A stretch of DNA of 64,000 nt. It comes from Spiribacter halobius (GTDB taxonomy: Bacteria; Pseudomonadota; Gammaproteobacteria; Nitrococcales; Nitrococcaceae). Both the position numbers and the translations under genes were made by a program. Positions 1 through 64,000 of the stretch are shown here, in pieces. Location: assembly GCF_020883455.1 (NCBI RefSeq), contig NZ_CP086615.1, forward strand, positions 3,836,501 through 3,900,500. Direction: 5' to 3'. The notes below the pieces were generated by a model. The model did no database searches. It had not been told where the DNA came from and saw only the letters and a list, made by a program, of their open reading frames with translations. Position 1 is the stretch's first letter; each line of letters opens with the position of its first letter.

Positions 1-1335
1 GGCGGGCAGATCCATGTCGCGAGCCAGGAGAACGTCGGCAGCACCTTCACCCTGGAACTGACGCTGGCGCCCGCGGCGGCGGAGGAGGCGGCCAGGACGG
101 CCGCAGGCGGTGCGCCGACGCTGCTCTGCCTGAGCGGTACCCTGGCCAGCCCGGCGCTGCTGCGCCCGGTGATGGCCGACAGCGGCTGGCGCCTGCAGAC
201 GGTGGAGGGTCTCGAGGAGGCGGCGCGCGAGGCCGCCGCCGGCGGCAGCGGGCGCGTTTTCCTGGCGCTCGACAGCGAGGCCGCGGCGGACGCCCTCGGC
301 ACGCTGCACCGGCGCCTGCCGCGACTGCGCTGCGCCTGTCTGCTGCTCGGCGAGGCCACCACGCCAGTGGCATTGTCGGCGGAGGCGGTGGTGGAGCTGC
401 CGACAGACCCCGATCAGGCCAGCCTGGCGCGCGCCCTGCGGGCCCTGGCGGCGCTGGATCCGCTCGGCGCGAGCGCCGCCTCCGGCGATGCGGCGGACGG
501 CACCCAAACGCACCGGCGGCCACTGCGGGTACTCGGGGCCGATGACAACGCCATCAACCGCCGGGTCACGGCCAAGATCCTGGAGGGCGCGGGACATGAG
601 GTGGAGATGGTCGAGAGCGGCGATGCCGCCCTGGACCGCCTCGAGGAGGCGCGGTTCGACGCCGTGCTGATGGACGTCAACCTGCCCGGCACCAGCGGCA
701 TCGACGCGGTGAAGCTCTACCGCTTCGCCCACCCCGGCGACGACGGTCCGCCGTTCATCGCACTCACCGCCGACGTCACCGAGGAAACCCGCGCGGCCTG
801 CCGCGATGCGGGCATGGCCGGTTTCCTCGCCAAGCCCATCGACGCCGGGCGGCTGCTCGACACCCTGGACAGCCTCACCGGTGGCGCAGCCGAGGCCCGG
901 GCGGAGGACGCCGCGCCGAGCAATGTCACGCCCATCGAGCGCCATCCGACCTTCGCCGGCGACCTCGGCCCGGTGCTCGACGAGCGCACCCTCGCCCGGC
1001 TGCTCGAGCTGGATCCGGATCCGGCCTTCGTGCGCGACGTCCTCGAGGACTACCTCGGCGACGCGGGCAACCTCATCGAGCAGCTGGTGGCGGCTCTCGA
1101 GCGCGGCGCCATCGGCGAGGCACGGGACGCCGCCCATGCCCTGCGCGGCACCTCCGCCAATGTCGGGGCGCAGCGCCTGCAGCGGCTGGCCAGCGAGCTC
1201 CACGGCGCCCCGGCGGCACGGCTCGCCAGCGACGGCCTGCGCCGGTCGCGGGAGCTGCCGGCGGAGCTCACCCGCTTCCTCGAGGCTGCGCGCCGCTACG
1301 TCGGCCACCGCGCAGGGCAGCGGCACAGCCGCTGA
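1..1335 (+). CDS. Hybrid sensor histidine kinase, C-terminal part (RpfC-like), 5' partial
   Basis: The reading frame is open from base 1, so the gene starts before the window; 444 residues are visible. The first ~20 residues (GG.I.V.S....GSTF) are the end of a HATPase_c domain. A degenerate linker follows, then a receiver domain at visible residues ~175-295 (ADDN near its start, phospho-acceptor Asp225 in MDVNLPG, Lys in AKP). An HPt domain at ~325-415 carries His379 in HALRGTSANVG. Kinase-REC-HPt order is that of RpfC, the DSF receptor kinase. The convergent neighbour is a DSF synthase homologue, which supports this call. The membrane sensor and HisKA regions lie outside the window, so RpfC identity rests on domain order and context. 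Confidence 0.8.
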   Translation, partial: GGQIHVASQENVGSTFTLELTLAPAAAEEAARTAAGGAPTLLCLSGTLASPALLRPVMADSGWRLQTVEGLEEAAREAAAGGSGRVFLALDSEAAADALGTLHRRLPRLRCACLLLGEATTPVALSAEAVVELPTDPDQASLARALRALAALDPLGASAASGDAADGTQTHRRPLRVLGADDNAINRRVTAKILEGAGHEVEMVESGDAALDRLEEARFDAVLMDVNLPGTSGIDAVKLYRFAHPGDDGPPFIALTADVTEETRAACRDAGMAGFLAKPIDAGRLLDTLDSLTGGAAEARAEDAAPSNVTPIERHPTFAGDLGPVLDERTLARLLELDPDPAFVRDVLEDYLGDAGNLIEQLVAALERGAIGEARDAAHALRGTSANVGAQRLQRLASELHGAPAARLASDGLRRSRELPAELTRFLEAARRYVGHRAGQRHSR

Positions 1336-1353
1336 CCCCACGCGGGCCGACGG

Positions 1354-2310
1354 TCAGTCGCGGACACGGCGGTCCTGTGCCGCTGCCAGGCGCGCCATGC
1401 GCCGCAGCTCGGGCTCGCCCAGGGTGAGCGCCGAATCCACCCACACCTCGGTGATATCCACGAGCTCCTCGTGACTGACGGGATGGACACGCTCCCGGAT
1501 GCGCTGCAGCGCCCGCCGGGTGCGAAGCTGACGGCGCTCGCGGCGGATGAAGTCGTGCACGCCGCTCTCGCCTTCGCCGTCCTCGACCAGCACGTCCACG
1601 ATGCCCGCCTCGTGCATCTCCTCGGCGCTGTAGACCCGCCCGCTCAGAATCAACCGCTCCGCGTAGGCGGGGCTCACCCGGCGGCTGAGGAAGCTGTAGG
1701 CCCCCATGCCGGGAAACAGGCCGAACAGGATCTCCGGCAGGCCGAACTTGGCGCTACGCTCGGCGATGATGACGTCGTCGGCGAGGGCGCACTCGAAGCC
1801 GCCACCGAGGGCGTCCCCCTGCACCAGCGAGATGGTGCAGATGGGCAGGTTCAGGTTGGTGGCGCGACGATGCTGCCCGTCGACGCAGGCCCGCGCGTAG
1901 TGCAGCAGACCGGCGCGATCACCGGCGCGAATCAGCTCCATGAAGCTGGCGAGATCGCCACCGAGGTTGTAGATCCCCGGCAGACGGGAACCGGTGACCA
2001 CGAACTCGAACGGGCAGGCCCCTTCGAACGCCGCGCGGCGGCTGATGTAGTCCAGCGTTGCCGTCATCTCGCCGAGCAGGTTGAGCGTAAAGCTCGGCCG
2101 CCCGCGTGGCGCCATGTACTGCCAGAGCACACCGGCCTCGGCATCCTCGACCACCTCGAGGTCGCTGAAGCTGGGCAGCACCGGGCGCTCGGGGGCCGCC
2201 GGCTGCAGGCGGCGGGCAGTGCCGCCGTTCTCGATCAGCCCGCTCCGTCCCTGGAGGGAAGTCGCGTCCTGCGGGGCTGCACTCTGTCCGGAAAGGGCGT
2301 TCATGAACAT
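1354..2310 (-). CDS. rpfF: RpfF-like DSF synthase (crotonase family)
   Basis: A 318-residue crotonase-fold protein that should make a cis-2-unsaturated fatty acid signal (DSF family) from acyl-ACP by combined dehydratase and thioesterase activity. It keeps RpfF hallmarks: YNLGGDLASF (~114-123), VQGDALGGGFE, GLPEILFGLFPGMGAYSF and ITEVWVDSALTLGE near the C-terminus. Glu173 and Glu193 are 20 residues apart, matching the two catalytic glutamates (E141/E161) of Xanthomonas RpfF. The N-terminal ~45 residues are extra and low in complexity. The ATG at 2310 has AGGAG about 7 nt upstream; a second ATG lies at 2304. It converges on the RpfC-like kinase with an 18-bp gap. Ordinary enoyl-CoA hydratase is the alternative, but the RpfF-specific motifs make it unlikely. 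Confidence 0.88.
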   Translation of the reverse strand: MFMNALSGQSAAPQDATSLQGRSGLIENGGTARRLQPAAPERPVLPSFSDLEVVEDAEAGVLWQYMAPRGRPSFTLNLLGEMTATLDYISRRAAFEGACPFEFVVTGSRLPGIYNLGGDLASFMELIRAGDRAGLLHYARACVDGQHRRATNLNLPICTISLVQGDALGGGFECALADDVIIAERSAKFGLPEILFGLFPGMGAYSFLSRRVSPAYAERLILSGRVYSAEEMHEAGIVDVLVEDGEGESGVHDFIRRERRQLRTRRALQRIRERVHPVSHEELVDITEVWVDSALTLGEPELRRMARLAAAQDRRVRD

Positions 2311-2370
2311 CAGGGGTCTCCTGTGATGGGTAGGGAGGCCCTAGCAGCATGTTCCGCCCTCCGGGGGGCA

Positions 2371-2635
2371 TCAACGGAGAAGCGTTAATACTGTGAAACA
2401 GTTCCTTGCGGGTTGCCCGCCATTGTAGGCGGACAACCGCAATCCGAGGGGGTACCACTCGCGGGCGTAGCTCAAGCCCACGGTGCGCCCAGCCCCCTTG
2501 GCGTACACGGGGGGGAATCCTGAGCGCCTGGTTGATGGCGGACCGATAGCCCTCACTGAGCAGGCGGCCCACCGCTTCTTCCGCCGCCGCACAGGTGCTG
2601 GGAACGCGGCGATTCGCCGTTTTGCTGCACCGCAC
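2371..2635 (-). pseudogene. Possible frameshifted small gene (uncharacterised)
   Basis: In this otherwise empty 390-bp gap (2311-2700) the minus strand reads as one coherent small protein only if a frame change is allowed at the run of seven G (plus strand, about 2511-2517). The upstream part reads AEEAVGRLLSEGYRSAINQA and, after a one-base shift, the downstream part reads VYAKGAGRTVGLSYAREWY. The frame stops at 2371. No ribosome binding site was seen and the family is not recognised. It may be a decayed gene, a homopolymer sequencing error or chance. Confidence 0.25.
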
Positions 2636-2700
2636 GATAGGGTGATGCCGAACGAGCTCACGGCGCCTTGTGCGCCATGCACAGCCTCAGGGAGGCCAGC

Positions 2701-2904
2701 ATGATCGGCATCCTTTTCCTCACCATCGCCGTCGCCGTCGTTCCCGCAGTGGCCGCGCTGGCCGACCCGAGCGGTGACCGCGCCCGCCTGCGCGAGGCCC
2801 GCCGGACCCTGCGCACCCACGGCTACCGCTTTGCGCCGGGCTCCGCGGCCGAGCGCCGGGCCCTGCGCATCGTGCTCGAGGGCGACCCCATCGAGACGAT
2901 CTGA
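2701..2904 (+). CDS. Small exported or membrane-anchored protein
   Basis: A 67-residue protein. Residues 1-22 form a hydrophobic signal or anchor (MIGILFLTIAVAVVPAVAAL) and the rest is a short Arg-rich basic segment (RARLREARRTLRTHGYRFA). The ATG at 2701 is preceded by AGGGAGG at ideal spacing, which favours it over an in-frame ATG at 2668. The family is not recognised. It stands alone and converges on the sugar kinase gene. Confidence 0.6.
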   Translation: MIGILFLTIAVAVVPAVAALADPSGDRARLREARRTLRTHGYRFAPGSAAERRALRIVLEGDPIETI

Positions 2905-2962
2905 GGCGGGGAACGCCAACGGCCCGGGTCCGCCCGGCGCAGCCGGGTTCCTACAGGACGGG

Positions 2963-3889
2963 CTATAGCTCCTCGCGGCGCGGTGGGTCGGCGCCATGGC
3001 GGGAGCAGGTGATCGCGGCGACGCGGCCGGCGAAGTCGAGCGCCGCGGCGAGTTCCGCCTCGCCCGCGGCGGCAAGGGGCTCGCGGCGCAGCAGGCCCTG
3101 CGCGCGCAGGCTGGCGAGGAGCCCGGCGTGGAAGGCGTCGCCGGCACCGACGGTATCCGCCACCTCCACCGACCGCCCGGGCATCGCCAACCGCCGGTGG
3201 CCGGTGAACGCCACAGCGCCGTCCCCGCCGCGGGTCATCACCACCAGCGCCGGGCCGCTCGCCTGCCAGCGGCGCGCGACGGCCTCGGGCGCCTCCTCCG
3301 GATAGAGCCACTCCAGGTCCGCACGGCTCACCTTGACCACATCCACCAGGGTGATCCAGCCCTCCAGGCGGCGCGCCCAGTCACGGCGGTCCCGGATCAC
3401 CCCCGGGCGCACGTTCGGGTCCAGCGACAGGACGCGGCGGCCGCTTTCGCGGCGCATCAGCCCCTCCAGCGTCGTCGCCGAGGGCTCCTGCATCAGCGAG
3501 ATGGACCCGAGCTGCAGGCACTCCACCGCTGCGGGGAGCGCCCGCGGGAGGTCCTCCGGCGCCAGGCTGCGATCGGCGGCGTTCTCCGAGTAGAAAGCGA
3601 ACTGCGGCTCCTCGCCCGGTGCCAGGCTGACGAAGGCGAGGGTGCTGGGCTGTTCGGCGCGGGTCACGTAGCCGAGGTCCACACCGTTACCGGCGAGCCC
3701 GTCGGCCAGCTGGTCACCGAAGAAGTCAGACGACAGCCGGGTGAGGAAGCCGGTGGGCACCCCAAGGCGGGCCGCCGCGATGGCCACGTTCAGCGGCGAG
3801 CCGCCGATGCAGGGCCGGTAGCCCCGGGCACCATCGGCGCCGGTCATGGGCACGAAATCGATCAGGGCCTCTCCGCAGCAGATGATCAC
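2963..3889 (-). CDS. PfkB-family carbohydrate kinase (fructokinase-like)
   Basis: A 308-residue ribokinase/PfkB kinase that should phosphorylate a sugar, probably fructose. It has the N-terminal CGEALIDFVP strand, the GGSPLNVAIAAARLG signature and the C-terminal ADTVGAGDAFHAG motif with the catalytic Asp. The GTG at 3889 is preferred because GAGGAAA lies 4-10 nt upstream; the longer reading from ATG 3928 begins inside a dispersed repeat. The NfeD-like gene is just upstream on the same strand. The exact sugar cannot be told from sequence. Confidence 0.85.
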   Translation of the reverse strand: MIICCGEALIDFVPMTGADGARGYRPCIGGSPLNVAIAAARLGVPTGFLTRLSSDFFGDQLADGLAGNGVDLGYVTRAEQPSTLAFVSLAPGEEPQFAFYSENAADRSLAPEDLPRALPAAVECLQLGSISLMQEPSATTLEGLMRRESGRRVLSLDPNVRPGVIRDRRDWARRLEGWITLVDVVKVSRADLEWLYPEEAPEAVARRWQASGPALVVMTRGGDGAVAFTGHRRLAMPGRSVEVADTVGAGDAFHAGLLASLRAQGLLRREPLAAAGEAELAAALDFAGRVAAITCSRHGADPPRREEL

Positions 3890-3918
3890 TTGCTTTCCTC
3901 GCTTTGCCTGCCTGCAGT

Positions 3919-3955
3919 CAGCCCGCATATCTCACCGATTCGCGGCTGCGGGCGC
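3919..3955 (+). repeat. TAG-palindrome element, single arm (copy a)
   Basis: This carries GCCCGCATATCTCACCGATT followed by CGCGGCTGCGGGCG, the left arm and loop of the element seen whole at 55879-55938. It supplies the TGA stop (3932-3934) and last residues of the NfeD-like gene and abuts the region upstream of the sugar kinase. Confidence 0.8.
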
Positions 3956-4342
3956 CACCACCAGGGTGAGTCCCCGATGCGCCACGACCACCACCTCCGT
4001 GCCCGGATCGAGGGGCTGGCCGTCGGCGCTGCGCGCCCTCCAGCGCTCGCCGCGCAAGCGCACCTGGCCGTGTGGGCACAGCCGCGTCGCGACCGTCGCC
4101 CGCTCGCCGAGCAGCGCTGCCACACCGTGGGGCGGCGCATCGCGCAGCGCATGGCGGTACAGGGGATAGAGGGCGACGTCCTTGACGAGCCAGAGGGCGA
4201 GGGCGATCCAGACCCAGCGCGGGGGGAGCCAGCCCGCGGCGACCGCGACGTAGAGGAGCACCGCCACCAGTGCCGCCTCAGGCAGCTGGATCAGCGTGTA
4301 GCGCAAGGCCACCGGCAGGCGTCGCCCCGGCTCTGAGGTCAT
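3932..4342 (-). CDS. NfeD-like membrane protein
   Basis: A 136-residue protein with two N-terminal membrane segments (about residues 12-33 and 40-58) and a C-terminal OB-fold-like domain (about 75-132; GERATVATRLCPHGQVRLRG ... GTEVVVVAHRGLTLVV) typical of NfeD proteins. NfeD proteins usually work with stomatin/SPFH partners in membrane organisation, but no SPFH gene is adjacent. The last residues (AANR) and the TGA stop come from a dispersed palindromic repeat, so the original C-terminus may have differed. A GGAGG lies ~12 nt before the ATG. Confidence 0.7.
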   Translation of the reverse strand: MTSEPGRRLPVALRYTLIQLPEAALVAVLLYVAVAAGWLPPRWVWIALALWLVKDVALYPLYRHALRDAPPHGVAALLGERATVATRLCPHGQVRLRGERWRARSADGQPLDPGTEVVVVAHRGLTLVVAPAAANR

Positions 4343-4476
4343 CGGGCCGAGCAGCCTCCAGGTGGTTCCGCCCGCGCAGGCGGCGGCGTAAGGTACGCGG
4401 CGGAGCGCGACGCGGGTCGGCGGTGGCCCGGATCGCGCCAGGCAACACTACGAACCGGGCCGTGGAGTGCGTCGCC

Positions 4477-5502
4477 GTGAGAGCCTATTTCGACGAGCGT
4501 CAGGACCTGCACCATCCGAAGACCTATTTCACCCGGGGGCAGATGCGCGCGCCCCAGGAGATTCCCGCGCGCACGGCGCGTATCCGCGCCGGGCTCGAGC
4601 AGGCGGGGATCACCGTCGCCGCGCCTGCCGATCATGGCATGCGCCCGATCAACCGGGTCCACGATCTCGGCTATCTCCGCTTCCTCGAGTCCTGTCATCG
4701 GCGCTGGGTGGCCATGCCGGACGACTGGGGCGAGGAGGTGCTCTCCAACATCTTCGTGCGCAGTCCCAACCCGCTGCGCGGCATCCTGGCCGAGGCGGGC
4801 CGCTACCTTGCCGACGGCAGCTGCCCGGTAGGGGCCGGCACCTGGGAGGCGGCCTACTGGTCGGCGCAGGCGGCACTGTCGGCGGCCGATGACGTGCTGC
4901 GCGGCGAGGGCATGGCCTATGCGCTCTGCCGCCCCCCGGGCCACCATGCCCGGGTGGATGCCGCCGGCGGCTTCTGCTACCTGAACAACGCGGCCATCGC
5001 CGCCGAGGCGCTGCGCGAGCGCTTTCCCCGCATCGCCATCCTGGACAGCGACGTCCATCACGGCCAGGGCATCCAGGAGATCTTCTACGAGCGCAGCGAT
5101 GTGCTCTACCTCTCCATCCACGGCGATCCGACCAACTTCTACCCCGTGGTCAGCGGCTTCGAGGACGAGCGCGGGGCCGGTCCCGGCCACGGGTACAACA
5201 TCAACCTGCCGCTGCCCCACGGCTCGGGGCCGGACGCCTTCTTCGAGCGCCTGGACGAAGCCCTCAATGCCATCCGGCTGTTCGGGCCGGATGCGCTGGT
5301 GCTCGCCACCGGCTTCGACATCTATCGCGAGGATCCGCAGGCCAAGATCGCCGTCGAATCCACGGACTTCGCGCGCCTCGGCCAGGCCATCCGGGAGCTC
5401 TCGCTGCCCACCCTGGCGGTACAGGAGGGCGGCTATCATCTGGACACGCTGGCGGAGAACACGGTTCAACTGATGCGGGGCCTGCGCCGCCAGCCCGCAT
5501 AG
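4477..5502 (+). CDS. Histone-deacetylase-family protein (acetylpolyamine amidohydrolase-like)
   Basis: A 341-residue zinc-dependent deacylase of the arginase/deacetylase fold. Diagnostic motifs in order are RPPGHHA (catalytic His pair), DSDVHHGQG (zinc Asp and His), GFDIYREDP (second zinc Asp) and QEGGYH. The full HDAC-type domain is present. Bacterial members deacetylate acetylpolyamines or other small amides; the substrate here is unknown. The GTG at 4477 is chosen because GGAG lies 9 nt upstream and the recognisable fold begins at once (RAYFDERQDLHHP). The TAG stop lies in a palindromic repeat arm. Confidence 0.87.
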   Translation: MRAYFDERQDLHHPKTYFTRGQMRAPQEIPARTARIRAGLEQAGITVAAPADHGMRPINRVHDLGYLRFLESCHRRWVAMPDDWGEEVLSNIFVRSPNPLRGILAEAGRYLADGSCPVGAGTWEAAYWSAQAALSAADDVLRGEGMAYALCRPPGHHARVDAAGGFCYLNNAAIAAEALRERFPRIAILDSDVHHGQGIQEIFYERSDVLYLSIHGDPTNFYPVVSGFEDERGAGPGHGYNINLPLPHGSGPDAFFERLDEALNAIRLFGPDALVLATGFDIYREDPQAKIAVESTDFARLGQAIRELSLPTLAVQEGGYHLDTLAENTVQLMRGLRRQPA

Positions 5503-5520
5503 CTCACCGATTCGCGCGGC
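5491..5520 (+). repeat. TAG-palindrome element, single arm (copy b)
   Basis: CAGCCCGCATAGCTCACCGA followed by TTCGCG, a one-arm copy with one substitution (ATAG for ATAT). That substitution creates the TAG stop (5500-5502) of the deacetylase-family gene. Confidence 0.75.
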
Positions 5521-5543
5521 GGGGGCGGCGTCGCCGCGCCCCG

Positions 5544-6521
5544 TCACTCACGGCGCGGACCCGCATCGAGCCCGCTGAGCTCAGAGCGCGCCTGCTCGTA
5601 GGCGGACTCCAGCTGACGCTGCCACCGCTCGGCCCCGAGCACCTGCCGCCGCGCATCCAGGCCAAGCCCGTAGAGGTAGGTCTGGAACCGCGGGCCACGC
5701 AGCGCTCGCAGCAGCAGCTGCTCGAGCCGGGCGACCAGGGGATCCGGGGTGTCGGCCAGCACGGCATAGCCGCGTGTGGTGGCCACCGTGACCGGGTGGC
5801 CAAGCTCGTAGCTGGTCGGCACGTCCGCGAGCGTGGTCGGGCGCTCGCGCTGGAGCACCGCCAGCGCGCGCGCGGTACCCTTGGCGAGCACGGGACGTGC
5901 CTCGCTGAGGTTCGCGAGAATGGCGTCCACGGCGCCCGCGCGCAGCGCCGCCACCATGTCGCCGCCGCCCCCGAACGGGATCGCCCGCGTCTCGACGCCG
6001 GCCAGGGCCGCCCAGCGACGAATGCCGACATGCTCGGTACCGCCGATCTGCGCCACGCCCCAGAGGATCGGCTCGCGCCGGCCGGCGTCGATCAGCCCGG
6101 CATAGTCGGCCGGGCCGGAGCCGGCATCCACGAGGATGACCTGCGGATCCTGCACCGCGCGAGCGACGCCCTGCAGTTCCCCGATGTCCGCGAACGGGGA
6201 CTGGTCGCGAGCGATGGTGTAGAGATGGGTCTCGGTGAGCGCAAGCACGGTGTGGCCGTCGGTACCGCGGCTCGCAAGGTACTCGTGGGCCGCGCGGGCA
6301 CCACCGCCCTGGCGGTAGACCACCTCCAGCTCGGCGCCCGCCGCCTCCGCCGCCGGCAGCCACTCGCGAATGGTCAGATCGGTACCGCCACCGGCGGAGG
6401 CATGGGAGACCACCTGGATCGGCGCGCAGGGCCAGGCATCGGCGGAACAGGCCTGCGCCGGCCCGATGCCGGGGAGCCCCGGCACAAGCAGCATCAGTCC
6501 GATCAGCTGCACCATCCTCAT
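5544..6521 (-). CDS. TctC/Bug-family periplasmic solute-binding protein
   Basis: A 325-residue exported protein: signal peptide (MVQLIGLMLLVPGLPGIGPAQA) followed by the Bug fold, with IQVVSHASAGGGTDLTIREW near the N-terminus, the conserved IPFGGGGDMVAALRAGAVDA and the VPTSYELG region. Family members bind carboxylates for tripartite tricarboxylate transporters. No TctA or TctB gene is beside it, so it may be an orphan binder or work with a distant transporter. The ATG at 6521 has GGGGAG 6 nt upstream; an ATG at 6539 has none. Confidence 0.85.
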   Translation of the reverse strand: MRMVQLIGLMLLVPGLPGIGPAQACSADAWPCAPIQVVSHASAGGGTDLTIREWLPAAEAAGAELEVVYRQGGGARAAHEYLASRGTDGHTVLALTETHLYTIARDQSPFADIGELQGVARAVQDPQVILVDAGSGPADYAGLIDAGRREPILWGVAQIGGTEHVGIRRWAALAGVETRAIPFGGGGDMVAALRAGAVDAILANLSEARPVLAKGTARALAVLQRERPTTLADVPTSYELGHPVTVATTRGYAVLADTPDPLVARLEQLLLRALRGPRFQTYLYGLGLDARRQVLGAERWQRQLESAYEQARSELSGLDAGPRRE

Positions 6522-6630
6522 GGGGTTCTCCCCGCACACGGCACCTGCTCGCTTATCCTATCGAATGCAGTATCAGGCCTCAGAGCCCCGGAGCGGGCCT
6601 GTGTGGGGGCCGACAAGACGTGCGATAGGC

Positions 6631-7320
6631 TCAGTCCTCGCTGCCGGTGCGCCGATCGGCCGACGGGTCGTGGACGAAGCCCGAGTCGATGAACATCGCC
6701 AGCTTGTGGCGCAGGTGCGCGCGCAGGATGCGGGCGAGGCGCTCACCGTCGCGGGCGGCCAGGGCCTCGTTCATGGCCTCGTGATCGGCCACCGCCTGAG
6801 CCCAGTGCGCCTCGCTCAGCCGGGTGGCGTAGCGGGCCTGGCGCACGCGGGCACTCAGCCGCTGGTAGACGTCGCTCAGCGCCTCGTTGCGGGCTGCGGC
6901 GATGATGCCCTCGTGGATGCGGCGATTGAGGGCGAAGTAGGCCTCGCGCTCGCGGCGCCGGTAGTGGGCGAGCATCCGGTAGTGCAGGGCCTGCAGCTCG
7001 GCGAGCTCGGCCTCGCTCATCCGCTGGCAGGCGAGCTCGCCGGAGAGCGCCTCCAGCGACCCCATCACGGCGAAGGTGTCCTCGAGCATGTCGCGGGTCA
7101 GGCGCACGACTCGGGCGCCGCGATTCGGCAGCAGCTCCACCAGACCCTCCGCCGCCAGGACCTTCAGCGCCTCCCGCAGCGGCGTGCGCGAGACGCCGAA
7201 CTCCTCGCACAGGCGCTTCTCCGGGATGCGGCTGCCCGGCGCCAGCTCACCGGCCTCGATCAGCGCCCGGAGGCGCTGGGCGGCCTCATCGTGCAGTGCC
7301 CCTTGTCGGATTTTCTCCAT
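6631..7320 (-). CDS. GntR-family regulator, FadR/FCD subfamily
   Basis: A 229-residue regulator. Residues 1-75 form a winged helix (LRALIEAGELAPGSRIPEKR; FGVSRTPLREALKVLAAEGL) and the rest is an all-helical FCD ligand domain (H.....AA.N.....Y; DHEAMNEALAARD). It is divergent from the aminotransferase/TRAP/CoA-transferase operon and probably represses it until a carboxylate-like effector binds. Two matching 11-bp near-palindromes in the intergenic region are its probable operators. The ATG at 7320 follows GGAGG at good spacing. Confidence 0.9.
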   Translation of the reverse strand: MEKIRQGALHDEAAQRLRALIEAGELAPGSRIPEKRLCEEFGVSRTPLREALKVLAAEGLVELLPNRGARVVRLTRDMLEDTFAVMGSLEALSGELACQRMSEAELAELQALHYRMLAHYRRREREAYFALNRRIHEGIIAAARNEALSDVYQRLSARVRQARYATRLSEAHWAQAVADHEAMNEALAARDGERLARILRAHLRHKLAMFIDSGFVHDPSADRRTGSED

Positions 7321-7461
7321 GGCTGGCCTCCAGCCTCCTTCGCCGTGATGTCGCCCGCGCAGTGTTACCCAGGCAGCCGGGGCTGACCACCCCGCAACGA
7401 CCCGACGAGCGGTGCCGCGGCGCCGAGCCGGCCCATGCCGCGGCTCGCGCCGTCAGCCAAG

Positions 7462-7472
7462 TGCATAATGCA
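7462..7472. promoter_or_regulatory. Probable GntR operator, site 1
   Basis: TGCATAATGCA, a TGCAT-N-ATGCA palindrome, overlapping a second palindrome TGCATGCA (7469-7476). It lies in the 276-bp gap between the GntR gene and the aminotransferase operon. The identical sequence in reverse orientation recurs at 7554, as expected for an FCD-type GntR dimer site. Confidence 0.6.
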
Positions 7473-7553
7473 TGCAGTTTGAGCGGCAACGACTTGCAAT
7501 GGCGTGTCCAGGGGCTATATACCGGTCCCACGGGGCGGCATACTGCAGCGGAT

Positions 7554-7564
7554 TGCATTATGCA
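7554..7564. promoter_or_regulatory. Probable GntR operator, site 2
   Basis: TGCATTATGCA is the exact reverse complement of site 1, about 92 bp away centre to centre and 33 bp before the aminotransferase start. This spacing would allow repression by looping or steric block. Confidence 0.6.
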
Positions 7565-7596
7565 CGCATAATCACGAACCGGAGGAGAGCCCAGCC

Positions 7597-8772
7597 GTGA
7601 CCTACCACGCCGGCCGCCACTTCCTGCAGATCCCTGGACCCACCAACGTGCCGGACCGGGTTCTGCGGGCCATGGACTACCCCACCATCGACCACCGCGG
7701 CCCCACCTTCCAGCGGCTCGGGGAAGAGATCCTGAGCGCGATCAAGGCGGTTTTCCGCACCGAAGGGCCGGTGGTGATCTACCCCGCCTCGGGCACCGGC
7801 GCCTGGGAGGCGGCCCTGGTCAACACGCTCTCGCCGGGCGACCGGGTGCTGATGTTCGAGACCGGGCACTTCGCCACGCTCTGGCAACAGATGGCCGAGC
7901 GCATCGGCCTGCGCCCGGAGTTCCTGGAGGGCGACTGGCGCAGCGGCGCCGACCCGGAGCGCATCGAGGCGGTACTGGCGGAGGACCGCGAGCACGCGAT
8001 CAAGGCGGTAGCGGTGGTCCATAACGAGACCTCCACTGGCGTCACCAGCCGCATCGCGGACGTTCGCGCCGCCATCGATCGCGCCGGACACCCGGCCCTG
8101 CTGCTGGTCGACACCATCTCCTCGCTCGCCTCGATCCGCTACGAGCACGACGCCTGGGGCGTGGACGTCACCGTTGCCGGCTCGCAGAAGGGGCTGATGC
8201 TGCCACCGGGGCTGTCCTTCAACGCCATCTCGGAGAAAGCCCTCGCCGCCTCGCGCAAGGCGCGCTGCCCGCGCTCGTACTGGGCCTGGGACGACATGCT
8301 CGGCCCGAATGCCAAGGGCTTCTTCCCCTACACGCCGGCCACCAACCTGCTCTACGGCCTGCGCGAGGCGCTGCGGATGCTCGAAGAGGAGGGCCTGGAC
8401 AACGTCTTCGCCCGCCACGACCGGCACGCCGCGGCCACCCGCGAGGCGGTGCGGGCCTGGGGGCTGGAGCTCCTCTGCCGCAATGAGGACGAGTTCTCCA
8501 GTTCGCTCACCGCGGTGATGATGCCCGAGGGCCATGATGCCGACGCCCTGCGCCGGGTGATCCTGGAGCACTTCGACATGTCCCTCGGCGCGGGGCTAAG
8601 CAAGCTGGCCGGGCGGGTGTTCCGCATCGGCCATCTGGGCGACTTCAACGATCTGACCCTCGCCGGGACACTCGCCGGCGTGGAGATGGGCATGGCCCTG
8701 AACGGCACGCCCCACCGTGCCGGAGGCGTGAACGCCGCCATGGCGAGCCTGGTACAGGCGCACGGGAGCTGA
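7597..8772 (+). CDS. Class V aminotransferase (serine-glyoxylate aminotransferase-like)
   Basis: A 391-residue PLP enzyme of the SgaA/AGXT family: IPGPTNVPDRVLRAMDYPTI at the N-terminus, the ASGTGAWEAALVN cofactor loop, LLLVDTISSLAS and the PLP lysine in AGSQKGLMLPPG. Relatives move an amino group from serine or alanine to glyoxylate or another 2-oxoacid. The GTG at 7597 follows GGAGGAG. It is the first gene of a run with a TRAP transporter, enoyl-CoA hydratase and CoA-transferase, so it probably takes part in catabolism of the imported compound. The substrate is not known. Confidence 0.85.
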   Translation: MTYHAGRHFLQIPGPTNVPDRVLRAMDYPTIDHRGPTFQRLGEEILSAIKAVFRTEGPVVIYPASGTGAWEAALVNTLSPGDRVLMFETGHFATLWQQMAERIGLRPEFLEGDWRSGADPERIEAVLAEDREHAIKAVAVVHNETSTGVTSRIADVRAAIDRAGHPALLLVDTISSLASIRYEHDAWGVDVTVAGSQKGLMLPPGLSFNAISEKALAASRKARCPRSYWAWDDMLGPNAKGFFPYTPATNLLYGLREALRMLEEEGLDNVFARHDRHAAATREAVRAWGLELLCRNEDEFSSSLTAVMMPEGHDADALRRVILEHFDMSLGAGLSKLAGRVFRIGHLGDFNDLTLAGTLAGVEMGMALNGTPHRAGGVNAAMASLVQAHGS

Positions 8773-8857
8773 TCCCCGGCGCGGACGGAAAAAGAGAGAC
8801 GGCGGGGCACGGACCGTGCCACGTCCATAACAGCAACCCCAAGGGGAGGAGAGAGCA

Positions 8858-9850
8858 ATGCGCTCATTGAAGACGATGACTCGCTGCAGCGCCGCGGTGG
8901 CCGCCCTGGCCCTGTGGCTCACGCCCGGCGCCGGCATGGCTCAGACCGAGCTGCAGTTCGGCCACGTGGGCAACCCGGGCTCCCTGTTCTCGCAGTCCGC
9001 CGACGAGTTCGCCAAGCGGGCCAACGAGCGCCTGGGCGACGACTACGAGGTGGTGGTGTACGGCTCGAGCCAGCTCGGCAGCGACACCTCCATGCTGCAG
9101 AAGGTCAAGCTCGGCCAGGTCACCTTTACCCTGCCCTCCACGGTGATGTCCTCGGTGGTGCCGCAGTTCGGCGTCTTCGAGATGCCCTACCTGGTGTCGG
9201 ACCGGGAGCACATGGCCCGCATCGCCGAGGAGGTGGTCAAGCCGATGCTCTACCCGCTGGCCGAGGAGCAGGGCTACAAGATCATCGGCATCTGGGAGAA
9301 CGGCTTCCGCCAGATCACCAACAATGTGCGCCCGATCAACGTGCCGGCGGACCTGGACGGCATCAAGCTGCGCACGCCAAAGGGCAAGTGGCGCGTGCGC
9401 ATGTTCGAGGAGTACGGCGCCGACCCGTCCCCGATGGCGCTCTCCGAGGTCTTCACCGCGCTGCAGACCGGCACCATGGACGGCCAGGAGAACCCGCTGG
9501 TGCAGATCTACTCGCAGAAGTTCCAGGAGGTGCAGGACTACCTCTCCATCACCAACCACGTCTACACCCCGGCCTACGTGACCGTGTCCGCCAACCACTG
9601 GCAGCAGCTGCCGGCGGACGTGCGTGAGGTTCTGGAGAGCACCGCCGAGGAGCTGCAGGGCTACGTCTACGAGATCGCCGCTGCGCAGGACGAGGAGCTG
9701 CTCGGGGAGATGGAGGCCGCCGGCATGGAGATCAACGAGGCCGATCAGCAGGCCTTCGTCGACGCCAGCGGACCCATCTACGACGCCTTCGCCGAGGAGG
9801 TGGAAGGCGGCCGTGAGCTGATCGACAGCGCGCTCGAGCTCGCCGAGTAG
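8858..9850 (+). CDS. TRAP transporter substrate-binding protein (DctP family)
   Basis: A 330-residue periplasmic binding protein with a Sec signal peptide (cleavage near AGMAQ at residue ~29). DctP features include the ANERLGDDYEVVVYGSSQLG segment and LRTPKGKWR, whose Arg normally binds the substrate carboxylate, then MALSEVFTALQTGTMDGQEN. Strong ribosome site (GGGGAGGAGAGAG). The membrane subunits follow directly. It is very acidic, as expected for an exported protein of a halophile. Confidence 0.92.
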   Translation: MRSLKTMTRCSAAVAALALWLTPGAGMAQTELQFGHVGNPGSLFSQSADEFAKRANERLGDDYEVVVYGSSQLGSDTSMLQKVKLGQVTFTLPSTVMSSVVPQFGVFEMPYLVSDREHMARIAEEVVKPMLYPLAEEQGYKIIGIWENGFRQITNNVRPINVPADLDGIKLRTPKGKWRVRMFEEYGADPSPMALSEVFTALQTGTMDGQENPLVQIYSQKFQEVQDYLSITNHVYTPAYVTVSANHWQQLPADVREVLESTAEELQGYVYEIAAAQDEELLGEMEAAGMEINEADQQAFVDASGPIYDAFAEEVEGGRELIDSALELAE

Positions 9851-9872
9851 GGCCCCCGCGGCCACCCCTTAC

Positions 9873-9900
9873 CGGCCCGCCCCACCGGGGCGGGCCGTTT
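9873..9900 (+). terminator. Intra-operon hairpin between TRAP binding protein and permease genes
   Basis: A perfect 11-bp G+C stem (CGGCCCGCCCC, loop ACC, GGGGCGGGCCG) followed by TTT only. It lies 22 bp after the dctP-type stop. The short T-run suggests an attenuator or 3'-end stabiliser that raises binding protein over permease levels. Confidence 0.7.
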
Positions 9901-9922
9901 CCGCACGGACGGAGAAACGTCC

Positions 9923-10441
9923 ATGACCACTGCCAAACTGCGCGCCGGCTTCGAGTGGCTGCTGGAGGCGATCACCATCCTGCTGGTGGTTGCCCTCGCC
10001 ATCGTGGTGCTGCTCGGCGTCGGCTTCCGCTTCGGCGGCAACGCGCTCAACTGGTATGACGAGGTGGCCTCGGTGATGCTCGCCTGGGTCACCTACTACG
10101 GTGCGGCGCTCGCCGCGCTCAAGCGCGGCCATATCAGCGTCCCGGGGCTGGTGGCCAGGCAGCCGCGCACGCTGCGGGTCATACTGGTCGCTATCGGCGA
10201 GGCCATCATTATCGGCTTTTTCGCCCTGCTCGCCTGGTACGGCTGGCACGTCATCCAGGTGCTGTCGGGCAGCACGCTGGTGAGCGTGCCGATCCCGGTG
10301 GCCGTGACCCAGTCGACCATTCCCATCGGCGCCGCGCTCTACGTCATCGCCGAGCTGCTCAACCTGCCCACAATCCTGCGCGAGGCCTGGGAGGGCCGCT
10401 CTCCGCCGCGTGAGGAAGATGTCGTGGAGGCGATGCGATGA
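9923..10441 (+). CDS. TRAP transporter small permease (DctQ family)
   Basis: A 172-residue inner-membrane protein with four predicted membrane segments (about 15-38, 52-70, 90-112, 135-155) and the DctQ signature RFGGNALNWYDEVASVMLAW followed by KRGHISV. It bridges the binding protein and the large permease. It overlaps the next gene by 4 bp (ATGA), indicating translational coupling. Confidence 0.92.
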   Translation: MTTAKLRAGFEWLLEAITILLVVALAIVVLLGVGFRFGGNALNWYDEVASVMLAWVTYYGAALAALKRGHISVPGLVARQPRTLRVILVAIGEAIIIGFFALLAWYGWHVIQVLSGSTLVSVPIPVAVTQSTIPIGAALYVIAELLNLPTILREAWEGRSPPREEDVVEAMR

Positions 10442-11718
10442 CCGGGGCACTGCTGATAATCGCCGCGCTGGCGATGATCTTCATCAACATTCCCATCGCC
10501 GTCGCCCTGGGCGCGGTGTCGATCCTGGCGATGGTCGTGACCCAGGGCTGGGGCTCGCTGCTGAGCTTCCCCATCGTCATGTTCGACGGCGCCACCAAGT
10601 TCCCGCTGATCGCCATCCCGCTGTTCATCCTAGCCGGGGCGATCATGAACACCGGCGGCATCTCGCGGCGGCTGATCGACTTCGCCTCGGCGCTGCTCGG
10701 TTTCATCCGTGGCGGGCTGGCAATGGTGAACATCGGGACCTCGCTGTTCTTCGCCGAGATCTCCGGCTCCGCCGTGGCGGACGTGGCCGCGCTCGGCTCC
10801 ATCCTGATGCCGGCGATGAAGCGCAAGGGCTACCCCGCCCCGTTCGCCGCCGCCATCACCTCGTCCTCCGCCTCGCTCGCCATCATCATCCCGCCCTCGA
10901 TCCCCATGATCCTCTACGCGGCCATGGCCGACACCTCGGTGGTGCAGCTGTTCGTGGCGGGCATCGTGCCGGGCCTGATGGGCGGGCTGATGATGATGGC
11001 CCTCGCCTGGTTCTTCGCCGTCCGCTACAACTATCCGGTGGAGGAGGCCTTCCAGCTGCGCCGGGTCTGGGTGACGTTCAAGGCCGCGGGGCTCGCTTTC
11101 GTGCTGCCACTGATCATCCTCGGCGGCATCTTCGGCGGCATCATGACCGCCACCGAGGGCGCGGCGCTGGCGGTGCTGGCGGCGCTGGTGATCAGCTTCC
11201 GTTACGGCGAGCTGCGCTGGTCGACGCTGCGCGCGGCCATCGTCGAGGGCGGCGTGCAGACGGCGGTGGTGATGCTGCTGGTGGCGAGCTCGGCGTTGCT
11301 CGGCGACTACCTCACCCGCGCCCAGCTGCCCCAGACCCTGGCTCAGATGATCAGCAGCTGGACCAGCGACAAGTACGCCGTGCTCGCGCTGCTCAACGTC
11401 TTCCTGCTGCTGATCGGCATGATCCTGCACTCGGCGGCGGCGATCATCCTCACCGTGCCCATCGTCATGCCGCTGGTGCTCGCCGTCGGCATCGACCCGG
11501 TCCACTTCGGCCTGATCGTGACGCTGAACCTCGCCATCGGCCAGCAGACGCCGCCCGTGGCGAGCGTGCTGATGACCGCCTGCTCTGTGGCCAAGGCGGA
11601 TATATGGGAGGTCACCAAGGTGAACATCCCCTTCATCATCCTGCTGTTCGGGCTGCTGATGATGGTGACCTATCTCCCCGTGATCCCGATGGGCCTCGTG
11701 GAGCTGTTCTACCGATGA
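10438..11718 (+). CDS. TRAP transporter large permease (DctM family)
   Basis: A 426-residue, about 12-segment membrane protein that carries substrate with Na+ or H+. DctM motifs are present: IPLFILAGAIMNTGGISRRL, GSAVADVAALGSILMPAMKR, ITSSSASLAIIIPPSIPMIL and ATEGAALAVLAAL. Normal length for the family. It completes the first TRAP system and is followed 28 bp later by the enoyl-CoA hydratase gene. Confidence 0.93.
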   Translation: MTGALLIIAALAMIFINIPIAVALGAVSILAMVVTQGWGSLLSFPIVMFDGATKFPLIAIPLFILAGAIMNTGGISRRLIDFASALLGFIRGGLAMVNIGTSLFFAEISGSAVADVAALGSILMPAMKRKGYPAPFAAAITSSSASLAIIIPPSIPMILYAAMADTSVVQLFVAGIVPGLMGGLMMMALAWFFAVRYNYPVEEAFQLRRVWVTFKAAGLAFVLPLIILGGIFGGIMTATEGAALAVLAALVISFRYGELRWSTLRAAIVEGGVQTAVVMLLVASSALLGDYLTRAQLPQTLAQMISSWTSDKYAVLALLNVFLLLIGMILHSAAAIILTVPIVMPLVLAVGIDPVHFGLIVTLNLAIGQQTPPVASVLMTACSVAKADIWEVTKVNIPFIILLFGLLMMVTYLPVIPMGLVELFYR

Positions 11719-11746
11719 GCCGCCGAGCCGGCCCGGGAGCTGTGTA

Positions 11747-12532
11747 ATGGAGACCGACGAGCTGCTGATCCGGCGCGAGGGCCACCTTGCCTGGATCACC
11801 TTCAACCGCCCGGCGGCGCGCAACGCCATGACCTGGGCGATGTACGACCGCCTGGAGGAAGTCTGCGCGGAGATCGAGGCCGACCCCGAGGTGGCGGTGG
11901 TCATCCTGCGCGGGGCCGGGGGCGAGGCCTTCGTCGCCGGCACCGATATCGGCCAGTTTCGGGACTTCCGCGAGCCGGCGGACGCCACCGACTACGAGGC
12001 CCGCATCGAGCGCATCGTCGGCCGCCTGGAGGCCCTGCCCCGGCCGACCATCGCCCTCATCGAGGGTGCCTGCGTCGGCGGCGGCGCCGCGCTGGCGCTC
12101 GCCTGCGACTTCCGCTTCGCCACCCCGGGGCTGAGGCTCGGCGTGCCCATCGCCAAGACCCTGGGCAACACGCTGTCCGTGACCAATCTCGCCCGGCTGG
12201 TGGATCTCGTCGGCGCCGCGCGCACCAAGGAGATGCTGATGCTGGCACGCCTGCTCGGCGCCGAGGAGGCGAAGGCCGCCGGCGCGGTGACCGACGTCTT
12301 CCCGCCGGAGCGCATCGAGGACGAGGTGCGGGCGGTGGCGGAACGCCTGGCGGGGCTCGCGCCGCTCACCCTGCGCGCCACCAAGGAGGGCATCCGGCGG
12401 GTGCTCCAGGGTCGGCGGCCGGCACTGGAGCAGGGCAGCGATCTGGTGCGCGAGTGCTACATGAGCGAGGACTTCCGCTCGGCGGTGCGCGCCTTTACCG
12501 AGAAGACCCCACACGAGTGGCGCGGCCGCTGA
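11747..12532 (+). CDS. Enoyl-CoA hydratase/isomerase family protein
   Basis: A 261-residue crotonase-fold enzyme: ITFNRPAARNAMTWAM, the oxyanion-hole segment GEAFVAGTDI and IEGACVGGGAALALACDFR. In place of the usual second glutamate segment it has VPIAKTLGNTLSVTNLARLV, so plain hydratase activity is uncertain; a lyase, isomerase or hydrolase role is possible. GGGAG precedes the ATG. Its place before a CoA-transferase suggests both act on the CoA ester of the imported acid. Confidence 0.85.
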   Translation: METDELLIRREGHLAWITFNRPAARNAMTWAMYDRLEEVCAEIEADPEVAVVILRGAGGEAFVAGTDIGQFRDFREPADATDYEARIERIVGRLEALPRPTIALIEGACVGGGAALALACDFRFATPGLRLGVPIAKTLGNTLSVTNLARLVDLVGAARTKEMLMLARLLGAEEAKAAGAVTDVFPPERIEDEVRAVAERLAGLAPLTLRATKEGIRRVLQGRRPALEQGSDLVRECYMSEDFRSAVRAFTEKTPHEWRGR

Positions 12533-12554
12533 TCGGCCGCGAGGAGAGATGACC

Positions 12555-13742
12555 ATGCTGCCTCTGGACGGACTGCGCGTCCTCGACCTCTCCCAGATCA
12601 TGGCCGGCCCCTACTGCACCATGGTGCTGGGCGACCTGGGTGCCGAGGTGATCAAGGTCGAAAAGCTCAACGGCGGCGACGACTCGCGCCAGATGGGCCC
12701 CTACGTGGACGGCGAGTCCACCTGCTTCATGCAGATCAACCGCAACAAGAAGAGCATCGGGCTCAACCTGAAGAGCGACGAGGGCCGCGGCCTGTTCCAC
12801 GACCTCGCCCGCCGCGCCGACATCATCGTCGAGAATTTCCGCCCCGGCGTGACGGCCTCCCTCGGCGTCGGCTTCGAGGACATCCGCGCCCTCAACCCCG
12901 GCATCATCTACTGCTCCATCTCCGGCTTCGGCCAGACCGGCCCGTACAGCCAGAAGGGCGGCTTCGACCTCGTCGCCCAGGGGATGACCGGGCTCATGAG
13001 CATGACCGGTGAGCCCGACCGGCGCCCGGTGAAGACCGGCATCGCCGTCTACGACATCGGCGCCGGCATGACTGCCGTCTACTCGATCCTGGCCGCCGTC
13101 ATCCACCGCCAGCGCAGCGGCGAGGGCCAGCACATCGACGTCGCCGTCGCCGAGTGCGGCCTGCCCTGGTTTACCTGGGAGGCGGCCGCCTATTTCGCCG
13201 AGGGCACCGTGCCCGAGCGCACCGGCTGGCGGCACCGGGTGTCCGCCCCCTATCAGGCGCTGCGCACCGCCGACGGCTATCTCATGCTCGGCTGCGCCAA
13301 CCAGCGCACCTGGGAGCGCTTCTGTCGCGAGGTAGTGGAGCACCCGGAATGGGAGACGGACCCGCGGTTCGTCACCAACCAGGACCGCGGCCGCAACGTC
13401 GAGGCCCTGGAGGCGCTGATCGAGGCAGTCCTCGAGACCCACGACACCGCCTACTGGCTCGAGCGCTGCGACGCCGCCGGCGTGCCGGCGGGGCCGATCA
13501 ACCGCTTTGATCAGGCGCTCGCGGACCCGCACTACCAGGCCCGGGGCATGGTCCAGTCCTTCGAGCATCCAGTGGCCGGGACGGTGAACACGCTGGGCTT
13601 TCCCAGCAAGTTCTCGGCGACCCCGCCCAGCATCCGCGCCGCCGCGCCCACCCTGGGCCAGCATACCGAGGCGGTGCTCGGCGAGCTGGGACTGGATGCG
13701 GACCGGCTCGCCGCACTGCGGGAATCCGGCGCCATCGCGTAG
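12555..13742 (+). CDS. CaiB/BaiF (class III) CoA-transferase
   Basis: A 395-residue formyl-CoA-transferase-family enzyme: LRVLDLSQIMAGPYCTMVLG, DLGAEVIKVEK, ENFRPGV, SGFGQTGPYSQKGGFDLVAQ and IAVYDIGAGMTAVYSIL, whose Asp fits the catalytic aspartate. It moves CoA between an acyl-CoA and a free acid and would activate the compound brought in by the TRAP system. The ATG at 12555 is preferred because GAGGAG (12541-12546) is 8 nt away; the in-frame ATG at 12549 is too close. Confidence 0.9.
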   Translation: MLPLDGLRVLDLSQIMAGPYCTMVLGDLGAEVIKVEKLNGGDDSRQMGPYVDGESTCFMQINRNKKSIGLNLKSDEGRGLFHDLARRADIIVENFRPGVTASLGVGFEDIRALNPGIIYCSISGFGQTGPYSQKGGFDLVAQGMTGLMSMTGEPDRRPVKTGIAVYDIGAGMTAVYSILAAVIHRQRSGEGQHIDVAVAECGLPWFTWEAAAYFAEGTVPERTGWRHRVSAPYQALRTADGYLMLGCANQRTWERFCREVVEHPEWETDPRFVTNQDRGRNVEALEALIEAVLETHDTAYWLERCDAAGVPAGPINRFDQALADPHYQARGMVQSFEHPVAGTVNTLGFPSKFSATPPSIRAAAPTLGQHTEAVLGELGLDADRLAALRESGAIA

Positions 13743-13746
13743 CCGG

Positions 13747-14205
13747 TCAGGGCTCGATACCGGGGGTTAGGCCGGCGGCCTCGATACCGGCGGCGGCGGC
13801 CACCTCGTCGTTGTCGGAGCTGTCGCCGCTCACACCCACGGCACCGATGACGAGCCCCTCGCCGTCCAGCACGAGCACGCCGCCGGCCACGGCCACGAAG
13901 CCGTCCGGCGCAGTCGCTGCCACCGCGGCCAGGAAGGCCGGCCGAGCCTCGTTGCGTGCGCCCACGACGCGGCTGGCGGTGCCCGTTCCGAGCGCGGCCT
14001 GGGCCTTGCCTGCGGCCACGGGAAAGCGTAGCGGCCCGCAGCCGTCCTCGCGCTCGGCGGCCACCAGATTGCCGCCGCCGTCGAGCACCACCACCGTCAC
14101 CGGCTGCAGGCCCCCGGCCCGTGCCCGGGCCAGAGCCCCGTCCACGATGGTCCGCCCCACCTGCCGCGACAGCGCCACCCGATGCCGATAGACTGCCCCC
14201 GCCAT
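13747..14205 (-). CDS. HbpS/GlcG-like (DUF336) protein
   Basis: A 152-residue protein with the family pattern: Ala-rich first helix (ARARAGGLQPVTVVVLDGGG), AAGKAQAAL, and a GGVLVLDGEGLVIGAVGVSG strand-turn. The family includes GlcG of glycolate operons and haem-binding HbpS; the role is poorly defined and often tied to 2-hydroxyacid or diol catabolism. AAGGAGG precedes the ATG. It converges on the CoA-transferase gene with a 4-bp gap and probably belongs to the same island. Confidence 0.8.
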   Translation of the reverse strand: MAGAVYRHRVALSRQVGRTIVDGALARARAGGLQPVTVVVLDGGGNLVAAEREDGCGPLRFPVAAGKAQAALGTGTASRVVGARNEARPAFLAAVAATAPDGFVAVAGGVLVLDGEGLVIGAVGVSGDSSDNDEVAAAAGIEAAGLTPGIEP

Positions 14206-14283
14206 GATGCCCTCCTTCTCGTTGTCTGACCCCCCGGCCGGGGCGGTTGCTGCACGTTACCAGCTTCCTCTGGCAGGCGCGGC

Positions 14284-15516
14284 ATGCCGGCTCCCGGCGG
14301 CAGGCGCATGAGCACCCCCCGCGCGGAGACCGACGCCACGCCGGCGGTGCTGACCGCCACCACCGCGGCGCTGACCTTCGCCGCGATGACCGCGCTCTTC
14401 CCCGCCGCCATCGCGCCGGCGCTCGGCGCCGCGCTGGGCGTGCCGGCAGCCCTGGTCGGCCTGCAGATCAGCCTGGTCTACGGCGGCGCCATGACCAGCT
14501 CCCTCATCGGCGGTGCGCTCACCCGGCGCGTCGGCGCCTGCCGCGCCACCCAGGCGGCGCTGCTGCTGCTCGGCGGCGGCGCAGCGCTGGCGGCGCTGCC
14601 GAGTCTGGCCGCGTTCGCCCTGGCCTCGGTGCTGATCGGGCTCGGCTACGGCATGACCAACCCGGCCGCGTCCCATCTGCTCGCCCGCTTCACGCCGAGC
14701 GGCCGGCGCGGGCTCGTCTTCAGCATCAAGCAGACCGGGGTACCCCTCGGCGGCGTCCTCGCCGGGGCGCTGGCCCCGGCGCTGGCGCTGGGCCTCGGCT
14801 GGCAGTGGGCGCTGGCGGCACTGCTGCTGCCAGCCGCCCTGGGCGTGCTGCTGCTGCAGCCACGACGCAAGGCCTGGGACGACGACCGCGAGCGGGGCGT
14901 GCGCTGGCTCGCCTCGCCGCTGGCGGATCTGCGCCTGGTGTGGGCGCATCGCCCGCTGCGGCTGCTGTCGCTGGCGGGCTTCTGCTTCGCCGCCATTCAG
15001 CTCAGCCTGTCGGTGTTCACGGTGACGCTGCTGGTGGAGGATCTGGGCGTGCCGCTGGTGCAGGCCGGGCTGGTGATGTCGGCGGTCCAGGTCACCGGTG
15101 TGGTCGGCCGCGTGCTCTGGGGATGGGCGGCGGACCGGCTGGGCAGCGGCCTGGTCACGCTCATGCTCGCCGCCGGGGTCACCGCGGCGGGTACGCTGGC
15201 GACGGCCGCCATGACCCCGCTCTGGCCGCTGTGGCTGGTGGCCGCCACGCTCTGTGCCTTCAGTTTCTCGGCGCTCGGCTGGAACGGGGTGTATCTGGCC
15301 GAGGTGTCCCGGCTCGCACCACGGCAGGCGGTGGCCCGGGCCTCGGGCGGGTCGCTGTTCTTCACCTTCGGCGGCGTGCTGGTGGGGCCGCCCCTGTTCA
15401 GCGCCCTGCGCCTCGCCCTCGGCAGCTACAGCCTCACCTTCGGCGCGCTCCTGGTGGTCGCGGCCGGCGGGATTGCCTGCGTCTTCCAGGCTCGCCGGCT
15501 GGCGGGCCGCGACTGA
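14284..15516 (+). CDS. MFS transporter
   Basis: A 410-residue carrier with about 12 membrane segments. MFS features include GLQISLVYGGAMTSSLIGGA, GLGYGMTNPAASHLLARFTP (resembling the NarK/oxalate-formate-like group) and FSIKQTGVPLGGVLAGALAP. An in-frame ATG at 14308 (402 residues) is an equally possible start; neither has a strong ribosome site. The substrate is unknown. It is divergent from the HbpS-like gene. Confidence 0.85.
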   Translation: MPAPGGRRMSTPRAETDATPAVLTATTAALTFAAMTALFPAAIAPALGAALGVPAALVGLQISLVYGGAMTSSLIGGALTRRVGACRATQAALLLLGGGAALAALPSLAAFALASVLIGLGYGMTNPAASHLLARFTPSGRRGLVFSIKQTGVPLGGVLAGALAPALALGLGWQWALAALLLPAALGVLLLQPRRKAWDDDRERGVRWLASPLADLRLVWAHRPLRLLSLAGFCFAAIQLSLSVFTVTLLVEDLGVPLVQAGLVMSAVQVTGVVGRVLWGWAADRLGSGLVTLMLAAGVTAAGTLATAAMTPLWPLWLVAATLCAFSFSALGWNGVYLAEVSRLAPRQAVARASGGSLFFTFGGVLVGPPLFSALRLALGSYSLTFGALLVVAAGGIACVFQARRLAGRD

Positions 15517-15600
15517 GCTTTTCGGAATCCGCGAGGCGGCAGGAACTTTCACCGCCGTGCCCGGGGCGGGCCGTGCGGGATCGTAGCGAAAGACCAGGCA

Positions 15601-16296
15601 TCACCCCGCCAGACGCTGCAGCTCCCGCCAGATCCCGGGATCGACCTCCAGACCCTCGCCGAAGCAGCGGTCCAGGTGCTCGCGCATGAATTCCGGGGTC
15701 GGCGACTGTCGGGGGCGTGGACGGACGCGTTCGCTCTGGGGCACGGGCACGAAGGTGAAATCCGGGCTGGCGACCAGGGTGAGGTCCCGGGTGAAGGCGG
15801 GCTCGCTGTCCGCCACGTCGTAGACGCGCACGCTCGGCAGCTCGTCCTCGGCGGTGATCGCCACCATGGTCACCGCCGGCTGCTGGCCGTGGTTCTCCCA
15901 GTAGGCGAGGAGGTTGAGCCCCTCCCGGGCGAGGCGGGTCAGGTAGCCCGTGATCAGCAGGCGGTTGTGGCAGTTCTTCACCCTTACCGTGGCGAGCCGG
16001 CTTTCGCGCACGTCGGCGCAGAGAAGGTCCACCGCCTGGCCGACCACCGCGAGCACGCTGGCGCCGCCGGCGTCGATCACCGCGAGCCGCGGATCGCGGT
16101 AGAGCACCTCGGCGCGGGTCCCGGCTTCCGCCTCGAGGTAGCCGAGCCCCTTGCCGAGCTCGCTCAGCCCGCCAAGACCGTGCAGCTCCAGCCAGGCCAC
16201 CATGTCCGCGGCATCCTCCTGCTCGCCCGGGGCGAACCCGAGGCTGGCGAAGGCCCGCCGTGCGGTGGCCAGCAGTTCCTGATGGTTGATCCTCAC
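15601..16296 (-). CDS. Uncharacterised protein resembling the N-terminal half of type-2 malate/L-lactate dehydrogenases
   Basis: A 231-residue protein. The N-terminal ~45 residues (AFASLGFAPGEQEDAADMVA, then WLELHGLGGL) recall the helical start of the Ldh_2 family, and the following ~100 residues (RVKNCHNRLLITGYLTRLAR) may follow the same fold, but the NAD-binding half is missing. I suspect a DUF3726-type protein but cannot confirm it. The GTG at 16296 follows AAGGAG at ideal spacing. Downstream of and co-directional with the phosphoesterase-like gene; the function is unknown. Confidence 0.6.
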   Translation of the reverse strand: MRINHQELLATARRAFASLGFAPGEQEDAADMVAWLELHGLGGLSELGKGLGYLEAEAGTRAEVLYRDPRLAVIDAGGASVLAVVGQAVDLLCADVRESRLATVRVKNCHNRLLITGYLTRLAREGLNLLAYWENHGQQPAVTMVAITAEDELPSVRVYDVADSEPAFTRDLTLVASPDFTFVPVPQSERVRPRPRQSPTPEFMREHLDRCFGEGLEVDPGIWRELQRLAG

Positions 16297-16312
16297 GGTG
16301 GCTCCTTGTGGC

Positions 16313-16328
16313 TAGCCCGCATATCTCA
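16313..16328 (+). repeat. TAG-palindrome element fragment (copy c)
   Basis: TAGCCCGCATATCTCA, the outer 16 bases of the dispersed palindrome, in the 42-bp gap between two co-directional genes. The sequence then diverges. Confidence 0.65.
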
Positions 16329-16338
16329 GCCACAAATA

Positions 16339-17337
16339 CTAATCGTTTCGGCGGTGTTGTGAGGTATCAGCGCGGCGGCCGGGCAGAGCCATCGTTCCCG
16401 ACCGCACGCCCGGCCCGAGCGCCTGCGCCGGCGAGAATGCGGGCCCGGCCTGCAGCCGGGCGGCATAGCTCTCCCGAGCTGGCGACCCCGCGGGCCATGC
16501 CGCCGCGAACCGCCGCCACCAGGCGGCGGTATCGTAGGCCACCGGCACGGCCTCCACTATCGCTTCGCCGAGGCATGCCCGCCACAGGGCATCGGCCGCA
16601 GGCGTGCGGGCGATGCGCGTACACAGGCCGCGCCGGTCGCCGCTCAGGTTGGGCAGGCCGGCGCTGCCGTTGTTGAACAGCGCCCGCCATCGCCCGCCCG
16701 CCTGCAGGGCACGGGCGTGGGGCAGACAGGTATGGGTGGCGGCGATGACGTCCGCGCCGCTGACCACGAGCGCGTCCCGCAGGTGCGCCGCGGCCGCGGC
16801 CGGCGTGCGCGCGAACGCCTCCACTGCCAGCGACCATCCGGCGAGCGACGCGGCGTCGCCGTGCAGCACCAGCACCTCCAGCCCGGCCGCCCGCACCCGC
16901 CCGAAGTAGGGCAGCGCGGCCAGGGCCTGCCGTGCCGCCGGATCAGGGGCGCCCTGGAGCGCTGCCATGATCGCGTTGGAACGCTCCACGGTGGCGGCGT
17001 CCACATGCTCGGGGTAGGCGCAGCCGCAGCCGGCCCCGCTGGCGGCGGCGAGCTCGGCCTCGACGTTGCCGGCGAGGGCGGCGTGGGCGAGCACCCGCGT
17101 CTGGATGGCCGCAAACCAGGCGGGCTCGGCGTCGAACCAGTGGAAGTCGCCGTTGAACACCAGCGCGGCGCCCTCCCGGGCGGCCCGGTCCTGGAGGGCG
17201 TCCAGGGCCTCCGGGTTGCCGTAGAGCCCGCCCGCGATGAGCACGCTGTCCGCCTCCACCAGCGGCGCCAGCGCTGCCAGAGGGCCAAGGCGGTAGCGGT
17301 AGTGCAGCGGACAGCTGCGTCCGGGCTCATCGGACAT
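16339..17337 (-). CDS. Metallophosphoesterase-like protein with altered metal ligands
   Basis: A 332-residue protein whose layout matches small calcineurin-like phosphoesterases: VLIAGGLYGNPEAL where SDIHGN is expected, LVFNGDFHWFD for GDxxD, LAGNVEAEL for GNHE, then VLHGD and AATHTCLP and FNNGSAGLPN. The D-x-H of the first motif and the His of GNH are replaced, so metal binding must be altered or lost. A CGCAYPEHVD segment (about residues 103-113) adds cysteines. Located in the TRAP/CoA-transferase island. The role is unknown. Confidence 0.6.
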   Translation of the reverse strand: MSDEPGRSCPLHYRYRLGPLAALAPLVEADSVLIAGGLYGNPEALDALQDRAAREGAALVFNGDFHWFDAEPAWFAAIQTRVLAHAALAGNVEAELAAASGAGCGCAYPEHVDAATVERSNAIMAALQGAPDPAARQALAALPYFGRVRAAGLEVLVLHGDAASLAGWSLAVEAFARTPAAAAAHLRDALVVSGADVIAATHTCLPHARALQAGGRWRALFNNGSAGLPNLSGDRRGLCTRIARTPAADALWRACLGEAIVEAVPVAYDTAAWWRRFAAAWPAGSPARESYAARLQAGPAFSPAQALGPGVRSGTMALPGRRADTSQHRRND

Positions 17338-17709
17338 GGGTCATCATCTCCCCGGACCGGCAACGACCTTCTGCCAGCCCGATGTCGCGAACCCGCGAGG
17401 TCGCGGGCGATTCACGGCCGTGCCGGGCGCTCCTGCCCCACATCGCCTGTCAGTCCTGGGTGCCCGCCTCCGCGAGGATGATGGCGCCTTCGGCGAAACT
17501 CACTGCCGACCGGCTCTCCCTGGATCCGGCGCCAATGATACCGGCGCGCGGGCGTCGGGGCCGCCCATCGTGCAGTGCGCAATAACACGTATTCCGGCGG
17601 CCTGGCGCCTCCGCTAGCCTGCGGCCTTCGCTCTGGCCGGCACGGGCAGCGGCGGGCCGCATCCGCGGCCGCTGCGGGCCGGGCCACACGCGCAACCGGG
17701 AGTGACGCC
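17338..17709. other. Intergenic region, 372 bp, no convincing gene
   Basis: Divergent gap between the phosphoesterase-like and symporter genes. It holds a decayed repeat-like stretch at about 17454-17484 (CCTGGGTGCCCGCCTCCGCG), similar to the common 'uptake-style' intergenic repeats of Proteobacteria. No strong promoter or RNA gene was recognised; reading frames here look like noise. Confidence 0.4.
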
Positions 17710-19095
17710 ATGCCCACGCTGCCCCTGCCCGCCCTGGTCGGCGCCCTGCTCGCCCTCGCCGTGCTGATGCTCGCCGTCGCGCCCCGGGTGCGCACGGCCG
17801 AGGGATTCTTCCGCGGCTGGAGCGAGGCCGGCGTCGCCCCCGGCGTGTTCACGCTGACGCTGTCCCAGGTCACCACCTGGATCTTCGCCCGCTCGCTGCT
17901 CAACGCCGGCATTCTCGGCTACTTCTACGGCATCGCCGGCGCACTGGCCTACACGGCCTACTACGCCTCCTTCCTCACCGGCTGGCTGATCGTCGACCGG
18001 CTGCGCTTCCGGCACGGGGCGGACAGCGTGCAGGCGTTTCTACATGAGCGCTTCGGCCGCCTCGGTACCGGCAGCTACAACCTGCTGGTGGGTCTGCGCC
18101 TGGCCAGCGAGGTGTTCGCCAACCTGCTGGTGGTGGGCATCGTCTTCGGCGCCGCCGGCAGCGTCTCCAACACCACGGCCATCCTCGCGGTGACCGCGGT
18201 GACGGTGGCCTACTCCATGAGTGGCGGGCTGCGTGCCTCCCTGCGCACGGACGTGGTGCAGATGCTGCTGCTCGGCGTCCTGCTCGCCGCGCTCACGGGC
18301 CTGATGCTCGGCCATGCGGACTTCGGCCTGGGCGCGATCGTCAGCAGCTCGCCGGACCCGACCAGTCCGGGCTGGATCCTGCTCGCCGTGGCGGCGCTGC
18401 AGGTACTGAGCTACCCGCTGCACGATCCGGTGATGATGGACCGTGGTTTCCTCGCGGCGCGTGACGTCACCCGCCGCAGCTTCCTGCATGCGTTCTGGCT
18501 CTCGGGGCTGTGCATCCTCGCCTTCGGCGTGCTGGGGGTGTTCGCGGGGCTGCACGCCGAGGGCGACGGTGAGCTGCTGGTCACCCTGGAGCGGCTGCTG
18601 GGCACGCCGGCGATGCTGATGCTGGCGCTGGCGCTGGTGATCTCGGCGGCCTCCACCCTGGATTCCACCTTCGCCAGCGCCGCGAAGCTGGTGGTGATGG
18701 ACATGGGACTCGGCCCGGCGAGCCCCGGCCGGGGCCGGCTGGCGGTGGCGGCGTTCGCCCTTCTCGGCCTGGCGCTGACCTTCACCGGCAGCGACGACCT
18801 CTACGCCGCCGTGGCCGTCAGCGGCACCGCGGCCCTCGGGCTGGCGCCGGTGATCGTCTTCAGCATCCTGGGCGGGCTGAGCGTCGCGCGCTGGAGCCTG
18901 GGGGCGAGCTTCGTGACCGCCTTCGCCGGCGCCGCGCTCTATTTCCTCGAGAGCAGCGGCTACACCGGCGTCGTCGGTGCGCTCACCGGCCTGGAGCACG
19001 ACTACGCGAAGCTGCTTGCCATCACCGTGGCGATCCTGGCCTTCGGCTTTCTGAGCTTCGCACTGGGTCTGCGCCGGCCGGCGACCACGGGCTGA
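17710..19095 (+). CDS. Sodium:solute symporter family (SSS) transporter
   Basis: A 461-residue membrane protein with about 12-13 segments and SSS features: FTLTLSQVTTWIFARSLLNA, VAYSMSGGLRASLRTDVVQM and LVISAASTLDSTFASAAKLV, which carries the conserved Ser/Thr sodium-site region. It imports an unknown organic solute with Na+. The ATG at 17710 follows GGGAGTGACGCC and fits the first segment; the longer reading adds non-homologous residues. Confidence 0.88.
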   Translation: MPTLPLPALVGALLALAVLMLAVAPRVRTAEGFFRGWSEAGVAPGVFTLTLSQVTTWIFARSLLNAGILGYFYGIAGALAYTAYYASFLTGWLIVDRLRFRHGADSVQAFLHERFGRLGTGSYNLLVGLRLASEVFANLLVVGIVFGAAGSVSNTTAILAVTAVTVAYSMSGGLRASLRTDVVQMLLLGVLLAALTGLMLGHADFGLGAIVSSSPDPTSPGWILLAVAALQVLSYPLHDPVMMDRGFLAARDVTRRSFLHAFWLSGLCILAFGVLGVFAGLHAEGDGELLVTLERLLGTPAMLMLALALVISAASTLDSTFASAAKLVVMDMGLGPASPGRGRLAVAAFALLGLALTFTGSDDLYAAVAVSGTAALGLAPVIVFSILGGLSVARWSLGASFVTAFAGAALYFLESSGYTGVVGALTGLEHDYAKLLAITVAILAFGFLSFALGLRRPATTG

Positions 19096-19276
19096 GCGGC
19101 GGGTGCGGGCAACGCAGCGGTGCGCCTGCGAGGCCCGGGACGCGCGCCCGGCGGCGACAGCCGCGATAGCTTCGAATGCCAACCAGGCCACACTGTTAAG
19201 TGCTTTCCCCGATAGTCCGCGCAGGCATGCAGCATAGACTGGGGTGACCGATTGTGAGGCCAGCCCGGAGTTGCCC

Positions 19277-19930
19277 GTGCCACTTGCCGTTCGCCCTTGC
19301 CGGATGCTCTCTGCCGCGCTGCTGCTGCTGCCGCTGGCAGCGGCTGCGATCGAGCGCTTCACGCCCGCGCAGATCCTCGACTGGGAGCCCCACAGCTTCA
19401 CCGGCAGCACCCGCTACGCGCTCGCCGATACGGCCAACGGGCCGGCGGTGCATGCGCGCTGCGAGGGGGGCAGCGCCTCGGGGCTCTTCTACCGGGGCGA
19501 GATCGACCTCACCGAGACACCGGTGGTGGAATGGCGTTGGCGCGCGGGCCAGCGGCCGCAGGATGTGGACGAGCGCAGCAGGGCGGGTGATGACTTCGCA
19601 GCGCGTCTGTACGCCGTGGACGAGCACACCATCCTGCGCTGGCGCACGCGGGCGCTGAACTACGTCTGGAGCGCGGGGGAGCCCGTCGGCAGCCACTGGC
19701 CGAATCCGTTCGCGAGCCAGGCCCGCATGATCGCCGTCGCCAGCGGCGAGCCGGACAGCGAGGGCTGGGTGGTTCACCGGCGTAACCTGCGCGAGGACTT
19801 CCGCCGCTACCACGACCGCGATCTGACGGAGCTGGACGCGCTGGCCATCATGACGGACTGCGACAACACCGGGGAGCCTACCGAGGCCTGGTACGGCAGA
19901 ATCCGCCTGCTGCCCGCCGGAGCGGGGTAG
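19277..19930 (+). CDS. DUF3047 family exported protein
   Basis: A 217-residue protein with a signal peptide (RMLSAALLLLPLAAAA) and the DUF3047 pattern: W.P..F.G.T.Y......G..VHA, VVEWRWRAGQ, AGDDFAARLYAVDE, LNYVWSAGEPVGSHWPNPF and ALAIMTDCDNTGEPTEAWYG. The function is unknown; it may be a periplasmic carbohydrate-binding-like fold. GTG 19277 follows GGAG by 6 nt; an ATG at 19304 would shorten the signal. It lies 5 bp before the flavin reductase gene, so the two are probably co-transcribed. Confidence 0.82.
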   Translation: MPLAVRPCRMLSAALLLLPLAAAAIERFTPAQILDWEPHSFTGSTRYALADTANGPAVHARCEGGSASGLFYRGEIDLTETPVVEWRWRAGQRPQDVDERSRAGDDFAARLYAVDEHTILRWRTRALNYVWSAGEPVGSHWPNPFASQARMIAVASGEPDSEGWVVHRRNLREDFRRYHDRDLTELDALAIMTDCDNTGEPTEAWYGRIRLLPAGAG

Positions 19931-19935
19931 CGATC

Positions 19936-21366
19936 ATGGCGCGCGGCCACGAGCTGGTCATCATCGGCGGGGGGGTTGGCGGCCTGGTCACGGCCAGCGT
20001 CGCCGGCCAGCTGGGCCTGGACGTGGTGCTGGTGGAACGCGCGCCCCGGCTCGGTGGCGACTGCCTGCACTACGGCTGCGTGCCGAGCAAGACGCTGCTG
20101 CGCAGCGCCGGCGTCGCCCACCAGGCGCGCCAGGGCCAGCGCTACGGCCTGCGCACCGCGCTCGAGCCCGTCGACCTCGGCCGCGTGATGGATCATGTCG
20201 CCGAGGTGGTTCAGCGCATCCAGAACCACGACGACCCGCAGCGCTTTCGGGATTACGGCGTGGACGTGCGCTTCGGCGAGGCGCGCTTTCTCGACCCGCG
20301 TCACATCGAGGTGGCGGGCGAACGCATCCGCGGCCGCCGCTTCGTCATCGCCACTGGCTCGGAGCCGGCGCTGCCGGACGTCGCCGGGCTCGCCACCACC
20401 GGCTACCTCACCAACGAGTCCGTCTTCGCCGAGCGCCGTCTGCCCCGCCGCCTGCTGGTGCTTGGCGGCGGCCCGGTCGGGGTGGAGATGGCCCAGGCCT
20501 TCCGCCGCCTCGGCAGCGAGGTGACCCTGCTGGAGCAGGGCGAGCACCTGCTGCCCCGGGACGATGCCGAGCTCAGCGGTGAGCTCGCCGACGTGCTGGC
20601 ACGGGAAGGGGTGCGCATCCACACCGATACGCTCGCCGTCGAGGCCGGGCGCACCGACACCGGCACCCGCGTGGTGCAGGCCCGCATCGGCAACGAGACG
20701 GTGGCCTTCGAGGCCGATGAGATCCTGGTCGCCACCGGGCGGCGCGCCAACGTGGCGGCCCTTGATCTGCCGGCGGCCGGGGTGGCGCTGGACGCCGAGG
20801 GGCTGATCCGGGTGGATGCGCGCCTGCGCACGAGCGCCCGGCACATCTTCGCCTGCGGCGACTGCACCGGGCCGTTCCCGTTCACTCACGTGGCGGAGTA
20901 CCAGGCCGGCATCATCGTCGCCAACGTCGCCTTCCGGCTGCCGCGCCGGGTCGACTACCGGGCCGTGCCCTGGGTCACCTACACTGATCCCGAGCTGGCC
21001 CACGTGGGCCTGACGGCCGTGGAGGCGCGCCAGCGCCGGCTTGACGTCGAGGTGGCGCGTTTCCGCTTCCGCGACGTCGACCGGGCCCTCACCGACGGCC
21101 GGGAGGACGGACTGGTGAAGCTCATCGTCCATCGCGGGCGGCTGGTCGGCGGCAGCATCCTCGGCCCCCAGGCGGGCGAGCTCATCCACGAGCTGGCGCT
21201 GGCGGTATCGGCGCGTGTGCCGCTGCGGCGCCTCGCGGCTGCGGTCCATGCCTACCCCTCGCTCAGCCAGGTCATCAAGCGCGCCGCCGGCAGCCTGTAT
21301 GCGCCACGTCTGTTCTCCGCCCGCAGCCGGCGGCTGGTGGGTCTGCTCAACCGGGTGCTGCCCTGA
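19936..21366 (+). CDS. FAD-dependent pyridine nucleotide-disulfide oxidoreductase (MerA-like)
   Basis: A 476-residue class I flavin reductase: N-terminal FAD site (VIIGGGVGGLVTASVAGQLG), redox pair in GGDCLHYGCVPSKTL, NAD(P) site LLVLGGGPVGVEMAQAFRRL and second FAD motif HIFACGDCTGPF. The catalytic HxHP of lipoamide dehydrogenase is replaced by HAYP, with Tyr at the proton-relay position as in mercuric reductase, so it is not a lipoamide dehydrogenase. There is no N-terminal HMA domain and no C-terminal Cys pair, so mercury reduction is doubtful. The substrate is unknown. It is in an operon with the DUF3047 gene. Confidence 0.82.
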   Translation: MARGHELVIIGGGVGGLVTASVAGQLGLDVVLVERAPRLGGDCLHYGCVPSKTLLRSAGVAHQARQGQRYGLRTALEPVDLGRVMDHVAEVVQRIQNHDDPQRFRDYGVDVRFGEARFLDPRHIEVAGERIRGRRFVIATGSEPALPDVAGLATTGYLTNESVFAERRLPRRLLVLGGGPVGVEMAQAFRRLGSEVTLLEQGEHLLPRDDAELSGELADVLAREGVRIHTDTLAVEAGRTDTGTRVVQARIGNETVAFEADEILVATGRRANVAALDLPAAGVALDAEGLIRVDARLRTSARHIFACGDCTGPFPFTHVAEYQAGIIVANVAFRLPRRVDYRAVPWVTYTDPELAHVGLTAVEARQRRLDVEVARFRFRDVDRALTDGREDGLVKLIVHRGRLVGGSILGPQAGELIHELALAVSARVPLRRLAAAVHAYPSLSQVIKRAAGSLYAPRLFSARSRRLVGLLNRVLP

Positions 21367-21368
21367 CC

Positions 21369-23081
21369 ATGGCCGCGCCACAGCACATCGACAGGCCGCT
21401 GGGGACCGGGGAGCCACCGCGGCAACCATCGTCCGGGCCGCGGGACACGCAGCGGCTCGTCACCGCCGTGCATCGCCCGGATAGCCGGCTGCGCCGGCTC
21501 GCCCGGGATCTGGGCCGCCACCTGATCGTGGCCCTGCTGCTGGTGGCGGGCAGCCTGTGGGCCGGCGAGTTCCGCCTGGTCGAGCCGCCGGTGCCCCTGA
21601 TCTGGCCGGCCACCGCGGTGACCCTGGCGCTGGCGCTGCGCTGGGGGCCCTGGACCCTGCTCACCGCCGGCCTCACCGTGGCGGCGGTGCAGCTCGGCCA
21701 CGGCGCCGCGCCCATGGCGGCCGGGCTGATGGGCGCCGGCCTCAGCCTCGCGGGCGCGGCAGGGCGGGCACTGCTCCTGCGGCTGGACTTCGATCCCGAG
21801 CTGGCGCGGCTGCGGGACGTCGGTCTGTTTCTGCTCGCCGGTGCCGGCGTCAGCGGGCTGTTCAACGCCCTCTCCGGAACCCTGGCGCTGGCCGGCCTGA
21901 GCACCGGGTTCGCGGAGACGCTAGGGCTGTGCTGGATCGCCGACAGCATGGGCCTGCTGCTGTTCGGGCCGATGCTGCTGACGGCCCGGCTGCCGGCGCC
22001 GCACCACCAGCCGTTGTGGGAGCTGCCGCTCTGGCTCGCCGCCATGCCGCTGGTGGTCTACCTCATCTATGGCGACAGCATGCCCGGCGCCATGGCGCTG
22101 CCGCTGTCCTACGGCGTGTTCCCCCTGGTGATGCTGGCGGCGCTGCGCCATCCGCTACCGTTAGCGAGCCTGGTGGTGAGCGCCATCGCGGTCATCGCCA
22201 TTACCTGCACCGGCCTTGGCAAGGGGCCCTTTGCCGGCAGCGGCATGCGCGCCGACATGCTGGCCCTGCACGCCCATCTGGCCATACTCGCCCTGACCGG
22301 CCTGCTCCTCGCTGCCGCCCGCCACGAGCGCGACCGGGCCGAGGCGCGGGCACGTTCCCACCTCCAGGCGCTGGCCCAGGCCGGGCGGCTGAATGCCATG
22401 AGCACCATGGCGGCGGGCATCGCCCACGAGATCAACCAGCCCCTGTGCGCGGTCAGCAGCTATGCCCAGGCGGCCCGCCGACTGCTGCGCCAGGGCCACC
22501 GCGGCGAGGAGCTCGAGGCGGCCCTCGAACGCATCGTCAGCGGCAATCAGCGCGCCTCGGATATCGTCCGCCGCATCCGCGATTTCCTGCGCAGCGGCGA
22601 GCACGCGCGCCGGCGCTGCGACGCCAACACGCTGGTGACCGAGGCCTGCGAGCTGATGCGTCCCGAGCTGCGCCGGCGGGGCGTCGAGCTCTGGCTTGAC
22701 CTGGACGACGGGTCTCTGTCCATTGACGCCGACCCGGTGGCGATTCAGCAGGCGGTGGTGAACCTGCTGCAGAACGCGCTGGAGGCCGTCTCGGGCCGGG
22801 CCACGCCGGAAGAGCGCTGGGTCCTGGTGCGCAGCCGGCGGAACCGCGGCCGCGACACCGTGGAGCTCACGTTCTGCGACAGCGGACCGGGGCTGCCCGC
22901 CGGGGATACCCGGGAGCTGTTCGAGCCCATGGTCACGCAGCGGCCGGACGGCTCGGGCCTCGGCCTCGCCATCACCCGCTCCATCGTCGAGAGTCACGAC
23001 GGGCACATCGACGCCGGCAACCGACCCGGCGCCGGTGCCGAGTTCCGCATCCTGCTGCCGCTGAGGGAGGAAACATCGTGA
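21369..23081 (+). CDS. MASE1 sensor histidine kinase
   Basis: A 570-residue membrane kinase. Residues ~50-325 form a MASE1-type multi-span sensor (FRLVEPPVPLIWPATAVTLA; ALRWGPWTLLTAGL). HisKA follows with the phospho-acceptor His in MAAGIAHEINQPLCAVSSYA, of the DctB/DctS/FixL-like type, then HATPase_c with an N-box (QQAVVNLLQNALEAVSG), DSGPGLP and GSGLGLAITRSIVES. It ends overlapping the response regulator by 4 bp. It may control the neighbouring symporter, judging by location only. Confidence 0.9.
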   Translation: MAAPQHIDRPLGTGEPPRQPSSGPRDTQRLVTAVHRPDSRLRRLARDLGRHLIVALLLVAGSLWAGEFRLVEPPVPLIWPATAVTLALALRWGPWTLLTAGLTVAAVQLGHGAAPMAAGLMGAGLSLAGAAGRALLLRLDFDPELARLRDVGLFLLAGAGVSGLFNALSGTLALAGLSTGFAETLGLCWIADSMGLLLFGPMLLTARLPAPHHQPLWELPLWLAAMPLVVYLIYGDSMPGAMALPLSYGVFPLVMLAALRHPLPLASLVVSAIAVIAITCTGLGKGPFAGSGMRADMLALHAHLAILALTGLLLAAARHERDRAEARARSHLQALAQAGRLNAMSTMAAGIAHEINQPLCAVSSYAQAARRLLRQGHRGEELEAALERIVSGNQRASDIVRRIRDFLRSGEHARRRCDANTLVTEACELMRPELRRRGVELWLDLDDGSLSIDADPVAIQQAVVNLLQNALEAVSGRATPEERWVLVRSRRNRGRDTVELTFCDSGPGLPAGDTRELFEPMVTQRPDGSGLGLAITRSIVESHDGHIDAGNRPGAGAEFRILLPLREETS

Positions 23082-23698
23082 GCGAGCAGATCTGGCTGGT
23101 TGACGACGAGGAGGACATCCGCGAGGCAGTGGGCTTCCTGCTGGGCACGGCCGGCTACAGCGTGCGTACGTTTGCCGGTCCCTCCGAGCTGCTGGCGGAG
23201 GTGACGCCGGCACACCGCGGCTGCCTCCTGCTGGACGTGCGCCTGCCGGAGATGGACGGCCTGGAGCTGCAGACCCGCCTGCGCGAGGCGGGGGTGAACA
23301 TGCCCATCCTCTTCATCTCCGGCCATGGCGACATCCCGATGGCGGTGCGTGCCGTGAATGCCGGGGCGCTGGATTTCCTCGAGAAGCCTTTCGACGACGA
23401 GACCCTGCTGGAGCGGGTGGCCCGGGCCCTGGAGCTGGATCGCGAGCAGGCCGAGCATGTCGCCGCCATCGGCGATATCGAGCGCCGCCTGGGCAACCTC
23501 ACTCCGCGCGAGCGCGAGGTGATGGAGCACATGCTCGAGGGCAAGCTGAACAAGATCATCGCCGCCGACCTCGGCATGAGCGTGCGCACAGTGGAGGTGC
23601 ACCGGGCGCGGGTGCTGGAGAAGCTCGGCGTGCGCAACAGCTCGGAGATGGTACGCAAGGTGCTCTCCACCGAGACCTATCGCGACTGGCTGGTTTAG
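23078..23698 (+). CDS. FixJ/TodR-type response regulator (REC-LuxR HTH)
   Basis: A 206-residue regulator. The receiver domain (residues 1-120) has the acidic DDEED pocket, phospho-Asp in LLLDVRLPEMDG and Lys in LEKPF. A LuxR-type helix-turn-helix follows (about 140-200; LTPREREVMEHMLEGKLNKI, MSVRTVEVHRARVLEKLGVR). It starts with GTG and overlaps the kinase, so the two form a cognate pair that should activate transcription of unknown targets. Confidence 0.93.
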   Translation: MSEQIWLVDDEEDIREAVGFLLGTAGYSVRTFAGPSELLAEVTPAHRGCLLLDVRLPEMDGLELQTRLREAGVNMPILFISGHGDIPMAVRAVNAGALDFLEKPFDDETLLERVARALELDREQAEHVAAIGDIERRLGNLTPREREVMEHMLEGKLNKIIAADLGMSVRTVEVHRARVLEKLGVRNSSEMVRKVLSTETYRDWLV

Positions 23699-23719
23699 TA
23701 TCCCGTTTCGTAAGTTCCT

Positions 23720-23765
23720 TCTCACCGATTCACGACTGCGGACGCGGATTCTAGGATCGGTGAGA
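23720..23765. repeat. TAG-palindrome element, decayed (copy d)
   Basis: TCTCACCGATTC (23720-23731) and GATCGGTGAGA (23755-23765) are inverted arms around a loop like that of the other copies (ACGACTGCGGACGCG). The outer TAGCCCGCAT/ATGCGGGCTA ends are lost. It sits between two convergent gene ends. Confidence 0.65.
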
Positions 23766-23786
23766 CAGGCGGGCCGGCAAACCGGC

Positions 23787-24296
23787 TCAGGCACCGAACC
23801 AGGCCGGCGCGCCGCGGCGGCGCTGAACGAGGCGCGTCGCCGCCAGCAGCAGCACCGACAGCGGCACCAGCCAGCCGAAGAACGCTGCCAGCGCCCCCAG
23901 CGAGGGGATGCCGAGGAGGAGCAGCAGCCCCGGGGCGCAGCAGGCGGATCCGGCCAGGAGCGCAGGCAGGGCCGCCAGGACGCCTCCGGTACCGGAGCCG
24001 CAGACCGCCCTGCCCCGGGCGAGGCTCACGGCGCCGTGCAGGTTGAGGGCCACCAGCCCGCCGAGGGCCGCTGCAAGCAGCACGTCCAGCGGGCTCACCA
24101 GCCACACCAGGGCGCCGGCGTCGAGCCGGGCCACGGGCTCGAAATGGAACAGCCCCCGCGCCTCCAGCCAGCGCCAGGGGTCACCGGCCCACTGCCAGCC
24201 CCACCGCGCGCCGCGGCCGAAGCCGATATCCCCGAGTGCCACCAGATAGCCCAGCGCGTAGGCCGCGCCCACGGTTCCCGAGACCAGACGCAGCAT
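23787..24296 (-). CDS. Hypothetical membrane protein
   Basis: A 169-residue protein with four or five membrane segments (about 5-24, 66-86, 105-127, 130-150) and a CCAPGLLLLLGIP motif in a late segment. The family is not recognised. Its ATG overlaps the stop of the DUF3179 gene (TGATG), so it is translationally coupled to it and probably acts with that exported protein in the envelope. Confidence 0.6.
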   Translation of the reverse strand: MLRLVSGTVGAAYALGYLVALGDIGFGRGARWGWQWAGDPWRWLEARGLFHFEPVARLDAGALVWLVSPLDVLLAAALGGLVALNLHGAVSLARGRAVCGSGTGGVLAALPALLAGSACCAPGLLLLLGIPSLGALAAFFGWLVPLSVLLLAATRLVQRRRGAPAWFGA

Positions 24297-25306
24297 CAGC
24301 GGTCACCCCCGCCGATCACGGCCGTCTCCGGATAGAAGCCGGCCCAGGCGAACCACATGGCCTCGAACGCATTGACCGCGGTCAGCGAGTCGCGCCCGGG
24401 GATGCGCGGGCCGTCGGGGCCGAACTCGATGTCCCCGGGCGCGACCGGCGCCTCGCCGCGAAAGACCCAGCCGGTGTCCAGCCCCGGGTCGTGCACGATC
24501 AGGTAGTGCCGGCCGTTGGCCTCATGGCGCAGCACGCCCGTCTCGCGCAGTGCCGCGCGGTCCACCGCGTAGGCGTGGTCCGCATCGCGGAAACCGAGCA
24601 CCTCGTGCTTCGGCGGATACCGGTCGCTCTCGTGCATGACCGGGAATACCGGGGGCGCGTCCTCGGCATAGTAGCCGCCGCGCGGGTTGTACTGGCCGTA
24701 GGGGTCGCTGCCGTAGCGCCGCAGACTGCCCGTGTCCTCGGTGAGCACCCGGGTGTGCGGATAGCGCTCGCGCCAGCGCGCCCAGGTGGTCCAGACGACA
24801 CGCAGCTCCTGCAGCCCGTCACCGGCATGCGGCCCGTCGATGCCAGCCGCGAGCATCTGCGGCCACTGGGTATCGCTGGCCCGGTCGTACATCACAAGAT
24901 TGCTGTTCACCAGGCGCCCGCTGACGCCGAAGGTCGTCTCGCCGCGGCGGAAGCCGAGGGCGGTCCCCGTCAGCGGACAGTAGGTCACGCTCACCGGCGT
25001 GTCGCCCACGGTGTCGTTGACGATCTCGTGCCAGACCAGGATCGCCTGGGGATAGGCGCGCGCCTCGCCATCGATGTGGATGCCGATGATGCGGTCGCCG
25101 TCGGCGAGCCGATCCCCGGCGGCGGCGGCGGACTCGAAGCGCGGCTCGTCGATGGACGGGATGCCGTCCTTGGGCGGGCCGCCGGAGAGGCGCGCCTCGC
25201 GATACTCGGCCGGGGCCTGCGGCAGAAATGGCGGCTCGGCCAGGGGTGGCCCGGCGAGGGCGGCGGCCACGGGCGCCAGCGCCATGAGACCGAAGAGGCT
25301 GCGCAT
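24296..25306 (-). CDS. DUF3179 domain-containing exported protein
   Basis: A 336-residue protein with a signal peptide (MRSLFGLMALAPVAAALA) and the DUF3179 core: IPSIDEPRFE, GIHIDGEARAYPQAILVWHE, VSVTYCPLTGTALGF, LVMYDRASDTQWPQM and the C-terminal A.NAFEAMWFAWAGFYPET. The family is of unknown function and periplasmic. ATG 25306 follows GGGAGG by 6 nt; an upstream ATG at 25339 has no ribosome site. It is coupled to the downstream membrane-protein gene. Confidence 0.85.
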   Translation of the reverse strand: MRSLFGLMALAPVAAALAGPPLAEPPFLPQAPAEYREARLSGGPPKDGIPSIDEPRFESAAAAGDRLADGDRIIGIHIDGEARAYPQAILVWHEIVNDTVGDTPVSVTYCPLTGTALGFRRGETTFGVSGRLVNSNLVMYDRASDTQWPQMLAAGIDGPHAGDGLQELRVVWTTWARWRERYPHTRVLTEDTGSLRRYGSDPYGQYNPRGGYYAEDAPPVFPVMHESDRYPPKHEVLGFRDADHAYAVDRAALRETGVLRHEANGRHYLIVHDPGLDTGWVFRGEAPVAPGDIEFGPDGPRIPGRDSLTAVNAFEAMWFAWAGFYPETAVIGGGDR

Positions 25307-25394
25307 GATCAGGCCTCCCGAAGCGGACGATAGCCTCATGGGAACGCAACGCCGGCGCGCCTGCCCATTCGGGGAACGACGTACTGATTGAGCG

Positions 25395-25481
25395 TCAGAA
25401 GTGATCCAGCAGGATCAGCGCGAGCCCGAGCAGCAGGGTACCCACCAGCCAGAGCCGGCTATAGCCACGATCCCCGTCCAT
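25395..25481 (-). CDS. 28-residue single-span membrane peptide after yeeE
   Basis: A short frame, MDGDRGYSRLWLVGTLLLGL then ALILLDHF, with one hydrophobic span (about 10-25). Its ATG (25481) lies 2 bp after the transporter stop, and the GGAG ribosome site is inside the last transporter codons (GGACTGGAGAACTGACG). Such coupling suggests a real small subunit or cap of the YeeE transporter, but at 28 residues chance cannot be excluded. The family is not recognised. Confidence 0.5.
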   Translation of the reverse strand: MDGDRGYSRLWLVGTLLLGLALILLDHF

Positions 25482-25483
25482 CG

Positions 25484-26695
25484 TCAGTTCTCCAGCCCGA
25501 AGCGCGGGCGCAGGCGGATGCCGAGCAGCGAGCCGAGGAAGGCGAACACGAACCAGACCCAGCCGTGCAGGCTGGCCGAGGCAATGCCGCTGAACATCGC
25601 GCCGATGTTGCAGCCAAAGGCGAGCCGCGCCCCATAGCCCATCAGCAGGCCGCCGAGCACTGCCCCGGCCACGCTGCGCGCCCCAAGCCGGCGCTGGCTG
25701 CCGGCGTTGTAGCGCCCGGCAAGGCCGGCGGCGAGCATGGCGCCGAGGATGAGGCCGAAGTCCATCACGGAGGTGACGTCGTTCAGCACGCTCGCGCTGA
25801 GCGCCTGCGCCGGATAGGGCCAGGTCCAGTACTCCCACTGGGCGACGTCCACGCCAAGTGCCGAGAGCCCTTTGGCGCCCCAGAGTGCGAAGGCGAAGGT
25901 AATGCCCCAGGGCGTGCCCGACACCAGCAGCGTGGCCAGATTCAGCAGGGCGAGCGCCAGCGCACCCCAGAGCAGCGGCCAGCCGCCGGTGAGCAGCGTC
26001 GCTCCGGCGCCGCGCTCCGGCCCGCGCCAGAGACTGCGCTGGACGTTGCCGTGACGGGCACGCTCGGCCTCCATGAGGGCGACGCCGAGGGCGCCCAGCA
26101 CCGCGAGCTGAATCAGCACGGCGCCGAGCGGATCGAGCGTGCCGATGAGGCTCACCGCCCCGATGCCAGGCCCCTCCAGCCACCAGGGGAGGTGCAGGGT
26201 GCCGAGCACCGAGCCGACGATGAAGAACGCCAGGGTGATGAGCATGCGCCGGTTGCCGGCGCCCACGGTGAACAGCGTCCCGGACCCGCAGCCGCCGCCG
26301 AGCTGCATGCCGAGGCCGAACAGAAAGCTGCCCGCCACGATCCACAACCCCACGGGCGCGACGAAGCCGCTGGCCGCGCCGGCGGCCAGCACCGGGGCGA
26401 ACAGCACGCTGGCGATGCCGATCAGCAGCAGCTGCGCCCTCAGCCCGCCGCTACGCCGATGGACCACGAAGTTGCGCCAGCCCGCGGTGAAACCGAAGGC
26501 CGCGTGATAGAGCGCGACACCGAGCCCGCCACCGATGAGGAACAGCAGCACCCGGTCCGCCGGGGCCTGCCACCAGAGCAGACCCGCCAGCACGAACGCG
26601 AACACGGCGACGGTCGCGATCACGAAACGGTCCATGCCGGCGGTGAGACCCGCCGGCATGGACCGCGTGGCCGCGTGTGGGGCGACGCTCGCCAT
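25484..26695 (-). CDS. YeeE/YedE-family (TsuA-like) sulfur-compound transporter
   Basis: A 403-residue inner-membrane protein made of two related halves, each with the family's cysteine motif: FGLGMQLGGGCGSGTLFTVG (about 125-145) and YGARLAFGCNIGAMFSG (about 355-372). In the structurally known member, such cysteines pass thiosulfate through the membrane. The upstream exported rhodanese on the same strand supports import of a sulfane-sulfur compound. Normal full length (two DUF395 units). Confidence 0.88.
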   Translation of the reverse strand: MASVAPHAATRSMPAGLTAGMDRFVIATVAVFAFVLAGLLWWQAPADRVLLFLIGGGLGVALYHAAFGFTAGWRNFVVHRRSGGLRAQLLLIGIASVLFAPVLAAGAASGFVAPVGLWIVAGSFLFGLGMQLGGGCGSGTLFTVGAGNRRMLITLAFFIVGSVLGTLHLPWWLEGPGIGAVSLIGTLDPLGAVLIQLAVLGALGVALMEAERARHGNVQRSLWRGPERGAGATLLTGGWPLLWGALALALLNLATLLVSGTPWGITFAFALWGAKGLSALGVDVAQWEYWTWPYPAQALSASVLNDVTSVMDFGLILGAMLAAGLAGRYNAGSQRRLGARSVAGAVLGGLLMGYGARLAFGCNIGAMFSGIASASLHGWVWFVFAFLGSLLGIRLRPRFGLEN

Positions 26696-26698
26696 GGG

Positions 26699-27664
26699 TC
26701 AGCCGCCGAAGCCTTCCAGCAGACGGCTCAGGGCGCGCTGGGCCAGCGCCAGCGGGCGCGATTCGTCCTGGGTCCACTCGGTCATCGAGCCGTCGTACAT
26801 GGCCACGTCCTCGTAGCCCGCCACCTCGGAGAGGGCGAACCAGGCGGTGGCCGCCCAGTGGCCGGTGTTGCAGAAGGTGACGATGCGCTCATCGGTGCGG
26901 ATGCCGGCGACCTCCACCAGCTCGAAGACCCGCTCGCGGTCGACGAACTGCGCCGTGCCCTCCTGCACCAGCAGCCGCTCCTCGAGGCTCGCCGCGCCCG
27001 GGATGGTGCCCGCGCTGCGCGCGGCCGGGTGCTTGGCCTCGCCTTCGTACTGCGGGGCGGGGCGGGCGTCCACCAGCTGGTGATCGGCCTCGAGGGCCGC
27101 CTCCACCTCCTCGGTGGTGGCCAGCAGCTCGGGGCGGAAGTCGGCCTCGAAGCTCGTGCCCACGGCCTCCACCGGCCCGGTCTCAAGGGCGCCGTCCGCC
27201 TGCACCCAGGCGCGGTGGCCGCCGTTGAGGATGGCGACGTCGTCGTGCCCCAGGACCTTGAACGTCCAGTAGACGCGGGCGGCGCTGCCGAAGTCCGTCG
27301 AGCCGGAGCCGGCGGGCACGATAACGACGGTGTCGTCGTTGTCGATGCCCAGGCCGCCGATCAGGGCCTCGAGATCCTCCACCGGCGGCAGCTTGCCAGG
27401 CACACCGTTCTCGGTGACGCGCCAGCCGCCCCCGGTGTAGCTGGAGTAGACCGCGCCCGGGATGTGGGCACGCTCGAAGTCGCTGCGGTCGCTGCCGTCG
27501 ATGGCGCTGCGCACGTCGAGCACGACGAGATCCTCGGCATCCAGGTTGGACTGGAGCCACCCGGTATCCACCAGCGGCGTCACGGCCGGGCCGGCGGCAG
27601 CGAGCGCCGGCGCCAGTCCGGCCGTCAGCACCGCGCTACCGACAAGACGGGTGAAACGATTCAT
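26699..27664 (-). CDS. Exported rhodanese-family sulfurtransferase
   Basis: A 321-residue protein with a signal peptide (RLVGSAVLTAGLAPALA) and two rhodanese domains. The first (about 32-160; VVLDVRSAIDGSDRSDFERA HIPGA) has no catalytic Cys. The second ends in VTFCNTGHWAATAWF, an active-site Cys in a CNTGHWA loop. It should pass sulfane sulfur in the periplasm. It lies 3 bp upstream of the YeeE gene, so they form one operon for capture and uptake of thiosulfate or a similar compound. The ATG at 27664 sits just ahead of the signal. Confidence 0.87.
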   Translation of the reverse strand: MNRFTRLVGSAVLTAGLAPALAAAGPAVTPLVDTGWLQSNLDAEDLVVLDVRSAIDGSDRSDFERAHIPGAVYSSYTGGGWRVTENGVPGKLPPVEDLEALIGGLGIDNDDTVVIVPAGSGSTDFGSAARVYWTFKVLGHDDVAILNGGHRAWVQADGALETGPVEAVGTSFEADFRPELLATTEEVEAALEADHQLVDARPAPQYEGEAKHPAARSAGTIPGAASLEERLLVQEGTAQFVDRERVFELVEVAGIRTDERIVTFCNTGHWAATAWFALSEVAGYEDVAMYDGSMTEWTQDESRPLALAQRALSRLLEGFGG

Positions 27665-27703
27665 GGCATGACCTCTGTTTGAATGGTTGCTCAAGTGGAC
27701 TCC

Positions 27704-27731
27704 ACTATAGCGTCTCGCCATGCCACGTAAA
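27704..27731 (-). promoter_or_regulatory. Putative sigma-70 promoter of the rhodanese-yeeE operon
   Basis: Read on the minus strand: TTTACG (27731-27726), 16-bp spacer, TATAGT (27709-27704), about 40 bp before the rhodanese start. The surrounding A+T-rich stretch stands out from the G+C-rich background. Confidence 0.5.
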
Positions 27732-27999
27732 GTAATGAGTATGCACACCTTTAGAAGAATTCCGCATAAACGAGGTGTCCGCGACCGGGCTTGCCGCCCC
27801 GCTTGTGCGACCCGGGCGCTGATGCGGCTTTCCCGTATGTGACGACGGCACGGTTCGCGCGACACTGGGGGCTGACACGGGGTGTGCACGCCGGGGTCGA
27901 CGCCAGCCGCCGACTGCGGCGAACACGGCCACGCCTCCACGGTCGGAACATTCCAGAGGCCGGGCGCGATGGCCGCGGCCGGCAACAGGGAGATACGAC
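27732..27999. other. Remainder of a 335-bp divergent intergenic region
   Basis: Between the rhodanese promoter and the radical SAM start. No gene, repeat or RNA was recognised. The 27732-27780 part is A+T-rich and may bind regulators; the rest is G+C-rich with no clear signal. Confidence 0.3.
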
Positions 28000-28962
28000 A
28001 TGCCAGAGACCGCCCCCGCCAAGCCCTACTTCCTCGACCCCCGCAAGTTCCGGGATCCCGCGGTCACGGCGGATGGCGAGCCGCGGGCGAGGGTGCGGCT
28101 GAACCGGCTGGAGATGCTCTGGTTCAATACCGGCACGCTCTGCAACCTCACCTGCCGCAACTGCTATATCGAGTCATCGCCGAGCAATGACCGGCTGGTG
28201 TATCTGACCCTGAATGACGTCCGCGGCTATCTGGACGAGATCGAGCGCGACGGGCTCGGCACCCGCGCCCTCGGCTATACCGGCGGCGAGCCGTTCCTGA
28301 ATCCGGCCATGCCGGACATCCTCGAGGAGAGCCTGGACCGGGGCTACGAGGTGCTGGTGCTGACCAACGCCATGCGGCCGATGATGCGCCCCAGGGTGCG
28401 CGAGCGGCTGCGGGCACTCGACTCGGAGGCCCGCTCGCGGGTCGTCATGCGCGTCTCGCTGGACCATTACAGCCGCGACCTGCACGAGGCCGAGCGCGGC
28501 CCGGACACCTTTGCACCCGCAATGGAAGGCCTGCACTGGCTGACCCGCGAAGGCTTCCGGGTCGACATCGCGGGCCGGCTGTTCTCCGGCGAGAGCGAGG
28601 CCGCCATGCGCGAGGGCTATGCGCGGCTGTTCCGTCGCGAGGGGATCGCGCTGGACGCGCATGATCCGCATGCCGTTGTGCTGTTTCCCGAGATGGACGC
28701 CCGGCTCGATGTGCCCGAGATCACCGAGGCCTGCTGGGGCAAGCTCGGCCTGTCGCCGGACGGCGTGATGTGTGCGAGCTCGCGCATGGTCGTCAAGCGC
28801 AAGGACGCACCCCGGCCTTCCGTGGTGGCATGCACCCTGCTCCCCTACGACCCGCGCTTCGAGCTCGGTCATACCCTTGCCGAGGCGGCCGGCAGCGTGG
28901 CGCTGAACCATCCCCACTGCGCCCGCTTCTGCGTACTCGGCGGGGCAAGCTGCAGCGGGTGA
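28000..28962 (+). CDS. Radical SAM protein
   Basis: A 320-residue radical SAM enzyme. The [4Fe-4S] cysteines are C48, C52 and C55 in CNLTCRNC, followed by the SAM-binding GYTGGEPFLNP (GGE motif). The C-terminal third holds several more cysteines (EACWGK, MCASS, VACTLLP and HCARFC...GGASC), which could bind an auxiliary cluster. The reaction is unknown; it is neither clearly a peptide-maturation nor a cofactor enzyme. It is monocistronic, next to sulfur-transport genes, with a strong terminator downstream. Confidence 0.85.
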   Translation: MPETAPAKPYFLDPRKFRDPAVTADGEPRARVRLNRLEMLWFNTGTLCNLTCRNCYIESSPSNDRLVYLTLNDVRGYLDEIERDGLGTRALGYTGGEPFLNPAMPDILEESLDRGYEVLVLTNAMRPMMRPRVRERLRALDSEARSRVVMRVSLDHYSRDLHEAERGPDTFAPAMEGLHWLTREGFRVDIAGRLFSGESEAAMREGYARLFRREGIALDAHDPHAVVLFPEMDARLDVPEITEACWGKLGLSPDGVMCASSRMVVKRKDAPRPSVVACTLLPYDPRFELGHTLAEAAGSVALNHPHCARFCVLGGASCSG

Positions 28963-29125
28963 GGCGTACGCCACCACTCCGAGAGTTCCGTCACAGCCTG
29001 TGCCTGCCGCTCACAACCGCTCGTCCGCCGGGGCTATTCCCGAGCCGGCAGGCGGCCGATATCCTGTTCGACAGTTAATCGGCGGCCACATCGAGACAGC
29101 CGCCAACCGATCTCTCCTCCTCTTG

Positions 29126-29152
29126 GCCGACCGCCTGGTCGGCTTTTTTTTT
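29126..29152 (+). terminator. Rho-independent terminator after the radical SAM gene
   Basis: A 7-bp stem (GCCGACC / GGTCGGC, loop GCCT) followed by nine T. It is about 160 bp after the radical SAM stop and points with that gene. Confidence 0.85.
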
Positions 29153-29177
29153 GTCCGCAGTTGCCGCCCCGGCCGGC

Positions 29178-29975
29178 TCAGGCCACCAGCTGCACCACGG
29201 GATCGAGCTCGACCTCCATGGTGATGGGCAGATGGTCCGAAAGCGGGTAGTCCAGGACCTCCGCATGGTGCACGCGCACGCTCGGCGAGACCAGAATGTG
29301 GTCGATATTGCGCGCCGGGCGCCAGCTCGGATAGGTGAGCAGATCGTGCAGCGGCTCCCGCAGATGGGTGTTGGCCCGCAGGTAGGCCATCTCCGCACTG
29401 CGTGAGTGGCAGTTCAGATCCCCCATGATGATCACGTGGGGGCAGCCGTCGATGAGCTCCGCCACGTAACCGAGCTGGCGCAGCCGCGTGCGCTGGCCGA
29501 GTGCCAGGTGCAACAGCACCACCGTGAGATCCTCTCCGGGGCCGCCGAAGCGCAGGCTGAGCGCGCCGCGCCCGGGGATCATCCCGGGCAGCCGATGCTC
29601 GCGCACCTCCAGCGGCCGATAGCGGCTGAGCAGGCCGTTACTGTGCTGCGCCAGCTGTCCGATGCGACGGTTGGTCTGGAAGTGCCAGTAGGGGAATTCC
29701 CCGCGGCGGGCAAGGAATGCCGTCTGGTTGACGAAGCCGCTGCGCAGGCTGCCGGCGTCCAGCTCCTGCAGGCCGACGATGTCGAAGTCGCTGATGAGCT
29801 CGCCGATGCGCTCGAGATTGGGCAGCCGCCGGGCATCCGGCAGCAGGTGACGCCAGCCGCGGGTGATGTACTCGTGGTAGTAGCGGGTCTCGATGCCGGC
29901 CTGGATGTTGTAGCTCATGAGGCGCAGGCGTGTGCCTGCGCCAGCCGCCGCCGTCACCCCCTCCGGCGTGCCCAT
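29178..29975 (-). CDS. Endonuclease/exonuclease/phosphatase family protein
   Basis: A 265-residue EEP-fold protein: LMSYNIQAGI at the start, DIVGLQELDAGSLRSG (metal Glu), GRGALSLRF, VLLHLALG, IIMGDLNCHS and PLSDHLPITMEVEL (catalytic Asp-His). Homologues sit next to dsbA in pseudomonads. The substrate (nucleic acid or phospholipid) is unknown. It follows the dsbA stop by about 10 bp, so it is likely in the same operon; no strong ribosome site was seen. Confidence 0.85.
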   Translation of the reverse strand: MGTPEGVTAAAGAGTRLRLMSYNIQAGIETRYYHEYITRGWRHLLPDARRLPNLERIGELISDFDIVGLQELDAGSLRSGFVNQTAFLARRGEFPYWHFQTNRRIGQLAQHSNGLLSRYRPLEVREHRLPGMIPGRGALSLRFGGPGEDLTVVLLHLALGQRTRLRQLGYVAELIDGCPHVIIMGDLNCHSRSAEMAYLRANTHLREPLHDLLTYPSWRPARNIDHILVSPSVRVHHAEVLDYPLSDHLPITMEVELDPVVQLVA

Positions 29976-29985
29976 GGCGCGGCGC

Positions 29986-30621
29986 CTATTGCGCCGCAGC
30001 CTCCTCGCGCACCAGATACTCGGCCACGTCCAGCATCCCCTGCTGGCCGCCGGCGCGACGCACGTCCACCACGTAGCGTCCGGCCACGGTCACGGTGGGG
30101 GTGCTGCGGATGCCGTAGTCCTGGCCGAGCCGCTCGGTTCGGCGCATGCGGGAATCCACCGCGAAGGAGTTGAGGGTATCCTCCACCTCGCTCGTCTCGA
30201 GACCGGCGGTCTCGGCGAGGAAGGCCGCGATGTCCGCGTCGCTGCGGAACCGCCGGCCCTCGACGTGGATTGCCTCGAACATCGCCTGGTGGGTCTGCTC
30301 GGTGATGTCGAGCACCTCGGCGGCGTGATAGGCCCGGGCGAGCCGTGCCCATGCCTCGCGGTTGAAGGTCACCGGTGTGTGCACGAGGTTGATGTCGTCG
30401 CCCATGCGCTCGGCCCAGGCGGCCAGACGGGGCTCGAAGTCGTGGCAATGGGGGCAGCCGTAGGAGAAGAACTCCCGCACCTCGACCCCTTCGCCCTCCG
30501 CGGTGGCCACGGGCTCGTCCAGCACCTGGTAGTGCTCCTCGGCGCGGTACTCCTGGGCGACGGCGCCGCCAGCGATGGCAAGGAGCACGACGGCGAGGCC
30601 GAGTGAGCGCAATCCCAGCAT
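29986..30621 (-). CDS. dsbA: Thiol:disulfide interchange protein DsbA
   Basis: A 211-residue periplasmic oxidase with a signal peptide (LRSLGLAVVLLAIAGGAVA), thioredoxin fold, active site FFSYGCPHCHDFEP and the cis-Pro loop GIRSTPTVTVAGRY. It introduces disulfides into exported proteins. ATG 30621 is chosen because GGGAG lies 7 nt upstream. It lies next to the cytochrome c assembly genes, as in other gammaproteobacteria. Confidence 0.93.
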   Translation of the reverse strand: MLGLRSLGLAVVLLAIAGGAVAQEYRAEEHYQVLDEPVATAEGEGVEVREFFSYGCPHCHDFEPRLAAWAERMGDDINLVHTPVTFNREAWARLARAYHAAEVLDITEQTHQAMFEAIHVEGRRFRSDADIAAFLAETAGLETSEVEDTLNSFAVDSRMRRTERLGQDYGIRSTPTVTVAGRYVVDVRRAGGQQGMLDVAEYLVREEAAAQ

Positions 30622-30648
30622 GATCAATCTCCCGAATTGCCGGTGGGG

Positions 30649-31815
30649 TCAGAGCTCACCGTAGGAGTGCAGCCCCGAGAGGAACATGTTGACCCCGAGG
30701 AAGGCGAAGGTGGTCACGAACAGCCCCGCAATGGCCCACCAGGCCATGGGCGTCCCGCGCAGCCCCTTGGTGAAGCGCAGGTGCAGCCAGGCTGCGTAGT
30801 TGAGCCAGACGATGAGGGCCCAGGTCTCCTTCGGGTCCCAGGACCAGTAGCCGCCCCAGGCCTCCGCCGCCCAGAGGGCACCGAGGATGGTCGCCACGGT
30901 GAAGAACGCGAACCCGAGCGCGATGACCTTGTACATGACGTCGTCGAGCTGGGCGAGGGTCGGCAGGCGCTCGGCGAGGGCGCCGCCCTCGCGGGCGCGC
31001 ACCCGGATCAGGTAGGCCACCCCGAGCATCGCGGCAATGGCGAAGCAGCCATAGCCGACGAAGTTCGCGGGCACGTGGATCTTCATCCAGTAGCTCTGCA
31101 GCGCCGGCACCAGCGGCTCGATGGCATAGGCCTGGCGGTCGAAGTGGTACCAGAGCAGAAAGGCCACCGAGGCGGAGATGATGGTGAGCACGAACACGCC
31201 CATGGCGCGGGTGCGGTAGGCGGCCTCGTAGTAGAGGTAGATCAGCGCCGTCATCACCGCGAACAGGACGAACACCTCGTAGAGATTGCTCACCGGGATG
31301 TAGCCGATATCGGCGCCGTGCAGATAGGTCTCGTGCCAGCGCACCATCAGGCCGGTGAGCCCGGCACCGGCGGCGGTCCAGGTCAGCGCCGAGGCGACGC
31401 GGCCGGTGAAATCGCTGTTCAGCGCCAGGGCGAGGCCATAGGCGAGGGTCGCCGCCGGGAACAGCGCGCTCATCCACATGATCGCGGACTGGCTGGAGAG
31501 CAGATAGCGGAGGAGGAAGTCGCTCTGCGCCGCCGCGAGCTCGGGATAGCGCATCACCGCGAGCAGGCTCGCGGCGCCCACGGCCACCGAGTACCAGCGC
31601 ATCGCCGGCCAGTGCCAGCCGAGACCGATCAGCGTCAGCGCCGAGCCGATGAGGATGGTGAGCTCGAAGCCGGTGATGGCCTCGCGCAGCACACCGTAGG
31701 CGCCGCCCGTCGCCAGCGCCACCAGGGCTGCCCAGCCCCAGTCGGCCAGGCTCAGGCGCTGCCAGAGGCTGGGGCGGCGCAGCTCGCGAAGCAGCTCATC
31801 ACGGGAGACGGCCAT
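30649..31815 (-). CDS. ccsA: Cytochrome c biogenesis protein CcsA/ResC
   Basis: A 388-residue membrane protein of the haem-handling protein family with about eight spans. The tryptophan-rich WWD-type signature is WGGYWSWDPKETWALIVW near residue 315. Conserved haem-ligand histidines lie in RWHETYLHG and KIHVPANFVGYG. It forms the System II cytochrome c synthetase with ResB, encoded 10 bp upstream. System II rather than Ccm in a gammaproteobacterium is notable but known. Confidence 0.92.
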   Translation of the reverse strand: MAVSRDELLRELRRPSLWQRLSLADWGWAALVALATGGAYGVLREAITGFELTILIGSALTLIGLGWHWPAMRWYSVAVGAASLLAVMRYPELAAAQSDFLLRYLLSSQSAIMWMSALFPAATLAYGLALALNSDFTGRVASALTWTAAGAGLTGLMVRWHETYLHGADIGYIPVSNLYEVFVLFAVMTALIYLYYEAAYRTRAMGVFVLTIISASVAFLLWYHFDRQAYAIEPLVPALQSYWMKIHVPANFVGYGCFAIAAMLGVAYLIRVRAREGGALAERLPTLAQLDDVMYKVIALGFAFFTVATILGALWAAEAWGGYWSWDPKETWALIVWLNYAAWLHLRFTKGLRGTPMAWWAIAGLFVTTFAFLGVNMFLSGLHSYGEL

Positions 31816-31825
31816 GGCCTTGTCC

Positions 31826-33898
31826 TCACTCCTCGTCGCGGGGCGGGAGGTGGCGATCGACGCCGGCCTCCAGTGATTCGAACTCGCCCTCGAAGCCCTC
31901 GGGACGTCGTTGACTCACGCCGGCGAGCAGGAGTTCCGTGCCCGCGCCGCGCGGCGTGACCAGCGCCCAGACCCGCCGGTGGGAGACGTAGAACAGCAGA
32001 AAGATGCCGGCCACCAGCAGGCCACAGCCAGCGTAAACCACATTCTTCCCGGGAGCGCGCGTGATCTGCAAGCCGGTGGCCTGGCGGTGCTCGAAGTCCT
32101 CCAGCTCCAGGAACACCGGTGCGCCGTACTCGGCCAGCGCCGAGACCCCGTCCACCGCATCCTCGAAGAAGGCACGCTGGCCGGCGTCGGTCTGCACCTC
32201 GTCGAGGGGGCGATCGCTGCCCGCGGCGAGGACGTCGCGATAGACCTCGAACAGCGTGCGCTGGAGCACCGCGCGGGAGAACTCGAGCAGCATCTCGGCG
32301 CGTTCCGCGCCGGCGACCCGCGCCTCCAGACGCTCGCGAACGACGCCGAAGCCGCCCGCCAGGAGCTCGCTGATCATGTCCTGCGCCGTGACCGCCACGC
32401 GCCCGGCAAGGTCGCCGTCGGCCAGGCCCATGCCCGAGAGCAGCTGCTCCGCCGCGCGGCGCGAGGCCGCGGCGACCGCCTGTTCGTCATGCAGGCGGGT
32501 GTGGAACGCCATGAAGGTCTCGAGGCTCATGTCCGCGTCAGCGGGCAGGTGCAGGTAACGGAAGGTCTCTGCCGCGGAGTCGCGCACGCCGCTGAGGTAG
32601 TACCAGCGGCCATCCACCTCCACCGGCGCCATGTAGGTGTGGTACTCCCTGGCCTCGCCCGAGGGCCGGCGCAGGCGGTAGGTGAACGACGGGCCGACGT
32701 TGCGGAAGCCCTCCTCGGAGCCCGCCTGGCGCACCGCGCGGGGGTCTGCGCGCGGGTCGCCGGTGACGTTGAACAGGTTGAAGTCGTCCAGCTCCAGGGT
32801 GCGCTGGACGCCGCCGGTCTCCAGCCGTAGCTCGTCGAACACCCGGCCCTCCAGCGTGGAGTGGGCGCCGGAGCCATCCAGCGCCCACGCCCGCATCTCC
32901 AGGGCGGAGCCGCCGTCACTGAAGCTCGCCTGGTAGATGGTGTAGCCGTCGTGGGTGAGCGGATCATTCACCGAGATGGTCTTGCGCACCGGCTCGTCGA
33001 GGTCCGGATCACGCACGACCAGATCGCTCTCGAAGGACTTGGGCTGGCCGTTGGGGTAGTGGCGGATGCGGAAATCCTCCACCAGGATGTCGAAGGGCAG
33101 GTCCTGCACGACGTAGCCATCCCGCAGCTGCAGAAACACCACGCCGGCACCCGCGCCCTCGGGGATGGTCACCGAGCCGCGGATCGAGCCGCTGCCCACC
33201 GGCAGCCGGCTCTCCGCCGGCACCTGGGAGACCGGGATATTGCGCGTCTCGACGCGCAGGTCGCCGGTCAGCTCCCGCAGCTTGAGCGGCAGGTTGCCGT
33301 CCGCCAGCGCGCCCACGGCGATCACCACCACGGCAATGTGCGTGAACAGATAGCCGAGCCGGTTGGCGCGCCCCTTCATGGCCGCGATCACTGTGGTCTC
33401 GCCGCGCTGGCGCGTGCGCACGCGATAGCCGTGCCCCTCCAGCAGGCCCCGGGCGACCAGGGCCGTGTCCTCGACGGATGCGGCCAGCTGCCAGCGGCGG
33501 TGATGGCGCAGGGCGGTGAGCGAGCGCTCGCGGACGTGATCCCGGTAGCGGGTCACCTCGCGCCAGACCATGGGCAGGTGGCGCCAGACGCAGACGCTGG
33601 TGGACACCACCAGGAACGCCATGATGGCCAGGAACCAGCCGGCGGAGTAGACATCGTAGAGCCCGAGGCTCGCGAAGACCTCGAACCAGAACGGCCCGAA
33701 TTTCAGCACGTAGTCGGCGTAGGGCTCGTTCTGCTGCAGTACCGTGCCGATGACCGAGGCGATTGCCACCGCCACCAGCAGGGTGATGGCGAGATTCATC
33801 GACCCGAGGAACTCGAGGACGATACGCCCCGCGCTCTTGCCGCGGCTCGTACTGCGCTCGCGGGGCGCGGCGCTGAGGGAGAGTTCGCTGTCGGTCAT
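31826..33898 (-). CDS. resB: Cytochrome c biogenesis protein ResB/Ccs1
   Basis: A 690-residue ResB family protein: spans near the N-terminus (FLGSMNLAITLLVAVAIASV, then AGWFLAIMAFLVVSTSVCVW), a third around residue 160, a large periplasmic domain with SFSDGGSALEMRAWALDG and DFNLFNVTG, and a final span (GCGLLVAGIFLLFYVSHRRV). Partner of CcsA in haem delivery and attachment. ATG 33898 is preferred over a TTG at 33940, although its ribosome site is weak. Confidence 0.9.
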   Translation of the reverse strand: MTDSELSLSAAPRERSTSRGKSAGRIVLEFLGSMNLAITLLVAVAIASVIGTVLQQNEPYADYVLKFGPFWFEVFASLGLYDVYSAGWFLAIMAFLVVSTSVCVWRHLPMVWREVTRYRDHVRERSLTALRHHRRWQLAASVEDTALVARGLLEGHGYRVRTRQRGETTVIAAMKGRANRLGYLFTHIAVVVIAVGALADGNLPLKLRELTGDLRVETRNIPVSQVPAESRLPVGSGSIRGSVTIPEGAGAGVVFLQLRDGYVVQDLPFDILVEDFRIRHYPNGQPKSFESDLVVRDPDLDEPVRKTISVNDPLTHDGYTIYQASFSDGGSALEMRAWALDGSGAHSTLEGRVFDELRLETGGVQRTLELDDFNLFNVTGDPRADPRAVRQAGSEEGFRNVGPSFTYRLRRPSGEAREYHTYMAPVEVDGRWYYLSGVRDSAAETFRYLHLPADADMSLETFMAFHTRLHDEQAVAAASRRAAEQLLSGMGLADGDLAGRVAVTAQDMISELLAGGFGVVRERLEARVAGAERAEMLLEFSRAVLQRTLFEVYRDVLAAGSDRPLDEVQTDAGQRAFFEDAVDGVSALAEYGAPVFLELEDFEHRQATGLQITRAPGKNVVYAGCGLLVAGIFLLFYVSHRRVWALVTPRGAGTELLLAGVSQRRPEGFEGEFESLEAGVDRHLPPRDEE

Positions 33899-34005
33899 CG
33901 CCCGGGGCTGCTGCTCCGCCGTGATGGGCCGCCGGATCAACCCGGCCCGTGCTGCCAGTCAAGCATCCGGACACATGCTGCCGCATGAGCTGGGTCAAGC
34001 CGACG

Positions 34006-34031
34006 AAAAAGGGCGGCCCCGGCGGCCGCCC
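34006..34031 (-). terminator. Rho-independent terminator after the cytochrome c4 gene
   Basis: On the minus strand GGGCGGCC, 5-nt loop, GGCCGCCC then five T. It sits 30 bp after the cytochrome gene and separates it from resB. Confidence 0.85.
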
Positions 34032-34060
34032 TCCCTGCCAGCCGCGCCGCGTGTGCCGCG

Positions 34061-34708
34061 CTATTCCTCTTCGGCGTCTTCCCCGTCGGCCGGATAGAGA
34101 CCGTAAACATAGCTCGATACCGCCTCGATCTCCTCATCGGAGAGGTTGGCCGCGATGCTGGTCATTACCGACGCCTGACCGTAGCCGGCCCGGTCCCCGG
34201 ACCGGTAGGCCTGGAGCTGCTGGCTGGTGTAGACGGCCTTCTGACCGCCCAGACGCGGATAGCCGGTCCCCGGGATGCCCTGACCGGCAGGGCCGTGGCA
34301 GGCCGCGCAGGCGGGAACGCCCTTCTCGCCGATGCCGCCGAGATAGATGCTGCGGCCGAGCTCCGCGAGCTCCTCGCTGGTCTCGCCCACCTCCATCTCG
34401 AGGGTGGCGTAGTAGGCGGCGAGGTCCGCCATGTCCTCCTCCGAGAGGTTGGCCGCCTGCCCCTGCATGATGGAGTTCTGACGCTCGCCGGACTTGTAAT
34501 GCTGCAGCTGCTGGAAGATGTAGTCCGCGTGCTGGCCGGCCAGGTTCGGCCACTCGGGGTTACCGCTGTTGCCGTTGGCGCCGTGGCAGGCCGCGCAGGC
34601 CTGGGCCTTGCTCTGGCCGGCCTCGGGGTCACCATCCACCATCTGCGCCGCCACCGGGATGGCGAGCAGCAGGAGGGTCACAAGCGCCGACAGCTGCCTG
34701 ATCATCAT
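34061..34708 (-). CDS. Dihaem cytochrome c4
   Basis: A 215-residue periplasmic dihaem cytochrome: signal peptide (LSALVTLLLLAIPVAA), then two homologous domains each with a CAACHG haem site (near residues 38 and 130) and a distal-Met region (NSIMQGQAANLS; SVMTSIAANLSDEE). The C-terminus is acidic (DGEDAEEE). It carries electrons to terminal oxidases. AGGAG lies ~12 nt upstream of ATG 34708. It is beside its own maturation genes and divergent from engB. Confidence 0.93.
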   Translation of the reverse strand: MMIRQLSALVTLLLLAIPVAAQMVDGDPEAGQSKAQACAACHGANGNSGNPEWPNLAGQHADYIFQQLQHYKSGERQNSIMQGQAANLSEEDMADLAAYYATLEMEVGETSEELAELGRSIYLGGIGEKGVPACAACHGPAGQGIPGTGYPRLGGQKAVYTSQQLQAYRSGDRAGYGQASVMTSIAANLSDEEIEAVSSYVYGLYPADGEDAEEE

Positions 34709-34918
34709 GGTCGCGGGATTCTCCTGTGGGGCACCGCCTGTGCAGGGGATACCGGCGGTCGAGGGTAGCTTGAAAGCCGTCCAAAAACGGTCGCCAGTTA
34801 TACCAGCGCCCCCCAGGGCGGTCAATTTGACGCCAGGAGTCTGCGCCGTAGAACGTCTCCCGGCTGCCCTGTCCGCTCCGAAATCCGGTACCCTCTGCGC
34901 CGCACCCCCGGAGAGCCC

Positions 34919-35524
34919 ATGATCGCCAGCGGACTCGACTACCGCAGCACGCGCTTCCTCATGAGCGCCCCGAACCCCGAGCAGCTGCCGCCGGACGAGG
35001 GTGCCGAGGCGGCGTTTGCCGGGCGCTCCAACGCGGGCAAGTCCAGCGCCCTGAACGCCCTTACCGATCAGCGCCAGCTCGCCCGCATCAGCAAGACCCC
35101 GGGGCGTACGCAGCAGATCAACGTCTTCCCGGTCACCGATCACCAGCGCCTGATCGACCTGCCCGGCTACGGTTACGCGAAGGCCCCGGCGGCCCTGCGC
35201 GCCCACTGGCAGCAGACCCTGCCACGCTATCTGGAGACGCGCCGCAGCCTGCGCGGGCTGGTGCTGATCATGGACATCCGCCATCCCCTGACCGACAGCG
35301 ACCGCCAGATGCTCGCCTGGTGCGCCGCCGCCGGCCTGCCCGCCCACATCCTCCTCAACAAGGCCGACAAGCTCCGCCGCGGCCCCGCCGGCAACGCCCT
35401 GCAGAAGGTCCGCGCCACGCTGGCGCGCGAGTTCCCCGGGACGAGCGTGCAGCTGTTCTCGTCGACGGTGCCGATGGGCGTGGACGAGGCGCGCGCCCGG
35501 CTGGACGATTGGCTGGCTGGCTGA
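34919..35524 (+). CDS. engB: Ribosome biogenesis GTP-binding protein EngB (YihA/YsxC)
   Basis: A 201-residue GTPase for 50S assembly: G1 AGRSNAGKSS, G2 region KTPGRTQQINVF, G3 DLPGYGYAKAP, G4 NKADKL and G5 FSST. Normal family length. GGAG precedes the ATG. It is convergent with polA across a 444-bp gap, the same arrangement that holds spf in Escherichia and ersA in Pseudomonas. Confidence 0.95.
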   Translation: MIASGLDYRSTRFLMSAPNPEQLPPDEGAEAAFAGRSNAGKSSALNALTDQRQLARISKTPGRTQQINVFPVTDHQRLIDLPGYGYAKAPAALRAHWQQTLPRYLETRRSLRGLVLIMDIRHPLTDSDRQMLAWCAAAGLPAHILLNKADKLRRGPAGNALQKVRATLAREFPGTSVQLFSSTVPMGVDEARARLDDWLAG

Positions 35525-35595
35525 GCCACGGCGGCGGCACGCGCTTCGAGGGTTAGCCTTGAGGGTTTGGCGCGCGAGCTCGGCGAGTGAGTTCA

Positions 35596-35680
35596 AAGTG
35601 GCAAGTTCAAAGTTCAAAGCCCCCTGCCGGGGCTCTGTGCAACAGCGCCCCTCACCCTTTGAACTTTGAACCTTGAACTT
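35596..35680. repeat. TTCAAAG inverted repeat
   Basis: AAGTTCAAAGTTCAAAG (about 35603-35619) is mirrored by CTTTGAACTTTGAACCTTGA (about 35658-35677), with an earlier GAGTTCAAAG (about 35590). The arms enclose a C-rich 40-bp loop. It is A+T-richer than its surroundings and looks like an inserted intergenic repeat or a hairpin ending the engB transcript. Confidence 0.6.
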
Positions 35681-35686
35681 CCAACT

Positions 35687-35734
35687 CCGGGGTTTTTTCT
35701 TGTCGGCCAACCGGCCGACAAGAAAAAACCCCGG
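35687..35734. repeat. Perfect 22-bp palindrome, 4-nt loop
   Basis: The arms (35687-35708 and 35713-35734) are exact inverted copies: CCGGGG, six T, CTTGTCGGCC, loop AACC. It can act as a terminator in the minus direction and as a very stable cruciform or hairpin in both. Confidence 0.85.
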
Positions 35735-35761
35735 GAAGCCATGGGGGCTGGCTACCCGGGG
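35723..35761 (-). terminator. Terminator of the predicted small RNA
   Basis: On the minus strand CCCCGGG (35761-35755), 19-nt loop, CCCGGGG (35735-35729), then six T. Its distal arm is shared with the perfect palindrome at 35687-35734, so two alternative hairpins compete. Confidence 0.75.
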
Positions 35762-35849
35762 TAAGTGTGACCCGGCCCTGGGGGCGGGGCCGGGTCCATT
35801 GGCCCGCTATGCAAAAGGAGGGAGTAGCGGGCCGCGCCGGGCACTGGCG
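35723..35849 (-). ncRNA. Predicted Spot42/ErsA-position small RNA
   Basis: Minus strand, about 127 nt, between polA and engB as for spf and ersA. Hairpin 1 (arms 35825-35833 and 35801-35809, GGCCCGCTA/TAGCGGGCC, perfect 9 bp) shows a 15-nt loop CUCCCUCCUUUUGCA; CCUCCUUU is complementary to a Shine-Dalgarno sequence. Hairpin 2 is CCCGGCCC/GGGCCGGG (35771-35794). It ends in a Rho-independent terminator (35723-35761). Position, length and C-rich loop parallel Pseudomonas ErsA (about 130 nt). There is no reading frame of note. The start point is inferred from the promoter-like sequence; it could instead be processed from the polA 3' end. Confidence 0.65.
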
Positions 35850-35855
35850 CACCTG

Positions 35856-35885
35856 TTATGACTACAGCCGGCGGGCGGAAGTTTC
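35856..35885 (-). promoter_or_regulatory. Sigma-E/AlgU-like promoter candidate for the small RNA
   Basis: Minus strand GAAACTT (35885-35879), 16-bp spacer, GTCATAA (35862-35856), compared with the GGAACTT-N16-TCnnA pattern of envelope-stress sigma factors. ErsA of Pseudomonas is AlgU-dependent. The match is imperfect. Confidence 0.35.
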
Positions 35886-35946
35886 GCTCCTCGTGCATCC
35901 GTGTTTTCCCTCATCCGTCATGGCGTTGCGCCAGGCAAGCGCTGAG

Positions 35947-35968
35947 CACCGATTGGCGGCTGCGGGCG
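35947..35968 (+). repeat. TAG-palindrome element fragment (copy i)
   Basis: CACCGATTGGCGGCTGCGGG then CG, one mismatch from the inner arm and loop of the element. It directly abuts the polA stop codon. Confidence 0.55.
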
Positions 35969-38674
35969 TCAGTGCGCCTCGTCCCAGTTGTCGCCGACGC
36001 CGATCTCCACCTCCAGCGGCACGGCGAGCTCCGCCGCGCCGGCCATGTACCGGCGCACCTGCTCGCCGACGGCGTCCACCGCCTCCGCAGGCACCTCCAG
36101 CACCAGCTCGTCGTGCACCTGCATCACCAGCACCGCACCATGGCCCGCGCGGGCCAGCCACTCGTCCACACGGATCATGGCGCGCTTGATGATGTCCGCG
36201 GCGGTGCCCTGCATGGGGGCGTTGATGGCGGTGCGCTCGGCGTACTGGCGGCGCTGCTGGTTGCGGCTGGTGATCTCCGGCAGATAGAGCCGGCGGCCGA
36301 ACACGGTCTCCACGTAGCCACGCTCCCGGGCCTCGCGGCGGGTACGGTCCATGAACGCGCGCACCCCGGGATAGCGCTCGAAGTAGCGGTCCACGTAGGT
36401 CTGGGCGTCGCCGCGCTCGATGCCGAGCTGGCGCGCGAGCCCCCAGGCGGACATGCCATAGATGAGCCCGAAGTTGATCGCCTTCGCCGCCCGGCGCTGC
36501 TCGCCACTCACTGCCTGGGCCTCGACGCCGAACACCTCCGCCGCGGTGGCGGCGTGGATGTCGCGGCCCTCGGCGAAGGCGCGCTTCAGGCCCTCGTCGC
36601 CGGAGAGGTGGGCCATGATGCGCAGCTCCACCTGGGAGTAGTCGGCGGCCAGCAGGCGGCAGCCCTCCCGCGGCACGAAGGCACGGCGGATGCGCCGGCC
36701 CTCGGCGGTGCGCACCGGGATGTTCTGCAGGTTGGGGTCGGACGAGGAGAGCCGGCCGGTGGCCGCCACGGCCTGATGGTATGAGGTGTGCACGCGGCCG
36801 GTGCGCGGGTGGATCAGCGCCGGCAGCTTCTCGGTGTAGGTCGAGCGCAGCTTCGCCACCGCCCGGTGCTCGAGGATCAGCCGCGGCAGCTCGTGGCCCT
36901 GGGCAGCCAGCTCCTCGAGCACCGCCTCGGCGGTGGAGGGTGCGCCCTTGGGGGTCTTCTGCAGCACCGGCAGCCCCTGGCGCTCGTAGAGAATCTCCTG
37001 GATCTGCTTCGGCGAGCCGAGGTTGAACGGGCCGCCGGCGGCGGCATGGGCCTCGGCCTCCAGGCGCTGCATGGTCTCGGCGAGCTCGCCGCTCTGAGTG
37101 GCGAGAAGCTCCGGGTCCACCCGCACGCCGGTGCGCTCCATGCGCGAGAGCACCGGCAGCAGCGGCATCTCGATGTCCTCGAACACCGCTCGCGGGCCCG
37201 GCCGCTCGGCGAGCCGCGGCCACAGCGCCTGATGCAGGCGCAGCGTGATGTCGGCGTCCTCCGCCGCGTACTCCGTGGCCGCGTCCAGCGGTATCTGGTC
37301 GAAGGTGATCTGTTTCGCCCCCTTGCCTGCCACCTGCTCGAACGAGATGGTGCTGTGGCCGAGGTAGCGCTGGGCGAGGCTGTCCATATCGTGGCGGCTG
37401 GCGGTGGCGTCCAGGCAGTAGGACTCGAGCATGGTGTCGTAGCGCACGCCATCGAGCCCGATGCCGTGGTGCGCGAGCACGCTCATGTCGTACTTCAGGT
37501 TCTGGCCCACCTTGGCCCGCCCGGGGTCCTCCAGCAGCGGGCGCAGGCGCTCCAGCACCCGTTCGCGGTCGAGCTGCTCGGGCCCGTCCGGCCCGCGGTG
37601 GGCAAGTGGCACGTAGGCGGCATGGCCCGGCTCCACGGCCAGACACACACCCACCACGCGGGCATCCATATAGGCAAGGCTGTCGGTCTCGACGTCGAAG
37701 GCGAAGAGCTCCGCGCCTTCCAGGCGCGCCATCCAGGCATCCAGCCCGGCGTCGTCCTGGACGCACTCGTAGCGGGCCTCGATGCGCTCGCTCTCGGGCT
37801 TGCCGGCGTCCGGGTCCGCCTGCTGCAGCTCGCCGAGCCAGCTGCCGAACTCCAGCTCGCGGTAGAGCTCGGCGAGGGTGTCGTTATCCGGCTCGCCGAG
37901 GCGGATGTCGCCCGGGGCGAGATCGAGCTCGACGTCGCAGCGAATGGTGGCGAGCTCCCGGGAGAGGGCGAGGTCCTCCAGGTGCTCGCGCAGGCTCTCG
38001 CCCACCTTGCCGCCGATCTCCCCGGCGTGGGCGATGACGTCATCCAGCGACCCGTACTCGCCGAGCCACTTGGCGGCGGTCTTCGGGCCCACGCGCGGCA
38101 CGCCGGGGATGTTGTCGGAGCTGTCCCCCACCAGTGCCAGGTAGTCGACGATGCGCTCCGGCGGGACGCCGAACTTCGCCACCACGCCGTCCACGTCCAG
38201 GAGGGTGTTGGACATGGTGTTGAGCAGGGTCACCGAGTCGTTGACGAGCTGCGCCATGTCCTTGTCGCCGGTGGAGACCAGCAGCGGCATGCCGGCGGCG
38301 CGGGCCTGCACCGCCAGCGTGCCGATGACGTCGTCCGCCTCCACCCCAGGCACCTCGATGAGCGGCAGCCCGAGGGCCCTCACCAGGCGCTTCAGCGGTT
38401 CCAGCTGTACCGCGAGGTCGTCGGGCATGGGCGGGCGGTTGGCCTTGTACTGGTCGAACAGGTCGTCGCGGAAGGTGCGGCCCGGGGCGTCGAAGACCAC
38501 CCCCATGTGGCTCGGCCGGTAGTCCCCCATCAGCTTGCGCAGCATGCTCGCCACGCCGTAGACGGCGCCGGTGGGCCGGCCGGAGGCCGTCGTCAGCGGC
38601 GGCAGGGCATGGAAGGCGCGATAGAGATAGGACGATCCGTCCACCAGGATCAGCGGCGCTTCCGGGTCGCTCAT
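35969..38674 (-). CDS. polA: DNA polymerase I
   Basis: A 901-residue enzyme with all three domains. The 5'-3' exonuclease (about 1-290) has LILVDGSSYLYRAFHALPPL and LVSTGDKDMAQLV. The 3'-5' exonuclease is active in appearance (FAFDVETDSLAYMDA). The polymerase has motif A DYSQVELRIMAHLSGD, the O-helix region KAINFGLIYGMS and motif C MQVHDELVLEVP. It repairs gaps and removes primers. ATG 38674 follows GAGGAG; reading further upstream adds unrelated sequence. Confidence 0.97.
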   Translation of the reverse strand: MSDPEAPLILVDGSSYLYRAFHALPPLTTASGRPTGAVYGVASMLRKLMGDYRPSHMGVVFDAPGRTFRDDLFDQYKANRPPMPDDLAVQLEPLKRLVRALGLPLIEVPGVEADDVIGTLAVQARAAGMPLLVSTGDKDMAQLVNDSVTLLNTMSNTLLDVDGVVAKFGVPPERIVDYLALVGDSSDNIPGVPRVGPKTAAKWLGEYGSLDDVIAHAGEIGGKVGESLREHLEDLALSRELATIRCDVELDLAPGDIRLGEPDNDTLAELYRELEFGSWLGELQQADPDAGKPESERIEARYECVQDDAGLDAWMARLEGAELFAFDVETDSLAYMDARVVGVCLAVEPGHAAYVPLAHRGPDGPEQLDRERVLERLRPLLEDPGRAKVGQNLKYDMSVLAHHGIGLDGVRYDTMLESYCLDATASRHDMDSLAQRYLGHSTISFEQVAGKGAKQITFDQIPLDAATEYAAEDADITLRLHQALWPRLAERPGPRAVFEDIEMPLLPVLSRMERTGVRVDPELLATQSGELAETMQRLEAEAHAAAGGPFNLGSPKQIQEILYERQGLPVLQKTPKGAPSTAEAVLEELAAQGHELPRLILEHRAVAKLRSTYTEKLPALIHPRTGRVHTSYHQAVAATGRLSSSDPNLQNIPVRTAEGRRIRRAFVPREGCRLLAADYSQVELRIMAHLSGDEGLKRAFAEGRDIHAATAAEVFGVEAQAVSGEQRRAAKAINFGLIYGMSAWGLARQLGIERGDAQTYVDRYFERYPGVRAFMDRTRREARERGYVETVFGRRLYLPEITSRNQQRRQYAERTAINAPMQGTAADIIKRAMIRVDEWLARAGHGAVLVMQVHDELVLEVPAEAVDAVGEQVRRYMAGAAELAVPLEVEIGVGDNWDEAH

Positions 38675-38921
38675 CGCGGGCTCCTCAACCGGTACCAGGG
38701 CGGCTGTCGATCTTCCGACAAGCCGAAGTGGCCAGATCATACAAGCCTGCGCCCGGTTTCGACGCGACGTTGGCCTGCCGTCAGATCCCGCGCGTTCGCC
38801 CCCGTCCGCATCGGGCAGGGCCATGGCGGCCCCCGCAGCGCCACGGATATGGCCGCCCTTGCCGCGCGGGCGTAGAGTACACGGCCCGAAATCCGATACC
38901 GCCCGGAGGCATTCCGCGCCC

Positions 38922-39647
38922 ATGTCGAGGCAACCCCCTTTCCCGCCCCACGAGCGCACGCCCATCAACGATTCGCTGATGACCCGCGAGTCCTGGAAGA
39001 TCTTCCAGATCATGGCCGAGTTCGTGGAGGGCTTCGAGCGCCTGGCGCGGATCAAGCCCTCGGTGAGCATCTTCGGCTCCGCGCGGGTGGCACCCGATCA
39101 CCCCTGGTACCAGCTCGCCGAGGACACCGCCCGGCTGCTCTCCGACGCCGGCTTCTCGGTGGTCAGCGGTGGCGGCCCCGGAATCATGGAGGCCGCGAAC
39201 AAGGGTGCCCATGCGGGCAAGTCACCGAGCATCGGCCTCAACATCCAGCTCCCCCACGAGCAGGCCGGCAATCCCTATCAGGACATCGCGCTCAACTTCC
39301 GGCACTTCTTCTCGCGCAAGGTGATGTTCGTGAAGTACGCCTCGGCCTATGTGGTGCTGCCCGGGGGGTTCGGCACTCTGGATGAGCTTGCGGAGATCCT
39401 CACCCTGGTGCAGACCGGCAAGACCCAGCGCATACCGATCATCCTGGTGCAGTCGGACTACTGGCAGGGGCTGATCGACTGGCTGCGCGACCGCATGGCC
39501 GGCGAGGGCAACATCGACCCCGAGGACCTGAATCTCTTCCAGGTGCTGGACGAGCCTCAGGCAGTGGTGGACGCCATCTTCGACCACTACGAGCGCCGCG
39601 GCTTCGAGCCCTCCCAGGCCGAGCGGGAGATGCTGCTGGATCTCTGA
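38922..39647 (+). CDS. LOG-family Rossmann-fold protein (nucleoside monophosphate phosphoribohydrolase-like)
   Basis: A 241-residue TIGR00730 protein: SIFGSARVAPDHPWY, VVSGGGPGIMEAANKGAHA and YVVLPGGFGTLDELAEILTL, with the PGGxGTxxE active-site motif complete. Family members split the N-glycosidic bond of nucleoside monophosphates. ATG 38922 follows CGGAGG with a longish 12-nt gap. It is divergent from polA. Confidence 0.88.
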   Translation: MSRQPPFPPHERTPINDSLMTRESWKIFQIMAEFVEGFERLARIKPSVSIFGSARVAPDHPWYQLAEDTARLLSDAGFSVVSGGGPGIMEAANKGAHAGKSPSIGLNIQLPHEQAGNPYQDIALNFRHFFSRKVMFVKYASAYVVLPGGFGTLDELAEILTLVQTGKTQRIPIILVQSDYWQGLIDWLRDRMAGEGNIDPEDLNLFQVLDEPQAVVDAIFDHYERRGFEPSQAEREMLLDL

Positions 39648-39863
39648 GCTCATCTCCTTCGGCTGGCGCTCGGTGTGCACTCTGCATCGTGTGATGGCGC
39701 TGGATGTGCACTCCGCACCTTGCGTGCCTGGGCCCGAGGCGGACGGAGACTCGGGGGCGGCCTCGCTTGACGCCCCCGGGAGCGCCCGCTAGCGTTCGCC
39801 GCTACGGCCGTGCGGCGCGGCGGCCGGCTCGCCCCGCGAAGCCGCAAGAAGACCAAGTACATC

Positions 39864-40433
39864 ATGCACTTCCTCCTCAGGGTGGCCGCCGGCATCGACT
39901 GGCTCAACGAGCAGGTCGGCCGGATCGTGATCTGGCTGTCCGTGCTCATGATCCTGATCGGGGTCTACAACGCCGGCGCGCGCTATATCGGCGCCTTCCT
40001 CGGCATGCACCTGGGCTCCAACGCCTACCTCGAGGCCCAGTGGTACCTGTTCGGCATCATGTTCATGCTCGGTGGGGCCTACGCCCTGCGCCACAACGCC
40101 CACGTGCGCGTTGACGTGATGTACGGACGCCTCGGCCAGCGCGGCCGGGCCGCGATCGATCTCGCCGGCTCGGTGATCCTGCTGATGCCCTTCTGCGCCG
40201 GGGCGATCTGGCTGTCCTGGGACTGGCTGATGTTCTCCTGGAGCATCGGCGAGACCTCCTCCAACCCCGGCGGCCTGCCCCGCTACCCGATCAAGACGGT
40301 GGTACCGCTCGCGTTCGCGCTGATCTTCCTGCAAGGCGGCTCCCAGGCCATCAAGTCCCTCGCCGTGCTCATCGGCCACCGCGGCGGTGACCGCTCGGCG
40401 AGCGGAGGCGCGGCGGAGGGCAGCAGCCGGTGA
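39864..40433 (+). CDS. TRAP transporter small permease (DctQ family), second system
   Basis: A 189-residue membrane protein with four predicted spans; VIWLSVLMILIGVYNAGARY and LEAQWYLFGIMFMLGGAYAL then RHNAHVRVDVMY are typical of the longer DctQ proteins of 2-oxoacid/TakQ-type systems. ATG 39864 is chosen at the start of the hydrophobic region; the ribosome site is weak and upstream in-frame codons to 39810 are possible. It overlaps the next gene by 4 bp. Confidence 0.88.
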   Translation: MHFLLRVAAGIDWLNEQVGRIVIWLSVLMILIGVYNAGARYIGAFLGMHLGSNAYLEAQWYLFGIMFMLGGAYALRHNAHVRVDVMYGRLGQRGRAAIDLAGSVILLMPFCAGAIWLSWDWLMFSWSIGETSSNPGGLPRYPIKTVVPLAFALIFLQGGSQAIKSLAVLIGHRGGDRSASGGAAEGSSR

Positions 40434-41755
40434 ACATCGAGTGGTTCGGCGGGCTCATGTTCGCCTGCGCCCTGCTGCTGATCTTCTCGGGCTATCCCGT
40501 CGCCTTCGCGCTGGCCGGGGTGGCGCTGCTGTTCCTCCCCATCGGCATCGGCCTCGACTTCTTCTCGCTCAGCCTCATGGGCGCACTGCCGCACAACGTG
40601 TTCGGCATCATGGAGAACTACGTCCTCCTCGCGGTGCCGTACTTCATCTTCATGGGCACCATGCTGGAGCGCTCCGGGCTCGCCGAGGATCTGCTCAAGA
40701 CCATGGGGCAGACCTTCGGCAGCCTGCGCGGCGGCCTGGCGCTGTCCGTGGTGGCGGTAGGCACGCTGCTGGCGGCGGCCACCGGCGTCGTCGGCGCCAC
40801 GGTGGTGGCCATGGGGCTGATCTCGCTGCCGGTGATGCTGCGGCACAACTACTCACCGACGCTTTCCACCGGCGTCATCGCGGCCTCCGGCACCCTCGGC
40901 CAGATCATCCCGCCGAGCATCGTGCTCATCGTCATTGCCGACCAGCTCGGCGTCTCCGTCGGCGACCTGTTCCGGGGCGCGCTGCTGCCAGGGCTCGCCC
41001 TGGCCGTGCTCTTCGCCCTGTACTGCGGCACCGTGGCCATGATGCGCCCGGACACTGCGCCGGCCCTGCCCGCCGCCGAGCGCCCGGCGGATCTGCGCGC
41101 CCTCCTGCTGCGGGTGCTGCTGGTGATGGTGCCGCCGCTGGTGCTGATCATCGTGGTGCTGGGCTCGATCTTCGCAGGCATCGCCACCCCCACCGAGGCC
41201 GGCGCCTTCGGTGCCGTGGGCGCGTCGCTGCTCGCGCTCGCCAACCGGCGGCTGACACTCGCCACCGTTCGCGAGACGGCCGAGAGCACCATGCGCCTCA
41301 CGGCGATGGTCATGTTCATCCTCGTTGGCTCACGGGCCTTCGCGCTGGTGTTCCGGGGCTTCAACGGCGATCTCTGGCTCGAGGACTTCCTCACCGGCCT
41401 GCCGGGGGGTGAGTGGGGCTTCCTGATCATCGCCAACCTGGCCGTGTTCCTGCTCGGATTCTTCATCGACTTCTTCGAGATCGCGTTCATCGTGCTGCCG
41501 CTGCTCGCACCGGCCGCCGAGACCCTGGGCATCGACCTGGTCTGGTTCGGCATCATCATGGCCATGAACCTCCAGACCTCGTTCCTCACACCACCCTTCG
41601 GCTTCTCGCTGTTTTATCTGCGCGGCGTCACCCCGGCTGAGGTCCGCACCTGGGATATCTATCGCGGCGTGATCCCCTTCATCGGGCTGCAGCTCGCCGT
41701 GCTGGTGCTTGTGGTGCTGCAGCCCGGACTGGTGCACTGGCTGCAGCCGGGCTGA
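40430..41755 (+). CDS. TRAP transporter large permease (DctM family), second system
   Basis: A 441-residue, about 12-span permease: VPYFIFMGTMLERSGLAEDL, GVVGATVVAMGLISLPVMLR, GTLGQIIPPSIVLIVIADQL and ATPTEAGAFGAVGASLLAL. The FLGFFIDFFEIAFIVLPLLA segment and TSFLTPPFGFSLFYLRGV are characteristic of large TakM-like members. It starts with GTG overlapping the small permease gene. Confidence 0.93.
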   Translation: MNIEWFGGLMFACALLLIFSGYPVAFALAGVALLFLPIGIGLDFFSLSLMGALPHNVFGIMENYVLLAVPYFIFMGTMLERSGLAEDLLKTMGQTFGSLRGGLALSVVAVGTLLAAATGVVGATVVAMGLISLPVMLRHNYSPTLSTGVIAASGTLGQIIPPSIVLIVIADQLGVSVGDLFRGALLPGLALAVLFALYCGTVAMMRPDTAPALPAAERPADLRALLLRVLLVMVPPLVLIIVVLGSIFAGIATPTEAGAFGAVGASLLALANRRLTLATVRETAESTMRLTAMVMFILVGSRAFALVFRGFNGDLWLEDFLTGLPGGEWGFLIIANLAVFLLGFFIDFFEIAFIVLPLLAPAAETLGIDLVWFGIIMAMNLQTSFLTPPFGFSLFYLRGVTPAEVRTWDIYRGVIPFIGLQLAVLVLVVLQPGLVHWLQPG

Positions 41756-41819
41756 ACCGGCCAGCTACTCCGGGCTAGGCTTGAGAAGGCGCTGAATCAT
41801 CATGGGAGGAGGAGAGAAC

Positions 41820-42926
41820 ATGGAACGCCGTCGGTTTCTGCAGACCGCCACTGCCGGTGCCCTGGCCGGGGCCGGTGCCGTCGCGGCCCCGTGGGTGCAC
41901 GCCCAGGAGCCCCGGCTGCGCTGGCGCATGGCCACCAGCTGGCCGGAGAGCCTGGAGCCGCTGTTCGGTGGGGCCTCGCACTTCTGCCAGCGGGTGGGGG
42001 AGCTCACGGGCGGGCGGTTCGAGATCCGCCCCTACGCCGGCGGCGAGCTGGTGGGCGGCCTGCAGGTGCTGGACGCGGTGCGCTCGGGCACGGTGGAGAC
42101 CGGCCATACCGCCTCCTACTACTACACCGGCACGGCCCAGTCCCTCGCCTTCGACACCGCCGTGCCCTTCGGCATGACCGCGCGCATGCAGAACGCCTGG
42201 CTCTACCAGGGCGGCGGCCGCGAGCTGATGAACGAGCGCGTGTTCCGCCCGCTCGGCATCGTCGCCTTCCCCGCCGGCAACACCGGTACGCAGATGGGCG
42301 GCTGGTTCCGCGAGGAGGTACCGGACCTCGCCGCGCTGCAGGGCCTGCGCATGCGCATTCCGGGCCTTGGCGGGGAGATCATGCAGCGGCTCGGGGTGAG
42401 CGTGCAGACCCTGGCGGCAGCGGAGATCTATCCGGCGCTGGAGCGGGGCGTGATCGACGCCACCGAGTTCGTCGGCCCCTGGGACGACGAGCGCCTCGGG
42501 TTCTGGGAGGTGGCGAAGAACTACTACTACCCCTCCTGGTGGGAGCCGGGCGCGATGGTTTCGGTGTACGTGAATGCCGAGCGCTACGACGCCCTGCCCG
42601 AGCGCTACCGCCAGGCAATCACCGCCGCCGCGGCCGAGACCAACGTGCGCATCACCAGCGACTACGATCAGCGCAACCCGCCGGCTGTCCGCCGCCTGCG
42701 CGAGAACGGCGTGCGCTTCCGCCGCTTCAGCGACGACATCATGGCCGCCGCCGAGCGCGAGGCCTACGCGCTGTACGAGGAGCTCGCGGAGGACGACGCG
42801 CAGTGGCGCGAGATCTACGGCGAGTGGAAGGCCTTCCGCGACCTGCAGTACGAATGGTTCGGGCTCGCCGAGCAGGGCTATGCGCGGTTCGCCTATGGCC
42901 GTGGGGAGGTGATGGGTGACGGGTGA
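41820..42926 (+). CDS. TRAP solute-binding protein, TakP-like (2-oxoacid type)
   Basis: A 368-residue periplasmic protein with a twin-arginine signal (ERRRFLQTATAG). It resembles TakP of Rhodobacter: WRMATSWPESLEPL, GASHF, YAGGELVGGLQVLDAVRSGT, HTASYYYTG, AVPFGMTARMQNAWLY, AGNTGTQMGGWF, LRMRIPGLGGEIM and IDATEFVGPWDDERLGF. TakP binds pyruvate and other 2-oxoacids as a dimer with Na+, so import of 2-oxomonocarboxylates is likely. ATG 41820 follows GGAGGAG. Its final codons and stop run into a heptamer repeat. Confidence 0.9.
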   Translation: MERRRFLQTATAGALAGAGAVAAPWVHAQEPRLRWRMATSWPESLEPLFGGASHFCQRVGELTGGRFEIRPYAGGELVGGLQVLDAVRSGTVETGHTASYYYTGTAQSLAFDTAVPFGMTARMQNAWLYQGGGRELMNERVFRPLGIVAFPAGNTGTQMGGWFREEVPDLAALQGLRMRIPGLGGEIMQRLGVSVQTLAAAEIYPALERGVIDATEFVGPWDDERLGFWEVAKNYYYPSWWEPGAMVSVYVNAERYDALPERYRQAITAAAAETNVRITSDYDQRNPPAVRRLRENGVRFRRFSDDIMAAAEREAYALYEELAEDDAQWREIYGEWKAFRDLQYEWFGLAEQGYARFAYGRGEVMGDG

Positions 42927-42948
42927 CGGGTGACGGGTGACGGGTGAC
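42914..42948 (+). repeat. Heptamer tandem array (GGGTGAC)x5
   Basis: Five exact GGGTGAC units starting inside the TakP-like gene; the stop codon TGA (42924-42926) is read from the repeat. It is mirrored by an inverted array 125 bp downstream. Confidence 0.95.
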
Positions 42949-43072
42949 GGCAGGACTTTGAGTCGGTGCCGCGCAGTGTGCGATCTACCCGGCCGTTAGT
43001 CGGTGATTAGGTGATTAAGCGATTGTGATGGAGAGAGCCTGAGTCACGGGATCAACCGCCGGTGCGTGCCTC

Positions 43073-43107
43073 GTCACCCGTCACCCGTCACCCGTTACCC
43101 GTCACCC
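43073..43107 (-). repeat. Heptamer tandem array, inverted (GTCACCC)x5
   Basis: Five units of GTCACCC (one GTTACCC) just before the uvrD stop codon, in inverse orientation to the array at 42914-42948. The pair flank 124 bp of unrelated, A+T-richer sequence containing GTGATTAGGTGATTA. Confidence 0.95.
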
Positions 43108-43119
43108 GTCATCAACCCG

Positions 43120-45279
43120 TCAGACCGGCTGCAGGTTCGCGTAGGCGGCGACGAGCCACTTGGCGCCGGCGTCGGGGAAGTTGACCTGCACCCGGGCGTT
43201 GGCGCCGCTGCCCTCGCAATCCAGCACCACGCCCTCGCCGAAGCGGCTGTGGTAGACGCGCTGGCCGAGGCTGAAGCCGGGCTCGGCGGCGGCCGAGGCC
43301 GCCGGCGCCATGGCGGGCTGGCTCACCGAGAAACGTGCCCGCACCTCCTCCACCAGCTCCGCCGGCAGCTCGCGGATGAAGCGCGAGGCGATGCCGTATT
43401 CATCCCGCCCATGCAGGCGGCGCCGCTCGGCGAAGGTGAGGACCAGATGCCGGCGGGCGCGGGTGAGGCCGACGTAGGCGAGGCGACGCTCCTCCTCCAG
43501 GCGCCCGGGCTCCTCCACGGACATGCGGTGGGGGAACAGCCCCTCCTCCAGACCCGCCAGGAACACCACCGGAAACTCCAGGCCCTTGGCCGAGTGCAGG
43601 GTCATGAGCTGGACGCAGTCCTCCCAGGCCCCGCCCTGGCCCTCGCCGGCCTCCAGCGCGGCGTGGGCGAGGAAGGCGGTGAGGGTGTCCATGCCCTCGT
43701 CGATCTCGGCGTCCTGCTCGAAGGTCTGCGCCGCCGAGACCAGCTCGTCCAGGTTCTCCAGGCGATCCTGCCCGCGGTCGGAGCGGTCCTTCCCGACGTG
43801 GGCCCGCAGGCCGCTGCCCTCGAGGGTGCGCTCCACCCGTCGCGGCAGCGGCTCGCCTTCGAGCTCCGCGGCGAGCCCGTCGATGAGCTCGAGAAAGGCG
43901 GCCAGCGCCTTGGCCGCCCGCGCCGGCAGTGCTCCGCGGCTCGCGGCGAGCCCACGCGCCGCGGCCCAGAGGCTCACGCCCTGCTCGCGGGCGGCGAGAC
44001 GCACAGCCTCCACGGTGCGGTTGCCGATGCCGCGGGTGGGGGTGTTGATCACCCGCTCGAAGGCGGCGCTGTCGTCCCGGTTGGCCAGCAGGCGCAGGTA
44101 GGCCAGCGCGTCCTTGATCTCGGCGCGCTCGAAGAAGCGCAGCCCGCCGTAGACCCGGTAGGGAATGCCGCGACCGAGCAGCGCCTCCTCGAAGGTGCGG
44201 GACTGGGCATTGGAGCGATAGAGGATGGCGAAGTCGCTGCGGGCAAAGCCCTCCTGCTCGCACATCTGGCGCAGCCGCTCCACCACGAAGCGGGCCTCGT
44301 CCTGCTCGTTGAAGGCGGCGTAGAGGGCGATGGGCTCGCCGCGCTCGCCGGCGGTCCAGAGCTTCTTGCCGAGGCGGTCGCTGTTGTGGGCGATGAGCGT
44401 GTTCGCCGCCTCGAGGATGGTCTGGGTGGAGCGGTAGTTCTGCTCCAGGCGCCGCACCTGCGTGTCCGGGTAGTCGCGACGGAAGCGCTGGAGATTCTCC
44501 ACCCGCGCGCCGCGCCAGCCGTAGATGGACTGGTCGTCGTCGCCGACGATGAACACGTCCGCATCCTCGCCGGCGAGCAGGCGCAGCCAGTCGTACTGGA
44601 TGGCGTTGGTGTCCTGGAACTCGTCCACCAGCACGTGGCGGAAGCGCCGGCGATAGTGCGTGAGCAGGTCCGGATGACCGCGCAGCAGCTCCACGGTACG
44701 CAGCATGAGCTCGGCGAAGTCCACCACCCCGGCGCTGCGGCAGGCCCTCTCGTAGGCGTCATAGACCCGGGCCATCTGGCCGGTGTAGGGGTCGCCGGTA
44801 TCCAGTTCCTCGGGACGCTGGCCACCGTCCTTGCGGGCGTTGATGAAGCCCTGCAGCTGGCGCACCGGCCAGCGGCTCTCGTCCAGCTCCAGATCCCGCA
44901 TCACGCGCTTGACCAGCCGCCGCTGATCCTCGCTGTCGAGGATCTGGAAGCCCTGGGGCAGGCCGGCCTCCTGCCAGTGCAGCCGCAGCAGGCGATGCGA
45001 GAGCCCGTGGAAGGTGCCGACCCACATGCCGCGCCCGGGGATGCCCAGCAGCTGCTCGATGCGCCCGCGCATCTCGGCGGCAGCCTTGTTGGTGAAGGTC
45101 ACCGCCAGCAGGTTGTAGGGCGTCGCGCCCTCCACCCGCACCAGCCAGGCGGCGCGGTGGGTGAGCACGCGGGTCTTGCCGCTGCCGGCGCCGGCCAGCA
45201 CCAGGGCGCGCCCGAGCGGGGCGCCCACGGCCTCGCGCTGGGCCTCGTTGAGCGGATCGATGAGGTCGGAGACATCCAT
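43120..45279 (-). CDS. uvrD: DNA helicase II (UvrD)
   Basis: A 719-residue superfamily 1A helicase: LNEAQREAVGAP, Walker A AGAGSGKTRVLTHR, VTFTNKAAAEMRGRI, VGTFHGLSHRLLR, VDEFQDTN (motif II), GDDDQSIYGWRGA (motif III), LEQNYRST (motif IV), LMTLHSAKGLEFPVVFLAG (motif V) and AYVGLTRAR (motif VI). The C-terminal Tudor-like tail (LGQRVYHSRFGEGVVLDCEG) is present. It serves nucleotide-excision and mismatch repair. The start MDVSDLIDPLNEAQRE matches the E. coli protein. Confidence 0.96.
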   Translation of the reverse strand: MDVSDLIDPLNEAQREAVGAPLGRALVLAGAGSGKTRVLTHRAAWLVRVEGATPYNLLAVTFTNKAAAEMRGRIEQLLGIPGRGMWVGTFHGLSHRLLRLHWQEAGLPQGFQILDSEDQRRLVKRVMRDLELDESRWPVRQLQGFINARKDGGQRPEELDTGDPYTGQMARVYDAYERACRSAGVVDFAELMLRTVELLRGHPDLLTHYRRRFRHVLVDEFQDTNAIQYDWLRLLAGEDADVFIVGDDDQSIYGWRGARVENLQRFRRDYPDTQVRRLEQNYRSTQTILEAANTLIAHNSDRLGKKLWTAGERGEPIALYAAFNEQDEARFVVERLRQMCEQEGFARSDFAILYRSNAQSRTFEEALLGRGIPYRVYGGLRFFERAEIKDALAYLRLLANRDDSAAFERVINTPTRGIGNRTVEAVRLAAREQGVSLWAAARGLAASRGALPARAAKALAAFLELIDGLAAELEGEPLPRRVERTLEGSGLRAHVGKDRSDRGQDRLENLDELVSAAQTFEQDAEIDEGMDTLTAFLAHAALEAGEGQGGAWEDCVQLMTLHSAKGLEFPVVFLAGLEEGLFPHRMSVEEPGRLEEERRLAYVGLTRARRHLVLTFAERRRLHGRDEYGIASRFIRELPAELVEEVRARFSVSQPAMAPAASAAAEPGFSLGQRVYHSRFGEGVVLDCEGSGANARVQVNFPDAGAKWLVAAYANLQPV

Positions 45280-45318
45280 GCACGCGGATTCTACCAGCGC
45301 CCCACCGGTCTGGGCGGT

Positions 45319-45337
45319 CGATTCGCGAAGCGGCTAG
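45319..45337 (+). repeat. TAG-palindrome element fragment (copy j)
   Basis: CGATTCGCGAAGCGGCTAG, the inner-arm sequence seen in the two long copies (ACCGATTCGCGAAGCG), ending on CTA, the complement of the oxyR TAG stop (45334-45336). Confidence 0.45.
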
Positions 45338-46269
45338 CCTTCAGCGGCCAGCGGCAGCTCCAGGCCACGCACCGGCTCGAGGCCGGCGATGAGCTCGCCG
45401 AGGGCCTCCACGGCTGCCTCCCGGGCGCAGCCCCGCCGCCAGAACAGGGCGATCTCCCGGGCCGGCGGCTCGCCCGCGAACGGCCGCAGCACCAGCCCCT
45501 GCGCCGGGGCACCGCCCTGCGGGCCCGCGGCGAGGGCCGGCAGCAGCGTAATACCCGCCCCCGAGGCCACCATCTGACGCAGGGTCTCGAGGCTGGTGGC
45601 GCGGAACTCCGCCTCCTCGCGGGCGCCCACCATGGAGCAGACGTCCAGCGCCTGATCCCGCAGGCAGTGGCCCTCCTCCAGCAGCAGCATGGACTCGGCG
45701 CGCAGGTCGTCGAGTCGCAGCCGACCGCGCGCCGCCAGCCGGTGGCCGGCGGGCATGGCGACGTGAAACGGCTCGCGGAACAGGGTGCGCCACTCGAGGC
45801 CCTCGTCCGGTACCGGCCTGGCCATGATGGCCGCGTCCAGGCCACCCCGGCGCAGCCGCTCCAGCAGGCCTGCCGTGCGCTCCTCGTGGAGCAGCACCCG
45901 GAGCCGCGGGTAGGCCTCGCGAAGCAGCGGGAAGAAGTGCGGGATGAGATAGGGGCCGAGGGTCGGGATCACCCCGAGGCGCAGCTCACCGGCCAGCGGA
46001 TCGCCGGCGGCGCGTGCGGTATCGACGATGTCCTCCACCTCGTTCAGTACCCGCCGGGCACGCTCCGCGATGCTGCGACCCACCGGCGTGACCATGACCC
46101 GCTTGCTGGTGCGCTCCACCAGCTGCACCCCCAGGTACTGTTCCAGCTTCTTGATCTGCGTGCTGAGGGTGGGCTGGCTGACGTAGCAGGCCGCCGCGGC
46201 GCGGCCGAAATGCTGCAGGTCGGCCACCGCCACCAGATAGCGCAGGTCGCGGAAGTTGATATGCGTCAT
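45334..46269 (-). CDS. oxyR: LysR-family peroxide regulator OxyR
   Basis: A 311-residue LysR regulator: N-terminal winged helix (LRYLVAVADLQHFGRAAAAC, VSQPTLSTQIKKLEQYLG) and a ligand domain with GHCLRDQALDVC, whose two cysteines keep the spacing of the redox pair C199/C208 of E. coli OxyR. It should activate peroxide defence genes on oxidation. The ATG at 46269 starts MTHINFRDLRYL; the longer reading frame is not homologous. An inverted repeat just upstream is a probable autoregulatory site. Confidence 0.92.
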   Translation of the reverse strand: MTHINFRDLRYLVAVADLQHFGRAAAACYVSQPTLSTQIKKLEQYLGVQLVERTSKRVMVTPVGRSIAERARRVLNEVEDIVDTARAAGDPLAGELRLGVIPTLGPYLIPHFFPLLREAYPRLRVLLHEERTAGLLERLRRGGLDAAIMARPVPDEGLEWRTLFREPFHVAMPAGHRLAARGRLRLDDLRAESMLLLEEGHCLRDQALDVCSMVGAREEAEFRATSLETLRQMVASGAGITLLPALAAGPQGGAPAQGLVLRPFAGEPPAREIALFWRRGCAREAAVEALGELIAGLEPVRGLELPLAAEG

Positions 46270-46283
46270 GGCGATGCGATCTA

Positions 46284-46306
46284 TCAATCCTTCGCTCAAC
46301 GATTGA
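46284..46306. promoter_or_regulatory. Probable OxyR/LysR operator upstream of oxyR
   Basis: TCAATC-N11-GATTGA, a perfect LysR-type T-N11-A box, 15 bp from the oxyR start, with a minus-strand TATAGT (46320-46315) on its upstream side. It fits autorepression. Confidence 0.5.
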
Positions 46307-46470
46307 CTGCCCCTACTATAGGGGCCAGCGCCGGCGCCGGCATCCCGGTCCGCCATGCGGGGGCGCATTGATGAGACCCCGGGGCGCTGCTAGCTTCAGG
46401 GGGTTACCGGCGCCGCGGAACGCCCCCGGCCGGCCTCCGACAACAACGATCACTGAGGGGTAGCAGCGAC

Positions 46471-48057
46471 ATGGCAAAGTCACTCTCCGGCCTCGTAGTC
46501 ACCGGCCTCGCGGCCTGCGCCTTCGCCACCGCCGCGGAGGCACGCACGCTGCACTGGGCATCGGCGGCGGACAGCCTCACCCTCGACCCTCACAGCCAGA
46601 ACGAACGCCCAACCCACCGCATCTCCCACCAGCTCTACGACACTCTGGTCTACCGCGATCTGGAGCTGGCGCTGCAGCCGCGGCTGGCCACGGACTGGTA
46701 TCCGCGGGAGGACGACCCGAGCGTCTGGGTGTTCGAGCTGCGCGAGGGCGTGACGTTCCACGAGGGTCAGGCGCTGACCGCCGAGGACGTGGTCTTCTCC
46801 CTCGAGCGCGCCATGCACGAGAACTCGGACATGCGCGGCCTGCTCACCTCGATCAGCGAGGTCCGGGCCGCCGGCGACTACACCGTGGAGATCGTCACCG
46901 ACGGGCCCAACCCCCTGCTGCCGAACAACCTCAGCAATCTCTTCATCATGGACTCTGGCTGGGCCGCCGAGCACGACGTGGAGACCCCGCAGGACTTCGC
47001 TTCCGGCGAGGAGAGCTACGCGGTGCGCAACGCCAACGGCACCGGCCCGTTCGAGCTCGTGAGCCGGGAGCAGGACACGCGCACGGAGATGGTGCGCAAT
47101 GACGACTACTGGGGCCGGGACCAGTACCCGATGGAGGTGTCCCGGCAGGTGTTCCAGCCCATCGAGTCGTCGGCCACGCGGGTCGCCGCGCTGCTCTCGG
47201 GGGAGATCGACATGATCCTGGATGCGCCGGTGCAGGACATCGCCCGGCTGCGCGAGGCCGAGGGCATCAAGGTGGAGCAGGCGCCGCAGAACCGCACCAT
47301 CTTCCTCGGCATGCACCAGGGCCGGGAGACGCTGCGCAACTCCGAGACCGACGGCAACCCGTTCGCCGACGAGCGCGTGCGCCGCGCCCTCTACCACGCA
47401 ATCAACGCCGAGGCGATCCGGCGCTCGGTGATGCGCGGCAACAGTCAGCCCGCGGGCATCATCATGCCGCCGTTCGTCAACGGCTACACCGAGGCCCTGG
47501 ACGAGCGCCTGCCCTACGATCCGGAGGCCGCCCGCGAGCTGCTGGCCGATGCCGGCTACCCGGAGGGCTTCGACGTCACCCTGCACTGCCCGAACGATCG
47601 CTACATCAACGACGAGGAGATCTGCGAGGCCGTCACCGGCCTCCTCGGGCGCGTGGGCATCGACGTCAACCTGGTGGCGCAGCCGAAGTCGGTGCACTTC
47701 GCCGAGCTGCAGCGCGGCGAGTACGACTTCTACATGCTCGGCTGGGGCGTCCCGACGCTGGATTCGGAGTACGTCTTCAACTACCTACTGCACACCAGCG
47801 AGGGCAACCGTGGCAGCTGGAACTTCACCGGCTACTCCAACGAGCGGGTGGACGAGCTGATCCAGGCCATGGGCCGCGAGGTGAACACCGAGGCCCGTAA
47901 CGGGCTCATCGCCGAGGCCTGGGAAATAGTGCAGGACGACGTGGTCTACCTGCCCCTGCACCACCAGGTGCTCTCCTGGGCCATGCGCGAGGAGATCCAG
48001 CACCCGGTGCAGAGCGAGAACAACCCGTACATGCACCACGTGGAGTTCTCGGACTGA
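46471..48057 (+). CDS. Dpp/Opp-type ABC transporter substrate-binding protein
   Basis: A 528-residue SBP_bac_5 protein: signal peptide (GLVVTGLAACAFATAAEA), then LHWASAADSLTLDPHSQNER, RLATDWYPREDDPSVWVFEL REGVTFHEG, LTAEDVVFSLERA, NGTGPFELVSREQ and RRALYHAINAEAIRRSVMRG. It binds peptides or another oligomeric solute and delivers it to the permease encoded downstream. GAGGGG lies ~13 nt before the ATG. Highly acidic. Confidence 0.92.
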   Translation: MAKSLSGLVVTGLAACAFATAAEARTLHWASAADSLTLDPHSQNERPTHRISHQLYDTLVYRDLELALQPRLATDWYPREDDPSVWVFELREGVTFHEGQALTAEDVVFSLERAMHENSDMRGLLTSISEVRAAGDYTVEIVTDGPNPLLPNNLSNLFIMDSGWAAEHDVETPQDFASGEESYAVRNANGTGPFELVSREQDTRTEMVRNDDYWGRDQYPMEVSRQVFQPIESSATRVAALLSGEIDMILDAPVQDIARLREAEGIKVEQAPQNRTIFLGMHQGRETLRNSETDGNPFADERVRRALYHAINAEAIRRSVMRGNSQPAGIIMPPFVNGYTEALDERLPYDPEAARELLADAGYPEGFDVTLHCPNDRYINDEEICEAVTGLLGRVGIDVNLVAQPKSVHFAELQRGEYDFYMLGWGVPTLDSEYVFNYLLHTSEGNRGSWNFTGYSNERVDELIQAMGREVNTEARNGLIAEAWEIVQDDVVYLPLHHQVLSWAMREEIQHPVQSENNPYMHHVEFSD

Positions 48058-48092
48058 CCGGGCACGCGATGCCGAGCGCGCATGACGAAGGG

Positions 48093-48121
48093 CGCCCGCA
48101 TCCCGGCGGATGCGGGGCGCA
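48093..48121 (+). promoter_or_regulatory. Intra-operon hairpin after the ABC binding-protein gene
   Basis: GCGCCCGCATCC and GGATGCGGGGCGC form a 12-bp stem with one bulge and a 4-nt loop, ending 6 bp before the permease start. It may stabilise the binding-protein transcript and lower permease translation. Confidence 0.6.
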
Positions 48122-48127
48122 CGGGCC

Positions 48128-49105
48128 GTGACCGCCTTCATCATTCGCCGCCTGCTGCAGGCGCTCCTGGTGATGGCGGTCGTGGCGCTGGTCGCCTTCT
48201 CGCTGTTCCGCTACGTGGGCGACCCGGTCCACAACATGCTGGGCCAGGAGGCAACCCAGCAGGACCGGGCCGAGCTGCGCGCCGCCCTCGGGCTTGACGA
48301 TCCGGTACCGGTGCAGTTCCTGCGCTTCGTCGGCAACGCCCTGCAGGGGGATTTCGGCATCTCCTACCGGGCGGCGCAGCCGGTCTCCACGCTCATCGCC
48401 GAGCGGCTGCCGGCGACCCTCGAGCTGGCGCTGACCTCGGCGCTGTTCGCCGTGGTGCTCGGCATCGGCCTCGGCATCTACACCGCCCTGCGCCGCGGCG
48501 GCTGGCTGAGCCGCGCGGTGATGACCTTCTCGCTCATCGGCATCTCGCTGCCCACGTTCCTCATCGGCATCGTGCTGATCTACGTGTTCAGCGTGGAGCT
48601 CGGCTGGTTCCGCGCCTTCGGCCGCGGCGAGACCGTGCTGCTCTGGGGCTGGTGGGAGAGCGCCCTGCTGACCCCAAGCGGGCTCGCGTCGCTGGTGCTG
48701 CCGGCAATCACCCTGGGGCTGTTTCAGCTCACGCTGATCATGCGCCTGGTGCGCGCCGAGATGCTGGAGGTGCTGCGCACCGACTACATCAAGTTCGCCC
48801 GCGCCCGGGGGCTGCCGGACCGGGTGGTGCACTTCGGCCACGCCCTGCGCAACACCCTGGTGCCGGTGATCACCATCATCGGCCTGCAGACCGGAACCAT
48901 CATCGCCTTCGCGATCATCACCGAGACGGTGTTCCAGTGGCCGGGGGTGGGACGGCTGTTCATCACCGCCATCCGTTTCGTGGACATACCCGTGATGTCC
49001 GCCTATCTGGTGCTGATCGCCTTCCTGTTCGTGGCGATCAATCTCATCGTCGACCTGCTCTACTATGCCGTGGACCCGCGCCTGCGGGTCAGCGACGGCG
49101 GCTGA
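48128..49105 (+). CDS. ABC transporter permease (DppB type)
   Basis: A 325-residue permease with six spans: FIIRRLLQALLVMAVVALVA, DPVHNMLGQEATQQDRAELR, GDFGISYRAAQPVSTLIAER LPATLEL and the EAA loop KFARARGLPDRVVHFGHALRN. The GTG at 48128 is favoured because the preceding ATG (48110) falls inside a hairpin; both are possible. It pairs with the DppC-type permease. Confidence 0.9.
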   Translation: MTAFIIRRLLQALLVMAVVALVAFSLFRYVGDPVHNMLGQEATQQDRAELRAALGLDDPVPVQFLRFVGNALQGDFGISYRAAQPVSTLIAERLPATLELALTSALFAVVLGIGLGIYTALRRGGWLSRAVMTFSLIGISLPTFLIGIVLIYVFSVELGWFRAFGRGETVLLWGWWESALLTPSGLASLVLPAITLGLFQLTLIMRLVRAEMLEVLRTDYIKFARARGLPDRVVHFGHALRNTLVPVITIIGLQTGTIIAFAIITETVFQWPGVGRLFITAIRFVDIPVMSAYLVLIAFLFVAINLIVDLLYYAVDPRLRVSDGG

Positions 49106-49117
49106 CGGGGAGCGCCC

Positions 49118-50077
49118 ATGGCCACCCGCGAGCTCGACATCGCCAGCCCGGGCCGCCTGCGCAGCAGCTGGCGCGCCTTCCGCGACAGCGACCTGCTGTA
49201 CTCCTTCCTGCACCAGCCGCTGGTGATGCTGTCCGCGGCGGTGGCGCTGCTGATGGTGCTGGGGGCGGTGTTCGCGCCCCTGCTGACGCCACAGAACCCC
49301 TTCAACCCGGCGGAGCTGGAGCTCATGGACGCCTTCGTGGCACCCATGGGCGAGTCGCTGATGGACCCGGACGTGACCTATCTGCTCGGCACCGACAGCC
49401 AGGGCCGGGACATCTACTCGGCGATCCTCTACGGCACCCGCATCTCGCTGCTGGTGGGCTTCTCCGCGGTGCTGTTCGCGATGATCCTCGGCACCAGCAT
49501 CGGCCTCTATGCCGGCTACCGCGGCGGCTGGCCGGATGCGGTGCTGATGCGCGTCGCCGACGTCCAGCTCACCCTCCCCAACATCCTGCTGGCGCTGCTC
49601 ATCTTCGGCATCATCAGCGGACTGCTGCCCGCCGGCGAGCGCAGCGAGGCCGCACTCATCGTGCTCATCGTCTCCATCGGGCTTTCCGACTGGCCCCAGT
49701 ACGCGCGCACCGTGCGCGGCGCCACCATGGTGGAGAAGCAGAAGGAATACGTTCAGGCGAGCCGGGTGATCGGGCTGCCCGTGGCGGCGATCCTGTTCCA
49801 GCACATCCTGCCCAACGTCATGCGCCCGGTGCTGGTGATCGGCACCATCGGCCTGGCGCTTGCCATCATCGCCGAAGCGACGTTGTCCTTCCTCGGCGTC
49901 GGCATGCCGCCCACCCAGCCCTCCCTCGGCACCCTGATCCGCGTCGGCCAGGACTACATGCTCTCCGGCGAGTGGTGGATCACCCTGTTCCCGGCCATCG
50001 CCCTCCTCCTGCTCGCGCTCTCGGTGAACCTGCTGGGAGACTGGTTGCGCGACGTCCTCAACCCGAAGCTGCGCTGA
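49118..50077 (+). CDS. ABC transporter permease (DppC type)
   Basis: A 319-residue permease: LVMLSAAVALLMVLGAVFAP, LLGTDSQGRDIYSAILYGTR (DppC signature), LVGFSAVLFAMILGTSIGLY and the EAA loop YVQASRVIGLPVAAILFQHILPN-like region ending in the next helix. It sits 12 bp after the DppB-type gene and forms the membrane channel with it. Confidence 0.93.
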   Translation: MATRELDIASPGRLRSSWRAFRDSDLLYSFLHQPLVMLSAAVALLMVLGAVFAPLLTPQNPFNPAELELMDAFVAPMGESLMDPDVTYLLGTDSQGRDIYSAILYGTRISLLVGFSAVLFAMILGTSIGLYAGYRGGWPDAVLMRVADVQLTLPNILLALLIFGIISGLLPAGERSEAALIVLIVSIGLSDWPQYARTVRGATMVEKQKEYVQASRVIGLPVAAILFQHILPNVMRPVLVIGTIGLALAIIAEATLSFLGVGMPPTQPSLGTLIRVGQDYMLSGEWWITLFPAIALLLLALSVNLLGDWLRDVLNPKLR

Positions 50078-50111
50078 TGACCGAGACCCGCAACCGCCCG
50101 GAGCCCGAGGC

Positions 50112-51158
50112 ATGATCCGCACCCGGCAGCAGAGCGGCCGGGGCGACGCTGCGCTGCTCAGCGTCCGCGGCCTGGAAGTGACCTTCCCCACCCGGCACGG
50201 CACGCTGGTGGCGGTAGACGATATCTCCTTCGACATCGCCGCCGGGGAGATCCTGGGCGTGGTGGGGGAGTCCGGCGCCGGCAAGTCCATGACCGGCAAC
50301 GCCGTGATCAACCTCATCGAGCCGCCGGGCCGGATCAGCGCCGGCGAGATCCGGCTCGCCGGCGAGCGCATCGACGACCTGGGCAGCACGGCCCTTCGCC
50401 GGATACGCGGCCGGCGCATCGGCATGATCTTCCAGGACCCGCTGACCAGCCTGAATCCGCTCTACTCCATCGGCTACCAGCTCGCCGAGACCATCCGCGC
50501 GCACCTCGACCTCAGCGCCGGCCAGGCCCGGGAGCGCGCCGTGGACCTGCTGGACCAGGTGGGCATCCCGGACCCGGCGGCGCGCCTCGACGCGTATCCG
50601 CACCAGTTCTCCGGCGGCATGCGTCAGCGGGTGGTCATTGCGCTGGCGCTCTGCGCCGACCCGGAGCTGGTGATCGCCGACGAGCCCACCACGGCGCTGG
50701 ACGTCTCCGTGCAGGCCCAGATCCTCACCCTCCTGCGCCGCCTCTGCCGCGAGCGCGGCACCGCCGTGCTGCTCATCACCCACGACATGGGCGTGATCGC
50801 GGAGACCGCGGACAACGTGGCGGTGATGTACGCCGGGCGGCTGATCGAGCACGGCCCTGCCACCACCGTGGTGCAGCGCCCGCAGCACCCCTACACCGTG
50901 GGGCTCATGGGCTCGATTCCCCGCCTCGACACCGAGGTGGACCGGCTCACCCAGATTCCGGGCAGCATGCCGGGGCTCGCCGCCATCCCGCCGGGCTGCG
51001 CCTTCCATCCGCGCTGCCCTCACGCCTTCGGCCGCTGCCAGCGCGAGCGCCCGGACCTGATGCCCGCCGAGTCCACCCGCGCCGCCTGCTGGCTGCACGC
51101 GGCGAGCGGCGACCGCGGCCCCGGGCCGGCAGTGCTGCGGGGGCCGCATGACGGCTGA
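50112..51158 (+). CDS. ABC transporter ATPase (DppD type)
   Basis: A 348-residue nucleotide-binding protein: Walker A GESGAGKSM, Q-loop MIFQDPLTSLNPLYSIGYQL, signature FSGGMRQRVVIALALC, Walker B LVIADEPTTALDV and H-loop LLITHDMGV. The C-terminal oligopeptide/dipeptide domain keeps the cluster-type cysteines (GCAFHPRCPHAFGRCQRERP). It overlaps the next ATPase gene by 11 bp. Confidence 0.93.
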   Translation: MIRTRQQSGRGDAALLSVRGLEVTFPTRHGTLVAVDDISFDIAAGEILGVVGESGAGKSMTGNAVINLIEPPGRISAGEIRLAGERIDDLGSTALRRIRGRRIGMIFQDPLTSLNPLYSIGYQLAETIRAHLDLSAGQARERAVDLLDQVGIPDPAARLDAYPHQFSGGMRQRVVIALALCADPELVIADEPTTALDVSVQAQILTLLRRLCRERGTAVLLITHDMGVIAETADNVAVMYAGRLIEHGPATTVVQRPQHPYTVGLMGSIPRLDTEVDRLTQIPGSMPGLAAIPPGCAFHPRCPHAFGRCQRERPDLMPAESTRAACWLHAASGDRGPGPAVLRGPHDG

Positions 51159-52209
51159 TCGGGCCCGCGCCGGCGAGGCGCCATTGCTGCAGGCGGAGAA
51201 TCTGCAGCGCCATTTCGATGTCAGCAAGCCGCTGCTCAACCGCCTGCTGGAGGGCGGCGGCCGGCGCATCCTGCGCGCGGTGGACGGGCTGGACTTCAGC
51301 ATCCCGCGCGGGGGCACCTACGCGCTGGTCGGGGAGTCCGGCTGCGGCAAGTCCACGGTGGCGCGGCTGACGGTCGGGCTCTATCCGCCAAGCGGCGGAC
51401 GGCTGACCTTCGATGGCCAGGACATCACCGACCTCGCCCGCCAGCGGGGCCGGCGCGCGATGGCCGTGCGCCAGCGGCTGCAGATGATCTTCCAGGACCC
51501 TTACGCCAGCCTCAATCCGCTCTGGCGGGTGGGCGCCATTATCGCCGAGCCGCTGCGCGTCCTCGGCCTCGAGCCGAGCCGCCGCCGCCGCGACGTCCGC
51601 GCCGGCGAGCTGCTGGAGCAGGTCGGCCTCGCCGCCCGCGACCGCTACAAGTACCCCCACGAGTTCTCCGGCGGCCAGCGCCAGCGCATCTCCATCGCGC
51701 GGGCGCTCGCCAACAGCCCGGAGTTCATCGTCTGCGACGAGCCGACCTCGGCGCTGGACGTCTCCGTGCAGGCGCAGATCCTCAACCTCATGCGCGACCT
51801 GCAGCGCGAGCACGGGCTGACCTATCTCTTCATCAGCCACGACATGGCGGTGGTCAAGCACATGGCCGACCACGTCGGCGTCATGTACCTCGGGCGCATC
51901 GTCGAGGAGGCGCCCAAGGGCCGCCTGTTCAGCGCCCCCCGACACCCCTACACGCAGATGCTGCTCCAGGCGATCCCCTCGCTGGACAAGCGCGACGACC
52001 CCCGCGAGGCCATCCGCGGCGAGGTCCCGAACCCGCTCGCCCCGCCCACCGGCTGCCTGTTCCACCCGCGCTGCCCCCACGCCAACGAGCGCTGCCGCCA
52101 GGAGGTCCCGCGCCTGCACGCCACCCGCGAGGGCAGCCGCGTCGCCTGCCACGGCGTAGAGGAGGGCCGGCTGACGCTGGCCCAGGCACGTGAAGCTCGC
52201 GCCGGTTAG
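51148..52209 (+). CDS. ABC transporter ATPase (DppF type)
   Basis: A 353-residue nucleotide-binding protein: Walker A GESGCGKST, Q-loop MIFQDPYASLNPLWRVGAII, signature FSGGQRQRISIARALA, Walker B FIVCDEPTSALDVSVQAQIL, H-loop ISHDMAV and C-terminal TGCLFHPRCPHANERCRQEV. It completes the five-gene importer. Its TAG stop codon (52207-52209) is the first three bases of a palindromic repeat element, so the natural C-terminus may have been changed by insertion. Confidence 0.93.
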   Translation: MTADRARAGEAPLLQAENLQRHFDVSKPLLNRLLEGGGRRILRAVDGLDFSIPRGGTYALVGESGCGKSTVARLTVGLYPPSGGRLTFDGQDITDLARQRGRRAMAVRQRLQMIFQDPYASLNPLWRVGAIIAEPLRVLGLEPSRRRRDVRAGELLEQVGLAARDRYKYPHEFSGGQRQRISIARALANSPEFIVCDEPTSALDVSVQAQILNLMRDLQREHGLTYLFISHDMAVVKHMADHVGVMYLGRIVEEAPKGRLFSAPRHPYTQMLLQAIPSLDKRDDPREAIRGEVPNPLAPPTGCLFHPRCPHANERCRQEVPRLHATREGSRVACHGVEEGRLTLAQAREARAG

Positions 52210-52561
52210 CCCGCATATCTCACCGATTCGCGAAGCGAGGGCGTGGAGATGGCGGGCAGGAGATGGGCAACGCGGAACCCTTCCCGCGGGCCTCTGGCCG
52301 CAGGGCGCTTCAGAGCGGCGCCCTGGACTGCGTTGGCGTTCTTGCAAAGGGCTACGGCCATTCGCTGCGAACGCCGCCTTGCCAGGTCGCCGCTCTGAAG
52401 CGCAGAGGTCCGTGGGAAGGGCTCCGCGCTGCCCAACGCGCGGGAGAGCCCGGGCGCGCAGGCGTACTCGACAGTACGTCGAGCACCCGGGCCGAGCGCA
52501 ACGTCGGACTGCCCCGCCAGATCCGCGACCGCAGCCGTGAATCGGTGAGATATGCGGGCTA
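52207..52561. mobile_element. TAG-palindrome element, 355-bp composite copy (copy e)
   Basis: It begins TAGCCCGCATATCTCACCGA then TTCGCG and ends with the inverse arm (AATCGGTGAGATATGCGGGC TA). Inside, at 52264-52435, is a second inverted repeat. Removing it gives an interior much like the 182-bp copy at 53311. The first three bases are the stop of the upstream ATPase gene and the last three (CTA) are the stop of the DUF3108 gene. No transposase is encoded, so it is MITE-like. Confidence 0.8.
52264..52435. repeat. Inner 172-bp inverted repeat nested in copy e
   Basis: TGGGCAACGCGGAACCCTTC at the left matches, inverted, GAAGGGCTCCGCGCTGCCCA at the right, and GCGCTTCAGAGCGGCG matches CGCCGCTCTGAAGCGC further in. 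It is absent from the 182-bp copy, so it looks like a second palindromic element inserted in the first. Confidence 0.75.
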
Positions 52562-53272
52562 GCCCTGCTCGGCGTCCTGCAGCCTGAGCCGGTACTCGCG
52601 CTCGCCGTCGCTCCAGTCGATGCGCAGGGGCAGGTGCTCGAATTCGGGCGCCAGATAGAGGGTCATGCGGAAGGGGCCGTTGACCTCCTCGCGGGCCAAC
52701 GGAATGGTCTGCCAGGTCTCGCCCAGGGCCTCGAGGGCCACGGGCACGCCGCGCTCGACGCGGAAGCGGCGCAGCAGGCCCGTTTCGGTGACCATGGGGT
52801 AGCTGCCCTGCAGCCCGCCGCAGCGCTCCGCCCGGATCAGCGCGAGCAGCAGGCCTGGCGGGTCGTAGACCGCATCCGGCACCGCCAGCAGCCACTGGCC
52901 GGCATCGCCCTGGTAGCGCGGCATCGGCCCGAGGTCGAGGCGGTGCCTCGCGACCTCGCCGCCGCGCTCGCGCTCCTGCTCGTGGCGCACGGGGCGCGGA
53001 CCCGCGGCGGTCCACATCCCCTCGCTGCGCTGCTCGATGCGCTGGCCGGCGAACAGCGCCGCCAGTCCCGTGGTGCGGGTATCACTGCGGTAGCTGTACC
53101 GACCTTCGCCCTCGTAGCGGAAGCGGATCACGACCTCCCCCACGGTGATGCCGCCACGCTCCAGGGCATAGGTGAGCGCGAACGGCGGGAGCCGACAGGC
53201 ACCCGCCTGGGCGGCGGCGAGCAGGGCGAAGAGCGCGACGACGGCAACGGGAATACGGCAACGGGCGGACAT
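52559..53272 (-). CDS. DUF3108 family exported protein
   Basis: A 237-residue protein with a signal peptide (IPVAVVALFALLAAAQAGA) and DUF3108 pattern: FALTYALERGGITVGEVVIR, GRYSYRSDTRTTGLAALFAG, ...ERSEG(M)W, YDPPGLLLALIRAER and LARTYLAP-like C-terminal strand (MTLYLAPEFEHLPLRIDW). The role is unknown, outer-envelope related in relatives. The start is uncertain (ATG 53272 or 53296, neither with a strong ribosome site). Flanked on both sides by palindromic elements; its TAG stop is the end of copy e. Confidence 0.75.
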   Translation of the reverse strand: MSARCRIPVAVVALFALLAAAQAGACRLPPFALTYALERGGITVGEVVIRFRYEGEGRYSYRSDTRTTGLAALFAGQRIEQRSEGMWTAAGPRPVRHEQERERGGEVARHRLDLGPMPRYQGDAGQWLLAVPDAVYDPPGLLLALIRAERCGGLQGSYPMVTETGLLRRFRVERGVPVALEALGETWQTIPLAREEVNGPFRMTLYLAPEFEHLPLRIDWSDGEREYRLRLQDAEQG

Positions 53273-53310
53273 CGCCACAGAGCAACACGCCCGCATTGCA
53301 GGGTGATGAC

Positions 53311-53492
53311 TAGCCCGCCTATCTCACCGATTCGCGAAGCGAGGGCGTGGAGATGGCGGGCAGGACAAGGCGCGGGAGAGTTCGGGCGCGCAGGCGTACT
53401 CGAGAGTACGTCGAGCACCCGAACCGAGCGCAACGCCGGACTGTCCGCCAGATCCGCGGCCGCAGCCGTGAATCGGCGAGATAGGCGGGCTA
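53311..53492. mobile_element. TAG-palindrome element, 182-bp copy (copy f)
   Basis: TAGCCCGCCTATCTCACCGA ... ATCGGCGAGATAGGCGGGCT A. Both arms share the same change (CCTA/TAGG for the usual CATA/TATG), so pairing is kept. The interior is a long imperfect palindrome centred on CGTACTCGAGAGTACG. It lies 15-40 bp upstream of the DUF3108 start and 4 bp after the ParA stop. Confidence 0.85.
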
Positions 53493-53496
53493 GCCC

Positions 53497-54255
53497 TCAG
53501 GCGCGGCCGTCGATGCCGGTGCGCCGCGCGAGCGCCCGCCAGAGGCCGGCGTAGGCGTGGCTGACGGCGGCCCGTGGGGCGAAGTGGCCGAGGGGCGCGC
53601 GTTGCACGCTCATCTGCTCCACCTGGGAGGCGTAGGGGATCCAGGCCCGCAGGCAGTCCTCCAGGCCCTCTGGCGGGTGATCGCTCCAGGCGCGGTGCAG
53701 CCCGCGCCGGCGGTCCACCATGGAGAGGAAGGGCAGCAGCTTGCCGCGGCCGTAGCGGCCGCGGTCGAAGTGCCCGCGCATCTGCAGCCAGGCGTTGCGC
53801 GCGAGCGGGGTGGGAATCACCGGCACGAGGACCGTATCGGCGAGACGCACCACGGCCTCCGCCAGGCGCGAGAAGCTGGGCGGGCAGTCGAGCACCAGCA
53901 GGCCGGCGGTCTCCGAGAGCGGCTGCACCATGCGGCGCAGACGCTCGGCGCCGTCGCTGCCCTTGTCCAGCTCGCGGTCGAGATGGCGCAGGGAGGCGTC
54001 CGCCGGCAGCAGCTCCAGCGCCGGGAAGCGGGTCGGGCGGATCTCCCGGCCGAGGGGGCTCTTGCGCCCGAGGAGCTTGCGCGCCGGCTGGTCCAGCCCT
54101 GGCTCGACGCCGAGGCACCAGGTGGCGGCCCCCTGGGCGTCCAGATCCCAGAGCAGTGTCGGCAGGCCGCCGCGCGCCGCCTGCCAGGCCAGGTTCACCG
54201 CCGCCGCCGTCTTGCCGACGCCGCCCTTGAGGCTGTACACCGCGAGCACCTTCAT
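53497..54255 (-). CDS. ParA-family ATPase
   Basis: A 252-residue MinD/ParA ATPase with the deviant Walker A SLKGGVGKTAAAVNLAW (signature Lys10, Lys15), Walker A' WDLDAQGAATWCLG and Walker B LVLDCPPSFSRL. There is no HTH, so it is a small chromosomal ParA rather than a plasmid type-Ia one, and no parB or parS is near. Its gene overlaps the CHAD-protein gene by 4 bp. Relatives without ParB move cargo such as carboxysomes (McdA) or chemoreceptor arrays (ParC) over the nucleoid. Confidence 0.88.
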   Translation of the reverse strand: MKVLAVYSLKGGVGKTAAAVNLAWQAARGGLPTLLWDLDAQGAATWCLGVEPGLDQPARKLLGRKSPLGREIRPTRFPALELLPADASLRHLDRELDKGSDGAERLRRMVQPLSETAGLLVLDCPPSFSRLAEAVVRLADTVLVPVIPTPLARNAWLQMRGHFDRGRYGRGKLLPFLSMVDRRRGLHRAWSDHPPEGLEDCLRAWIPYASQVEQMSVQRAPLGHFAPRAAVSHAYAGLWRALARRTGIDGRA

Positions 54256-55154
54256 GCGGCAGCCTCGCCCCGCCAGACCTGCCAGTAGACGCCGAGGCGG
54301 CGTGTGTAGGCACCGGGTTTCTCCGCGTAGAGCAGAGTGCCGAGGCGGGCAGCCTCGGCCTGGAGCCGGCTCTGCTGGCGGGCGATGGCCGCATGGACCG
54401 CCTCTCCGTCGCCTCCGCCCACCAGCACCGGCTCGGCGGCCAGCAAGGCGTCCAGCACCGCCAGGTCGTGGTCATCGCCGAGGGTGTCGGACAGCGCCTT
54501 CAGCGCCTGGCGCCGCGGCACCATCAGCGCGGGCCAGACCGGCTCCAGCAGCCGGGTGTGATACCAGAGATCCTTCACGCGCTTGCGCCACTCGTGGTGC
54601 GCCGCGACCCCGCCGCCGGCGAGGGCAAGGCGCATCTCCCGGCGCCCCTGGCGGTAGCTGCGCTCGAGGCCCGGTGACAGGGCGGCGAAGCCGCCACCAT
54701 TCAGTGGCCAGCGGGCGATGCGCTCGCGTGCGGCCAGCAGCCCCTCGAGGGTGGCCGTGACCGGCGCCGTGTCGGTGACGCCGGCGGCATCATCGCGCCG
54801 GGCCAGCAGCCGCTCGCGCGTGTCCTGTGCAAGCCCGGCGTCGAGCTCCTGCCCCCGAGCGGCCACGAGCTTGTCCCATGATTCCACCACCGCCTGGGCG
54901 TCCCGGGCCGCCGACAGGCCCCGGGCGGTGTCGCGGTACCAGCGGTTCTCCACCGCGAAGCGGTCGCCGAGAGCGAAGCGCACGAGACGGAGCAAGGCGC
55001 GGATCTCCTTGATGCGCTTGCGCGCCTCGTGGATGCCCTCGTGGCGGGCCTCGCCGGTGGCCTGGAGGCGGCGGCGGGCATCGTCGATGCGCTCGCGTAC
55101 CAGCCGGCGGACGCCGCCGGGGACACTCTCGCTGCGCTGGAAGCGGAACGCCAA
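54252..55154 (-). CDS. CHAD domain protein (polyphosphate-binding type)
   Basis: A 300-residue all-helical protein, almost entirely one CHAD domain, with the two conserved basic repeats IHEARKRIKEIRALLRLVRF and HHEWRKRVKDLWYHTRLLEP. CHAD domains are rich in His/Arg/Lys and bind inorganic polyphosphate; some localise to polyphosphate granules. No CYTH/triphosphatase domain is fused. The gene is upstream of and overlaps the parA-like gene (ATGA), so they are co-translated. Confidence 0.88.
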   Translation of the reverse strand: MAFRFQRSESVPGGVRRLVRERIDDARRRLQATGEARHEGIHEARKRIKEIRALLRLVRFALGDRFAVENRWYRDTARGLSAARDAQAVVESWDKLVAARGQELDAGLAQDTRERLLARRDDAAGVTDTAPVTATLEGLLAARERIARWPLNGGGFAALSPGLERSYRQGRREMRLALAGGGVAAHHEWRKRVKDLWYHTRLLEPVWPALMVPRRQALKALSDTLGDDHDLAVLDALLAAEPVLVGGGDGEAVHAAIARQQSRLQAEAARLGTLLYAEKPGAYTRRLGVYWQVWRGEAAA

Positions 55155-55202
55155 GACACGACCTCCATGGGCGGCGGGAATCGCGGCTCAGGATGGCACA
55201 GC

Positions 55203-55228
55203 CGCGAACCGGTGAGATATGCGGGTTA
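55203..55228 (-). repeat. TAG-palindrome element, single arm (copy g)
   Basis: CGCGAACCGGTGAGATATGC GGGTTA, the right arm only, with two changes, between the DUF4168 terminator and the CHAD gene start. Confidence 0.7.
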
Positions 55229-55253
55229 AAAAAAAGGCGGCCCGGAGGCCGCC
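55228..55253 (-). terminator. Rho-independent terminator of the DUF4168 gene
   Basis: On the minus strand GGCGGCC, loop TCCG, GGCCGCC followed by eight T; about 24 bp after the stop. Confidence 0.9.
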
Positions 55254-55276
55254 TGGGTGAGAGACGCGTGCCAGCG

Positions 55277-55660
55277 TCAGTTCATCATTTGCTGGATGCG
55301 CTCGGCGAGCTCGGTGTCGTTGGAGGCCGCGCGGGCGATCTGGCCGTACTCCTCGACACTGAGGCCGGTGTCGGTGACCGCCTCGACCATCTTCTCGTTG
55401 GCCTCTTCCTGCAGGCTCATGGCCTGCTCGCGACCCTCGGCCTCCTGCAGGCGCTGGGTGTAGTCGTCACGGACTTCCATGACCTCCCCGTGGGCCTCGG
55501 CGAAGCTCTCCAGCTGATCCTCGGAGAAGTCCGCCGCGCTCGGCGCCTCCTGCTGGGTCTCGGGCTGGGCCTGGGCGCCCTCGTCCTGGGCCCACAGCGG
55601 CATGGCGAGGCCGAGGCCGAGGATGAGGGCGGTGGCGACAGTCATGCGACGGAACTGCAT
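55277..55660 (-). CDS. DUF4168 family exported protein
   Basis: A 127-residue protein with a signal peptide (MTVATALILGLGLAMPLWAQ), a Gln/Glu-rich linker (DEGAQAQPETQQEAP) and a helical DUF4168 domain: FSEDQLESFAEAHGEVMEVR, then EANEKMVEAVTDTGLSVEEY GQIARAA. The function is unknown. GGAGG lies 5 nt before ATG 55660. It is monocistronic, with its own terminator. Confidence 0.85.
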   Translation of the reverse strand: MQFRRMTVATALILGLGLAMPLWAQDEGAQAQPETQQEAPSAADFSEDQLESFAEAHGEVMEVRDDYTQRLQEAEGREQAMSLQEEANEKMVEAVTDTGLSVEEYGQIARAASNDTELAERIQQMMN

Positions 55661-55878
55661 AGGATCCTCCGTTGGCCGGTTCCGATAGTCCTGGCCCGCG
55701 CCTTTCGCGCAGGCCTCACTCCAGAGCAAGCAAACCGCGTGCCAGATGCTGCAGCCCGCGGCCGGAGGGGGGCTTCGCCGCGAATGGGCGAGCCGACAAA
55801 CCGATATGTGCCTCGGCAACCGTGCCCCGCTGGCACATCCGGTCAGAGTGACACAGCGCCCCTGGCGCAGAGCCTACC

Positions 55879-55938
55879 TAGCCCGCATCTCTCACCGATT
55901 CGCGGCTGCGGGCGCGAATCGGTGAGAGATGCGGGCTA
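55879..55938. repeat. TAG-palindrome element, minimal 60-bp perfect copy (copy h)
   Basis: Two perfect 26-bp inverted arms (TAGCCCGCATCTCTCACCGA then TTCGCG) around an 8-nt loop GCTGCGGG. It lies 4 bp after the stop of the multi-PAS kinase gene and serves as the type copy. Confidence 0.95.
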
Positions 55939-55942
55939 AGTC

Positions 55943-58282
55943 TCAGGCGTCGAGCACCTGGCGCACCCGCTCGGCCAGATCCTGCCGGCGATAGGGCTTG
56001 CCGAGCAGCTGGACGCCGGGGTCGAGTCGCCCCTGGTGGACGATGGCGTTCTCTGTGTAGCCGGAGGTGAACAGGACCTTCAGCCCCGGGCGCAACACCA
56101 GAGCCTGGTCGGCGAGCTCGCGGCCGTTCATGCCGCCGGGCATGACCACGTCAGTGAGCAGCAGGTCGACGTCGTCCCGCGCACGCAGCTGCTCCAGTGC
56201 CTCCGGGCCGGATGCGCTGCTGGTCACGCGATAGCCGAGACTGACCAGCTGCCCGCTCAGATACTCGCGCACGAGGTCGTCGTCCTCCACCACCAGGATG
56301 TGCTCGTGGCCGCCCGCCACGATCTCCACCTCGGGCGGTGCCTCTGCGGCCGCCTTCGCGTTCACCCGGGGGAAATACAGCTTGACCGTGGTGCCCTGGT
56401 CCGGCTCGCTGTAGATCTTGGCATGGCCGCCGGACTGCTTGACGAAGCCATAGACCATGCTGAGCCCGAGACCGCTGCCGCGGCCCACCTCCTTGGTGGT
56501 GAAGAACGGCTCGAAGGCCTGCTCCACCACCTCCGGCGACATGCCGGCGCCGGTGTCGCTGAAGGACACCTGCACATACTGGCCCGGGCGCAGCTCCTGG
56601 TGGTGCCGGGCGTATTCCGCGTCAAGCCGGGAATTGGCCGTCTCGATGGTGAGGTGGCCGCCGCCGGGCATGGCGTCGCGGGCATTGACGGCGAGGTTGA
56701 GCAGGGCGACCTCAAGCTGCCCGGGGTCGACCTCTGCCAGCCACAGACCACCGCCCCGAACCAGCTCGATGTCGATGCTCTCCGGCAGCGTCCGCCGCAG
56801 CAGGCCATCCAGCGAGGCGAGCAGGCGGTTTAGGTCCACCACCTTCGGCTCCAGCGCCTGCTGGCGGGAGAAGGCCAGCAGGCGGCTGGTGAGCTCGGCG
56901 CCGCGCTCGGCGGCGCTGCCGGTCATCTCCGCGAGCTGGCGCAGCGGCGGATCGTGCCGCAGCGACTCGCCGAGCACCTCGGCGTTGCCCAGGATCACCG
57001 TCAGCAGGTTGTTGAAGTCGTGGGCGACGCCGCCGGTGAGCTGGCCGACGGCCTCCAATTTCTGGGACTGACGTACACGCCGCTCCAGCTCCCGCTGCTC
57101 GGTGACGTCCGTGATGCTGCCGAGCATGCGCACCGCCTGGCCTGCCGCGTCGCGGATCGCGAAGCCGCGGTCGATCACCAGGGCCACGCTGCCATCGGCG
57201 CGCTGGAAGCGATACTCGTCCTCCCAGTTCTGCTCGCGGCTGCCGACAAAGGCGTGGATCCCCGCAAGCACCCGCTCCCGGTCCTCGGCGTGGATGCGAT
57301 TGATCCAGGATTCCAGGCCCTGTTCCACCTCGTCAGGTGAATGCCCGAACAGGGCCTCCAGATTTTCGTTCCACCAGAGCTGGCCCCGGCGCAGGTCCCA
57401 GTCCCAGATGACGTCGTTGGTGGCCCGGGAGAGCAGGCGGAAGCGCTCCTCGTTGACGTGGGCCTCTTCCTCGGCGCGCTTGCGCTCGGTGACGTCCCGC
57501 TCCACCGCCACCCAGTGCGTGTACCAGCCGGTCTCGTCCGCCAGCGGCACGATGTCGAGCTCGAGCCAGAACGGCTCGCCCGCCTTGGTGTAGTTGACCA
57601 GCTCCGAGCGCACCGGCTGCCAGCGGCGCAGGGCCGCGCCGATGCGGTCGAGCTCTGCGCGGTCCGTCTCCGGCCCCTGCAGGAAGCGAGGGGTGCGGCC
57701 AATGGCCTCCTCGCGGCTGTAACCGGTGCGCCGCTCGAAGGCCTCGTTGACGAACAGGATCTTCGGGCCCTCCGGCTCGCGCTGTGGCTCCGCCTCGGTG
57801 ATGATCACGATGTCGTTCAGGCGCGCCACCGCCGCGCGCAGCAGCTGCAGCTGCCCCTGCTCCCGTCGCTCGCGGGTGACATCCTCGAGGCTGTGGACGA
57901 TGTAGCAAAGCCGCCCCTGCGCATCGTGCACCGGCTGATTCACCGGCGCCCAACAGCGTGCTTCGTCATCGGGCTTGTCCGAGGACAGCATCGGATAGCG
58001 CCCCACGGCCATGGCGTCGCGCTGCCCGCGCGCCAGCACGCGCTCCAGCGAACGGCGCAGCTCGCCCGCCCCGGCGGCGTCGGCGAAGAGGTCGCACAGG
58101 GGGGCACCGAGGAGCCCCTCGCGGGTGTGTCCGGTGGCTTCCAGGAAGGCACCGCTGACGGCGAGGATGCGGAACGCCTCCGGCTCGACCACCGCATAGC
58201 GCCCCGGGAGGCCCTCGAACAGCAGCCGGAACGCCTCCGGCGCCGGCGCGGCGGTGCGGGCATGGTCATTCTGTCGCGCCAA
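55943..58282 (-). CDS. Multi-PAS hybrid sensor histidine kinase with receiver domain
   Basis: A 779-residue soluble kinase. PAS1 is at ~16-135. PAS2 at ~150-265 has the LOV-like stretch EEAIGRTPRFLQGPETD, with Pro where the photoactive Cys would be. PAS3 is at ~280-395 (SRATNDVIWDWDLRRGQLWW). HisKA follows with GGVAHDFNNLLTVILGNAEV, then HATPase (NLAVNARDAMPGGG, DTGAGM, GSGLGLSMVYGFVKQSGG) and a C-terminal receiver (VVEDDDLVREYL; LLTDVVMPGGMNG). The start is a TTG (58282) after GAGG; no ATG lies before PAS1. It follows kaiB by 82 bp, so it is the likely output or input kinase of the Kai pair. Confidence 0.85.
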   Translation of the reverse strand: MARQNDHARTAAPAPEAFRLLFEGLPGRYAVVEPEAFRILAVSGAFLEATGHTREGLLGAPLCDLFADAAGAGELRRSLERVLARGQRDAMAVGRYPMLSSDKPDDEARCWAPVNQPVHDAQGRLCYIVHSLEDVTRERREQGQLQLLRAAVARLNDIVIITEAEPQREPEGPKILFVNEAFERRTGYSREEAIGRTPRFLQGPETDRAELDRIGAALRRWQPVRSELVNYTKAGEPFWLELDIVPLADETGWYTHWVAVERDVTERKRAEEEAHVNEERFRLLSRATNDVIWDWDLRRGQLWWNENLEALFGHSPDEVEQGLESWINRIHAEDRERVLAGIHAFVGSREQNWEDEYRFQRADGSVALVIDRGFAIRDAAGQAVRMLGSITDVTEQRELERRVRQSQKLEAVGQLTGGVAHDFNNLLTVILGNAEVLGESLRHDPPLRQLAEMTGSAAERGAELTSRLLAFSRQQALEPKVVDLNRLLASLDGLLRRTLPESIDIELVRGGGLWLAEVDPGQLEVALLNLAVNARDAMPGGGHLTIETANSRLDAEYARHHQELRPGQYVQVSFSDTGAGMSPEVVEQAFEPFFTTKEVGRGSGLGLSMVYGFVKQSGGHAKIYSEPDQGTTVKLYFPRVNAKAAAEAPPEVEIVAGGHEHILVVEDDDLVREYLSGQLVSLGYRVTSSASGPEALEQLRARDDVDLLLTDVVMPGGMNGRELADQALVLRPGLKVLFTSGYTENAIVHQGRLDPGVQLLGKPYRRQDLAERVRQVLDA

Positions 58283-58364
58283 GGGAGTGCCTCTGTCTGC
58301 TGTCGGTGAGGTTGGGTCGCCCGCGACACCCGGCGGGTGCGCACCGGAGGCGCCGGGCGATGCG

Positions 58365-58646
58365 CTACGCCGCCCCGGAGAGGAACTGCTGCAGGCCCTG
58401 CTCGTCGGAGAGGTCGCCGTACAGCGACCGCGTCGCCCCGTCGGCCCGCAGGACGAGGGCAGGCGTCGCGAACACCCCGTGCTCCAGCGTGCGCTCCGGC
58501 TCCGCCAGCACGTCCACCAGCTCCAGCGCGCCGGGGTCGAGGCCGCGCTCGGCCAGCGCCCGGCGCAGTACCTCCCGGGCGTGACGGGAGCGCGGCGAGT
58601 CGCCGGCAACGAACAGCGTCAGCTGAGCGTCCCCCACACCGCTCAT
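58365..58646 (-). CDS. kaiB: KaiB-like protein
   Basis: A 93-residue thioredoxin-like protein matching KaiB in length and motifs: LTLFVAGDSPRSRHAREVLR, LELVDVLAEPERTLEHGVFA TPALV and the C-terminal GDLSDEQGLQQFL. KaiB binds the KaiC ring in its fold-switched form. It overlaps kaiC by 4 bp (ATGA). No KaiA is encoded nearby, as usual outside cyanobacteria. Confidence 0.9.
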   Translation of the reverse strand: MSGVGDAQLTLFVAGDSPRSRHAREVLRRALAERGLDPGALELVDVLAEPERTLEHGVFATPALVLRADGATRSLYGDLSDEQGLQQFLSGAA

Positions 58647-60355
58647 CGGTTCGCCTCCGCATCGTCCGACGGCGGGGTCCGGTCCGCCCCCTCGCGGCTG
58701 CGCAGGATGCGCTCGCGGTGGCGAGCGCCCGCCTCCTGATCGCTCCGGCGGGCGTCTTCGGTATCCTGCAGCTCCTCCTCCAGGCGCTTCGCCTCGCGCT
58801 CCAGCTCGGCAACGCGCAGGCGCGTCTGCTCGAGCTGGCGGCTGACGTCGCGCACCCGTGCATCCCGGGCCCGGCGCTCACTTTCGTCGGCCGCCGCCGC
58901 CTCCGCCTCGCGCTGCAGCCGCATGGTGCCCATGAGCACCTCGCTGCCCAACGTGTAGACGTCCTCCAGATCGGGCCCGCTGTCCGCCAGCACCAGCTCG
59001 CGGACCTGGTTCGAATGCCGCGTGCCGCGCGACTTCACGATGGACAGGGAACGATTGCGCTCGCCGGCGCTCACCTGGTAGCCGAGCACGAGCCAGGTAT
59101 CGGCGATGGTGGACACCCGAGCCACTGTGCCCTCGACACCGGTCTCGTCGTTCGCGAGCGAGGTCAGCACCGTGGTGATGCCCCGCGCCTTGACCTCGTC
59201 GATCAGGTGCTCGATGGACAAGGACGCCTGATCGCTGCCGCCGGCCTTGAACAGCGCGGAGACCGGGTCGATCACCACGCACGCCGGCGCCTCCTGCTCG
59301 ATCAGGTCGAGCAGGTCCATGAAATGCGCCTCCACCAGCGCGTTCCAGGTGCGGCGGGACTCGATCAGCAGCCGCCCGGCGCGCCGCGGCGTCTCCAGGT
59401 CGATGCCGACGGCGCTGACGTTGCGGACTATCTGGTCCGCGGCCTCGTCGAAGCTCACCATCAGGGCCTTCTCGCCGCGCGCGGCCGCCGCAGCGACGAA
59501 GGCGCTCGCCAGGGTGGTCTTGGACGTGCCCGGAGCCCCGGAGATCAGCGTGCTGCTGCCGCGGTGGACGCCGCCCCCGAGCAGACCGTCCAGGCGCTGG
59601 ACGCCGGTGCTGACGCGCTCGGTGAACACCTGCCAGGCGGGCGCCGCCGGTCGCGCCATCGGCATGCGAACGCCTTCCGCCGACATCACCATCGGCACTT
59701 CGTCGGCCACGTGCTCGCTGCCACGGTACTTGGCGATGCGCAGCTTGCGCATCAGGCGATGGTCCACCACCTCGGTGTTGAGCCGGATCAGCGTCGGCAC
59801 GAGGTATTCCACGCTCTCCATGTAGCCCGGGTAGGCGGAACGCTCCCGGGCGTCGCGCTTGGCGGTCACCAGCGCCGTCACTCCGAGCTCGGTGAGCCGC
59901 AGGAGCAGGCGGCGCATCTCGGTGACCGCCGCGGCCCGCTCCCCCAGCAGATCGAGCAGCTGGTCGATCCCGTCCACCACCACCCAGGCGGCGCCGGTGC
60001 GCGTGACGGCGGCGCCGAGCCCTGCCAGCAGGCCATCAAGATCGAAGCGGCCGCTGGTCTGCGCGTCCGCCGGGGGACGGGCGTCGATCAGCGCCAGCGC
60101 GCCCTCGGCATGGCGCTCCAGCTCCCAGGGGAACGATGCCGTGTTCGCGAGCACCTCCGCCACCGGCTCCTCGAAGCTGACGAACACCGCACCGTCGCCG
60201 CCGGCCAGGGCGTTGGCGAGAATGTTCAGCCCGAGCAGGGTCTTGCCGCTGCCGGGCTCGCCCACCACCAGGCAGGGCCGCCCCGCTGGCAGCCCGCCGC
60301 GGGTCATGTCATCCAGACCGGCGATGCCCGTGGCCCGCTTGGCCAGACTGCTCAT
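58643..60355 (-). CDS. kaiC: KaiC-like ATPase/autokinase
   Basis: A 570-residue double RecA-fold protein. CI has Walker A GEPGSGKT (32-39) and the catalytic pair E62-E63 (SFEE). CII has GAPGTSKT (273-280), D303-E304 in place of the usual EE, and the autophosphorylation pair S415-T416 in ARVSTIADTW, matching S431-T432 of Synechococcus KaiC. After the core (KSRGTRHSNQVREL) comes a C-terminal coiled coil (about 483-560), unlike the short KaiA-binding tail of cyanobacteria. ATG 60355 follows GGGGGAGAGG. Phosphorylation is likely but rhythm is unproven. Confidence 0.92.
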   Translation of the reverse strand: MSSLAKRATGIAGLDDMTRGGLPAGRPCLVVGEPGSGKTLLGLNILANALAGGDGAVFVSFEEPVAEVLANTASFPWELERHAEGALALIDARPPADAQTSGRFDLDGLLAGLGAAVTRTGAAWVVVDGIDQLLDLLGERAAAVTEMRRLLLRLTELGVTALVTAKRDARERSAYPGYMESVEYLVPTLIRLNTEVVDHRLMRKLRIAKYRGSEHVADEVPMVMSAEGVRMPMARPAAPAWQVFTERVSTGVQRLDGLLGGGVHRGSSTLISGAPGTSKTTLASAFVAAAAARGEKALMVSFDEAADQIVRNVSAVGIDLETPRRAGRLLIESRRTWNALVEAHFMDLLDLIEQEAPACVVIDPVSALFKAGGSDQASLSIEHLIDEVKARGITTVLTSLANDETGVEGTVARVSTIADTWLVLGYQVSAGERNRSLSIVKSRGTRHSNQVRELVLADSGPDLEDVYTLGSEVLMGTMRLQREAEAAAADESERRARDARVRDVSRQLEQTRLRVAELEREAKRLEEELQDTEDARRSDQEAGARHRERILRSREGADRTPPSDDAEANR

Positions 60356-60544
60356 GCGCCTCTCCCCCGAGTGCCGGCGATCAGTGGCCCCCACGCGCTG
60401 CCTCCCGTCTGCGCGGCAGCGTAGGAAAGTCGTCGACTGCGTCAACCCGCCGTCCAGGCAGGTTCTCTATGCTTGCTGCCTGGAGTCCATCCATAATTGG
60501 CGCCGGCCCGGTGCCACAGCCTCCAGCGCGATGCGAGAGCCGCC

Positions 60545-62257
60545 TTGAGTCATTCATGCCCCGATCCAGCGGATGCCAACGCCGAGCTGCGCGCGCTTGT
60601 CGAGCAGCTGCACGCGACCCATGAGCGCATTCTCGCGCTCACCGGCGGCGGCATCGATGCCGTCCATCATAGCTCCGGCGCCACCTATATGCTGCGCGAG
60701 GCGCAGCGGGATCTGCAGGACGAGCGCGCGCATCAGGCGGCCAATGCCCGGGAGCGCGGCGCCATCCTGGACGCCCTGCCGGCCGCCATCGCCCTGCTCG
60801 ACCACGCCGGCCGCGTGCACTCGACCAACCAGGGCTGGCGCAGGCATGGCCGGCCCTTCGCCGGTTGCAACGCGCGCCCCGGGGACGACTACCTGGCGGC
60901 CTGCCGGGCCTCCCCCGACCTGCCGGACACCGTGGCCGGCGGGCTCGGCCAGCGCATCCACGCCCTGCTCAACGGCGACGGTGAGTCCGCGTCGCTGGAG
61001 TACGCCGTGGGCGAGAAGGAGAGCGCCTATCATTTCCGCGCCACCCTGGCGCCGGTGCTCATCGACGGAGAGGGCGGTGTTGTCCTGATGCATGCCGACA
61101 TCACCGAGCAGCGCCAGCTGGAGCGCGAGCGCCAGCGGGGTCAGCGCCTGGAGGCCCTGGGTCAGCTCACCGGTGGCGTCGCCCATGACTTCAACAACCT
61201 GCTCACCGTCATCTGCGGCAACGCCGAGATCCTCCAGCGTGGCGACATCCCAAGCGACGAGACGTCCCGGCTGTTGGCCAACCTGCGCACTGCCGGCGAG
61301 CGGGCCACGCGGCTGACCCGTCATCTCCTCGCCTTCGCCCGCCAGCAGCCGCTCGCCCCGGAGCGCCTGGACCTCTGCCGGCACCTGGAGGGGCAGCGGG
61401 AGCTGCTGCAGCAGAGCGTTACCGAGGCAGTCACCCTTGAGCTGTGCCTCGCCGACACGCCATGCATCACGCGCGTGGACCCCGGGCAGCTCGACGCCGC
61501 CATCCTCAATCTTGCCGTCAATGCCCGCGACGCCATGCCCGGCGGCGGCCATCTGCGGATCGCGGTGGACCATGCAGCCCCGCGCGATCCGGAGATTCCG
61601 CCGGGCAGTGGCCCCTATGTGCGCCTGCGCGTGGTCGACACCGGCGCGGGGATGCCGCCCGAGGTCCGTGACCGCATCTTCGATCCGTTCTTCACCACCA
61701 AGCCCCGGGCCCACGGCACCGGGCTCGGCCTCAGCATGGTGCATGGCTTCGTGCGCCAGTCCGGGGGTGACCTCAGCGTCCGCTCGGAGCCCGGTGCGGG
61801 GACCGCCATCACCCTGTTGCTGCCGCGCATCCCGGGGGTCGAGGCGAAGGCCGTGGCGCCTGTCCCGGGCGGGGAGGACGCCTGCTCCGGCGCCCATGTG
61901 CTGGTGGTGGAGGATGATCCCCTGGTGCGCGATTACGTCGTCACCCTCCTGGGTGGCCTGGGCTATTCGGTCAGCGCTGCGGGCGATGCGGCCGAGGCGC
62001 TGGCCACCCTCGAGGCATCGACGCCACTGCCGGACCTGATGTTCTCGGACGTGGTGATGCCCGGCGGCCAGGATGGCCATCAGCTGGCAGCCGAAGTGGC
62101 CCGGCGCTGGCCCGCCGTGCGGGTACTGCTCGCCTCGGGCTATCTCGAGCGGGACGCTGGCGAGCCCCCCCCGGGGCAGACGCCGCATTTCATTCCCAAG
62201 CCGTACCGCCGCGCGACGCTGGCGGCGAAGCTGGCCGAGATCCTCGGGACGCAATGA
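60545..62257 (+). CDS. PAS hybrid sensor histidine kinase with receiver domain
   Basis: A 570-residue soluble kinase: coiled N-terminus, one PAS (about 80-195; AILDALPAAIALLDHAGRVH), HisKA (LEALGQLTGGVAHDFNNLLT), HATPase (ILNLAVNARDAMPGGGHLRI; GTGLGLSMVHGFVRQSGG) and a receiver (VVEDDPLVRDYV; LMFSDVVMPGGQDG). It is a close relative of the multi-PAS kinase, probably a paralogue. Divergent from kaiC. Start is uncertain: TTG 60545 has GAGAG nearby; TTG 60497 is an alternative. Confidence 0.85.
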   Translation: MSHSCPDPADANAELRALVEQLHATHERILALTGGGIDAVHHSSGATYMLREAQRDLQDERAHQAANARERGAILDALPAAIALLDHAGRVHSTNQGWRRHGRPFAGCNARPGDDYLAACRASPDLPDTVAGGLGQRIHALLNGDGESASLEYAVGEKESAYHFRATLAPVLIDGEGGVVLMHADITEQRQLERERQRGQRLEALGQLTGGVAHDFNNLLTVICGNAEILQRGDIPSDETSRLLANLRTAGERATRLTRHLLAFARQQPLAPERLDLCRHLEGQRELLQQSVTEAVTLELCLADTPCITRVDPGQLDAAILNLAVNARDAMPGGGHLRIAVDHAAPRDPEIPPGSGPYVRLRVVDTGAGMPPEVRDRIFDPFFTTKPRAHGTGLGLSMVHGFVRQSGGDLSVRSEPGAGTAITLLLPRIPGVEAKAVAPVPGGEDACSGAHVLVVEDDPLVRDYVVTLLGGLGYSVSAAGDAAEALATLEASTPLPDLMFSDVVMPGGQDGHQLAAEVARRWPAVRVLLASGYLERDAGEPPPGQTPHFIPKPYRRATLAAKLAEILGTQ

Positions 62258-62261
62258 GGGC

Positions 62262-63461
62262 TCAGGGCCCGGCCGCCCGGGGTCGGTACTGGCGATACCA
62301 GTCGGCCACGGCGTCGCCGGGCATCGGGCGGCCGATGTAGAAGCCCTGGGCCAGGTCGCAGCCGGCGGTGGCGAGCAGCTCCAGGGTTGCCCGGTTCTCC
62401 ACGCCTTCCGCCACCGCCTGCAGACCGAGGGCGTGGCCGAGTTCCACAATGCTGCGCACGATGGTCCGGGACTCCTGGGAGTCCAGCGCGGTCATCACGA
62501 AGGACTTGTCCAGCTTGATCTCGGAGAACGGCAGGCGCGCCAGCTGTATCATGGAGGAATAGCCGGTGCCGAAGTCATCCAGAGCGAGCCGAAAACCCTT
62601 GACACGCAGGCGCGTCATCAGCTCAAGGGCGGTGGAGGGGTCGTCCATGGCGGCGGTCTCGGTCATCTCCAGGGTGATTCTCCCCGGATCCACCTGCGCC
62701 GCCTCGCAGAGACTCGCAAGCCCATCGGCCATGTCCAGGCGGTCGAGATTGCGCGCCGAGAGGTTCATGGACAGGCCGCAGTCGGCGGTGGGGGCATCCC
62801 GCCGCAGCCAGTTCACGCCGAGCTCGAACACCTGCCAGCTGATGGCCCCCATCAGCCCTTCCCGCTCGGCTAGCGGGACGAAGCGGCCCGGCGGTTCCAG
62901 ATGGCCGTCCGCACGCCGCCAGCGCAACAGCGCCTCGACCCCCCGTAGGGAGCCATCACGACAGGCCACCAACGGCTGGTAGTGCAGCTCGAAGGCGCGC
63001 TCGGCCACCGCCAGCGAAATCTCGCCGGCCGTGGGCAGCGCCAGCACCGGCGCGGCCTCGCCGGCCTGCGCACCGGCCGGCGGATCCGACGCGCGCAGCA
63101 ACAGCTCGCGCAGGCTCCCGAGCCGGAACGGCTTGGGCAGGCGGCCGGCCACCTTGAGCCTGTGCTCGGCGGCGGCGCGCCCGGCCGCGTCGATCACCCG
63201 CTCGTTGAGGCCGCTGGAGATGATGATCCGCGCCTGACAGTTCTGCTCGCCCAGTCGCCGCAGCACCTCGACGCCATCCATGTCCGGCATCATCAGGTCG
63301 AGCAGGATATGGCTCGGCCGCCACTCCGCAAGCAGGCGGAAGAAGGTCTCGGCATCGCCCGCCGCGCGCGGCTCCAGACCGCAGGCCGCCACCATGGCAC
63401 TTACGGTGTCTGCCACGTGGGCATCGTCGTCCAGGATCAGAACCCGCCCGGCCTCGGCCAT
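62262..63461 (-). CDS. Response regulator with EAL (c-di-GMP phosphodiesterase) output
   Basis: A 399-residue protein: receiver (1-125; LILDDDAHVADTV, phospho-Asp in ILLDLMMPDMDG, LPKPF), then an EAL domain (about 145-390) with catalytic residues intact: GVEALLRWRR (EAL), SMNLSARNL (Asn), EMTETAAMDD (Glu), LDDFGTGYSS (DDFG), EIKLDKSFV (Lys) and VAEGVEN (Glu). It should hydrolyse c-di-GMP on phosphorylation. It converges on the hybrid kinase gene (4-bp gap), a plausible partner. Confidence 0.92.
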   Translation of the reverse strand: MAEAGRVLILDDDAHVADTVSAMVAACGLEPRAAGDAETFFRLLAEWRPSHILLDLMMPDMDGVEVLRRLGEQNCQARIIISSGLNERVIDAAGRAAAEHRLKVAGRLPKPFRLGSLRELLLRASDPPAGAQAGEAAPVLALPTAGEISLAVAERAFELHYQPLVACRDGSLRGVEALLRWRRADGHLEPPGRFVPLAEREGLMGAISWQVFELGVNWLRRDAPTADCGLSMNLSARNLDRLDMADGLASLCEAAQVDPGRITLEMTETAAMDDPSTALELMTRLRVKGFRLALDDFGTGYSSMIQLARLPFSEIKLDKSFVMTALDSQESRTIVRSIVELGHALGLQAVAEGVENRATLELLATAGCDLAQGFYIGRPMPGDAVADWYRQYRPRAAGP

Positions 63462-63629
63462 CCGGTCACTCCACGCCCCGCCTTCCGACCCGCTCTCCGC
63501 AGGAATTTCCCGGGTAGACTAGACTTTCCGCTGAACCGTGACTATGCATCGATCGGCATAGTGTCACGGCGCCGCAACACGGACCATCGCGGCTACCCGG
63601 CCGCGCCGAAAACGCCCCAGGGGTCCTTC

Positions 63630-63809
63630 TTGCGCTGGCCGTTGCAGAGGCAGCTTGCCGGGGTGCTGCTGATCCTGATGCTGGCGCTGTCGGCGCGGGC
63701 GGGCTACGGCTATCTGTTCATTCGCGACTACCGCAGGAGCGGGGTGGCCGACAGGGGTACGCCGCTTCAGGCGCAGACGCGGTTTCGGCCCGCCGCCTTG
63801 GCGCGGTAG
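63630..63809 (+). CDS. Possible short membrane protein (doubtful)
   Basis: In the 305-bp gap between the EAL and GGDEF genes one plus-strand frame reads LRWPLQRQLAGVLLILMLAL then SARAGYGYLFIRDYRR, with one hydrophobic span. Start would be TTG 63630 or GTG 63561, without a convincing ribosome site. It overlaps the end of the GGDEF gene on the other strand. Nothing else is seen in the gap. Confidence 0.25.
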   Translation: MRWPLQRQLAGVLLILMLALSARAGYGYLFIRDYRRSGVADRGTPLQAQTRFRPAALAR

Positions 63810-64000
63810 AGCGCCTGGTCGGCCCGGTTCAGAACGGCTTCGTGGCTCGCGTCGGCGCGCTTCAGGGCGGCCACCCCCAGACTCGCCGTGCAGACGATCT
63901 GCCGAGCCGCGACGCGGGCGGGCGTCGCGGCCAGCGCCCGGCACAGACGCTCGCCAATGACCATGGCCGCCTCGGCGTCGCCGTCGGCCAGGAGCACGGC
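63767..64000 (-). CDS. GGDEF-domain protein, C-terminal end (partial)
   Basis: The frame runs off the window edge. The visible part ends a diguanylate cyclase domain: IGERLCRALAATPA, TASLGVAAL and NRADQALYRAKAAGRNRV, the standard C-terminal helix. The GGDEF motif itself lies outside the window. Upstream of and co-directional with the REC-EAL gene. Confidence 0.85.
   Translation of the reverse strand, partial: AVLLADGDAEAAMVIGERLCRALAATPARVAARQIVCTASLGVAALKRADASHEAVLNRADQALYRAKAAGRNRVCA

Follow-up and report, generated by a model that had tools for sequence, protein, structure and literature searches.

In E. coli the gap between polA and yihA (engB) is the seat of spf, the gene of Spot 42; to our knowledge, Spot 42 carries no C-rich loops. 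The known ErsA RNAs come from Pseudomonas, and it was in Burkholderia that anti-hemB received its name. In P. aeruginosa, the cited text places ErsA in the polA-engB gap and reports that sigma-22 raises its level and that it represses the porin OprD; a predicted pairing with anr, through an unstructured stretch rich in U, raises Anr and needs Hfq (PMC8575079). sX13, described in the cited sections as exclusive to Xanthomonadaceae, represses without Hfq, by C-rich loops acting on G-rich motifs near start codons (PMC3771888). This RNA is transcribed, is reported to accumulate under stress, and has been dissected by mutating its loops and its targets, most of the activity being traced to loops 2 and 3 rather than to loop 1 (PMC3771888). 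ncS04 of B. cenocepacia, which is anti-hemB, is visible on Northern blots, and Hfq binding has been reported for it; the same source suggests ribosome-site occlusion for some B. cenocepacia small RNAs (sRNAs), and in its table ncS04 shows no significant change in any of seven conditions, osmotic stress and low pH included (PMC5688073). Anti-hemB is also listed in a table of a 2012 Burkholderia paper (PMC3521395).

The locus compared here with these systems lies in a window of 64,000 nucleotides, the whole stretch of Spiribacter halobius DNA analysed, and appears by its sequence to encode a newly found member of this known kind of sRNA. Its seat is the minus strand of the gap between convergent engB and polA, two genes that had been named in the original prediction and that are borne out by domain matches. 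The features are the following:

34919..35524, plus strand: engB (yihA), PF01926, convergent neighbour of the sRNA
35723..35850, minus strand: sRNA of about 128 nt, whose true 5' end may sit a few nucleotides upstream
35834..35850, minus strand: hairpin 1, GCGCC-AGUGCCC-GGCGC, 5 bp, from the fold and the order-level alignment
35801..35833, minus strand: hairpin 2 (stem 1 of the original prediction), perfect 9 bp, arms 35833-35825 and 35809-35801
35824-35810, minus strand: hairpin 2 loop CUCCCUCCUUUUGCA, anti-Shine-Dalgarno-like
35766..35798, minus strand: hairpin 3 with a C-rich loop, from the fold, 6 of 6 pairs with two-sided changes
35723..35762, minus strand: hairpin 4, Rho-independent terminator with a C-rich apical loop, T-run 35728-35723
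35856..35862, minus strand: -10 element GTCATAA, 16 nt after the -35, first base 12 nt before the RNA core
35879..35885, minus strand: -35 element GAAACTT of sigma-E (RpoE/AlgU) type, consensus GGAACTT
35969..39070, minus strand: polA, DNA_pol_A, reading frame as listed with the real start probably further in, same strand as the sRNA and upstream of it

All three hairpins initially described are present, including the 9-bp stem with its loop, supported by both sequence and fold, and the closing terminator, which starts at 35762; the total is four, the 5' hairpin at 35850-35834 having been overlooked. The 5' motif was found in 39 copies in the loci searched, and the removal of three duplicates (L028-L030) left 36 order-level sequences from 35 genomes. 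These form alignment A1, which does not include divergent copies (L134 and L135, for example). On A1, two-sided changes occur in 16 of 23 pairs, a number that none of 500 shuffles attained, and 96.1% of cells are paired versus 27.5-44.6% with the partner slid; for further pair types, one of the five measures of covariation, 9 of 500 shuffles did as well. The gap alignment proposed as a check thus revealed a conserved RNA with strong covariation over 36 sequences. Hairpin 1 has 100% of its cells paired and 4 of its 5 pairs never vary, a near-invariance that is partly due to selection, as the 36 sequences were picked via the 5' motif.

The loops are conserved as well. In the hairpin 2 loop, CCCTCC is kept by 20/22 sequences of the same family and by 23/36 at the level of the order; it is absent from 2 and 13, respectively, and alignment A2 omits the two same-family sequences in question, L008 and L109. 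This loop contains CCCUCCUUU, which resembles the 16S 3' tail, and CUCCCUCCUUUUGCA contains the core of the 16S anti-Shine-Dalgarno sequence. Predicted apical loops with CCCC, CUCC or UCCC number at least two in 36/36 sequences and three in 29/36, whereas three such loops occur in 0 of 180 mononucleotide shuffles.

We consider it quite probable, from these sequence features and from the promoter described below, that the locus encodes a discrete repressor RNA of about 128 nt, activated by RpoE, whose C-rich loops cover G-rich ribosome sites. It would be a non-coding RNA with a sigma-E (RpoE) promoter of its own, close behind the end of polA, and would be made once envelope stress releases RpoE from the anti-sigma factor RseA. 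Its hairpins would expose C-rich apical loops, above all CUCCCUCCUUUUGCA, and pairing of these loops with G-rich ribosome-binding sites would block the translation of selected mRNAs, by analogy with sX13 in Xanthomonas.

A family sRNA that works mainly through the loops of hairpins 1, 3 and 4 (AGUGCCC, 4C/5C), that of hairpin 2 being secondary, is an unlikely alternative. The hairpin 1 loop is nearly invariant across the order, the hairpin 2 loop is variable in the genomes of family f2, and loops 2 and 3 had most weight in the cited sX13 work (PMC3771888); it is the 20/22 retention of CCCTCC in the family of the window RNA, and the recurrence of CCTCCC, noted by eye, in the hairpin 2 loop of many class matches, that argue for a leading role of hairpin 2.

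As for the targets of the proposed repressor, AGGAGGG-N3-10-ATG occurs at 77 sites and the reversed pattern at 23, a difference that ribosome sites in general would produce. Thirty of the 77 AGGAGGG sites were read, giving 24 frames of at least 60 amino acids. By eye these are a mixture, with Hsp20, Dps, HPF/RaiA, a TRAP-type binding protein and a lipoprotein among them, and no target class was evident among the 30 loci. Hydrophobic N-termini (crude hydropathy score of at least 2) were found in 5/24 loop-matching frames versus 15/84 long window frames, a weak test in which the background includes spurious frames, functions were judged by eye and 30 of the 77 sites were covered. The suggestion that mRNAs of exported proteins are targeted found no support in this mixed set of loop-matching start sites, within the reach of so weak a test; the OprD repression reported for ErsA would favour it. 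The hfq mRNA was considered and set aside as a target: its ribosome site pairs moderately with the loop, at -10 kcal/mol, a value obtained without a control.

The box GAAACTT-N16-GTCATAA, pointed out in the original prediction, is in place and ends 5 nt before the RNA core, which starts at 35850; the -35 of the window is one base off GGAACTT. A sigma-E-like box precedes 36/36 order-level sequences, its -10 starting 12-14 nt upstream of the core: the -10 is of GTC type in 36/36, while the -35 reads GAAC in 34/36 and GAAAC in two, the window and L121. A stock promoter and terminator scan called neither at the sRNA, its promoter part covering the sigma-70 type only. The genome encodes RpoE (305.9 bits), followed by RseA_N and MucB_RseB genes (rpoE-rseA-rseB), and GAACTT-N16-GTCTAC, the same kind of box, stands upstream of its own rpoE. 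It also possesses hfq, and the RNA may need Hfq. To note, CACTGAACT is found in 11/36 sequences (L001, L002, L004, L007, L009, L010, L011, L014, L023, L108 and L112), where the polA stop TGA apparently lies inside the sRNA -35; the stop could be placed for nine of them.

Covariance model R1, built from A1 only and with matches counted at E <= 0.01, scores 107 bits on the window RNA, itself in the training set. Among 369 genomes of the class it matches 100, with 110 matches (G000 and G003 are in R1 training); the class and phylum scans used strict filters and their E-values are rough. polA is found in 70 of the 110 loci, engB in 76 and either in 91. Under a rule written after the order-level set was seen, a sigma-E-like box lies upstream of 83 of the 110 matches, where random windows taken from these loci would lead one to expect 3.2. 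Ranked by R1 score, matches beside polA/engB and matches with a box amount to 24/26 and 18/26 at 45 bits or more, 16/17 and 13/17 at 40-45 bits, 24/28 and 22/28 at 35-40 bits, 20/21 and 18/21 at 30-35 bits, and 7/18 and 12/18 below 30 bits. The box is missing under the rule in 27/110, including both counted loci of f17, the sX13-bearing family taken as Xanthomonadaceae because of sX13 scores of 103-124 bits; one of these reads TGTTATA at the -10. With its presence across the order and the class, and with rpoE-rseA-rseB in the genome, the sigma-E-type promoter initially postulated is supported.

A second model, R2, was derived from 103 aligned hits (alignment A3, fitted to R1, so that pair counts lean to the model, to which 94 of the loci were submitted). 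Its training includes sX13 loci and two anti-hemB loci; none exceeds the ErsA cut-off, and several have sub-threshold ErsA scores. R2 matches 49/59 relatives and 55/80 named engB loci, the latter with 57 matches, although training genomes may overlap these loci. Of the 57, 55 lie within 130 nt of engB and the other two are further tandem copies in Nitrosomonas halophila; the box is found at 49/57 (2.5 expected), or at 43/48 once the listed training loci and L028-L030 are removed. In the phylum, R2 matches 29/398 genomes (E <= 0.001), of which 28 belong to the class and one lies outside it, the class share of the 398 not being given by the scan. Matches off the contig of the polA copy were also seen (G035:C14, G030:C15 and G053:C231; five in all in G035), and are possibly paralogues or chance.

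A constitutive RNA, or one driven by another sigma factor, with the box as a relic or read by another ECF factor, is rather improbable. The single -35 mismatch, the f17 loci that have no GTC -10, and the eight matches of the RpoE model in the genome, one of them above the cut-off, would be compatible with it. The box is, however, conserved at near-fixed spacing and shared in kind with that of rpoE, and relatives point to stress: ErsA is raised by sigma-22 (PMC8575079) and sX13 accumulates under stress in the cited reports (PMC3771888). In the anti-hemB branch, the absence of response of ncS04 in the tabulated B. cenocepacia conditions (PMC5688073) speaks against a general stress induction; it slightly lowers our confidence in an RpoE-activated repressor and in the joint family discussed below, and raises that in a constitutive RNA.

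The strand was not chosen from folding. The minus strand folds at -77 kcal/mol, versus -53.3 +/- 3.9 in shuffles (z -6.1), and the opposite strand gives an equally stable fold (z -6.1); the z-score was thus rejected as strand evidence, both strands being alike, and the choice of the minus strand relied on the T-run of the terminator, on the promoter and on the relatives. The f2 genomes number 14, among them an Aquisalimonas record (L030); 12 possess a polA-adjacent copy, always on the strand opposite to polA, and these copies bring their own box, as seen for the 11 in A1. Since they are flipped relative to polA, box included, the sRNA unit seems to move as a whole. In G005, where engB starts about 30 nt past the end of polA, no sRNA copy was found.

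That the hairpins merely form a bidirectional terminator and spacer is very improbable. engB and polA do converge, both strands fold equally well and a perfect inverted repeat straddles the T-run; yet a terminator needs no promoter, while a box lies 12-14 nt upstream in 36/36 sequences, the conservation extends beyond the stems to the letters of the loops, all 12 polA-adjacent f2 copies are opposite to polA, and tandem copies, mostly each with a box, exist elsewhere. Action in cis on the 3' ends of polA or engB mRNAs, rather than in trans, is more doubtful still: it would suit the 91/110 class matches beside either gene, but four beta-proteobacterial loci that were tested have hemB and not polA on the far side, families differ in the orientation of the RNA with respect to polA, and matches on other contigs exist.

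The inverted repeat is 22 bp long with a 4-nt gap (35687-35708 / 35713-35734) and may be a converging terminator for engB. Beside engB, at 35589-35687, short repeats of the TTCAAAGTTCAAA type are found in inverted arrangement, with 4 matches at 3 mismatches or fewer and none elsewhere in the window.

Nowhere in the window does a match attain the cut-off of its Rfam family. In a permissive Rfam scan of a 501-base stretch around the sRNA, sX13 (RF02232) was the best of 25 matches, full length, with 40.2 bits and E 3e-6 (cut-off 50 not reached), ErsA/Pseudomon-1 (RF01719) obtained 29.7 bits and E 7e-4 (cut-off 50 not reached), and anti-hemB (RF02837) 25.9 bits and E 6e-4 (cut-off 49.5 not reached). 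Scr3202 (35.2 bits), 6C (33 bits), miRNA families and more weak matches were taken as matches of composition. The sX13 model also matches in 22/59 relatives at E <= 0.1, one above the cut-off. Spot 42 (RF00021) has no match in the whole genome at E <= 0.001, and E. coli spf matches neither R1 nor R2; its homology was rejected. A search with the ErsA and spf models, advised with the original prediction, gave a sub-threshold score for the former and nothing for the latter: the shared gap stands, and Spot 42 is not a detectable relative.

The models grown from the window RNA were also confronted with named families. R1 gives 40.5, 34.4 and 46.3 bits on the sX13 loci L144-L146 (Rfam sX13 103-124 bits), and 62.3 and 50.3 bits on L168 and L177, both of which Rfam itself scores as anti-hemB above its cut-off; among 20 R1-matched loci submitted to Rfam, the sRNA of 18 bears no Rfam name. 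R2 recovers two ErsA loci, L338 (40.2 bits) and L340 (39.5 bits), with Rfam ErsA scores of 131.6 and 107.3 bits among these two. Seven of ten named R2 engB loci reach the anti-hemB cut-off, and ten R2 loci of the phylum scan comprise two ErsA, six anti-hemB, one sX13 and one unnamed. Within f164, taken as Pseudomonadaceae from its ErsA scores, eight genomes have an R2 match, whereas G214, G466 and G470 have none in the phylum scan; the G214 ErsA (Rfam 121 bits) obtains 16.9 bits with R1 and 23.2 bits with R2, at the right place. R1 and R2 jointly find sX13, ErsA and anti-hemB at the polA/engB/hemB locus, only weakly for the G214 ErsA. The expectation of an ErsA-like RNA beyond its known groups is supported by the recovery of Pseudomonas ErsA with R2, but the nearest named family is sX13.

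The likenesses differ from one family to the next. Like sX13, the window RNA lies downstream of polA, matches that model end to end, and is predicted to fold into several hairpins that present C-rich loops and to end in a terminator, with presumed pairing to G-rich ribosome sites. It differs by its four hairpins, versus three and an unstructured 5' region in the sX13 account (PMC3771888), and by its GTC-type -10, absent in the f17 loci. ErsA shares the polA-engB gap, a box of sigma-E/AlgU type and, in the Rfam consensus, C-rich hairpin loops; its 5' part is unlike that of the window RNA, and its predicted action on anr, through a U-rich region and with Hfq (PMC8575079), contrasts with the loop model proposed here. 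Anti-hemB (Burkholderia RNA 7; ncS04) also lies beside engB and has, in several loci, a C-rich stem 1 loop with CCTCCCTGA and, in several, a sigma-E-like box; it is shorter, and its four tested loci, in the engB-hemB gap, have hemB (PF00490) and not polA as far neighbour, versus the engB-polA gap for the window RNA. With Spot 42 the likeness is limited to the polA-yihA gap.

Several pieces of evidence, namely the cross-model matches, the place and the promoter, suggest that sX13, ErsA, anti-hemB and the window RNA are probably branches of one ancient, unrecognised family of sigma-E-driven RNAs with C-rich loops, present at the 3' flank of engB, with polA or hemB beyond, since early Gammaproteobacteria (in the broad sense, including Burkholderiales). 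If so, the envelope-stress response would have a class-wide non-coding output, where E. coli carries Spot 42, and results would transfer between sX13, ErsA and anti-hemB, as members of one family with mostly one promoter type. As far as the literature searches reach, this joint family is not in print: they returned no paper joining sX13 with ErsA, nor any two of anti-hemB, ErsA, sX13 and Pseudomon-1, and none combining Ectothiorhodospira, small RNA and Hfq; in the accessible text of one paper, sX13 and RpoE are each mentioned once.

The sole R2 match outside the class (G497:C5:79781-79913, 35.8 bits) could be another polA-locus RNA or chance. Tandem arrays were observed in three genomes: four copies in G223, all with a sigma-E-like box of their own (L288 2001-2749; G223:C33:13150-13898), four matches in G330 (L153), and three copies with boxes in Nitrosomonas halophila (L085 3625-4256).
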